Below are positions 1-64,000 of a stretch of 64,000 nt of DNA, one piece after another. The position numbers and the translations under genes are program-made. The stretch is from Antennarius striatus (Eukaryota > Chordata > Actinopteri > Lophiiformes > Antennariidae). The notes beneath the pieces are model-generated. The model was given only the letters and a program-made list of their open reading frames with translations. It ran no database searches and was not told where the DNA came from. Positions within the stretch are counted from its first letter, which is position 1. Each line of letters starts with the position of its first letter. The stretch spans positions 12,799,501 through 12,863,500 of the forward strand of contig NC_090796.1 in the NCBI RefSeq assembly GCF_040054535.1, in the 5' to 3' direction.

Positions 1-1016
1 AAGATTGGAAACACCAAAATTAAGACCGCAACAGTACTTTGTTATCAGATGAGGCTGAATGCAGCAGTTCAAAGCCAAAAAAACATGCTTTCAAGAACAG
101 TATTTTATAGTTGTAGCCCAGTGAGATGAGATTATTCTCCATTCTGGGGTTAAGCCATGCGATCATCTTGTTTTTTTTGTTTTAACAGATAAATAGATCC
201 ATGCAACTCACAACAATGAAGTAACTAAAAAAAATGGGGAGAACACCAGGTATTGTGGCAGGTTTACCACTTGTCTGATTTTCCATGCCTTTGTTTTCAA
301 TTTAGTCCCTTTAAGTTTTCTTTTCTTAATGTATGGACTGGCTAGAAATGCAGCATGATTTCATATGAAGAAATTGCAAGTGGCAAAAACTCCTGATATC
401 ACACTAAACACTGATAAAACTTTAATTTTTTATGTGAACAATATAGCCAATACACAGCACAACACAGATTTTGCTGGGGGTGGGAGTTCCACTTGGGCAG
501 GAAAAATTAATGTGATAAGTCTAGCCAGCAGATAAACTTGTTCCCATGTTGCTCACAAATACACTTCCAGATCCACTTTTCAGGCAAAAAGAAAACCAGT
601 GTTGGTTTTCCTCATACAACAGTGCTCAAAATTAAAGTTCAGTTTATACTCTCAGGTGCATGTAAGTGACAGAAACCCCATTTTTGCACAAGACACCATT
701 TTTGTGTGGTTTAAATTCTAATTCCCCATTTAGAACACAAAGTGAGCTGAAGTGTTGTTGTATTGGGAATTTAAAGAGAGTAAATGAAACCAAAAATATC
801 AAGGACACACTATAGGGCATAATACGCTGCAGGATATCAGCTGGTCCGTGGTGACATGTCGACACGCTAGGGAGTCGTAAACTCAAGTGGAGACTGAAAG
901 GACCAGCAGCTATAAATAGTGACTTGTGACTTTCACACACACACACCCTTCAGACAAATGTAGCATTTTCTAATCTTAGGAGCTCCAATCTCCGCACTCT
1001 TAACACCACGTGGGTT
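1..1016 (-). other. msl1 3' untranslated / downstream region
   Basis: This AT-rich stretch lies downstream of the msl1 stop codon (complement of 1017-1019), so at least part should be msl1 3'UTR. I saw no complement AATAAA; a weaker ATTAAA is present on the minus strand near 421. The one open frame here (644-946, minus) has no recognisable family similarity and I do not call it a gene. Confidence 0.5.
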
Positions 1017-3584
1017 TCACTTTCGACAGGTCCGGTGAGGTGTGTGTTTTTTGGGCACCTCGATGCGACATCTGCTGCGGTCGTCCAGCCAAGGCAGCTC
1101 AAAGTTCCTGGATGAAGAATAAATATTTCACTGTCGTTATAAAGACAAATACAGATACGTAATGTTCCGGTTTACAATTTAAAAGAAAAAGAAATCCAAA
1201 AAGCTACTACAACTTACTGTTGTGACAGTTTGGGCAGCGGCCGACCAAATGCAACCACAGGCAAGAAGGGAGTAATCACAATCGTCTCAACTGACAAAAC
1301 AGAGTAAAAATCTCTTGAGGCCACTGAAAACCATCCATGTTGTTTAATGTATTCAGGTTTTATTCAACTGCTGGATATTAATGAAAACAAATGTACCATC
1401 TTCAGTGTCGGGATAGAAGGATGACAGCTCTGGCTCAGTCTCCGGGACGACTTTCTTCCTGTTCATACGCTGCTGCAAGCGCTGAAACATACGCTGCTCT
1501 CTGATTCGTTGGATGTCCCACCTGAAAAAATGAACAAAAACATGGAATCAAGAATACAATGCAGATCCTAAGTCTTCTGTCTTACATAAGACATCAATGC
1601 ACCTATCAGACTCTGAAACTGTTTATGACGTTCATTTCTATTTTGTCACATTACTATTTCCTCACATTTTTATACATATTTATTTTAGATACATTTATTT
1701 CTGAGAGGATTTAAACAGAGCCCAGTCAAACCCTTGATAGAAAAATATTATGTTCAAGAAAAAGTCAATGATTTATACCTTTTCCTCCTTTTCTCATCTA
1801 ACTCCAGCTTCAAGTGTCGTTTCAAAAACACACCATCATCTAGCGGCTGGACATGAAGGAAAATTCAAACTTACAATTAATTAAATAGATTATTTTGAAA
1901 TTAATATTAGATTTAGAGGTAGAATATGTCTTCAGATTTGTCTCACCTCAGATGGGTTAAAGGACGGGTCCTCATTTAAAGGTTCAATTGGATTTTCCCT
2001 CCAAGATGGAACTACCAGGTAAAAAAAGACGGAAAGGTTCATACATAGCGTGTTCAGCGCATTTGGTGGATATAATGATTAAAGATGGGATATAGGTTAG
2101 GCTTACAAACAATCAGCATATCATGTACTACATGAGGAGTCCACTCACTGGCCACCTCCTCTTCCTTCTTAGGGGAAGTCTCACGTAGAGGGGACAGAGG
2201 AGGTTGGTTCCAGCAACAGAGGTACATCTCTGTAGTAGACATGAAGGGCAGATCTTCAATCTGACAGCCCAGCTCAGGCTCCTCTTTACATGGGAGCATA
2301 AGATCCCTTTCTGCCCCTGATCTCATCGGAACTGTCTTCTCTGGGGTTTCCTTACTGCGCAGCTCTCTCTGATTGGGAGAGCCAGGCTGAATGTCAGGTT
2401 TCTGGGGGCTAAGCTTGGCACTTTTGCCCCGCGATTTCTGGACTTTTGGATCACCAAAACAAGATTTCCTGTGGACACACAAGAAAAAAGGAATAAAAGC
2501 TGAAGTTAGCGCCATATCACAAGACATTTGAACCATAAATCCTCCATTGTCTGAGTTTGCAGATAACATCTGGCAGGTATCTGCTTTTCTGTGTTTAATT
2601 GCTCTAGCTACATTTAATACACAAAGCACATAAGCAAAGCCCTTTACTATTACTCATTATTTATTTTACCTCTTTTGACCTTTGCCACCGCGACTAAAGG
2701 GAAGTGGAGTGGCTGGGTTTGGCTGTGGATTATCCTCCACATCCAGATCCCACATGTCTTCTTTGTCAGGGGTCCATGGTTCGAGGGGCTGAAAAAGGCG
2801 CTTGTCACGCGGCGGGTCCTTCTTAGTTAGCTGCAGGCGACGCTCCATGCGCTCAATGCGTGCTAGCAGCTGCCGAAGATGAAGACAAATAAATGTTAAT
2901 GTTTCATTTTTTTTTCATCTATATATGTAATACATACATTACAACAGCATTTGTTTTACATACTGTCTCTTTATCTGCTTTGAGCTCATCTATTTCCTTG
3001 TCCTTAGATTGCAGCTGTTGTTGCTGCTGTTCAATGAGGTCCAGCTGCAGGAGGAGAATCTGCCGGAGGCAGTTGGCTTGTGTGTGTGGATTTGCAGGGG
3101 TCTTCCTGATGTTCCTCCACTTGCCCTCAGAAGATAGTTCAATCGATGCTGTGCCAAGGACTCCAGGGACAACCCCCTTAACACTATCATCAGCACCTCC
3201 ATCCTTGGAATTATTGTTCACTGCCATCTGAGGGTTATCCATGGTGTCAGCAGAGAGGGGTTTACCTTTCACTGGGGTTCCCTCACCCCCCATTAGTCTG
3301 ACAGGGGACAATATCCCCACAGTTTTATTGTTTCCTTTAACAAGTTCTGCAACCGTGGCAGCAAGAGAAACTTTGCTTGTCATGTAATTCCGGTTTACGT
3401 CCTTTGACTTGTTCGGGATCTCGGCCCCCCGCACGTTTTTAACATCTATAACAAATCCGCAAGACTCCCTCTTGAGGCTTATGGGACTCACGGTTGTGGC
3501 ACCCAATTGCGTTTTGTCAAATTCGGCGGTGTCAGGGTCCTGCTTGAAACCTGTGTTGGAAAACAGCGTGGCTCTCAGAGTCAT
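1017..3584 (-). CDS. msl1: MSL1, scaffold of the MSL histone acetyltransferase complex
   Basis: MSL1 scaffolds the nuclear MSL complex, binding MSL2 through a coiled coil and MOF/KAT8 and MSL3 through its C-terminal PEHE domain; the complex acetylates histone H4 K16. Eight coding exons join in frame: 3584-2964, 2869-2670, 2468-2149, 2011-1947, 1846-1779, 1521-1397, 1290-1218, 1107-1017, giving 520 residues. Residues about 160-225 form the coiled coil (ILLLQLDLIEQQQQQLQ, then LLARIERMERR). The middle contains the MSL1 signature IEDLPFMSTTEMYLC. The PEHE region starts near residue 381 (PSWRENPIEPLNEDPSF) and continues through KRRKRWDIQRIREQR, ITPFLPVVAFGRPLPKL and the C-terminal HTPHRTCRK. The start MTLRATLF resembles human MTMRSAVF; the ATG is at 3584-3582. 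A 5'UTR splice acceptor precedes it (exon edge 3668). The gene is head-to-head with snf8. Teleosts may carry two copies, so the a/b assignment is left open. Confidence 0.93.
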
Positions 3585-5455
3585 GGCGATCACAGCGGCT
3601 TCTCATGCTGCAACGCCTCAGCGATGCCATCCACATCTTCCTCCCACGAGGACGCAGAAGCCGCTGCCCTGCAAACACAAAGAGAATGGGTGCATTTAAC
3701 TGGAAGCATGCTGTCTGGTGAACTGGGAGTGAAAGCAATGCACCAAACGCAAACACTTGGACGAACCGGAGAATATTCTAACATGAAGTGTGTTTGGTTC
3801 AAGGCATCCTTTTCCTAAAAATCATTAGCTAGGTTGGAAATTCAAGCTGCATTCATCCCTATTACCGCTGCAGCGCAAACGTGTGGTCGTTAATATGGAG
3901 ACAAACTAGACATGTTGGATAGAATGTACTCAGTATTGCATGAAGGCAGACATTTTAGTGTGAGGGCTTCAAACAAGGACTCGGGAGTGGCTGTGCAGGA
4001 CACTGGCTGTAGCCGTTTCCTCCATTTTGCTTCTCGCGGAATCATGAAAAACAATAACAGCTAGCTAGCTAGCTAGTGTTAGCCGGCTAGTTTAGCCACA
4101 AAACACGCGTCCAGAAGAAATTGTTTCCAGCGACCACGTTGAAACGCATGCGATTAAGAAATATATGCGTTCATTAGTACGAATAGGTTTGTTTCGAGCT
4201 TACCTCGACTAAAATTCAAGTCCACCTGCAAGTGACTTCATGTTCCCTCCTCAAGACTTGTTTTAAAGCGCTGACGAATGCGCATGCGTAATGTTTTAGT
4301 TGGCCATTTCTTATTTTGGACGCTTTATTCATAAAGATGCCAGCAGGGGGAGAGAGAGACCCACAACATGCTACACATTTTCAACTCACACCAGAGTGGG
4401 TAATAAAGATTCTTGTTTGTATGAGGTATTCGTAAGAGTGTTATTATAACAATATAGACGATTTAATGAGATTATATTATCCATATGTAATCACTGTACA
4501 GCTCGTGATTTTTAATTAACATATTTGACAAGGTGTACAATCCCAACCTGTTAATCAGTGATGCAACATTTAAAATATTTGGTGCAATGTACCTTGAAAT
4601 TATATTCTGTTAGAGCAATTAATTTACTAATTTGCACTAGTTTTCATATTAATGGACCATTTTTCTTAAGTGAACTACCTAGCCTACCATTATCATTCAT
4701 CATTAAAGTATATATCTATTATCAACAAACCTTTGTGTTTTTCACATGCTTTTAAAGTGTCAATTTTTCATTAATTTAATGGTGCATAAATCTTTTCCTG
4801 TGGGCTGTTAATATAACACCAGCTCCATAGGAAACAAAAATCAATTCTCTCCCATGTTAGTGCCGCTTCATCATTTGTCACCACCGTATGTGTATTGCAG
4901 ACAGCAGTAATGCTTGAATGAGCTGGAGGTATCATGTTTTGATGTTTAGTTGTTCTCACTGTCATGCAGTGACGCCTTTGAGGGGGAAAAATGTTGATGC
5001 TGTTGTATTTTTCGTATGAAAATCTTTTTAATATACAGTCCAGTTTTTAAAAAAATACTGCCCTGCTATATTCGCCGTCACGCCAGGGGGCGATGAGATG
5101 TAAATCGATGACGTAATCGACCAGGAAGTTGTTTACGACTCTGCACCCTCACAGTTGTACCTAGCTTCTCTAAATAGGGTTTTTACACACAAATTGACAT
5201 ATATTTCCCAAATATTTCGCTTTTCAGCCATTACCGAACTTTGTGGAGGCTGATAATGTAAGCGCTAACGTTACAAAAAGTGTATTTTGAGTAAAGACTA
5301 CTGTGAGTTAGGGAAATTGGCAAAATAATAACGTCGCAGCTAACGTTAGCGTAGTTTATTGCCATCGTTAACATTTATAAGCCAATCAGACATAGCACCG
5401 ACAGACTAATATTATACATTTGTCTATTTAAAATTTGGGCTAAACATCTCCGAAA
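3585..5455. promoter_or_regulatory. Head-to-head promoter interval between msl1 and snf8
   Basis: The region separates the divergent starts of msl1 (-) and snf8 (+). On the minus strand a 5'UTR part of the msl1 coding exon spans 3668-3585, and a GTAAGC donor near 4205 suggests an upstream UTR exon at about 4206-4260. An NRF-1-like palindrome TGCGCATGCGTA lies at 4279-4290, just upstream of it. Two CTCF-like motifs are visible: CCAGCAGGGGGAGA at 4340-4353 and CGCCAGGGGGCG at 5081-5092. The remaining 4.4-5.0 kb part is AT-rich with no supportable gene. The snf8 start probably lies near 5.1-5.4 kb. Confidence 0.5.
4279..4290. promoter_or_regulatory. NRF-1-like motif in the msl1 promoter
   Basis: TGCGCATGCGTA is one base from the palindromic NRF-1 consensus TGCGCATGCGCA, common in housekeeping promoters. 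It sits immediately upstream of the inferred msl1 non-coding first exon. Motif match only. Confidence 0.45.
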
Positions 5456-7427
5456 TGTATCGGAGAGGTGTTGGTGCGGGAGCTGTTGCCAGAAAGAAGC
5501 TTGCAGAGGCAAGTAACAAGTGCAGGTATTGTTGAACAAGTTGTTTGTTTTTCTCCAGAGACGCATTTAATTCATTCTCCCGTGTTTATGTTCTATATAG
5601 TCCAAATATAAGGAAAGAGGGACTGTTATTGCAGAGGACCAAATCGTTCAAGTGAGTGATTTTAACATAATTTCACAGGTAGTCAGTGAATAGAAAAGAT
5701 AAATATGTAATTTATATACAATTTGGCCAAGATCCAGGTAATCCATATTTCAGAGATCAAAATATATATTATCATACAGTATATTATAATATGTTGAGAC
5801 AGTAATGACAATATCCGTGGCAAAATTTTTCTTTTGTAGTTTCACATATAGATATGTTTTTTAATATTTTCCTGTGTTACACTATTAATGAAAATACCTC
5901 AATTCCTGTTTTTCTGCCAGATGTCTAAGCAGCTGGAAACATTTAAATCAAACCTGGAGGAGTTTGCAAGCAAACATAAACAAGAAATCCGGAAAAACTC
6001 ACAGTTCAGGGTTCAGTTTCAGGAAATGTGTGCCACCATTGGAGTTGACCCACTTGCTTGTGAGAAACAGTTTGAGTAAAATTTTTAAAAATTCATTTGT
6101 TTTGAAGTGGAAGCTTTGATTTAAAAGTTTCACGACTCATTTTTTCACAGCTGGCAAAGGTTTCTGGTCGGAGATGCTTGGTGTCGGTGACTTCTATTAT
6201 GAGCTTGGTGTGCAGATTATCGAAGTGTGTCTGGCTCTGAAACACAGAAATGGAGGTGTGTAAATTTTTTGGAAACTGAAATTAAACTGGTAATCATTGT
6301 GTGACAAATGGAAAATTTCTGCAGTCGTTGATGATTGTCTTCTAAACAACGCAGTTTCAAGTAATCAATCATGAAGCCTTAGTATGATGTAAATGCAGTG
6401 ATTCTAGATTTTACTGACGTTTTGAATTTGTGTTTTCTTTCAGGTCTTATCACTTTAGAGGAACTCCATCAGAGAGTACTGAAGGGGCGAGGTAAATTTG
6501 CTCAGGATGTAAGCCAGTAAGTGTCAGTAATTAAATATTCCATGTTTTAGTGGGAATTAAGAGGTCATTATCATATTTAGATCATTTGAAACATTTGTGT
6601 GGTCTCAAGGTTATGCATTTAATCTCATCATTGTATATTCCCAGAGATGACTTGATGAGAGCCATAAAGAAACTAAAAGTTATGGGAAGTGGGTTTGGGA
6701 TGATCCCTGTTGGTGGTTCTTACCTGGTACAGTCAGTCCCTGCAGAGCTCAACATGGATCATACCGTAGTTCTACAGTTGGCTGAGGTAAGAGCTCCTCG
6801 TTTAATTCTTACATATTTCAACTCATTTGCTGTCAGAACTTTGGAACAATTGAGCTCCTTCGACGGACTTTCTTTGATGATCTGGACTTTTATCAGTGTT
6901 TTCTGTCTATTCTCGACTGATACTTTTCTCAGAGTGCCACTCTGAGCACACAATTTTAAAAAGAGAGACCATGTTTGATTGTTTCTTCTTTCATATGCAG
7001 AAAAAGGGCTACGTTACAGTTAGTGAGATCAAGGACAGCTTAAAATGGGAGAAAGAACGGGCCTGTCACGTCCTGGTGAGTACATTTCAGCTCAGGTCAG
7101 ATCACTCCTTGATAAGTGTGTTGACCCCTCTACCTTAAAGCAGAGTATATGGGGTCCAGGGAAATACCTAATTTCAAACTGTAGAAGATATGGCTTTAAA
7201 CAATACATTTAAGGGCAGTTGAGTGTTGTATTTAAGATGATGACCCTGCAGAAATACTAATCCTTCTGGACCTTCTCTCTCTTTTCCAGGACCACCTACT
7301 GAAAGAAGGTTTGGCTTGGTTGGACTCTCAAGCAGCTGGAGAGTCACAGTACTGGCTTCCTGCTCTCTTCTCTGAGCTAACCTCCCGTGACTTAACCCCA
7401 GAGGAGGCCAACCAGATGACACCTTAA
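5456..7427 (+). CDS. snf8: SNF8 / VPS22 (EAP30), ESCRT-II subunit
   Basis: SNF8 is the VPS22 subunit of ESCRT-II, which acts on endosomes to sort ubiquitinated membrane proteins into multivesicular bodies. Eight coding exons join in frame: 5456-5509, 5601-5651, 5921-6059, 6151-6255, 6444-6516, 6645-6786, 7001-7075, 7290-7427. The product is 258 residues, the same as human SNF8 as I remember it. The N-terminus [18 protein letters not shown] matches the family start; the helical region has [12 protein letters not shown] and [16 protein letters not shown]; the core has [19 protein letters not shown] and [16 protein letters not shown]. Two winged-helix repeats follow, with [20 protein letters not shown] and [16 protein letters not shown]. 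Intron 1 uses a GC donor (AG|GCAAGT at 5508-5515) rather than GT. A polyadenylation signal lies at 7848. Neighbours are msl1 (divergent) and calcoco2 (convergent). Confidence 0.96.
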
Positions 7428-8731
7428 GAAACGACAACACTCTCAGAGATATGTTGGTCAGCTTAATGTGCCTGGTTGCCTTAAGGCTCATGTGAAGGAC
7501 TTGGCTGTAAGTGTGGGTGAATTCCCAGGGATCATTTACTGGATATAAGGAGGGTAAATGTTAAATGCAACAAGTAAATATACTGAAAGATTTCACTTCA
7601 CTGGATAGGAAAATCAGTGTAAAATCTACTGCTGCTTTGCGGATGTCATGATTTATGGGTGGTTAAGGAATTTTCTTAATGTACAGATTGTGTGAATTTT
7701 CTTCATGCATTAAAAAGAAAATACTATACTGTTAACTAGTTTACCAACATTTTTATACAGCAGATTTTAAATGCACTTTGAATTATTCATTGACAATTAT
7801 CCATTATCAACATGTCATTCTGTCGGATACACTTTACAATTAATAGAAATAAACATTTAAACTGACAATCTAATAATTGTAGATCAGAATTTCCATTGAG
7901 CTTTAGGTGCAAAGTTGTTAATGAAAAATTAAACTGAGTAAGTTTTTAATGTGTTCTTTCATTTTAAATGACAATTTTATCAAATTGCATGACTCTTCCC
8001 AACACATTTTATCCTACCTAAGAGTATAGATTAATGCTTCATTCGTATAACACAAACATCAACTTTCAGAAGTTTGAATCTAGTGACCAAATAGTGGATA
8101 TAAGTACCATTCAGAGGTACTTTTACTCATTTCCTTTTGCTTTACCAGTTATTTTACAAATTCAGAGTATTCAGTTTTGATAAAGCATCATGAATACGTG
8201 TAACCAATGTGAAAGCATCACAGTGGCACACTGAGTGTTAGACAGACAGGGGTGATTGTTGAACTATTTTTCGGCAACTGGACAAAAAAGGATACCTGTA
8301 AATCTAAATAAAATAACGATTGTATTTAAACAAAAGCCGATCTGAGTATAGCTTTTTCATCAAATGAAAATGAGGGTTTTATATTTTTGGCTGTCGTAAA
8401 ATCCAAACTTTTTAATTTGAAAATCACTACTATTACAATAGTATTTGACCAAAACTAAAAGAGGACACATTCACTGTGATGTAAATATACTGAGGCAAGT
8501 TTCAATCTACCAGCTGATCCATACACCATACAAGACTCATGACAGACATAAATGACTGTTGAAAGGTACAAAACAAATGGTTAACGGTAATATAAACTCT
8601 AAGCAATTGTCAGAAAGGTAAAAAAAAAAAAGACATACAGAATTATCAGTATGTTCTTTTATACGTTATCCAACCTGTAAGACAATTTGCTATGACTGAC
8701 AGCTAGGAGGACGATTGACCCGGAGCCGCTG
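7428..8731. other. Convergent 3' region between snf8 and calcoco2
   Basis: AT-rich interval holding the 3'UTRs of two tail-to-tail genes. The snf8 side ends with AATAAA at 7848-7853. No clear calcoco2 AATAAA was seen on the minus strand; a weak ATTAAA is near 8409. I see no further gene. Confidence 0.6.
7848..7853 (+). terminator. snf8: snf8 polyadenylation signal
   Basis: AATAAA about 420 bases downstream of the snf8 stop codon, in AT-rich sequence. Placement fits a short 3'UTR. Confidence 0.5.
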
Positions 8732-11700
8732 TCACATTTCGTGGCCATAAACGTGATCCTCAAACACAGACTGCTCCATGTTGTCACAGACAAGCGCGCA
8801 GAAGGGGCAAATCCTGTGACTCTGCTCGTGTTCCATCAGCTCCTGTTTTGTTATGAGGGGAAAGCGCTCCTGGCAGTGACGACACACCAGCAACTGTCAA
8901 GAACAGAAATAGAAGTAGCAGCGCGTCAGATGTGGTAACAAAATAGGGAGCGGATTATGTTTAAAGTCCACTTCAAAAATAAATGTAAACAGAAGAGTGT
9001 GTCTCGGGCTTGTGTGGATACCAAGAGATCCCATCAGGGAGTTGTTTTTTTCTCAATGTAGAGGGTTACAATTGGTCCAGCTTCTTAAACCTAAATTTGT
9101 TCTATGTTCATATAATAACTATGTCCACAAAGTGATGGCCCTCAATCCGGTCCATGAATGTCTGAGCCATTCAGGGGTAATCCTCTCATATGGAACCATG
9201 ATAGGATCACCAGTGATCTGTGCACTTATCCAATCAGGTGCATTCTACTTTTCTTTTGGTCCTTTTGGTTCAGACTTTTTTTAAAAAAAACAACTTATTA
9301 TTCATGTTTGGCATTGCTTGACACAAAACTTTTTAAAAAGTTTGTAATTACTCTTGAGTTTGGCTTACCTCTTCCTCTTGCTCTGCAAAAACACCTGCAA
9401 ACAAAGAGAAAAAACCAGATCATTAAAACAATTTTTTATTTGCTTCTTTCTCGGGCTACAGCAAATTACTCTCTATTACTATCTATTACTATCTTGACTT
9501 GTTTTGGGGAGTAAAAGGTATGTGGGGAGGATGGTTCAGGGTCCATTCCTCACCCGTGTTGTCATGTTGGATCTCAGCCTCTTCGGGCATCTCTGGCTCT
9601 TGCCCTTGGGTGGGTGAGGTGGCGCCAGCTGGTGAAGTAGTGTCGGGCTTCATGTGTGATGAGTCAGCAGGATGAGCATCATGGAGGTCAGCAATAACAC
9701 TGTGCAGCCCCTCGATCTCACTGGTGAGAGTCTGACAGAAGAAACTGTTGAATGAAGATGGTTTTGTAACACAAAATGACCGTTTGAATTGGGTTTGTGT
9801 AAATGTACCTCATTTTTTCTTGCAAGCTCTTCTTTCTCTTGGCTCAGCAGCGCGATCAAATGTTCCTCCTCTTTTATGATGCTGTCTTTCTCTTCAATTA
9901 CCTCTAGTGCTTCTTTGAGCTTTTTCTGAAAAATAATGGGTGAAAAAAACCCACAGTTTTCAACACAAATAAAAGGGCATTCTGTATTTGTTTCCACTTC
10001 CTGGGAGCATATAAATATAGAGAGTAGTATCACTGCAAGGCAAAACAATGGTGTACGGACATGACAAATGAATTTTTTAATGACATCATTCTTTTTCTTT
10101 TTGATTCCCACCCTTAGACCCTCGTCTGGATAGTTCTGCAGTGCCTCCTGCTGTGACAGCCTCTTGAGTAACTCTTGGTTCTCGCTTTTTATGTCATCCA
10201 TGTTTTGTGCAAGTATCTGCAGCCTCTGCAGGTCTGCCGAGAGCCTCTCCCTCTCTTTCTCACTGTTTTGGAGGTCAACCTGCCAAAAGATTAGGACCCA
10301 AGTTTGAATACAGGATCAAAGATTTTATCTGGATTCAAACAACCTGATCACCATTTGCTACAGGTTCTAAATATGGTTGAGAACTAGAACATATGATGTG
10401 AGACATGGTGACGGAGATTTACCGATAGGAGCTGGATGCTGTCCTTCATTTTGAGCAGTTCTGAATTTTCTTCTCCAATTCTAGAATTAAAACAGAAAAC
10501 AGAACAGAAGGAAGCCCTTAGTGACCACAAAACTTAATTTCACAGTATATGTTTTTTTAAAGTTCACATTTATGATGCAACCAGAAATGGGAGGACTTGC
10601 ATCTCCTCAACCCCCCACCTCAGCTCCTCGTGCTCCTCTTTGAACTGCTGGACTTCCATCACAGTCTGGTCAAACATCTGAACAGGTCAGAAATAAATGT
10701 GACAAATGTTAGAATCGATAAAATTATTTTTTTCCATCTTTATCAGTGAAGAACATGGCTTACCTCATCTTGTATTGATGCTCTGTCTCCCTGCTCAGCA
10801 ACGTTACTTTCCTGCATCTCAATCTGATTTGTCAACTGGGTCAATGTTTCCTAGGAGAAGAATCAAAGTTTAGGGTTAGTAGCATAGTTACGAGTAAAGT
10901 TACAACCAGATAACATTATTAGCGAGCAGCAGTCAAACATTATACAGGGGAAAACAACATGATAAGAATATTTCTACGATTGAGTTTTTAGCCATGTTGC
11001 ACAGCCTTGGATTGACGGCAAACCTTTAACTGATCCATTTCTTTCAGCTGCTGCTTTGCGTTTTCATGCTGTTCCTTGATTTGATCCAGTTCTTCAACCA
11101 GTTCAGTCTTCTCTTTCTCATTCTGTTCATTCTGCTCCTGAAAAAAAAAATTGTGTATATGTTTAAAATCAAAGGCAAAAAACAAATCAAAACATGCAGC
11201 TACGTTCTCGATCTCAAAACAAAGATAAGTTTTCATGAATCATGAATCACAAACAGACCTTCAAGCTGGTGACCTCTTGCTGTTCCTTCTCTAGTGCCCT
11301 TTTTAATGTGTAGTTTTCCTCTGTTATCTGACTCAGCTCTCTCTGCAGTTCAGTCTTCTCATGTTTGCTCTCCTCCAGTTGTTCCTGGGTTCAACAAAAC
11401 ACACTGAACTGTTATTTACTTTGGCTGCCTGGTTTCATTAGATATGAACAGTCGTGTCTGTCACAAAGGGCTCTTATCGTCCGTCAGTATTCCACCTGTG
11501 AGACTGTTGTTGGGTGAATCTTGCATGTATTTATAGTCAGTCACTGTGATTGATACCTGTGTTGTGATGATCAGGAGATCATCATCCTGGTTGCTCACGC
11601 TTTGCTCCACTAATTGTCTGAAACAGAAAGGAGAGCTGGCTCCTCGCACTTGGCCAGTGCTGTCAACGTAGCAGAACTGGTAGAAGTCAATCTCATCCTT

Positions 11701-12902
11701 AGGCAGATAATACTCTGATGGGGCAAGAACACAGCAGACAGCTGGAGCACAAGATCTGATATCTGAATCGTGAAAATCATACCTGTTGGGATTTGTCATT
11801 TTTGCTATTACTACTATTACTATTACTACTTACACATACTCTACACTGAATGATTAAAAAGTACATATCCTCCTGTTTATAAGCATATAATCATGTTATA
11901 GTGATCCATCCGAACACATTTTGTACATTTCGTATTTTTTTAAAGTTGATTTAATATGATATTTGCACACATACTTTATGCCTAGCCTTATTATAATGCT
12001 TTTTTTTTAACTCATTGGTGTGTTAACATCTGTATGTCAATTTCAGGTGAATTTGTGACGACAGATAACACTTTTTTCCCTATCTCTGGCTATAACACTA
12101 TAAAGTTTTGTAAAAACAATTCCACTGCTTCACCCTCATTTGTGGACAGAAGTGTTGAACAAACTGCTCCTGTACTTTTATTAGCAAACCAATACTAGCT
12201 GTAATGTTACTCAATGTTAAATATAGCCATGATTAGTATCAAGACCACAGCGTTATGGATTCATCATATATTTACAGACATGACTGAACAAAAACAGCCT
12301 TTCATTCTTAGGTTATTTTTTGATCTTAATTTAAGTCACAAGTCAGTGGCTTAGAATGACAATAATATCATAGCTATTTCTGGGACGTGCGGTCCAACGA
12401 TTGGCCTTTCTATTCAGGAGACTCTTACAGGTCCTAACTTAAAGACAATTTAAAGAATAAAAAAGTACATGATATCTTTGTTATACATCTTTGTTACTTT
12501 TCTGTGGACAAAAGGGCTTAAAAAGCTTAACAAGTTCTTACCCTTAAACACAGCTTGTCTTGTGACCGGCTGCTGCCTGCCAACATCCAGGTATGGCTCA
12601 ACCCACACAAAAGTATGATAATCTTTTATGGTGGTCCACCCTACCTGTTGACAAATGAGAGACAAAATCTGAGCATTTGTTTAATCCCACCTCAAAAATA
12701 ACACCAAACGTTGTAGTTATTGTTTTGTCACCTTAAAGATGCCCACCCAGTCTCTGGGGTTGGCCTGGAAGACATTACTGAGGGTGTAGGCACACGTGAT
12801 GGAGGTGGAGAGTGGGTAGGAGTGGGGAATAGCGTGGAACGCCACCTGGGAGAAAGTGCGTGGTGGGGAGTCGGTGTCCCCTTCCATTGAGGAGCTTTCC
12901 AT
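8732..12902 (-). CDS. calcoco2: CALCOCO2/NDP52-like selective autophagy receptor
   Basis: CALCOCO2 family proteins link ubiquitin-marked cargo, including intracellular bacteria and damaged mitochondria, to ATG8 proteins. Thirteen coding exons are inferred; the first three are 12902-12732, 12644-12542 and 11714-11557, with later ones near 11390, 11140, 10850, 10670, 10480, 10280, 9925, 9730, 9390 and 8895. The joined product is about 508 residues, longer than human NDP52 (446). Residues about 17-130 are the SKICH domain (NPRDWVGIFKVGWTTIKDYH, then YYLPKDEIDFYQFCYVD and VRGASSPFCFR). A non-canonical LIR-like DDDLLIITTQ follows, aligned with human DILVVTTQ. Residues about 145-400 are glutamate/lysine-rich coiled coil. 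The C-terminus carries two zinc-binding modules, CRHCQERF...H and CPFCALVC...FEDHVYGHEM, the latter matching the NDP52 ubiquitin-binding finger. TAX1BP1 is the main alternative; the ending and the synteny with ttll6 favour calcoco2. Confidence 0.9.
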
Positions 12903-14220
12903 GCTAAGTCAACAGGACCTGATAAACAGCACGTCATGTGTCTGATTAATGACAGTAGGGTACCGCAAGGTGGCGTGAGGAACAACAGAAAGCTGCACCT
13001 GTGCTCTGAAAGCTTCCTGGTTGTGGTGATTTATTTATTTAGTGTTTCGAATCTTTGTTTGTTTTTGTTTTGCAAATAAAAAGGATTGTGTAACTGTGAT
13101 CAGCGAACATATCTGTTATAGAAAATACGTTTGACACAAACGATACCGCAGAAGTTATATATTTATTGTGCTCTAAAAACTTTTCAAGACAATTTAACTG
13201 AAATTTGAGAAATACAGCAAAATTTGTAAACCGAAAGTGACGACAAGAGAGACATTCAACAGATAATACAATTACTAACTACTTTTGACATTTATATATA
13301 TATATATATATTTGGCATACCTAAATAGTATAAAAACAATAACTCACGCTTGCTGTCACCTACCCCCGCATCGACTTCAGCCGTCAACTCGTCCGAACCG
13401 AACGTTGTGGTGCGTTCATGTGCTGCACGGAAAATACAAATCCAAACACAGAGTCGCTGCTGCACTTGGAACAACAAAAGCGCAACTGCACGACAGAATA
13501 ATACCTAATATGCTGCAATGCGCTTTACAAACTACGTACTACCATTCAACAGAATGGATTCTACTGAAATCTTTTAATAATCATTTTATGCTTAAAAATA
13601 AACATCTTTATTCTTTACATACGTTATATATTTATAGACACCCTTTTTCTTAAAAGCAAACTTAGTTAAGAGTGTCTTGTAGGTAAAAAGAGTGTTAGAT
13701 GGTGTGATAAGGGTGAAATTTGAAATTGAAGGTGTTAGGATCTGCGTGACGTCAACACAAAATATGGGTTTGGATCAAAGACCGAGTTTGTGAAGGCATC
13801 GCGGTGTATAAAATTAGTCCAAGGCAATGCGTCGGGGGAATTATTGGCTATCACCCAATCTTCCTCAGTGTGAGATAAAAACACAAGAGGGAGCCAAACT
13901 CCTTTCCAAGGCTAGACTTCTTTGCAATACAGTAGTGTGGGATGCACAGTACCTCATTATTAAATGTAACACATTAAAAGATGTTTGCTTTTACACTTCA
14001 CTACTAGGTGTTTGCATTGATATAATTTAAGTATTTTCGATTAATGTTGCGGAAAAAAACACGTGCATTATTTATATTGTCTCCAAGGTGTGTGAGCAAA
14101 AATTAACTTTCAAATAATCTACAGTCTTTTAAAAGAAAAAAACTACATATAATCGAGAAATCGTAATCCCAATAATGTCTAAACTACGGGATTCAACTAC
14201 GGACCCGTCCGTAAATCTCT
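12903..14220. other. Intergenic region between calcoco2 and ttll6 promoters
   Basis: Contains the calcoco2 5'UTR: an acceptor just 5' of the start (exon edge 12918, minus) and a probable non-coding first exon near 13365-13450. A short TA tract lies at 13292-13311. A palindromic CRE, TGACGTCA, lies at 13747-13754. The rest (13.8-14.2 kb) is AT-rich without a supportable gene. Confidence 0.45.
13747..13754. promoter_or_regulatory. Palindromic CRE (TGACGTCA)
   Basis: Perfect CREB/ATF palindrome in the divergent calcoco2-ttll6 promoter interval. Motif match only; which gene it serves is unknown. Confidence 0.35.
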
Positions 14221-14233
14221 TCTCATCGGTGAG

Positions 14234-14556
14234 CCAATAACCAATCAAATGTGACTACGGTCACATCGCTCTTTCGCGATTGGCTGATCGGTTGACACGG
14301 AGCTCCCCACATCAAAGGCGTCGCGTGTGTGTAATTTGAGTTCACTCATGTTTACATTTATCAGGTCCTCTTCAGTAGGACCCGACAGGAGCTACAACAA
14401 CATAAAGGGCTGTTCGGTTAGTGTAATTTTCAGGAAATGCACAGACAAGCCATTTCTGACGACTTTAAGACGGTTGTTTGTCAAACACTTATCCCTGCGT
14501 AGTTAGCGTAAATCGTTCTCACTCGGGAGAAGTCGGCATTCGGCAACCATAGCAAC
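14234..14556 (+). promoter_or_regulatory. ttll6: Probable ttll6 promoter: CCAAT boxes, forkhead site and RFX X-box
   Basis: Two direct CCAAT boxes (14234-14238, 14241-14245) and one inverted (14279-14283) fit an NF-Y promoter. TGTTTAC at 14349-14355 is a forkhead site of FOXJ1 type. GCAACC-AT-AGCAAC at 14543-14556 matches the RFX X-box with one mismatch in the left half-site. RFX and FOXJ1 control ciliary genes and TTLL6 is a ciliary tubulin-modifying enzyme, so the combination fits the next + strand gene. The start site is not visible directly. Confidence 0.5.
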
Positions 14557-14810
14557 AACACCATACATGTAGCTAGCCAAAGGTTATGCTATTAGCTGCT
14601 TGGTTTTAGCTTGATTTTGTGTTAAAACTTGAAGTACTAATACTTTATGATACTAATATTTACGAGCAGTGTCAGAAGAAGTATATATATTGTTTTCGCA
14701 AGTAATGGGAGCAACAAATCTGCAGAAAATTAAACACAATGAACCAATGAAAATAAAACATGTTCCATATTCTGTCACCCATCAGATTTTGTTACCTGAC
14801 TGTGTTGCAG

Positions 14811-16029
14811 GTTAAATGGAATTTTCGATGGCCACATCCTGTGTTCTGAAAGCTGATAAACATTACTGGGTAAGAGATTTAACACTGGATACAATGTGAA
14901 TGTGTGAGGGGTTGCAATAGTGGTGATTGTGACATTATATCTTGTTGAATAAATTTTATTCGAAATAATTTTATGTTGTTTATTCTTACTGGTTCACGTT
15001 CTCAAAAAGAGGCATGATTCAAAGTTTGATCACTTCATATAAGTGCAATATTCTCTTATTTTGAAAATATTATGCCTGTACGTCAGAATCAGGATAGTAA
15101 AATGTATTATTAGAGATTACAATTCAAGCTCACACCCACCCAGAGATTCCGCAATACCAGGAATATTTTAATATTATCTGTAATTTTCATGACTTGTTGT
15201 TGAAAACTAAAGTTTTTCACTATGTAAATATCCACCACAGTCATGACTTTTCATTTCAGCATATTACATTCATAACAGAAAGTAGATCAGTAATAAAATA
15301 TGAGAAGGTGTAGGATATCCACAAGTGATTGAATGCTCTAGTTGTTAGTCAAGAAATAATGTAAGTGCACCAATGCTGGTTATTTAGTCATAACTAATGT
15401 TACTTATCTTATTGACACCTGATTGTCTGTCTTAACAAACTGTGTTTACTTTCTTTTGTCCGGCACTTTTCCTCATGACTACACCTTAGTTTTTAACAGA
15501 TGGCTGAGCTTCACCTGATGTTACTCCATTTCATATTGGCTAAGAACATAGATTTTCAGCCTGTTCTCTTACAGCACACACTGCCAGAGTGGTTTTCAGC
15601 AGAGATTTAATTTTAACAAGAAGTGCAGTTGAAAAACACTTCTCCTATTTCAGTGAACAAATATCAGGGATTATCCCTCTCTGTTTGCTCCCTGCTGAGA
15701 TCTCCTGTTCATTTTATCTCCATCATGTCAAGAAGGATCAGGTGTTTGTCCCCACAGCATCTAATTGGTCACCTGATCCACTGCTGTTCTTATTGCCTGA
15801 GTGTGTAAGTCCAGCTAAACTGAGCCATCCTTGTAATGACACAAATCTACTCTTTCCTTTGTTTTTAAGACTCCAGAGGCAGACGGTGTCTCGAGATGGG
15901 CCTCATTGGAGTTTTAAGGGGCTCTTGAGACCTTGAGACGAAAATTCGTCCATCAAAGGCATTTGGAGGCAGGCCGGTGGGGGTAGCTCTTTCAGCAGCA
16001 GTGGCCTGACAAATGTAGACTTAGTGCAG
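14811..16029 (+). other. ttll6: Candidate ttll6 5' untranslated exons
   Basis: Two segments look like exons. 14811-14869 follows TGTTGCAG and ends in TGG|GTAAGA; it contains an ATG open through the donor. 15877-16029 follows a pyrimidine-rich CTCCAG and ends in GCAG|GTGAGTAAG; it contains a short upstream ORF starting MGLIGVLRGS then stop. Both are in the right place and orientation for ttll6 leader exons. The evidence is splice signals only. Confidence 0.3.
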
Positions 16030-18182
16030 GTGAGTAAGAACCATTTCCAACTCGAAAACTGTTAAACTTCATGTTGAAAAAGTAACTCTGTTAAAAGCTG
16101 CTAATTTATGAGGTGCAAGTGTCTAAAATTTATGTGAAAAGATACATAAGTTCTTTCCAATGTCTTGTTTGGTCATTATCAGCCTATCACAGGAATGTGG
16201 GTCCCTATACTGTAGACTTTAATGGCATATACAGTACGTTGGCCAGTATGCACTGATATAAAGTTGTTTTACAGAATATAATGTTTAAAAAGCCACTTTC
16301 GGGTTTGGGTTTCATTTGTAAGTGTTTTGATGCACTGGAGTTACTGATCAGTATAATTTATTTATAAACTATCAAATATGACTGTATTACAGATCTTTAT
16401 TGCAAGAGTTCAAGGATATTTATTCTAAAAAATAGTAAATACATTTTGTAGTAATATTTTTTACACTCAAATATCAGTAAAAACATGGTCCAATAAACCT
16501 AGAATTGGTCACCTCATCCTTATTGATTAGATTAAGTACTTGAATGAATTTAGCTGTGAATGCGGTTTGTAACTTTGCCCTTGTAATTTTTATTAAAAAG
16601 GGTTTTTTTTATAGGCAGACAATAATAAGTGTTTGAATTCCATGTGGATGTGTATTCTGGATGTTGAATGTTACATAAAGAGAGGTAATACGATCTTTTA
16701 TACTGAATTTAGTCATTGTTTCCTGAGGCCAGACAATTAGGAGGCGCTGTTCATGTATCTGTTGTCGGTGCATGTTGAGGGAGAACCTTGGTGAAATCCT
16801 TTGAGGGGCTGTAACTGGAAACTATCTGAGGTCAGTGGGGCGTCTCAGCCACAGGTCAGGGTCAGGATTATCCAGATCACTGGATCAAAATACTGTTACC
16901 TAGCACCGTAACCTCCCACCAATGTCCCCCCTGTTAGCCTGCCCCCACCATTATTTAATGACGATCATTACCAAGTATTACCTTGAACTTGAACTTATCC
17001 TGACCCTACAAGACACCAGATAGGAGTCAGGGGCCATCAGCCGAGATGCTTGTGGCTGATGGCGTCAGAGTGCAAGTGAGATTAAACCTATTTAAAGTTT
17101 CCTTAAACATTATATTTCAGTTTGCTTGAGACTTGAATATCTCAGCAAATATTAAATAGATTGTCGTGATTTTTTGTTGTTGTCTTAGTTACTTATCATT
17201 TTAAATCATTTATAATCCCAGGAGCATCACTTTTCCATTAATTCCATCATGAAGTTCATTTTTAAGGTTTAGATTTAAAGACATCAATACTTAACCAGTT
17301 TTCTGTAATATATTACTCACCCATTCAGATGACCAAACAAGTATTTGTTGAATACTTCCGTTTATATGTGGGTAGTCACTGCTTTTGTAGACGTCCACAA
17401 TTTACTTTACCAAGTAGACATTGCGTACTTATTGTCCTCAAACTTTACATAACCTCCCTTAGAAACCGATCCCTGCTATGCCTAGATTGATTTAGCCAAC
17501 TAGATGGTTATGCTGATTGCCTGCATTATTTCACACGGCTCATGTGATTCTCTCGTTGTTTGGTTGATGTATTGCAAATAATGCACTGTAAGTTATAGCC
17601 AGCAGCATGGCCAATGAGGAGCCCTTGCCAAAAAAGGACTATCTTTAATGCAGGATTGTATTTTAATGGTGAAATTCAGTCTATTTCAAGTCTGGCTGTT
17701 TTATACAAAGCATTTCACAGTTAAGGAGAAAAAATTGTCATTTAGGCTATGGATTATGATTTCAATTAAACAGCTTATCATATTATTTTTGGCTAGATCA
17801 CCCATTCCTATTTCAAATGTTTTTAAGTTCACATGCTAAAATATGACTGTGAAGATGTTAATCGTAAATCTTAAGCATTAACAATGTGAGCCTGTTTTCT
17901 TAGTTGCAGAAAACAGATCTCTCAGTGCAAAAATTCCATAATACATGGAAGTTGTTAAAAATACACATGGGGATCCTGGACATGTCCTTTAATATTAACC
18001 AAGGAAATAGTACAGACACGTACCCCATACTGTACAACCTGAAGAGAAGTATGATATGTGGAAAGCGACATGCTTATAAAACCGTCACACAGACATTATT
18101 ACTAGAGAATGAGATATTTGAAGTTATCACTAAATTGTTTTTAATCTTACTAACACAGCTTTTGTTTTTCCTGTCCTGTCAG
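16030..18182 (+). other. Probable ttll6 leader intron, no gene seen
   Basis: AT-rich sequence between the candidate leader exon at 15877-16029 and the first coding exon of ttll6. Open frames here (for example 17648-17839 and 17904-18230) have no family similarity and low-complexity, AT-driven composition. I call nothing in it. Confidence 0.4.
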
Positions 18183-18203
18183 CATTATGAGAAGCAATCA
18201 AAC
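18183..18203 (+). other. ttll6: Candidate 21-base ttll6 microexon
   Basis: A 21-base segment flanked by a strong acceptor (TTTTTCCTGTCCTGTCAG) and a strong donor (AAC|GTAAGT). It lies 358 bases upstream of the first recognised ttll6 coding exon. Length is a multiple of three. Only transcript data could confirm it. Confidence 0.25.
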
Positions 18204-18561
18204 GTAAGTTCCTGTGGGTGTCAGAGTTAACCCCCACCCCTGTTCATTATTGTCCACTTTTCCAATCTGTCCTGCAACACTAACTCTTGAACGCCAGTGT
18301 GTGACAGTGTGCTTACAGCCAGAGCACTCACCTGATGAGAGAAATGGAAACGGAAACATGACTCCATGCATGCACCGACACCGTGTACTTTGCAACGTTT
18401 GATTAAATTCCATTGTGGGACCGTGCAGCACGTCTCATTAAAATCGGTCATACAAATGAATGAACAAGTGAACTGCTGTTGTTTGTCTCTTTGTTTTCCA
18501 CAAAAGCTTGTCACGTTGTCTCCCGTCCCAGTGAGTACATTTGCTTGTGTGCCCATGTAGG

Positions 18562-21500
18562 ATGGGTCTACCTATGGACAGCCCAGACAGAACGGATGAT
18601 CCAAATAAATATGAGCAGCAGGGAGATGGAGAAGGAGGCGAAAGCCAAACCGAAGCCCGTGCCCACACCCCTCCACCCGTCAACAAAAAGAAAAAAAAAA
18701 TGAAGAAGAGGTACTTCAATGTTGCATTTGTTCTTCTGCCTTTATTTCCAGTTACTGTACTAGTTCTGCCCAGCATGACAGCTGTGATTTTCTCATTTGT
18801 CCTTATCATTTTGGAAAGACAGAAAAGAATAATTAGACATTTGTAAGACCTTGTAGCAAAGCAGATGTCTGTCCCTCTTTCTGTCTCTCTTTTCTTCCAG
18901 ATGACTGTGGGTGAACCTTACCAACTGCAAATATGAAAGTGGTGCGTGATGAAAAATACATACAAACTAACCCGCTAATGAATGCATTACATTCATCTAT
19001 ATAAATTTTTTACGTTTTAGCTCCTGGTATTAACAGACACTTGATACAAAATGAGTTCTCAGAGTAAAACAGACATTCTTCTTTGTTGCTTGCTGGTCTT
19101 AGTGCGGCGTGCTGCTCACAGATACGGCCTCAGAGAGGCGGCGGAGGGCGAAGACTGGACGCTCATTTGGACCGATTGCTCCGTGTCTCTAGACCGTGTT
19201 AAAGACATGAAGCGTTACCAGGTATTCCAGCGAATTTGCTCACACCGATGCATACACACTGCTGCTATTATCCTAAAAAATTAAGGTGAATTCAAATGCA
19301 TAAATCAACCAGACAAGAAATCAGACAGGCTAGTCCATATGCTCCAGCTGGTTGTAATACCCTTACATGTAATTCAAATTCTTCGACTCAATATGACTGC
19401 TAATGAAATTATAAAGAATGTACATTTCCATTTTGATTATGAGATTGTGGCAATGTTCCAGTGCATGGCCTTCATGGCTCATAACAGTTTTTCAGCTCAA
19501 GTAATCAATTTGTAAACTAATTGGGTTTTTCAATGCAGGAAAATTTAGTACCAGCGATTTCTCTCTGAATGAAGAAGGTGTACTGGTCTATATTGTCATA
19601 GGCTTTGTAAAGTCATACACATAAAAATGTTACATATATTACCTGCAGTTGTGTGCTCTGTAAATACAGCCGTGGTTCTTTTGTTGCATTCCAGAAAATA
19701 AACCATTTCCCAGGGATGAGCGAGATCTGCCGCAAAGATTCACTAGCAAGAAACATGAACAGAATGCTGAAGCTTTTTCCCAAAGATTACAACATCTTCC
19801 CCAGAACGTGGTGCCTTCCCGCAGAGTCAGTTTACATGTAACGCTGAGATTGTGTTATTCTTAATTTGTTTCTCATGTTGTGTCTTGATATACTAACGCC
19901 TTATCTGATTGTGCTACAGTTACAGTGACTTCCAAGCTTACACTAGGGCCAAAAAAGGCAAGACTTACATCTGTAAGCCTGATACCGGTTGCCAAGGCAA
20001 AGGCATCTTCATCACCAAATCAAGCAGAGACATTCAACCTGGAGAACACATGATCTGCCAGGTTTACATCTCCAGGGTGAGGTTCTGTCAAATAACACAC
20101 ACAGATTTAATACAGACACACTGAGTTTACGTGTGTTTTTCATTCACTCCACAGCCACTCGTAATTGATGGATACAAGTTTGACCTGAGGATCTATGTGC
20201 TGGTAACATCATGTGACCCATTCAGCATATTCATGTTCAAGGAAGGACTGGCACGCTTCTGCACCACTAAGTACAATCAGCCAACCCACAGCAACCTGGT
20301 ACATTTTTCTTGTTACGATTAAATCTCATGAAAAATACATAAACCAGCAATGAATGAAGAGTGTGACCAAATGCTGAGGTACTGTTCTTATTTGCCAAAA
20401 ATGATGGAGACCATATCAGCAGGTACACTGCTACGCTTGCTGACATATTCCATCGTTAATAGACACGTTAATAGACACATACACCTTGTAGTTTATTTTT
20501 TATCCTCACTGGACTGTCAAATGTGGATTCAAAAAGATAATTGTCCTTAACAAAGGCGCAGTTTCCTCACGTCTCAGTCATATTTGTTGAAAACTTTTTT
20601 TATTTTATTTTAAAGATGCTTTCAATGGGAATCAATGGGTTGGGATCACATCGTCAACTACTGACAGACTAATGAACTGGTGATGGTTAATTTTAGTCTT
20701 GTAACACAATTTCTTTTAACAAAAATAAAAACATTGCAAGGCAACAGCCCTAGAATTTAATTATCACAAATTAGGCACGGTAATCACTGTCCTGTACTTC
20801 ACAATAAAAAGTACTTTTCGTGTCTATTCATATTGTTTCATTGGCAGCCTGTTATTGCGATTACAAAGAGATAAAATAAGAAATAAAGAATTAACAAATA
20901 AATTTCAGAAAGTTATTCAAAAACAATCCTGAATATAACCCTAAAACAAGAGGAAACCTTTAGAACAACCCATTATTTACAGTACTAAATTTGTTTTGAT
21001 AATTTTTCTCATGTCAGTAAAATGCCCATTGTAAGTTCTCTATGTGAAATGCTATATCTCACTTCCCCGTCTCTGTTATATTAGGATGATGTGTGCATGC
21101 ATCTAACAAACTACTCCATCAATAAGAACAGCAAGAACTTTGTGCGTGATGAAGACACCGGCAGCAAGCGGTAAATATGTAGATAATACTTGTGTTTTAT
21201 TACTGATACATTATTCAATACTGTTAATTAACTGGGCCTTTTGTGCTTCCTAGAAAGCTTTCCACCCTCAACAAACTTCTGGAATCCATGAGCTGCAACA
21301 CTGAAAAGATGTGGAACGAAATTGAAGACATGATCGTAAAAACTCTGATCTCCGCTCACCCCATCCTCAAACATAATTATCACACATGCTTCCCCAACCA
21401 CACCACCGGCAGTGCCTGCTTCGAGATCCTGGGCTTCGATGTGCTGCTGGATTACCGGCTCAGACCCTGGGTGCTGGAGGTGAGGGGTATTAACAGACAC

Positions 21501-24500
21501 TCAGTGCCTCTGTTTTCAACAGAAATCTTTTTCATTTATGTTTTCAACCCTTTGATATTGAAAATAGAATTGTATTCCACACCACCAGTGTTAATTATAA
21601 TGTCTCTATGGCTGTGCCTTTAAATAGATTTTTCTCATGTTATACTTTATTTTAAATGCATTACAGGAAAAAACACTGACACACCTTTTCCGTCATGTAA
21701 AATAAATTTTTTAAAAGGTGCTGTATATTTATTTAGGAAATAGTCTTATTTTCTATCTTTTAAAATCTGATTCTCTAGTTTGTGATCATGTTACTTGGCA
21801 TGATCGCCTCATGCTTGTGTGTCCAGGTGAATCACTCCCCAAGTTTTACCACTGACTCGCAGCTGGACCGTGAGGTAAAGGACATGCTCCTGTACGACAC
21901 TCTGGTCCTCATCAACTTGGGCGCATGCGACCGCCGCAAGATCACCAAAGAAGAGAGACGTAGGGTGAAGGACAGGCTACAGCAAAACAGTTCCAGAGAG
22001 GCCAGGTAGGGTTCTGTCAGCTGCAAATGGTGTGTAATATTTTTTTTCCTCAAGGTCAATCGTTCATTTGTGCCTCCTGCAGACATTTGCAGGCAACTGT
22101 CACTCCATGTGTGTTTGTGTCGGTGTGTTTCACCACCAGGTCGGAAGAACTACGTCACTACCAGGCAGTCACAGTCCAGCAGATGGAGAACTATGAGGCC
22201 AAACACCTGGGTGGCTTCAAGAGGATTTATCCCAGAGAGGGAGGCGAGAAATACGAGAAGTACTTTATGCACAGCAGCTCCCTCTTCCAGGAGACCGCAG
22301 CATCCAAGGCCAGAGAGGAGTGTGCCAGGTACCTGCAGCATTTTTTAAAAACGCATTCAATACAGAAAAGAGCAGAGCTGTATGGTAAATTTAAATATTT
22401 TTCGACCTAAAAGATGTATAACTGGCCTCACAAGAAAAGGAAAAAAAGGGATATGAAATTACATTGAATTCAACTCTCCCCCTGGGTTGTGAGGATTAGT
22501 CAATTTACTGGGTTGAGTATTTGAGCAACTCTACATCAATTGACAAGTAGGCAGAGGAAAATACGTGTTTGCGGTAGTGACAGCTGAGCCTATAAAAGTA
22601 TATAGTTACAGATTTTCCTCAATATTGATAACAGCAACACATCTCACTCAGCACCTCAAAGGATTGTTTTTATCAGCAACAGCTGTAATCATAGATAAAT
22701 CTTTGAATTAATAAAGAACATTCTAAACATTAGCTTTGAAATTTTCATCTATGTAGACTTGAGATTTTTCTCATTTTACTTTCTATTTTATATCAATAGT
22801 AATCGTATCTGGATTTTTGACTGTAAGATTTCAACAAAAATTGTATCTGCTTTCATTCAAAGATAAAAATACTCATTGTTTCTGGCAGATATATATAATA
22901 CCACAAATACTTTTTGATATTGATATATTGATATAATTAAGCTGCTTTTGAGTTCATCACTAAAATACATTTTATAAAATTACTGGTTACTAAAGTTACA
23001 AAATAAATTAAATAGAATTGAAATTATAATATTTATCGGAGAAATATAGAGTATAAAATAAACTTTTCTTTTTTTTGTTTTAATTTGTTGTGTTGTTTTT
23101 ATTCCAAATCCTTCAACGTCATTAAAGAGGTCAAGTCTTGTGTTTTTGCGGACTCAGGCAACAACTGCAGGAGCTGCGTCTGAAACAGCAGAAGGAGAAA
23201 GACCAGAAGGGAGGCCGGGGCAGAGACTTGCAGGGGGAGACAGCAGGGGAGAGAGTCAAAGCCAGACGAGCACAAACACAACCCCCGACGTCAAAGGGTG
23301 ACTGTGACTCCATCCATCCACCGGTGAGCCTATGATAGCGCCAGATTAAAGGTGCAGTGACCGCATGAAACCACAAGAGGGAGTCAAACAGGTTCCAGCC
23401 TTTGAAAAATGGTTCATATTCTGGCTGACCCCTTTGAGTAAATGTACTCTTGCCAAATTTAAATTGGCCTGAATAATACTCCTGCAGATCATTTTTATTG
23501 GATGTTACTCATTCCCAATTCAAATACCTTGTATTGTCAAGACAGAAAAAACAATGTTATCAAGAGTATTCAGTGACAGTAATTGCAAATGTATTGTAAA
23601 TACATACTCATAGGTTACATATACAGTGAGGCAATAAAAACAAATTAAATCAAGCTTCGTTATGTTTTCTCTGCAGGCGCCGCTGTCCAGTGTCTCAGTG
23701 GAACTTGAAGCTGCAGATGTCCAAGAAGAGAAGCAGCAGCAGCAAAGGGAGGAGGAGGAACAAGAGAAGGAGGCAGAGATGGAGGAGCAGGAGCGTCTCG
23801 ATGCACTCCTCCAGAGGAGGAAATTACTGCAGGATCTGGGGGTGGTGGACCAGATCCATCGGCTGCTGCGGGGCCACAAAGAGGGACAGGGAGTCCTGCA
23901 GAATGCCAAGGAGAGTACCCACCAGCCGAGTCAGCAGGCGCACCAGAGACAGCAGCAGGTGAAGGTAAGATTCAGACCACAACGGTCTGGATTTTTTTGG
24001 TGTGTTGTTGGTTAAATTATGGCATGACTGCTTTCTTTAGCCTCTAGTCACTGCACCATTGTTCTTCCATTTCAGTTGGATTCTTTGAAAAAAATTTCCC
24101 ACAAAGCAAAGCAGCAGCCGTGCACTCAGATGTCATGGCAGGTACATCAACAGATGCACATGATAACAGTCCAACACACAGAATGCAATGTTTGGTTGAC
24201 TAAGGAAAAAGAGAAATGATAAAGAATGTCTGGTTCCCTTTTGCACAAAAAAAAGTTACCACGGTGATTTCAGGAGATGATCCATTTTCCTTCGCAATTT
24301 CCATAAAACTGAAAGAAAAAAACATTTTTATTAATTGTAATGCAGATCCACAACAAACAATTATGTTGATTATTGATTGACCCACTTGTTGTTTTCTTGA
24401 TTAATTGGGTAATCTGTAAAATGTTAACAAATAGCAAAAATAATATATTATTTACAAATTTATTTTAGTATTGTGATTACTTCAGTTTATTATTTTGTGC

Positions 24501-25492
24501 CATCTTGTATTATTATTACATTTACTTTCTCTATTCAAAGACAACCAGTATTTTCTTACATTTGAGATGAAAAACAGAATAGAATAAAAGATTCCTAAAA
24601 TGAAACAATTGTGGATTGGCTTTTTAATGATCACTAGTCCTGATTTAGCACAGAAATGTGTGCAATTTCTAATGGTTTCCAAAATAAAACCAAGAGTCTA
24701 AGCTTTACTCGCTGTGCCTCAGTTAAACTTTGCAAAAATTGGCAAAATTAATTTTTTTAAAATCATAAGTATCCTAATGTAAATCCACATCTGTCAGTTT
24801 ATTCAATATTTATATGCAGAGATTATTTTAAGACCAATATATTAATAGATCATTCAGAAACTGATATTGACAATTTGTCAATGAAAAATGAAAATTGATG
24901 TTTTGGCTCATTGTCAGTGATTCCATAACCCTTCTGTATATATAGATGAAGGGCATAGTGTAGCATATTACTAATAATTTCTCCAACCAATTAAATCATC
25001 ACCAAAGGCAATTAAAATGACATAACATTGTTCCTGTGTTACAGCACACTCACATCCACATGACTCAGCAGTGCCAGCTCAGGCCCCCAACTGATCAGAG
25101 GTACCCAGATTCTGAGCCCGAGAGCCACAACAGAGTGGGAGAACTTCGTAGGACCTTCAGCACCCAGCGGATTCACTGCCCAGGTAAAAGCATGCGGTTT
25201 ATATGACGTGACCAAACGCAATGGCAGCCATAAATCTGTATTTCTGGAGGGGATTTTTTTTTTAAAATGTTTCTTAGGCTTTCACAAAGTTTATTCAACA
25301 ACTTTTTTCATTCAGTATTGATCTACTGTTTTTGTTGTATTTTATTGGTATAAAATATAGAATAGGGGAATGTGTGTTCGACTTTATTTTGAAAATATTT
25401 GTAGCTGTAAGAAAACAAAAGTGTTTAATCGTTTTATTTTTGAAGTTAAGTTAGGGAAAAGTATAAAGAAATCACCTAAAAAAAATAATAAA

Positions 25493-25546
<54 letters not shown>

Positions 25547-25557
25547 ATGTATGTGTA

Positions 25558-25643
<86 letters not shown>

Positions 25644-25704
25644 TACATACATACATACATACATACATACACACAGGCACTTAACTGTAGTGTGTGTATG
25701 TATG

Positions 25705-25756
<52 letters not shown>

Positions 25757-26321
25757 CACACTACACATATATAATACAAGTTACACCTACTCTGTCCATC
25801 TAGTTACACAATTATAATATAATTCAACTTAAATTATTACTTTTTACCCTTAATTTACATATAAAATGTTGTTTTGCAATGTTTAGGATACATTTTTATT
25901 TTTATAATCTTGGCATATTTCCAAAGACAAACACAATTAGACAAATAGTGAAACACAGCTTCTGATTGTCTTAGTTTTGAATGTTTTCTCCTCTGTTCCC
26001 TCACCAGCCATCAGCTCTCTGGCTGTGAGGCATGACATTGGGAGCTGCTCCTACACCGACTCACAGCCCCGTCACAGCATCTCAAACTTTCGCCACATCC
26101 CCCGAGGAGGCCTGCGCTGCGGTGCCTACACCACCCAGGACCCCACAGCCCTGCACGGCCTGCTTGTCATCTCCACTTGTGCCCCCCTAGTTAAGAGACC
26201 TGGTTTCTCTCACATAATTCACAACGTCTCTCACAGAGCTCCCAGCAAGGTAAACGGCACTGGGGAGCAGGACCACCGGGTCCAGACTGGATCAAAGCGA
26301 CTGCAGACAGACAGAACCTGA
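18562..26321 (+). CDS. ttll6: TTLL6, tubulin polyglutamylase
   Basis: TTLL6 is an ATP-grasp ligase that elongates glutamate side chains on tubulin tails, mainly on axonemal microtubules. Fifteen exons join in frame to about 796 residues: 18562-18710, 18904-18941, 19103-19221, 19695-19825, 19920-20076, 20155-20298, 21085-21170, 21254-21479, 21827-22005, 22140-22328, 23158-23323, 23677-23964, 24076-24141, 25045-25183, 26008-26321. The TTL core is intact: [38 protein letters not shown] (nucleotide binding), [38 protein letters not shown] and PWVLEVNHSPSF with the Glu and Asn expected to bind metal. A basic microtubule-binding helix region ([15 protein letters not shown]) and a Gln/Glu-rich tail follow. 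Exon 2 is odd: its canonical AG acceptor (18899-18900) would place an in-frame TGA directly before the conserved [12 protein letters not shown]; the model above starts three bases later after a TG. The ATG follows an acceptor at 18559-18560, so the true N-terminus could lie in an upstream exon. Confidence 0.92.
25493..25760. repeat. Compound (TA)n/(GT)n/(CA)n microsatellite with inverted symmetry
   Basis: Within ttll6 intron 14. Blocks run (TA)n, (GT)n/(GTAT)n, long (TA)n, (CA)n/(CATA)n, a short unique stretch, (GT)n/(GTAT)n, (TA)n, then CATACACA. The GT and CA blocks are mutually complementary around TA cores, so hairpins or cruciforms are possible. Open frames of alternating Tyr-Ile or Thr-His here are artefacts. 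Confidence 0.95.
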
Positions 26322-29300
26322 CGAAAACCTGTGGTGGGGAGGTTTTAAAATGTGAACACTACACTGTGCCTGTGACGAACATCCCAAATTGTCCCTGGAC
26401 ACCTGCAGAGAACGTTGCTTACATAACCTCCAGCGCTGCAGAAACAACATTATGGCTCCTTAGCTGTTTTTCTAGAACGGTGTGTGCTCAGATATGTCTT
26501 TTTTTTTTGCCCTGAGAATGGGTTCCCTCACATAAGCATCATGTACTGTGCCAAAATAAAAGCATATGAGCCAGATTTAGTACCTTGTGGCATCTGTGGA
26601 AAACCTGCACACATACTCTGATAAAATCAGGATCTAATAAACTCAATGATTATTGGGTGGTGATATGAGCCTAAAGTGGCTCAATGGAAACAGATGCAAT
26701 TATCATGAATGTTTAAGTAATGTTAATTCAGATCAGAACCCTATTTGAAAATAAACGGGCACTATTATAAGTAATTGCCTTTGGCTTCAGTTCTCAAAGA
26801 TATTTCTCCATGCAATCAAGAACTGAAAATCATATTTGTTTTGATTGTTTATTTTTCAAATTTGACTGTTTCATTTTCTAGATTTTTCTCATTTAATTTT
26901 CAGATGGTGCAAAGTAACAAATTCTAATGCATGTTTTTGTTTCAGTTTGAAAACGACTATTTTAATATGGTTTTAACAGGCTATTTAATTCCTAAATTAT
27001 TATTTTTGGTTCATCCTGAAGCTTATCAGTGCGCGTTAACGACGTCATAAAGTTTTAAAGCGTCTCAACATCCGTTTTCTTTTTTTTTTTTACATTTCTT
27101 TTTCGTTTCGTTCACAGATTGCGGACAAAAAATGCAAAATATCAACTTTTAAATTACATTTGACTCAAAATCGTACGAAACAACCCAAACTAATGAATTC
27201 TGTGAGAACCGCAGGCCACACGTTTATTTAAGGAGAATTTAATGCTCACAAAACAGTTTGAAAGTAATTTAAAAGTTGATTATCAACAATTCTGAAGGTA
27301 AAATTCGTATGGTGCAAAAATAACCCTTGAAAGTCGAGGAAAGCGTCTAAGATTTTAACCCTAAATTAAATCTGTTGAATACGTTTTGCAGAAAAAGAAA
27401 AGAATTTGAACGTTTCGACTGAAATATTACAAAAACAAAAAAACACCCCTAAGGCCTGCAGGGGGAAAAATACTTGATTCAGGTCTGACTTTATTTCTGT
27501 CTATTAACGAGCTTAAGAAAAACGTGTCTGGTTTTTAAAATACATTTTCGAATTATGTTTCGTTATTTTAAACGTATTTTACGTAATAAATAACATTTTA
27601 AAAACGTGAGTTTAGTGGAGTTTTTGTCTCTTGGAGACAAAAAAAAAATGAAAGCGGAGGGCAGATGTGCTGCATTTCAGGAATTTATGGTTTTATTGGG
27701 TTCATAAATGTCGGAAATCGACTTTGATGGTGGAAATCCACAGCATTCCAACGGAGAAGGGACCTTTTAACACAAACTAAAACGGAAATAAGACAAACGA
27801 AACAACAATGAGTGGAAATGCGCTTTGAAAGAACGAATTGTAGCTTTTGCACCAGGTTCCGTTTACTTCCATGTTTGGATTTTGTTGTTTTATCCAATGT
27901 GAACGTCTGTGAAGTTCGTTTTATTTTTTTATATTTTTTTTTAATTTTTTGATCCCTCAGCCGAACTCGAATTCAATCGCTGGCCTGCATTATCAATAAC
28001 ACAATTTATCTGACGTGAGAGAAGCTTCAGCCTCTATTTTTAGACATCGTACTAGTTTTTAACGTGATCATCCTTCAGCCTGAAACAAACAAACACATCC
28101 AGTCTAACGCACTTGAGGTTTAAAAATTCCGCCGTTATTTGTGGTGAAACTACAGCCCACAGAAAAAGGTCACACACGATTTTCACCCAATTTGGAGGAT
28201 TGAGAACCATCGAATATTGTATGTTTTAGTTTTTACATGGCTGCATGAAGCTACATCCGTGATTCAAGAGCAATAAGAAGCTTCACAAACCTTTAAGTTA
28301 GAAATCAGAAGCTGGAAAATAACCCCATGCAATAACACCACGTCCAGAGGAGCGCCAGTCTTAAAGAATACTTTTCCTCATCTACACACTCTCTTTTGTT
28401 ATCCTACATCGCCTTTAAACATTTCGGGCCTTGGAGAAAATAAAGATGGCGATGAGAAAGATGTCTAAAGCACAAAAACGGCTGCTGTTTATGAAAATTT
28501 ACAACTTTGCCATGGAAGTTTACGACTCGCGGGGCTCAGGGATTGGTTGCTGGCGGTCATGTGGACAGCAGGAATGGGAACTTATTTCCCATGAGGTTAT
28601 ATTGCAGCTGCTGTTTTCCACCGCTCATTCACTTAACACTAGTAACACAACCTTTTTCCTGGCTCTTTGTATATGCATTACGCGTACCAAGTGTTTTTTT
28701 GTGGGAAGCCGGTCGCTGACGCGTGCGTAATTTTCCAAAAGATGGGCGATGGAGCTCCATCGCACGATGTGTGACTGTGTGCGCCATGTTAACAGTGCCC
28801 TACCTGTGTAGCTATATGTTCGTGAAAATGAGGGATCATCACTCTCTTGGATGGTGGGATTACTATCATGAAATCTCTTGAACAAAGTAAGAAATCTGGG
28901 GAGAAGACTGAGAGGAAGGGAGAGAAGCTTCCGTGGAGTGGCACCCACACGGGGAATGATGGATTATCAACAAAGGTAAGGGCACCACGTTTCTAATGCG
29001 CAGGCGATTAAGTCCGCACAAGTGCGCTGCTGCTGCACTGTTGTGGCTGAACTGTCACTGTAGGCCTGATGTTTATATTTCCAGAAATGGGAATATCACT
29101 CTTTAAGAAATGGCAATTATCCAGTCATTGTTTCGTTCCTGCGCTTTGTGAGCTATTCACAACTAGTTGCTGATTTGTTTAACCTGCGAGTTGCCGCTGC
29201 GCCTCCAAAAGCGCCAGCAGACTTCAAAATATGCGCCAAAATAGCAGAAAATAATCTCATATTTACATATTTGAGGCCTGTATGACATTAATGCTGTTAT

Positions 29301-31368
29301 ATAATCGTGGTAGGGCTGCAGGCCACGCAGGCTTGACTTAATGATGATGATGATAATGATGATGATGTTGATGACGGTCATGCAGGCCCTGTGTGTTCGC
29401 GGAGGCGTCTTTCGCTTATAGAAAATCAGCTAGGTTTATCCAGCTTTTCATATTAGTTGTATATTTTATATGATTCCAACTAGTTTTATTTATTTTATCT
29501 TTTATTTTGTAAGCCGCGTCAGAAATCCTGTTTGTTGTTAATGCGCGGCGCTGGCGCCTTTATCGAGCTCCCTTGTTTCTCCTTTTTCGCACTATTTCTA
29601 TATGTTTCCAGGTTTGTTTCCTCGATTTCTGTTTGGTTTATATTTGTTAAAACCACACACAAGCACACAGAAATACACCTACACCCACACAGGGCCAATA
29701 ATCACCGCCTTGAGCATTTTGTGTGCTTTCCGGCGCCTCTGCAGTGTTTTTCTGTGTCTTGTTTGATGCTGCATTTTTAGTGCACCACCATGTGATCATG
29801 TGAAAACATGGGATTGTCTCTGTCAGTACAGTTGTTTTATTAGAGAGTCTGGTTGTTAGCACTTTCTAAATAGCCACAGCAGCTGTTGGGCTGCGGGGGC
29901 TGCGGCCTGGTTGAGACGCAGTGCCGTCGACTGACTGAAGCCAGAGATGAAGAGTTTTAGATTTAAACGCTTGAATTACAACCCAAACGCGCGTATTATC
30001 CAAATAATAAATACGCCTATTATCGTCAGGAGTGCACGATTACTGATTCTTTATATCATATAAACTCCTCCAAATATTTCTTTTCAGCCCAATCAATTCA
30101 AACCGCTGCAATAAATTAAATACCCACGTTGTTTAAGAACGTGCTGCTCCATTTTGTCGCATCAATTGACTTTTTTAAGGTGGATTCTTAAATAAAATTG
30201 GAAAAATTTGGGAATATATACCTTTTGATTTGAAATAATTTAGCAATGATGTAGTCAATTTAGCAAGTTCACAGGTTTGCAGCATGCGTCTGGTGACGTT
30301 GCTCTGAGTAAAGGTGCTTGAAATGCGAATCCAGGCGCCAAATTTGAGTCAGCCTTATTCAATTAATGGTGGATTTGAAAACAATATAAAGAATATCACA
30401 TAATACTTATAGATTATATAATGATTGATTGGCTTGTGTCCACGTATATTTAGTATGTCGGTAGATGCTTTGTTTCAGATATTCATACTTACATGATTTT
30501 TTTTAACAAAAGTGAATTACTTTTCACCTGGTAATCGTTGGTGAAGATGATGGTGATGACGACGCTGATGGTCTGTGTGGAGTCCGTGTCCTCCCCTCCC
30601 GCTCTCTGCGCGTCTTCATGGACTTCAGTGACAGTTGATGCTCAATCAGAAACGAGGACGAGCCTTTAAACACCCTTTAAACAGTGAAGTGTTGAGATTA
30701 GTGGCGCATTTTCTTTGTTGTGAATCGATTAGGATTCATTAACACTCATTATTAGGGTTACAATGTTTTATTCGTGTGGTTGTTAGTTACAGCTGATAAT
30801 TTAACAAGGTGGGAGTGAAGGTTAGAGGAGGAGGGGGAATGAGACGCTCACCAGTAATTCGTGCGTAAAGTGAAATAAATAGTATAAATTGTTTTCATTG
30901 TGATCTTTTGGGTTTTTGCGTTGTGCGTGTGTGCGTGTGTATCTGTGTGTGTATGTGTGTGTGAGAGAAAGAGAGAGAGGAAGAGAGCAAAACAGACGAC
31001 CGACTGCTTGCGCGCTTGTTTACTGTTTGAGTCCGTCTGTTTCACTTGACTGTTTGCGTAAAACGAGAACTTTACGTTAACAGTTATAATATGTTGTTAG
31101 GTGCGGGCCTATGTGCTTTTCTTTGAGTCGCAGCATCCGTGTGCGTAAGCGTGCGTATAGACAGGCTGGAGCGCTTCACGTCGATTCACCGGGGACCCCT
31201 GCGCGCAACAAGAGCCCCCCATGGGTGCAATAGTGCAAGCACAGACGGCGGTGATTGGCCAGAGGTTGATCAGATGGTACACTTCCCCTCTGTATTCAGT
31301 GGCACCTCACAGCCCCCCCTTCAGCAAAAACCAAATCTCCGATAAAGTAATGGCAAAACCACTTGGAC
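26322..31368. other. Intergenic region from ttll6 to hoxb6b
   Basis: About 5 kb. The first 250-450 bases are ttll6 3'UTR with AATAAA at 26555-26560. The rest is AT-rich with an (ATG)n tract near 29341-29367. No homeobox, hexapeptide or mir-196 seed sequence was seen, so posterior HoxBb genes (b7b, b8b, b9b, b13b) appear absent here. A TGATTGAT Pbx-Hox-type site lies near 30423 and an inverted CCAAT box near 31254. Open frames at 28431-28730, 28625-28948 and 29532-29780 resemble no family I know. Confidence 0.6.
26555..26560 (+). terminator. ttll6: ttll6 polyadenylation signal
   Basis: AATAAA 234 bases downstream of the ttll6 stop codon. Further AATAAA copies lie near 26635 and 26751, so the exact end is uncertain. 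Confidence 0.45.
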
Positions 31369-31375
31369 TATAAAA
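31369..31375 (+). promoter_or_regulatory. hoxb6b: hoxb6b TATA box
   Basis: TATAAAA 50 bases upstream of the hoxb6b ATG. If used, the leader is only about 20-25 bases. A second TATA-like element (GTATATAC) lies near 31400. Confidence 0.45.
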
Positions 31376-31424
31376 GACAACAAATCATATTCCTCCGGAG
31401 TATATACACCCCGTTGTCCACCCA

Positions 31425-33231
<1,807 letters not shown>

Positions 33232-33765
33232 AGAGACACTGAAAGAAAGGCATTTGTGTGTGTTTGTGTGCACACTCCTAAAATAAAATGATGTATTATT
33301 TCTTTGTAGATAAAGTGCTGCAAATCCCATGTTAGAAACGTGTAGAGTGATAGACTTTATTTCAGTATCTGCACGGTAATAATGTCCGCATTAGGTTAAA
33401 AACAGGTCCTCCTCTGTTTGTCCTTGTGCTCGTGTGTTATTATTTTTAGGGGACTATGCAAAACTGGCCAAAATGTAAATAATTTTTAGTGTTTAGTTTT
33501 TGACAATGTTGTTACCTCATTATCGTAGGCCTACTGAGTTAGATTTCTATGATGTTTCTGTCCTCATGACATTAAAAGAAGCTTTGTCCTTCACTGTACA
33601 TCTTGTGGTGTAGTTGTTCTATTATAGGCGTGTTGTTTACAGCTGTGCCATCAATACTTACATTTGTACATATAAGAAATATTATGTTATTTATTGTTGT
33701 TCACCTGTGTTCAATGCACATCTGGATATTTTGTGCAATATTTTGTTTAGGAAATTGTAAATAGA

Positions 33766-33771
33766 AATAAA
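33766..33771 (+). terminator. hoxb6b: hoxb6b polyadenylation signal
   Basis: AATAAA followed about 20 bases later by a GT-rich element. A nearer AATAAA at 33282-33287 is an alternative. Confidence 0.5.
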
Positions 33772-34121
33772 GGCTTTTTGATGTATATTGGAACATCTTG
33801 TGGTGTCATTCGTGCTCAAGATAAATATGCGTATAACTATGATGCTACAACTGCCGTGATTATTATCATTACTATTACTATTATTCGTATTATTATAGGG
33901 TACTTCTGGGGACACAATAAACCATAAATTCTCATAAAACCACTGTAAGGTTTAAAAAATACAGTTTGACACGCTGAACGTTACTGCGAAGCTGTGTAGC
34001 AGATTCGTCTTTATTATGTGCTACCTGAGCCTTTTGTGGCCTATTTTATCAGCGTGTTACATAAATGATGGATGACTCCAGGGCCTGACAGCGAGTCCCG
34101 GCGGGGCGCTACCAACATTGT

Positions 34122-34137
34122 CCGGAAGATGGCGCTC
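34122..34137 (+). promoter_or_regulatory. CTCF-like motif between hoxb6b and hoxb5b
   Basis: CCGGAAGATGGCGCTC fits the CTCF core (CC.N.AGRKGGCRSTC). It lies 303 bases upstream of the hoxb5b ATG, where mammalian HoxA has a boundary CTCF site (5|6). It also contains ETS (CCGGAAG) and YY1 (AAGATGGCG) cores, so the binding factor is uncertain. Confidence 0.45.
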
Positions 34138-34280
34138 TCTGCCTGCAAGGCTCTCAGGGCGCAGCGGGGAGGCACCATTGACTGGAGCCTAACGACCATT
34201 ATTTCGTCATCATTTGTAACCATGGAGCATGAATTACCTCTTGAAGTCATCAGTGAGGATTTACGACTGGTCAACAAAGG

Positions 34281-34286
34281 CACGTG
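34281..34286. promoter_or_regulatory. hoxb5b: E-box CACGTG in the hoxb5b upstream region
   Basis: Perfect CACGTG, a USF/MYC-type E-box, 154 bases upstream of the hoxb5b ATG, followed by ATTTGGCCGCATACCTGGC-like sequence that looks GC-rich and conserved-type. Motif match only. Confidence 0.3.
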
Positions 34287-34439
34287 ATTCCCGAACGCTC
34301 TCCCATATTTGGCCGCATACCTGGCAAAGTACAGTAGGGCTTCATTGCTTATAATTCATGATTGCATCCATAAATCGTGCAAGCACACAGGATTATAGCG
34401 ACAAAGATCTACAAATCGAGGCTTTAAAAATCCAAGCAA

Positions 34440-35816
<1,377 letters not shown>

Positions 35817-35821
35817 ATAAC

Positions 35822-35848
35822 TTTTTTTTTTTTTTTTTTTTTTTTTTT
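35822..35848. repeat. Poly-T tract in hoxb5b 3'UTR
   Basis: A run of 27 T immediately downstream of the hoxb5b stop codon. Length may be unreliable in sequencing. Confidence 0.9.
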
Positions 35849-36513
35849 GGGAGGGGGAGAGTAAAATAATCGTAAAATTAAAAAAACAGAAAAGACAAGA
35901 AAAAAAATAAAGAAATCCATGAGTACTGTAAAGCTATTGAAAGCGCAGCACCTTCCAGCATGCTATTGTAATAGAAAAATAAGTATTCTGTGGTCATTTT
36001 TAGTTGACTGTTGTTGTTCTATGATAGCTTAGATGTCCTATTTGGAAAAATATGATGTAAATATTATTGGGGGTATTAAATGTCCATGCTTTTTGCTCTC
36101 TCTTGAAGGTGTTTCCACTTGAGCTCTTTATTGTGACTTCTCGACGGTCTAAAAGGAGTAAATCCATTGTACAGTTAGAAAAAAAAGTTTCCAAACCATA
36201 TGCTGCTCTTCATTGAATGTAAACCTAATGTACTTCGGGGCCATTCAAAGCGCTTTAGTGTAAGTTTTACTGCTATTTTTGATCTTGTGGCCAGATCCAT
36301 AAACTTTCATAAACAAGCCGATGTGTAGCTCTAGGATATTTTGTGCATCTGTTATTATTATTGTTTAGAACTAATTATGAGCAATGCAAATGTATTCAAC
36401 CTGTCAATGTGATAAATTTTTAGTGCAAAGGGTTATTCTGTGGATAGGCAGTGATGTAAGCTTTTTTCGCCAATAAGCTTTTTGTATTTGTAAGTGAACT
36501 CATAGCGCTTGGA

Positions 36514-36519
36514 AATAAA
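36514..36519 (+). terminator. hoxb5b: hoxb5b polyadenylation signal
   Basis: AATAAA about 700 bases downstream of the stop codon, followed by TTTCTCTC and a GTGTCTCG element. Confidence 0.55.
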
Positions 36520-38668
36520 GTTTCTCTCAATTGCTTTGAACGTGTCTCGACTGTATGATCAACTAGAATGAATGCAAATAAAAGTCACGTCATATTTAGC
36601 GATTTCAAGCACCCAGATGGAGCTGCATGCATGCGCAATAACTGGTTTCTCCTTCTTTTTTTTTTAATGTCCGCGAGTGATCAACCTGGATTTGTAGAGT
36701 TACAAAAAGTGTCACAACAATCAACCCGATTTTATGCTATGTTTTGGATTTTGGTTGAAGAAACAAAGTGACAGAGAAAACACAAATATCCAACTTTTTC
36801 AAACTTACCTGTTCTGAACTCTCGGCTGCGAGATGCGCGTTTGCAGTGTAGGAAAAATGTTGGTGATACAATCCAAAAACAAGAGGGGCTTACAGGTATA
36901 TAGGCAAGGGTGAAGTTGGTAAAAATCCCTCCTTGCCAAAGATTGTATAGGCCTATATTACTTACAGACTGTGAAAAGTCACGTGAGGTCCATAAAGTTG
37001 GTTTTATGGTTTTGGGGAGTAGACAATGTACTATATAATTCACAACCTTGAATGAAAGTGACGGCTTAACTGCATGGATGGGACTGGAAAAGGCTGGACT
37101 GGGGAAGGAAGAGATGACCAGTCATATTTGGAGAGTTTAAAGGTGTTGGGAAACTTGTGAAAAATATGTGGTGGAAAAATATTATGGTGTTATTGAACTG
37201 TCAAATTAAATATATAATATTTTTATTGGAGCTACTGATGTTTTTAAAATATAAAATTTTAATAACAATAATTACACTCCCATGATTTGATCCAGATTGC
37301 GTCAACATTTTAAACACAAGAACACGAATTATTGGACATTTTTGACTTGGTTAAAAGAAAATGTCTGAATTTGTACTTTTTGAAAAAAGGCCTTTATCAA
37401 TCATTTTATTCAGCGATGAAAAATAAAGATAAAAATATCTTGTGCTTAAAAAAATGAAAGATTCGCACAGTACCTTTTTTTTGTGCACGTACAAAAAATT
37501 TTTTTAAAGCTCTCCCTTGAAACTAACTAATTCCAGGCTTTATGGAACTGACATGAAACGAACTTGAGCGAGGTCCTCGAGTGATTGATTTGAATCTGTC
37601 GAGTCACCAAGCGGCCAAAGGTGAAGTCTCGGACAACTCTGAGCTGGACATAGGCTTCACTGACTTTACATAAAGAAATCTCAGGCTATGCGGGCTGCTC
37701 GCATTGTCTGCCCGTCACTAATAAAGCATAATGATATTATCTTCAGGAAACTGGAGGCTTTACGAGACTTGTGTAATATTTTCAAAGTCTCCTCAAACTC
37801 ATTCCAGGTTTAAAAAAAAGTTCAAATCAGTGGTGGGCTATATGGGTCCCAGACATTTTCCACATATTCATAACTATTAAGTGGCAATTTAACCACCGTA
37901 ATGAGTATTGCATATTGATAGGGGTAATCTGTACCCGGATCTCATGCATTATTCATACCGACGGGGATCATCGCCGGGTCAGTAGACGATGGACTGCAGC
38001 CGCAGATGCGTCAGGAGGAAGCGCACTGCTGCCAGACTTTGCACTGTCACGATCCAAACGCACAGCAGAAAAGAAATGTGTATTTTGCACATTCGAGAAA
38101 TACTTCTTCTTTTTTTTAAATTCGAATTAATTTTATTTGTGCGTTCTGGTTTGGATGTAAATCACTGCAAAATCATTGCGTAAACATCACGGAATTTAAC
38201 TCTTGTTTCGTCTTCTCTGCTTTTGCAATGCGGATCGTGTGATATTTGTAAGTGTTTGCAGAGAGAGCAGAATTTGAAAGGCCAAAATATGAAAGCACAA
38301 CAGTATTTTAAACTCTCATGCGTGTGTGTGTTTTTTTAAAGAACAAAATCTGTTTCCCAGTGCAGCTCCAGTTCCAACTTAGCTGATTACGTTGCCAAAT
38401 CGGTTCTAAAATTGAACGTTAAAAAAAAAAAGCTATTATGCAACAACTAGGATGAATAAGTGAAATTCATGGAACTTCATGTCGGCATTCAAACACGCCA
38501 TTTAAAGCTATCTCGTTTATTTAATCATTATGATGAAATACACGGAACAAATGACACCTAGAGCGGTTTTGGGAGGCCGGTTTATGGTGTCATGGATGCT
38601 CAACATCTGTCAGACTGAGGGAGTTCACCATCAGCTGCTGTTTTCAGGGATGCGATGTGGCTGCTCCG

Positions 38669-38682
38669 CCAGCAGAGGTCGC
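38669..38682 (+). promoter_or_regulatory. CTCF-like motif between hoxb5b and mir-10
   Basis: CCAGCAGAGGTCGC differs from a strong CTCF core (CCAGCAGAGGGCGC) at one base. It lies in non-coding sequence, in a short GC-richer island. Motif match only. Confidence 0.3.
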
Positions 38683-40211
38683 CTCAGACCGGTCCGGATG
38701 ATGGATGGCTTTTTCCCCTCTGCCTGCCAGAGCTCTTATCATCTGGGGTGTGTAGGCTGCAGAGCAGGAAAAACATGCACTCCGAGAGTGTTTATCTCGT
38801 CACAGTGGAATTGGGAGAAAGACCTTTCATCCTTGACTCTTGGATTTGAAGCGGAACTTCCAAAAATCTCGGGCTTGATTATGGGACAAGGCTGTTGAGA
38901 CACTGATTGTTTCAATTATACACTTTATTATTCCGGAAACCAAATGAGTGTAATCGCCTAAATACTGCAGAATTGTTGAAATTATTTTATGAAGAAAATG
39001 CTCAAATTATACATGAATAAGCTGTAATTACGTTTTGTTCTTCAAAGATAAAGATTCATCATTAAAAAAAATAGAAATTTTAGTTAAACCAATTGTGTGA
39101 GTTGTTAAGAAACTCTCAACGGAACATTTCTCAAACTCTTTCAATTTAAGAAATTATTTAGACCAGAAGAGGTCAAATGTTTTAATATTCTACAAAAGCA
39201 AATATTTAATGAATGTACATAAATGTACAACTCTGTGTAGCCGAGAATGTTTGTTATTCTTTTCTTGTCCATTAATCACGTCATGGCCATGAAGATTTAT
39301 GTAGAGGCCCTTTACCAGACCTCAACACCGTATGATGGGAACCATTGGACTCACATAACAGCGTTGAGGTAAAACTAGTTTTACCTCATTATTTGTAAGT
39401 CATTGAATCTGATGGATATTATTTCATTATATTTTTGCCACTCCTCAGTGAAATAAAGTTTCTAGATACTGAAGAGGGAGGGGGCTTGATTGGTAGTTTA
39501 TGTAGCCTTTGGCCATGTCTAACAGTTAAAAAGCTGCTATACTCATTTTGCATTAATATGCTCATGATTTCTTCTATCAATTAAAGGTCATTTGTGAAAT
39601 ATCTAACCTTGTGTAAATATATAGAATGAGAGCATATCTGGTGCTTTTTTTTAGTTTAATGACTTTGTTAAATGTTAATAAATCATTAGATAATGTCTTA
39701 CACTTTGTCAGCATTAATCATTACTTTTCATCTTGACATGTTGTGAGAGTTTCAAAAGCACCAGTGACCACAAGGTTGTTATTAATGACTTATTATAACA
39801 GTTTCAGACTTGCTGGACTGAATCACTTCCCATTTGGGTTTATTAGATCTTCAATGATTTATTAACATTTACAACAGAGGTCTTGCTGTATTGAACTCTA
39901 ATTACCCACACATTCATTTTTATAACAATTTATTAGTTAATAACATAACAGGTTTGATGCTTATTAGTATAATTTAAGACCTTAGATGCTATAAAAGGTT
40001 AACAGCATTAAAAAAAATGTAGTCAACATGGCAACCCAGAATTTGTTGTGATCTAAGAGACCTGAATCATTTTTTGAACAACAGTTAAAAAGGAACATTG
40101 CAGTTCGTACAGAGTGTGTCTTTAGAGAGCTACAGCTTCTCTTGTTCCTGAATTTGTGTGTCAATATTTGTACATTATTAATCGTTTGGAAACTGCGTGC
40201 ACAGGATGCCA

Positions 40212-40305
40212 ACCTGTCATCTATATATACCCTGTAGATCCGAGTTTGTGTAAATATAGCAGCAGCCACAAATTCGCATCTTGGGGAGTATGTAGGTGAT
40301 GACAA
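40212..40305 (+). ncRNA. mir10: mir-10 microRNA hairpin
   Basis: The 5p arm at 40228-40250 begins TACCCTGTAGATCCG and ends TTTGTG, identical to miR-10a except A to G at mature position 17. The 3p arm at 40269-40290 (CAAATTCGCATC then TTGGGGAGTA) closely matches miR-10a-3p. The stem extends outward with GTCATC (40216-40221) pairing with GATGAC (40298-40303). The position 17 change keeps a G:U pair with the 3p arm. The place, between group 5 and group 3 genes, is the standard Hox-cluster site of mir-10 upstream of Hox4; here hoxb4b itself is gone. miR-10 represses anterior Hox and other targets post-transcriptionally. Zebrafish miR-10 family members differ slightly in this segment, so the a/b/c/d suffix is left open. 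Confidence 0.95.
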
Positions 40306-44428
<4,123 letters not shown>

Positions 44429-46437
44429 ATGCAGAAAACCACCGCGACGCAGAACATTCAGCAGCACGAATACCTCTGTCAGTCTCTGGATGATGTCAGT
44501 GGATTTGACTGCAGCCACAAAGCAGCCGCACACCAACAATTGGCGCAAACGGGGACGTTTATGCGCGCGTTTCCCTATAGGTCAAAACATCACAACTCCA
44601 AGTTTCCCATGAGCAGAGACATTTTCCCCTGGATGAAAGAGTCCAGACACCAAAAGCACAGGAGGAACGCAGGTCTGTAACAGGCAGCAATTGTTTTCAA
44701 AATAGGCCTTTTCATTTATGTCCCCTTTAAGGAGCACTTAATGGAGGATATTACATCATATTTTCTCCTTTTCAGGTCCATAAGGTCAGGGGGCTATTAA
44801 TGGAGCTACAGGCATGTAGCAGGAGGATAAACACACCGTGGCCCCGTTTAAAGACGGATGCCATTTGCAGAGATAGCACCATTTAGCACCTTCAGAACAA
44901 ACCATCAACTGTTGTTATTGCAAAACCAACAAGAGAAAAAACAAGAATAATACAAATACAATGACAGAAAGAAGAGGGAAGGAGCTAAATATGAACAAGC
45001 AAAGCAAATGGAAAAGCAAGTTTTTATTAAAAAAAGATTTTCAGTTGAATGAATCTTTCATAGCAACAGATAATCTTTCAATCAATCGTGTACACCCCCA
45101 AACCATAAATTTGTCTCAGAGGATTTAAGAATGAGTAGATATTTAAATGTAACCATTATCTCCTTATTCAGACAAAGTAAAACTCTCAAATCCGCTTATA
45201 AACTGCTGTAGTTTAACAAATGTATTTGTCATTTGCTGAGAACTGTAAAGGTCACCAGTGACATACATGTCAACCTGTGACCACCAGAAGTCTGTGTTAC
45301 ACCTTTGATTGAAATCAGCTTGTGATGCCGGTTTATTTTCTATTAGCTTACGTTTATTCTTTCCTTTTGTTACTGAGACTGTAGGAGTTCTAATAGTCAG
45401 TCAAGGAACCAGTGCTGTATTTTCTCTTGTTATAGTTCAAAAGATCATGAAAAAGAAGCCACAGTCAGGCACGGATGACACACCTTGGCTTTAAGCCAGT
45501 CTTTATCCATCTTTACCATGTTTTTTAAAGTAAAATTAAATTAATCATTCATATTATTTTGCAGTAATGATCTATCAGAATATCGATAAAATATCATAAA
45601 AATAAAATGTGCAAACACAATTAATAAAATAAAGTAGGTAAATAGGTCTTTGGTGAAAGGAAGCAGATGAAGAAAAATTCTGAGATGATTAAAGCTTGAA
45701 TTTTGACAAGAAAGTCTAAGTTCAGACAGAAATATTTTTGGAATTTCAAAACAGCATTCTGACTTCCAAATAATTCTGAAATCAGTATTTTTTTCCCCTG
45801 TGGTCATGAGCCTCTTCCTTAAATTACATTCTGTATCTAAAGCCCTTTTCCTTTTATTCCGTCTCCAGACCCCACCGTCAATGACAAGAATCCAAGCGCG
45901 AACCCATCCTCCAAGAGAGCGCGCACCGCGTACACGAGCGCGCAACTGGTGGAGCTGGAAAAGGAGTTCCACTTCAGCCGCTACCTGTGCAGGCCGCGGC
46001 GGGTGGAGATGGCCAGCCTGCTCAACCTCCAGGAGAGGCAGATCAAGATCTGGTTCCAAAACCGGAGGATGAAGCAGAAGAAAGACGAACGGGTGCAGAG
46101 CCTGACCACCGTCACCTCCTCCTCATCCTCCCCGTCTTCCCCCTCCGCCGCGGGCAGCCCCACTCTGTCGAGCCTGGGTTATGTCCATCTGGGCGGGGAC
46201 TACCAGCCGGCGTCTCCTCCGCTCAAGCCCCGACAACACCACACCCAGCCGGCGTACGACGCACAATACTCCAAATACCCAACTCCGGACTTAACGCACG
46301 ACCCGCTGTTTATGCGGTACAGCACGCACGACAGCACACACACTACAGACACAAACGTGGGTCAGAACGGGACATATTTTCCTCAGAGCTGCACTCAGGA
46401 CAGAATTATGCGAGCTCCAAAACTGACTCATCTATGA
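44429..46437 (+). CDS. hoxb3b: Homeobox protein Hox-B3b (short, divergent)
   Basis: Group 3 Hox transcription factor, expected to act in hindbrain and pharyngeal patterning. Two exons, 44429-44672 and 45869-46437, flank a 1196-base phase-1 intron; product 270 residues, against roughly 400 or more in HOXB3. The start is the second ATG of ATGGAAATG because MQKTT matches the canonical Hox3 start MQK.T; the usual YYDN block that should follow is replaced by [11 protein letters not shown]. The hexapeptide IFPWMKESR (about 65-73) is intact. The homeodomain (96-155) has group 3 diagnostics [20 protein letters not shown] and [12 protein letters not shown], but N to S, Q in NLQERQ and Q at homeodomain position 56 (RRMKQKKD, normally RRMKYKKD). 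A Ser-rich linker follows, and the protein ends in APKLTHL as HOXB3 does. Glycine-rich linkers of HOXB3 are missing. Polyadenylation probably at 46610. Confidence 0.94.
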
Positions 46438-46609
46438 ATCCTCTCAGCTCTACAAAAACAGAAGCCCTTTAATTTATAGAAGACTTCAATGATGTCTGGA
46501 TGAGTGCATTTTCATTATGTAGCCTGTTCTTTTAAGCTTCTAATCCATCCAAGTATGAAGTCTAATTTATTTATTTATTTATGTATTTTGCTTAGATGTA
46601 CATTAGACA

Positions 46610-46615
46610 AATAAA
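46610..46615 (+). terminator. hoxb3b: hoxb3b polyadenylation signal
   Basis: AATAAA 173 bases downstream of the hoxb3b stop codon, after a TTTATTTATTTA tract. Confidence 0.5.
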
Positions 46616-46997
46616 TGCATTTATCCTTATAGGTTCGGTGTGTAAGAAACATTTTTCAGAGACATTACAAGACGCTGCATTTCAGTTTTGTGTAGCTTCA
46701 ATCAGAAGGTTGTTCTGCTACAAAAACATAATTTCCATAGAAATTCCATAGCAAATGCAACCAGTATATAAATAGAAGACGACTATGATGCAGTTCACAC
46801 TTTGGAAAACATGCCACATTCCCTGCGTTTTTTTTTAAAGCTTAATTGTCACTTGAGGTCTTTTCTAATATCACACTAACTGCAACTTAATTAAGGAGTG
46901 CAGACGTGAGAAGTTTAGAAAAATGTTGTCCTCTTGTGTCGCCAACACACATGCACGAAAAAGAAGCTAGAAAACAAACTATATGGCTCTTAAATGA

Positions 46998-47070
46998 ATC
47001 TTTGTTCTTTTATGGGCAAAGAGGGCCACACAGGCTGTCAGTGCTTAAAAGAGCGCATGATGGATGACCG
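46998..47070 (+). promoter_or_regulatory. hoxb1b: Putative hoxb1b autoregulatory element (Meis/Prep plus Pbx-Hox sites)
   Basis: CTGTCA (Meis/Prep, 47035-47040) lies 17 bases before TGATGGAT (Pbx-Hox1 bipartite site, 47058-47065), about 0.9 kb upstream of the hoxb1b ATG. The core TGATGGATG matches repeat 3 of the mouse Hoxb1 rhombomere 4 autoregulatory element. A Sox-like TCTTTGTT lies just upstream. The two other Pbx-Hox repeats of the mouse element were not found. Confidence 0.45.
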
Positions 47071-47418
47071 AATGCACTGCGCTGCCTCTGAGTCAGTCTT
47101 TCTGGATGCATGTTGTCGACAGTTTTTTTTAGTTGTGTTTTTGCAATAAGACTGCAAGGCAGCTGACCATTTAGATAAATTTATAGCAAGTGCTGAATCT
47201 CAATACTTTCACTAAATGCGTTTTTTCTACACTGAGAATTACCGGTAAATTAGTGATACACAGAAAATTTTGAACACCACTAAAAATGCATTAGGAAAGG
47301 ATTAATAGGTTTATATGTAAATTAATACTATCACCAGATTTTTAAAAAATGGCAATAATTCTGTTTTACTTTAATCACATTCACGTCAAAAGCACACCTT
47401 ATATGAATTAACTAAACC

Positions 47419-47420
<2 letters not shown>

Positions 47421-47487
<67 letters not shown>
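47421..47487. repeat. (AAT)n microsatellite
   Basis: About 22 uninterrupted TAA/AAT units, between hoxb3b and hoxb1b. Confidence 0.97.
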
Positions 47488-47488
<1 letters not shown>

Positions 47489-47928
47489 TGGGTTCTGTTT
47501 CCTCATTTTTGAAAGCAGTTATTTTATCACCCAAATTCAAATGCATCTATTACAAATATTATTATGTTTGACCCATTTGCAATTATTTTTATGATGTGCC
47601 ATTAATTTGTCATTTGGAGCTGTGCTAACACCGTAGCTTAAAAATAGTTGTGATGTTCTTATCAGATGGTTGAGTGAATTTGATTGAAGCATTTGTCATG
47701 TAAATGCGAGCCGTTTGATGGACGAGCTCGCAAACATGACAGAGTGCTGTGGCTCCTTTGCCATTGGTGTTTAGCGGGTCACATGGTGTGTCAGGAAGGT
47801 GATATGAGGGTAGAAGGCATAGTTTACAGCTTTGACATACTACCTAGAAGGTTAGGGCAGAGGGAGCACCGATTAATGACTTCTCAGTCTTGATCACTTG
47901 TGAACAAACAAAAAGGCCCAGGTCCAGG

Positions 47929-49018
47929 ATGAACTCCTACTTAGACTATCCCGTGTGCAACCGAGGGAATAATATTTTTAGTGCCAAGGCCGGATACCAA
48001 AATTTAAATCACGGATACGTGTCCTCTAACTCGTGCGCAACAAGTGATAGTTACGCACAGGACGGCCGTTTAGTTCCTGCAACTTCTGCGTCACACCAAA
48101 CCCCTAGTCTCTCTCTGCACCACCAGACACACGTCAACCTCGATCTACAGTTTGCAACACAGGGGAGCTCCATGTATGGACCACCTCTGGAGTACGGACA
48201 TCACCAGTACGGCCTCGCACCAGAGCAGGACCGGAGCTACCTCCACGCGCAAGTTTCACCCCTCGGAACAAACATGGCTCCCTACACTGGGGACAGCTGT
48301 GGGTCCGGAGTGGCTACAGGAAACCAGTATCCACATTTTGGCAACGGGGATCAGAGGCTGCAAGAATATTCTGAGAACGTTTACTCGAGGTTACCACTTC
48401 AAAGCAAGGAGAGGGATTTGGATCATGTGGAAGAACCTTCTAAAACATTCGATTGGATGAAAGTGAAGAGGAATCCACCTAAAGCAGGTTCGTTCATCCT
48501 TAGACAAATTTTAGAATTACAACTGAGATTGGAAGTAAAGAGCGCAAATAACGCGCTGTTAAAATGGAGCCCAAGTGTTTTTAATTGTTATTTATATGAG
48601 AACTAACAATATGCATCTTTTTTTTATCCATCCTCTCACATTGTTATCAAAACGCCACGCTTCAGGTCCGTGACTTCCATGCTCCTCTTTGTCATCCATT
48701 CATTCACGTCTTTCCTCAGCTGTACTGTCAGAGTTCGGCGTTCCCGGCCAACACAACGTGATCAGAACCAACTTCACCACCAAGCAGCTGACCGAGCTGG
48801 AGAAAGAGTTCCACTTCAATAAATACCTGACGCGTGCACGGAGGGTGGAGGTCGCTGCCAGTCTGGAGCTCAACGAGACGCAGGTGAAAATCTGGTTTCA
48901 GAACCGCAGGATGAAGCAGAAAAAACGAGAGAAACTTGGCTGCGCTTTGGTCAGCACCCCGGCACCAATCGAGAAACTGTCCTCCACAAAGGCAAAAGGG
49001 AAAGACTGTGAACCATGA
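47929..49018 (+). CDS. hoxb1b: Homeobox protein Hox-B1b
   Basis: Group 1 Hox transcription factor; in zebrafish hoxb1b is the early, retinoid-responsive gene that plays the role of mouse Hoxa1 in hindbrain segmentation. Two exons, 47929-48487 and 48720-49018, flank a 232-base phase-1 intron; product 285 residues. The start [13 protein letters not shown] matches Hox1 N-termini; an in-frame extension upstream lacks an ATG. The Pbx-interaction motif [13 protein letters not shown] (about 174-186) is intact, with the group 1 FDWM rather than YPWM. Exon 2 begins VLSEFGVPG and the homeodomain (about 198-257) has [36 protein letters not shown] and [18 protein letters not shown], all group 1 diagnostics. 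A putative Pbx-Hox element lies upstream and a DR5 RARE downstream. Polyadenylation is at about 49299. Confidence 0.98.
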
Positions 49019-49298
49019 TGCGACTAATAAAATAAATATGACTGCCGGGGGAACCTGAGCCTTCCTCCATTTCTTTACCTCAGTCACACCATTCCAGAAA
49101 AACTGTTATAAATGCATGTTGACTTATAGAGTGTGTATGTCTGCGTATGCTCATGTGCTTACAGTGCGTTGACTTCTGAACTGGCTGCTGAGAACGAATG
49201 TTTTGTGTAGGAGCACTGAAGTAGGCTACTTGGTGTCATTGTTTGCACTATTTATTTACAGGGTATTTTTTCAAGGATTGTTGAAATGATTTTAGCCG

Positions 49299-49304
49299 AA
49301 TAAA
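49299..49304 (+). terminator. hoxb1b: hoxb1b polyadenylation signal
   Basis: AATAAA 281 bases downstream of the stop codon. An earlier AATAAA lies near 49026-49035. Confidence 0.5.
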
Positions 49305-49925
49305 GTCTACAACAGAAACTTTTTTTATTTGCTGTTAATGTATAATAAAAATTAGGCTGTAACGACACTGATAAAGTCAAGTGGAACTATTTTTTTGTTA
49401 CAGAATGTGTTCCTTGAACCTTTGTTAAAATATATGCGTATAATAAATTGTTTTAAATATGATTTTTCTAGCCTTTTTGCAAATTTGTTGCCCGTATTTA
49501 CTTCAATTCAAAGTCCTTCTAAAGTCCCCTTGCATAAGGTGACAAGAGGAATCTTTCTCAACACATGGGGTGGTTTCTAGTGACCTCTTCACCTCGAAAT
49601 ACCTCCAGGGGCTCTAAACATGACAACAAACTCCAGGGAGCCTGGTCTCACCCTGATTTGTTAGCAAAATTCTTCTTGGATACAGTTGACACACACTATT
49701 GTCCATCATATGAGTCACATACTAAAAAAAAAACCAGGAAATAAGATGATAATTGAACATCTCAGTGCTAATTCTGGCTTCACCTTAAGCTTGTTGTTGG
49801 TCCTGACCACCTAGTTTCATCTGATGGGGCAGCAGTTTCAATATTTGCACTGGGTGTCGGGTTTGCGCACACAGTTTCTGCCCCAGCAACTCTGGCCTGT
49901 TTAGTGCCCTTTTTCCTAAAGCTGA

Positions 49926-49942
49926 GGTTCACACAGAGTTCA
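49926..49942 (+). promoter_or_regulatory. hoxb1b: Putative 3' retinoic acid response element (DR5)
   Basis: GGTTCA-CACAG-AGTTCA is a perfect pair of direct half-sites ((A/G)G(G/T)TCA) spaced by five bases. It lies 0.9 kb 3' of the hoxb1b stop. The half-sites are the same as those of the mouse Hoxa1 3' RARE (GGTTCA-N5-AGTTCA). RAR/RXR bind DR5 sites, and zebrafish hoxb1b responds early to retinoic acid, so the call fits known regulation. Confidence 0.65.
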
Positions 49943-50575
49943 GGCACAAATGAATGCAGAGTCAATCTGTCAAGACACCAGAGTGGCTTAGAGAAGTCAA
50001 CACCAGCCCTCTCACACTTCACACATTTGCAGGTATTGCTTTTACTATTAAGACTAAAGACATTGAGAACCATTTACATACGCAGTGTTCTGCTTTGTGA
50101 AAACTGTTAGAAGTCCAGAGCGTTTGAAAGATGTTTTTAGGAAATGTAAATCAGTAGTCATTTGAAATATAGCCGCATGAGTGTGCAGTTTTCTCACAAC
50201 TATATTAAAAATTAATACAGTTCTACTAATAGAAGTTACAGTTGAAATACCACACGGCCCATTACTGTAAATTAGAATAGGGCTGAGAGGTTTGTTGCCA
50301 TGCATTTCTTCATGAACCAAACACTTCCTCTTCACATGAGTCACAAGGATGAGGACTGGGAAGGGGACAATCGTTATGAATTGTGACAGATATAACAACA
50401 CACCAAAAAAATAATAAAAGACGGGGGTAGAAAACAAGTGTGGGACTTCATTCCAGAGGTGTGATCCCTGCCATCTCTGCTGGTAATACCTCAGCGCTCC
50501 CAGCGGGCTCTCCATCTGGAGGTGTCAGAGTCGATGCTGCAGCCAACACCACGGAGACAGATGTCAAGTTGTGGG

Positions 50576-50600
50576 AGAGGAGGAGGAGGAGGAGGAGGAT
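50576..50600. repeat. (AGG)n tract
   Basis: Purine repeat of GAGG/AGG units, 25 bases, in the region between hoxb1b and skap1. Confidence 0.85.
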
Positions 50601-51606
50601 GTTTTTCACTTTTGTATCAGTACAGTTCCCCTTGCTTATAGTGCTGGAGAATGTAATGAGGAGAAAAGAGAATAATGAACACAGAAAAGTGTACAAATAT
50701 GAGGTCTCTCTTCAAATGCAGGAGTCAATGTCTTTCTCCTTAGATAACACGCACATCTTCAGCCAACCTGCCCCCCTCGCCTCCCCTCCACTCTGTTTGA
50801 GGTCAATTCAGTGCTGTTTGTACCCCACGTTGCTTGCAGTTGTTGCAGGCTTTTTTACAAGTCTATTGGCAGGCTCACTTCCTTGGTTTTTTGACCAGTT
50901 CCTCTGTCGCATGTCACAGCAGGGTCCTGCGGGTTCAAAGGGAAACTAGATACAGTATTCATGGAATAACGGGGGGTTGGTCAACTAAGAGAGGAGTCAT
51001 TTGTAATGGCAAATATCAAAAATAGCCACATAGGTGCACACACTCTATAAGACGCAAGGAAGAAGGAGAATCTGCTGAGGTGCAGGAGATAAATTTGCAG
51101 TGAATAGAATGATTTTAACAAAATTTCAAAATAAAACATAAATTATAATTGTACCAGTGTTACTATAGCTCAACAACCTGCTTCAGAATGGGAAAAGGCC
51201 TTTCATCTGTAAGAAAAGAGAAATGAGGCTCTAACAAAAATAATTTTTACTTTTGTTTTGAGGAATATTTTCCAGATGAATAGTCAAAAATGCCCATCAC
51301 AATTTCCTAGAGCCATCATCAACAACCAACATCATCAAATGCCTTGTTTTATCAAATAAACAGCCCCCAAATTCACAAATATTACATTTATTATAGTGTA
51401 AGATAATAAAAACCAGAAAATAATCACCTTCATGAATCTGGAACCAGCAAATATTTGACATTTATTATCAGTAACAATTATAAAAACACAATTTCTAAGC
51501 ACTTTTCGAGAACGTGACAAAGTGTTAATAAAACAAAACAATGAACAGTCATACATTTTATGTTAGTTATATATAATTTCCAGTCACACATATAATTTGT
51601 ATGTGT

Positions 51607-51607
<1 letters not shown>

Positions 51608-51676
<69 letters not shown>
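51608..51676. repeat. (CA)n microsatellite
   Basis: About 34 uninterrupted AC/CA units. Confidence 0.97.
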
Positions 51677-51682
<6 letters not shown>

Positions 51683-53636
51683 AATTGTATTTATATACCT
51701 GTAATTACTATTATATATTATCATCTTTAAGGGTCTATTTTTCGGATACTTAAGTTACCGAGTTAATTCACTGGTGGAGAAATGCGGCCTTGTTTTGAAT
51801 GTCATACTTTCTTTTTCCTTTGTTACTGAGGCTCTTTTTAACCCAGGCTGAGAGATCCTTGACAACTATCCTCCCCCCCATTCGAGTCAGGCTCGATTGG
51901 ATCTGGAAGCGCCAGCTGACCTGAAGCAGCAGCCTCCTGGGTCCCTCTGCGACTGCATCCTTTCCCCGCTCCATCAGCATAGTAACTGAGAGAGACAAGT
52001 GACTTGGCTAGGGTTAACGTCTTAATACTCGCTGGGATTGCCTCCAGGATCCAAATGGCTGCCCCTAATAGTTTTCCTCCTCTGTGTGCCTGTCAGACCG
52101 CCATGACTATATGCCGTAAGAAAAACAAGACTAGCTGAGAGGCAGAGTAACGAAGCAGCACAATGAAATAATGAGGGGTGGCGAGGAAGAATAAAGCACC
52201 CAAGAAAGATTTGGAGTAAAGATACAGGTTGGAAGTGGAGCTGGCTGCCTGGATGCTGATGTACCCCTGCCTGCGTACTTTGCATGGAAAGCCTGTTCTC
52301 TCAAAATTAAATCGGCCTTTTCCTTCGGAGCCCAGGATGGGAAAACCAGAACTCAATCAGTGTCACGTCACATGGTTCAAAGCGGCCAATTCGATACTGC
52401 CAGGAGGTTGAGAAATGCAAGGTGACAGTTCATTTTACCAGTGACAGTGTGTCGGTCTCGCTTGCTGGTTCCCCAGTCAATTCCCAGCGAGCACTGAAGG
52501 TTGAGCATTGCTGGAGACAGACAGCACCCCACCCACCTCCATCCTCACCACCACTCTCTCATCGACCCCGCTCTGCTTTGTATTCCAATTAACTGGACAG
52601 AAGGAGAGGCGGCAGTGTGCAGGATCACAAGCCCGGGCAGACACATTCTTCTGGCGTCTTTCCAGTCTCTCATTCCCACTGCCATCAATAGCGCCGTGCT
52701 TCCTTATTTCCCTTTCCTGTGTCTTTCCACCATCTCACAACGGGATAATTCATATTCTTCTTTAACAACTGCCTCTAGGGACAATGTCATGGTGATGAAG
52801 AATAGGTTCGTCTCATACAATCATATATCACGTGTAATATAGGTACGTGATCACTCAGTCGAGCCAACGCACGGCGATCTGTAACTGCTATCCTTAACAG
52901 ACACCTCAAATAATGCTGAATTAATATTTTGAAATGGCTCATATATCCTAACATAATATAATCTGAATGATTTTATATGCAATGCTCACAAGGCTAACAC
53001 TGATTTGAGGGGTGACTCCCTGTGTCTGTCAATATGTAGCTGACTGAAGGTTGTAGATTTAGTGCAACACATTTGCTCTCCTATCCTTTTGTGTCCTCAA
53101 TCTATCATCACTTTTCACCTCACCGCCACCAAAGCCCCCCACACACTGACATATGTTTGAGCAATGGGTGGGTTGGGAATACAATGATACTGAGGAAATC
53201 CGAAAAGTAAACTACCTCTTTTTTATCTCCTTGAGCAGCACAAACATTTACAACAGACCCTTAAGAATAAGGCAAAACTTTTCTTTTTAAATAAGGGTTT
53301 GACATGTTTGAATAGGGCAACCCTTGAGCACCAACTTGACATACTTTTATCAGAAAAGGTGACACCCAGTCTTTAAGTGATTCATGTTATAGTTTAAAAC
53401 AAAAAGTGTTAAAAGTAAAATTTGCAGTTTGAGTCACCTGCCTTTTTTTCGTACATTTTTTGCCATTCAAAAAATGAATTCATTTTATGCATGAATTTCT
53501 AATTTTGAGCAAAAGCATGTCATCAAGATGCAGCACGTCCTTATCTGAAGTTAAGACAAAGAGCTGGAAAGACAAGCTTGGGTGCTTCACTATTTGTCTA
53601 TCTGGACGGCAAAAGAGTTTCTTGACAATGCGGTAT

Positions 53637-53637
<1 letters not shown>

Positions 53638-53700
<63 letters not shown>
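53638..53700. repeat. (GT)n microsatellite
   Basis: About 31 uninterrupted TG/GT units. Confidence 0.97.
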
Positions 53701-53705
<5 letters not shown>

Positions 53706-55481
53706 AAGACAGGATGCACACACTCAAACACACCTTTCATGATGGTCTCCTTCATGCCCCGAGGATCCGCCTGACTCTGTCCCTGGCTCTATCAGATCAG
53801 AGAGACCCGCTGTCCCTCCCCACACCGCAATGCAAATGAAAAGGAATGCACTGATAAAAGGCCAGATCCTAGAGATGAGAGGGCAGAAGGAGGACAGAGG
53901 TAGCAAATGCAAAAGGGGGAGAGCCTCTTGGGGAGATGAGAGGTGGCGGAGGAGTCAGTGTTGGTAGTAGCGGGAGATCATAGCCTTGCTCCCCCTCATC
54001 GGCGTTTGATACAGGGCTTTTGTCGCTCTTTCAGCGGTGCATTGTTGGGTGGTGTAATCCCCATCGGATTACAAAGGGCTTCCCTTTTCATATGGGGCAG
54101 ACCCAGCAGGCAGGTGGCTGGGGCTCTGTGGAGCTGTCAAGGGGAGGGAACCTCTTTTCCAGGGGAGGGGACCCTAGTTCCTCTTACCTTCACAGGGGCT
54201 TTTTTCTAGGAGGCCAGTCAGGCACAGGTCAACATGGGGACAATCCTGACATGGGATTCAACTTGCCCTGACCCCTTGGCTTCCTGTCGAGAAGTGACAG
54301 GGAAAGACAACATCATGAAAAATTTTTTTCAGGATGAAATAGTTAAAATAATTGAAACACGATTATGCATGGAAATGAAACTGTGATGGGGAAACTTTTT
54401 TTTTTTTTTGCCATGCTGTAAAATAAAGTCTTATTTAAGAGTAAAAAAAAGTTGTACAATCTGAGTTAATTACATCACAACACATTTCCTTTCTTATATT
54501 CTATTTGTAGTAAATGAGATAATATTTAAAACACATTCCTGTTAAAATACACGAAAATACTCAGCCTTTGAAACTGTAATGAATGTAGAGTACTGTATTT
54601 GTCTGTGTGATGGTTCTGAGGATATCATATAATCATTTTGCAAGCTTGAGTACACATTCCATATCTTAAAAGGCAAACAAATATTACATTAGTCAAACAT
54701 ACACTTGATTGATATCCAGGGTATGACATCGATGTGAGCAGTGTCTGATGACTTTCCTTACAGCGTCAGAGTAATACTGGATCAATATACTGCATATAGA
54801 GGTATCAATATAGTCATAGTCAGACCCCCTACTCTTTCTGTTTGTACAGCTACAAATACCTCCATGACACTATTGTTGAAAGTAAAAGCCTATTCCGGGC
54901 CATTCTATTACTGTTCACCCTCCACCATTCATCTCTGCCCAGTGAAATCCAGTGAGGGACCAATATAGTGATATTCCATTCATGTGTTATCAGAAATATT
55001 TTCCAAGCTTGAAAAGACCAATACTGAACACTATAATTTCAATCAATACATACAATTAATCACTTGAAAGTTAATGCAACATATATTGTCCTCAAATGCA
55101 TCACCATTAAAAGGACTATATATTAACACTATCTTGCTAACTAATTCAGTCTTACCGTGACTAATGTAATGTATTAAAAATTATTTTTAAATTCGTTATA
55201 AAACTAACAATAAATGTACAGCACAATAAAATAAAATCATAAAAAATATGCTGTCGCATGATACATTTCAGATCCCACACTGCTCAGCATCTTTTACCTA
55301 CGTCTGTGAGTCCTTGAACGCATCGCTCAATCCACCTTTATGGTCAACATTAACTAGCAGAAATATTAGTTTACTGGGCTGGTATGAAGAAAAGCGTTGA
55401 CTTCAAATTAGATAGCTGAGCTAATTAAACTTCAAGTTAATCAGAATAACAAATTAATACTCCGGGATTATTAAAGTATCG

Positions 55482-55504
55482 ATCTATCTATCTATCTATC
55501 TATC
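55482..55504. repeat. (ATCT)n microsatellite
   Basis: Five to six tetranucleotide units of TATC/ATCT. Confidence 0.85.
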
Positions 55505-56204
55505 TTGATCGGTATAGGCTGAAGCACCCAAGCTAACTTTAGACTAGCTTGAATAGCAGCAGTAGCTAACCGATAATAGCATTGGATTAGCATGAAAATC
55601 ACTGATGGAGGGACAGAACACGGAAAAGTAGGTGGTTTACGTTTATTTTTTATTTCTATGATGTATTATACTTTAGCTTTCAACGTCATATTTACTCGTT
55701 CTCGAATTGACTTTGCTTTATTAGTCTCACCTGCTGTGGTTGCTAATGGTTAACCAATGTGAGTGAATTAGAGCTCTATAAAATATTACTTATGACTACT
55801 TTTACACAAATAGGGTGTATTTGTGGCTGCATGAAAAATATTAAATACCTGGAATAATTTCTACATAACACCAGTAGCTATTTTTTCAGCTCAAAACTGG
55901 GACAAACTGTATGAACCATATTGGAAACAGATTTATAGGATAGAAAAATCATGCAGGAGCACCTGATTAAAACAACTGGGATATAAGAGATTTCGTCATG
56001 TTAATAAATTAGTAATTAATTATACCTGTTTTGATATCAGTCATTCAAATGCTATTTCAGCTGTCTTGGTTTGGGGAAAGATTTTCAAGGGACAAGTTTA
56101 CTTCCGGTGTCCCCCCCCCCCCATGTGCAGCTGCAGCCTGAATGAATGGCTTTATTCATCTGGACAAACTCCTAAGGCCAGTCCTCTTTTGCTGACCAGT
56201 ATTT

Positions 56205-56400
56205 TTTTTTTCTTTTAATAATGCGGTACTTCATTGATCCCCGTTTAGAAATTGGCTGTTCTTCCCACATTGCAGAGATGTCAGGCTGCTATAGATCTGC
56301 ACCAGAGCAGCATGTCAGAACCCTGGGCTTCATTGAATTGCTCAAGGACACTTCAACAGCCTGAATGCTTGCCAACCTGGATATGTGAGCACAGTTCATG
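56205..56400. mobile_element. Degenerate teleost interspersed repeat fragment (LINE-like tail)
   Basis: Contains GTACTTCATTGATCCCCG..AGAAATTG, close to the TACTTTATTGATCCCCGAGG type tail common in teleost LINE-related repeats, and TTGCTCAAGGACACTTCAACAG, also a frequent fish repeat phrase. No open reading frame remains. The family assignment is from memory. Confidence 0.4.
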
Positions 56401-57032
56401 CGGTTGAGGATAAGATCAATGGCAGTAATTAAAGCATTGCAGAGTGTTGGCAAGATTTATTAATATAAAAAGTGGTCAGTTGTACCCATTGCCATCTGAT
56501 ACTGTAATTAGTTTCACAAGTGCCTGCATGTAGAGAAACTCGAGTTTATATTTAGTACTATTGGCAAATTTGAGAAAATGTGTCATCCTTTCTTTAACCA
56601 TGCTGAAACTACACTGAAAATATTTTTTATGACATATTGCATCAATTGATAATTTCAGAAATAATTCCATTTTATAACATTTGGTTTGTAAAAACCCCAA
56701 AATTAAGATTATAAGGTAAACACACAACAATGGAACAATGTGAAATTAAATTAACATCTGTAGCCACGTCACAAATATTTTCAGGTTTCACCTCTTTCTC
56801 ACTATGTATAGAGTCATACAACCGATTCAGGTTCGTGCTGTGACAGTGTTATTGTAGGTCATGCAGAGTGGGTTTTCAGTCCGTCAAAGCATGTCATCTG
56901 TCGCAACTGTGGGGCAGAGGAAGTTGTCATCTGTGCACCTGCTCCACCCCATTTTGTGCAAATCTAGATGCACGGAAGTAAGGTTTCAGAATCAAACGAG
57001 GCAGGTGGTTAGACAATGTGTCAGTTAATGTG

Positions 57033-57035
<3 letters not shown>

Positions 57036-57076
<41 letters not shown>
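57036..57076. repeat. (GT)n microsatellite
   Basis: About 20 uninterrupted GT/TG units. Confidence 0.95.
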
Positions 57077-57077
<1 letters not shown>

Positions 57078-58440
57078 ATGTTCCTTCTCATGTTCATGTT
57101 GTGTTGTATGAGGCTTGCTGCACATAGACTACATTGTGGAGTAAAAACTAAATAGTGAAGAGTCAGACAAGGTTAAAAATCAGCAGGTGACAGTCAGGGA
57201 TGGGGACAATCCCTAACGACATTAGGAGGCTTTTGGATGGTAATGTATTTTATTTTACAACGTCAATAATGCTTGTCTAAAAAGGCTAAGGTTTTATCTT
57301 TAAAACAAGTTATTGAGTGAGTGTAACCATATTTCAAAAGCAGGAGAATCTATTATAAAACGGGAGAATGTTCTACTAGATGATGATCTTTAATTTGTAT
57401 ATATAAAAATTAGGGTCGTCACAATTTTCTTGTTTAGTGTAAACCATCAAGAGAACAGAACAAACTCCCAACTGCTGTATTTTGTAGTCATACAAGCAAC
57501 AGTAAACATCAACATAAAAATAAAATCCTCTATGACAAAGACTGTCTCTAACATGGCAGCACCGTGGCATTTACTACATTTGCATGTACTGCCGTGCCGT
57601 CCAACAGTGCCTTCGGAGTAACATTTGCATATTTCAGTCAGTTTGTGTATATGGAAGAGAAGACATACAGAAATTGGATCAGATAAGAGATGTGAGACAA
57701 CCTGTTTCACAAGCCCGCTCCAGCTTTATAGGGCAATATTCAATAACATTGTGGAAGAAACGATTAATCATAACAACCTCCTTCCTACAGACATTTTAAA
57801 ATTTAATGTCTCACCTTTATGTTTTTAATTTTCACAGGTCAAGTCACACAAAGAATAATTATATGTTTTTAGGCCCTGCAGAAACAATATACCACTAATA
57901 GTAAAAGCAGCTTAAATGTTCCGGTCTCCTGTATTCGCTATTAAGACAATGGAATATGAAATAGAAGACTATGTTTTTTAATAATTTTATTCCTTTACCA
58001 TCAGGCAATACAGGAACCAAAACATAAAGCTTTACTTGACTGACTCAGAAACCAGGATCAGATTACAATTTTATCATCAAATATGTGTATGCAGAAGCAG
58101 GTTTAGATGAAGGTCCGTGTGTTCACATGCATCATGTTGCAGAACTGGTCACGTCGTTGTGTCCATATGCTGTCTTAATGAAAGTGGTGGTGCAATTTCA
58201 GAGATAAAACAAAGCGAAGTATTTTTGAATTGTAAATTTTACACTCAAAGTAAGTCATATTATATGATGTCATACTGTATGTGTGGATGACGAATTGAAC
58301 TGCAACACTAAGTGTGGGATCTTATAAGTGATAGTATGAGCAAATGAGTCTTGTTTTATCTCTTGAAAGTATTAAGCATCCTATAGTTTGTAGAATTTGT
58401 CACGATATGCATTGTTCACAATATTTCCTGTTCTCCTCAG

Positions 58441-59969
58441 ACTGTGAGCTGTTTGTTTCTGAAATTCTTCAAGATGAAAACCTCAGTGAAAATGCTCAAG
58501 AGACACGCAAAGTCTTACTTAATAACTTCAGGGTTGTTCATGTAAGGTAAGATTTTACCTCTAGAATCAGCATTAAACCTGCTTTGAGCAAGACACATAA
58601 AGCTGCTTTACTAGCCAAGTTGCACAATGTAATTTCATGACACCATTATCTGACATTTGCTGTTAATACCACAGAAGACCCTTAATTGTTGCTGTAATTG
58701 CTTTAAACACAGTTTGCAAAATTACATTAGAAGGAGCTCATTTAGTGTAATGGTGTCACCTTCAAGACCTCATTCTTGCTCTTATGTATTGTTATTAAAA
58801 GTTTGCAGAGATCCTATAGAATCTGTTGTTTTCACCTGGATAATCTACTCTTAATGGGATGTAATTTCCAAATATGATTAACAGCCCGTGAACCCAACAA
58901 ATGCAAACTTGAAATATGGTAGTTACTGCAAAAACAACTCCACTGGTGTTGGCTGCCCTGCACGTTAAGAGATGCACACTCTAGTATAGAAGCATTGTGG
59001 TCTTACATTCAGGAAATGACTATAGAATATAAGAAGTAATACTGAGCCTGAGAGGGCTGGAGTTTTAAAACAGAGAAAACTTTTTAATTAAACTCTTTAA
59101 GAGTTTGATGTTTGCTCATTTTGATTTCACAGAAACCCTCAAGAATTCCCTTTTCCACGTAAGTATAGAAAGATCAAATTGTTTTATGTATGTCCTCCAG
59201 TCTGTAATTATTGACTCACCCCTTAAAATTTGTGGTTTCTGTTCGTATCACACATGCACACATTTCCACAAATCACACTTAGCGGACTACAAGGAAGAAG
59301 AAGGCTCTGATGACAACCGTAGTTCGAGTCTGGGTCGTTCTGCCCAATCAGACGACGCCTCATTAGCCTCTGACAACCAGGATGATGGAGTGCCAGAGTG
59401 TAAGTTAACATTAGCCCTGATTCTGACTCTGTAAGTGCGTGAGTGTGCGTGTGTATGTGTGTGACTTTGGTTTATTAGCTCTGTTTGATCAGTTTAAAAA
59501 AACCCCTCCCAGGATCACTTTACGAGAAGGAAAATGAATTAAAGCAGTGGTAACTCTCCCAGAGCTCCTGCTGTCTCATTTAAGGACAAAGGAGTGAAAT
59601 TTTAGCCTGAGTAATGAAATCCACATGTCGGTATTGTATGTGTAGGCCCAGCATGCAGGGAATTCTGTACTGAAAAGGTAAAAGGTAAAAAAGAGGAGTC
59701 AGTCTTTCACGAGACAATGCGGTATTTCTCTGAGAGAACTAAACAGATTCGGTTTTGTCACGCGACCCTCGTCACCCTCATTGGCACACCTACACCTTCC
59801 AGCAGGAAGCACAGCCAGACACTTTTGCTGTACATTGCTCGCCCTCTAAATTTGAAAAAGACAGACCACAAGTGTGAAATTACTGCCTTGACTAGCCTCT
59901 TACCTCTCTGCCTGGCTCCAGTGACATCAGTGACTCCTCCTCTTCCTCCTACTCCTGGCCAGTATGCAG
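58441..59969 (+). CDS. skap1: SKAP1 (SKAP55) adaptor, 5' part only
   Basis: SKAP1 is a T-cell adaptor that couples ADAP to integrin activation; it has an N-terminal helical dimerisation region, a PH domain and an SH3 domain. Only early exons lie here: 58441-58546 (DCELFVSEILQDENLSENAQ, matching human DAEEFLAEGLRNENLS), 59133-59158 (26 bases, NPQEFPFP), 59283-59399 (DYKEEEGSDDNRSSSLG to NQDDGVPE, cf. human QDSSDDNHSG and YQDEGMED) and a less certain 59922-59969 (TSVTPPLPPTPGQYA). Intron phases 2, 1 and 1 agree across these. The first exon, encoding the start and PEEI motif, was not found, and the PH and SH3 exons must lie beyond the right edge. SKAP2 is the alternative, but human SKAP1 is the gene next to HOXB1, in the same orientation. 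Confidence 0.8.
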
Positions 59970-60985
59970 GTAGGTTGTCCTGATGCCAGAGAAAAGGGGG
60001 TGGTAGTTAACAAAGACCCGATTGGGGAGCTAGAGCTCCCTCCAGTGGCAGATTCTCGTATCCCTATCCTGATCTGTCCCTTTTAGCTTTACGAGTGGAC
60101 TGAGGGCAGCATGAAGGTGGCCCGCACAGAAAGAAGGTATTGTAGCTGCAGGCTAATGCAGTGATTGATTGACTGTGAGCCCCTCTATTCTTTCACAACT
60201 GGGTTTGAAATACAACACTGTACCTGAGGGGCCTTGTGTGTTCCATCCCTCTCTACCTTTATCAATCTTTCTCACTGTCTTCCTTTCTCGCACTTGCCCT
60301 CCCGCCCAGTCAGACTTTTTTGTTTAGTCGTGACTCTGTGTGCCAGCTAACAGCCCTTGACGTGACATGCTGCAGGTGGGCATTATTGACTCCACCGCCT
60401 CAGGTGCCCATCTCTACCCTGCGCCTGGTAAAGCTGGAATCATGTGAAATTTCCTAATGCGAAAGAAGAAAATGCTGTCACTGTTTTAATGCCAGCTGGA
60501 TGTAGTCAGAAACAATCTCTTTATTTGGAAAAAGGCTTAATGAATTCTCTCGTCCTCTGCCCACAGAAGAATAACTGCCGTCTTTTTCTACAACGATGGA
60601 AAAAAAACTATAGTAAACAAATCATGGCAGATGGTGGCAAGATTGACCACAAGACAATTATAATTAATTTTTTGAAATTGTTCATTTTAGAATAAACAAG
60701 GCTAAATTTCTTTCAGGAACAAACAAAATCAAACTATAAAATGCTTAAAAAAATTTCCCTTATGGCTATAATGGTTACACGCCCATAAACAAATTACGCC
60801 GTCTGTTACTCTGGATGCAATAGTTGTTAAAGCTGGAACATTGTGTCATGCCATTGTTGGTGTTAAATGTGAGGAATAGCCAATTATGCAGCACGACCAG
60901 AATCTCCGTTTTTCTCTCATTTGCATTTTTGTTTTGAATATTGAAAAGTAATGTCCCTTGACACCGAACAGCTACGCTTAAAAAA

Positions 60986-61113
<128 letters not shown>

Positions 61114-62066
61114 TTTTATTGTTGGATCAATTATCGTAACATTTGATTCTGTGAGGGAAATCTGTGAGCTTTTATTGCCGGGGAGACGGCAACCGTGTTA
61201 GCGCAGTGAATGGCCTGTGTCCTCAGTGAAAGGGCATGTGGAGTTCAGAGTTCATTCTCTGTTCACTGCTAGTTGAAAGAAACATCTCACACTTTTCTGC
61301 TGGTTTCAATGGAAGAACAAATGTTTAGGGAAAATAATTGCAAGACCACTTATTGAAATCAGTGACATTTTTGGGGGAACAATCATCCGCGACAGTGCTT
61401 TGGTTTTTTTTACATTTTCTTTTTACTAACCTCCGTTGAAAAAATATATAATGATGTGATTTAGCAAATCTCACTTGGCTTCACAGAGGGGGTTGAATAT
61501 TGAGTTTTTTTTTCTTTTTCTTGAGTTTATCTGCATCATTTTATTCGAGCCTACTGTACACAATAGAGACTTTGTGACTCAGAGGATGTATTGTCCGTGG
61601 TAATCGACTGGCCGCCTCCGCCGCTCTCTGTTCCCTAACCAGAGAGTGAGTGAGTGTGAAGTCGATGGCTGTTTTTACACACAGGAGGAGCCTCTGCCAT
61701 TTGATTAGAGGCTGTGGTCTGTTGTCTTCAGTGCACCGGCTGACACTAGATTTGTAATGGCTGACAGGAACAGATGGAGCCTCCATTGTTAGCCCGGGTG
61801 TCTGCATGGTAATGTGAACTGAGTTTCACCCGCCGACCGCACCGTTGACCTGACCGCGCCCGTAGTCTCGCCCTAGCATCTTTGGCCCCCTTTAGAACCT
61901 TTTAACCGAACCCCCTTGTTTTCTCTCTGTGCTGTCTGGGGCGCACACACGATCACTGGATATTTATTTCACTCCTTGCTTCTCATGATTGCTACCATTC
62001 CAATACATTTTACATACATAAGCATATATATGTGAAGAGTTTCTGCCTGTGGCATGGAGAATATCC

Positions 62067-62220
<154 letters not shown>

Positions 62221-63913
62221 GAAGACCCCAGGAGACAGTTGGAGATTTGGGGCTTTTAGCCCCATCATGCTGTTTGCAGGTCAAGTTTACAAAGTTGGAA
62301 TGGCCTGTTTGTTTTTCTTTGGGGGAGCACTGCTGGGCGCTCTGGGATGTTTGCTGGGAATCTGCAGAGATGATGAAGCACCGTGCGGAGAGTCTCCACC
62401 CAGGTGGCACGCAGAAAGACATCGCTTTTGATACATCTGCCTTTTTCTTTTTTGTGAGCCTAATGACTCTTTAATGATGTACCATATAATTGACCAGGTG
62501 TGGACAGTGGCTCTAAAGAATTTCCTCCCTGTACTTAGATTCCAAGTGTCATCTGCCGTATGTATATCAAGTCATTTTCCATTTGTGATTGGTGATAATT
62601 GACACATCTCAGCATTTTTATCTTTTATAAATGACAATTTACTGTACATAAAGTTATCTACTTATTTAGATTTACATTAAATGCCTTGAATATAATTTCA
62701 GTTGACCTGAATTCTAGCGGGAATAAAAAAAACTACCGTTTTGGTTATTCTGCTGATCATTTTCACAATCAACTATGGAATTATATGTTTTATAAAATTT
62801 CAAAGTATCTTTAAGTCCAGGCTAATTTTTTTATTTTCTTTTTCCATATAAATAATTTCATTACTTACAATTTTTAATTTTAACCCCACTAAAATAAGTT
62901 GCATATCTTCAGGATTCAGAGACCAGAAGCTTTGCTTGAAAAATGTCCCATAGATTTAATCAATTATTAGTTTTAGCTTCAGCGCTAGCAGGTGTGTCCT
63001 ATTTAAACAAAGCAGGAATGTGACTCTTGTCGGTAATTACTGTGCCGTCGCAATTTCCTAAACCAATTACTTGCACTACAATGCAGTAGGGTAGCCCATT
63101 TGAAGTTGGGTCTCGCCTTTGCTTATTTCTCATTTGAATATGAGGAGGCGGTGAACAGTAACAACGTTATTACATGCTGCCAGTAAATAGAATATTAAAT
63201 CTAAACATTGTCATTGGCTGAAGCTTGATAAAGCTGCATAAAGTGAAGGACTTTTGAAGGTGCATTCCCGGGATTGTTAAGGGGGTGAAATAGGGAAAAC
63301 AATAGCGGCTGACAGATTGATACTTCGGTATGGAGCTAATCAGCAAGGTTTAAGACACCAAGTGGTTCATGTCTGTGGTCCAAAGTCAGTTAAGTCACAG
63401 TGAAGTTTCCGAGTGCTTAAGAAAAATAAGGGACGCAAACAAAACTGTTGGAAATGGCTTTATAGCTTTTACCTCAATTTGTCTGTCTTGTCTGCAGCGC
63501 TTGGACAGTAATTTTGGGTCGGCATAGATGACCTCCTTGCAGGTTTACTGGCCTGTGGTCATGCTGTCTGCCCACGCACCGAACTTTTGACCTTTGGCCT
63601 CTCGCTTGGCCAACCTGTGACCTGCCTGCTCTCCGTCCAGAGTCGTGTGAGTGATTGTCCTTCCCGTCTCATAACGCCCACTGGTCATGAAGTTTCTTTG
63701 GACTCTTTGATAACCATCTACTGTATCTCTCCATCAAAATACTCGCCTGGAGATTAATTTTTCACAGCATTTATCGGTGTATGGATTTTGTGACATTTAA
63801 ATAGCAGCTGATAGTTTGCAAGGAAGAGAAGAATATGCTAATGACCCCCTCACTTCCCCATTCTCCTTCACTCTCCTTTCCTCTCTGTTACAGCCTGTGT
63901 GCTTGTCTAGAAA

Positions 63914-63964
63914 GACACACACTCACACACACACTCACACACACACACATACACACACACGCAC
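63914..63964. repeat. Imperfect (CA)n tract
   Basis: CA units interrupted by CTCA and CATA, at the right end of the window. Confidence 0.9.
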
Positions 63965-64000
63965 ATTACGAGGCAGGCGCAGGCTCTGTGCATTTCTGCG

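Follow-up and report, generated by a model that had tools for sequence, protein, structure and literature searches.

An in-frame TGA at the intron 1/exon 2 joint of ttll6 in Antennarius striatus: variant base or TG acceptor?

The first intron of ttll6 in Antennarius striatus ends in an ordinary CAG, and a transcript joined at this site reads a stop codon almost at once, while a cut after a TG three bases further on leaves the frame open. The question therefore is whether the protein depends on a TG acceptor or whether the TGA is a variant or miscalled base in the copy that was sequenced. The window analysed here is the whole stretch of 64,000 nucleotides, and the assembly that contains it comprises 548 Mb in 42 contigs. 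The predicted protein carries a tubulin-tyrosine ligase domain (PF03133, Pfam TTL, residues 98-377, E 6.3e-87), and its N-terminal 102 residues, used as query in the TG-spliced version, have their best PDB matches in TTLL6 chains (6vzt, 8t42 and others, E 6.8e-52), with a gapless alignment over the exon 1/2 joint. With this domain and TTLL6 as closest match, the gene is by sequence ttll6. A search of its own assembly with a 370-residue query, in which all 29 first-look candidates were scored, gave 23 matches, seven of them within ttll6 and 16 elsewhere, in pieces and at 37-70% identity. The latter are taken to be other TTLL genes, and the gene described here is thus the sole TTLL6-like gene found in the assembly. 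The exon model, with the features of the first intron, is as follows.

18562-18710, forward strand: ttll6 exon 1 (coding part), ending in phase 2 (AG, then gtactt) and encoding ...KKKKKMKK plus the AG of an Arg codon
18711-18900, forward strand: intron 1, 190 nt, GT...CAG, with pyrimidines at 16/17 positions before the CAG
18899-18900, forward strand: canonical AG acceptor, rated strong on both pyrimidine content and a leave-one-out matrix of the other ttll6 acceptors
18902-18904, forward strand: in-frame TGA, codon 51 under the AG acceptor
18902-18903, forward strand: candidate TG acceptor, 3 nt 3' of the AG, motif class CAG/ATG (the slash marks the AG cut)
18901 (AG cut) or 18904 (TG cut) to 18941, forward strand: ttll6 exon 2, open part 18904-18941, donor gtgcgt
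19103-19221, forward strand: ttll6 exon 3
19695-19825, forward strand: ttll6 exon 4
19920-20076, forward strand: ttll6 exon 5
20155-20298, forward strand: ttll6 exon 6
21085-21170, forward strand: ttll6 exon 7
21254-21479, forward strand: ttll6 exon 8
21827-22005, forward strand: ttll6 exon 9
22140-22328, forward strand: ttll6 exon 10
23158-23323, forward strand: ttll6 exon 11
23677-23964, forward strand: ttll6 exon 12
24076-24141, forward strand: ttll6 exon 13
25045-25183, forward strand: ttll6 exon 14
26008-26321, forward strand: ttll6 exon 15, terminal stop TGA at 26319-26321

For exon 4, the GT donor was picked from alternatives by fit to TTLL6. In this model, exons 3-15 (19103-26321, forward strand) contain neither a stop nor a frameshift before the terminal TGA, and all introns except the first, 13 of 14, are GT-AG; intron 1 is either GT-AG with the stop or GT-TG without it. 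A long TA/TG microsatellite (25495-25755) lies within intron 14.

Intron 1 ends with CTTCCAG up to 18900, followed by ATGACTGTGGGTGAAC, so that the AG at 18899-18900 is succeeded by A18901, T18902, G18903 and A18904. Given the phase 2 end of exon 1, AG splicing reads AGA-TGA-CTG. With the cut at 18900 the coding sequence amounts to 2394 nt and has an extra in-frame TGA as codon 51; with the cut at 18903 it amounts to 2391 nt and 796 aa and has a terminal stop only. The first-pass annotation had given the intron end and the stop under AG splicing with exact coordinates, and its total of 2391 bases in 15 exons for a cut after the ATG is reproduced by the rebuilt model with its single terminal stop. 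Translation of 18841-18942 revealed one open frame through exon 2 with the TGA immediately 5' of it, and the other two frames are closed. The TGA is therefore unavoidable from any upstream acceptor, and since the single open frame starts directly after the TGA, this conclusion is independent of the length of exon 1 and of its A10 run (18691-18700). This run of coding adenines is a likely spot for indel errors, although at its current length the exon ends in the phase required by the model. The stretch after the stop begins LWVNL (18905-18916); the solved TTLL6 structures read LVINL here, with Val and Ile in place of the Trp and Val. A Trp would not be expected at this place; relaxed constraint is one possible cause, a wrong base in TGTGGG another.

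Several simpler ways around the stop were considered and rejected. An acceptor upstream of 18900 does not help, as any transcript that reads the open frame of exon 2 hits the TGA, and the next downstream AG (18938-18939) would remove almost all of exon 2. Skipping of exon 2 breaks the frame, as the phase 2 end of exon 1 would be joined to the phase 1 start of exon 3. An error in the A10 homopolymer is insufficient as sole cause because the stop sits inside exon 2. A U12-type intron 1 was ruled out since the donor gtactt does not agree with the U12 donor consensus. A second copy of exon 2 was not detected by tblastn with 20- and 52-residue queries against the whole window, where the gene's own exons were found with E 1.4e-4 or better and nothing else below E 0.3. 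The repeats found in 16000-20000 comprise four short families of two copies each as well as two inverted pairs, and none of them overlaps exon 2. A 17-base exact pattern spanning the site occurs once in the assembly, a search that a copy differing by one base would escape. Another CAGATG is present at 18862-18867, 36 nt 5' of the acceptor and ahead of the pyrimidine tract, and a pattern scan found no match to the loose branch-point pattern NTNAN between it and the acceptor AG.

That TG 3' splice sites close to an AG form a rare but recognised class, as had been stated at first pass, is confirmed by the available sections of Szafranski et al. 2007 (PMC2374985), from which all survey figures given here are taken. 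They list alternative TG acceptors in 36 human introns, and RT-PCR reproduced 11 of the 12 tested; the working share of candidate TG motifs is put at ~0.01%. GT-TG introns are also mentioned in the part of a later survey available to us (PMC4176328). The ttll6 site resembles the U2-type AG-TG tandems of PMC2374985 in several respects: it has a GT donor (gtactt) and a pyrimidine tract (16/17), its TG lies exactly 3 nt 3' of the CAG, well inside the 28-nt limit for the distance from the canonical AG, its motif is the same CAG/ATG, and it belongs to a first intron, a location over-represented among TG sites (8/36). It differs in that the AG form would carry a stop, so that here the TG form would have to be the productive one, and in that the TG candidate is known from DNA alone. 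A further difference is the strength of the AG. In the survey, AGs beside used TGs are weaker than average (6.1 versus 8.5), a tendency and not a defining rule, and this weakness is not found at 18899-18900. The pyrimidine content of the ttll6 AG is the highest among the gene's 14 acceptors, and its leave-one-out score of 11.2, from a matrix built on 13 training sites and not a maxent model, is tied second of 14.

These comparisons bear directly on a working, obligatory TG acceptor at 18902-18903, which we regard as possible and rank second. In such a scheme the AG and its pyrimidine tract would recruit U2AF and set up the first step, and the second step would join exon 1 after the TG; this two-step choice is a hypothesis of PMC2374985. 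Productive ttll6 mRNA would then come from TG use only and AG transcripts, stopped at codon 51, would be decayed. Excision of exactly ATG does give back the 2391-nt frame, and used tandems of the CAG/ATG and AAG/ATG type have been described, among which the TG share of PCGF2 reached 0.99 in placenta (PMC2374985). However, PCGF2 has AAG where ttll6 has CAG, and what distinguishes its two forms is an upstream reading frame. Three CAG/ATG cases appear in the survey table (PMC2374985). In C21orf63 the TG share was 0.09 in leukocyte clones and none in brain, in PCID2 it was 0.04 of ESTs and 0.02 of clones, and in FBXO17 it was 0.14 of ESTs, which RT-PCR did not reproduce. Both reproduced CAG/ATG sites thus use TG in just 2% and 9%, and the available sections report no constitutive TG acceptor in the human survey. 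The gapless joint with the solved TTLL6 structures argues weakly for the TG: only the TG version was compared, and because the joint sits at a lysine run, which can vary, the match allows one extra residue. The first-pass claim that a TG acceptor restores the protein therefore holds for the reading frame, while the use of the TG is disfavoured by the strong AG and by the published precedent.

The best argument linking the stop to splicing is its position. Single-base changes that create a nonsense codon number 323-324 in the coding sequence when every change is weighted equally, and a TG acceptor three bases further on would be able to eliminate just one or two of them, according to which sense codon is assumed at position 51. 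This rarity weighs about 160-320 to 1 in favour of a splice-site-linked explanation; it supports the TG acceptor and counts against a random variant, for which the chance of landing where a TG acceptor can remove it is only 1-2 in 323-324. It does not, however, tell a working TG from a former NAGNAG acceptor that has lost its second AG by mutation.

Weighing these points, we favour the reading that the TGA is a variant or miscalled base in the sequenced copy and that splicing uses the ordinary AG, with a probability of roughly one half; this figure, like the gradings given in words for the alternatives, is a judgement and not a computed posterior. It is ranked above an obligatory TG because the precedent predicts a few percent of TG use, which is too little when the AG product is a stop. 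It is favoured further because the AG is strong whereas the AGs of human TG tandems are weaker, with TG use of 2% and 9% at the two reproduced CAG/ATG sites, and because six of 20 unusual human 3-nt pairs turned out to be NAGNAG acceptors hidden by a reference SNP, the others being six false positives and eight TG sites (PMC2374985). The ttll6 site, of which one allele is known here, is like these masked acceptors in that an A at 18902 alone would give CAGAAG. On the favoured reading ttll6 would be a working gene, with the CAG up to 18900 as the normal acceptor of intron 1 and the stop absent from other copies.

The TGA can be reached from eight sense codons by a single-base change, and its source may be of three kinds. 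It could be a nonsense allele, for which a CpG transition of CGA to TGA (C to T at 18902) is the easiest route; it could be a NAGNAG acceptor whose second AG was turned into TG (18902 A to T); or it could be an assembly base error. By general mutation rates, the CpG transition from C at 18902 is the easiest of the eight. An A at 18902, proposed at first pass as the simpler alternative, hence stands as one of the eight precursors, but C is the likelier one. From the assembled copy, an AG-spliced transcript would stop at codon 51 and nonsense-mediated decay would be expected, an effect that leaky TG splicing may lessen. If the stop is private or recent, the remainder of the gene is expected to be free of stops and frameshifts, as it is in the model.

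The same intact exons argue against a fixed nonsense change by which ttll6 has been, or is being, lost in the species. AG splicing does put a stop at codon 51, and the Trp in LWVNL, Val in solved TTLL6, hints at some relaxation; yet exons 3-15 are uninterrupted, 13 of 14 introns are canonical, and permanent loss is unlikely because no second TTLL6-like gene was found among the 23 matches in the own assembly. We consider such a loss very improbable.

A working transcript could also start elsewhere and skip codon 51, by an alternative first exon or by an ATG in intron 2.

19051-19221, forward strand: possible alternative start, intron 2 ATG in frame into exon 3; TATAAA at 19000

No stop intervenes between this ATG and exon 3, and since the Pfam TTL match begins at residue 98 the domain would survive. 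But such ATGs occur in 4 of the 14 ttll6 introns (intron 2 counted) and are unremarkable. Moreover, the exon 2 stretch that aligns with the solved TTLL6 would be lost, and the lysine-rich stretch preceding it in the structures is already supplied by exon 1. An alternative start is thus improbable, if slightly less so than gene loss.

As little credit as to gene loss is given to post-transcriptional rescue, by UGA-C readthrough or by A-to-I editing of UGA to UGG, or to another base error, an indel in GGG (18909-18911) combined with a start at ATG 18901. With one G fewer the sequence would read ATG-ACT-GTG-GTG-AAC, translated by hand as MTVVNLTNC and close to VINLSNC of the solved TTLL6, but this requires either a start at 18901, by which exon 1 is lost, or a further indel within exon 1. 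Against post-transcriptional rescue, the predicted fold of the RNA from 18700 to 19110 is ordinary compared with shuffled sequences (z -0.41; 32 of 100 shuffles were at least as stable). ADAR disfavours G as 5' neighbour of the edited A, and the candidate UGA has a G there.

Other sequences were searched for information on the site. A paralogous gene on C7, presumably TTLL7, has an intron at the same place as intron 2, within a Val codon, but is uninterrupted where exons 1 and 2 of ttll6 meet, and is therefore uninformative on the ancestral acceptor. Scans of viral and general genome contig sets for stray fish DNA from relatives gave 10 and 28 pattern matches, none of which was confirmed. Titles and abstract openings among the matches listed in a literature search contained no mention of the ttll6 site, and the available part of PMC11695996 holds nothing on the intron 1 site.

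An ORF in the window (31374-31928) contains ...YPWMQRMN and reads like the first exon of what we take to be a Hoxb6-type gene; if this identity holds, ttll6 would adjoin a hox cluster. DNA alone cannot separate TG splicing from a broken or misread copy, and the meaning of the site differs accordingly. If the TG is unused, the locus is a caution that a single base decides the annotation of the ttll6 N-terminus. A fixed, obligatory GT-TG intron, in which the strong AG recruits the spliceosome and diverts transcripts to decay, is doubtful, a little more so than TG use as such. In that case the tandem would set the output of the gene, because the AG product decays and the TG product alone is productive, and would thereby control how much of a ciliary glutamylase is made. 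It would be a TG acceptor on which a protein depends, a state unreported in the available sections of the 2007 human survey (PMC2374985). Since the protein frame depends on the choice of the TG, a used TG would make ttll6 a natural test of 3' site choice in the second step when the productive site is not an AG.
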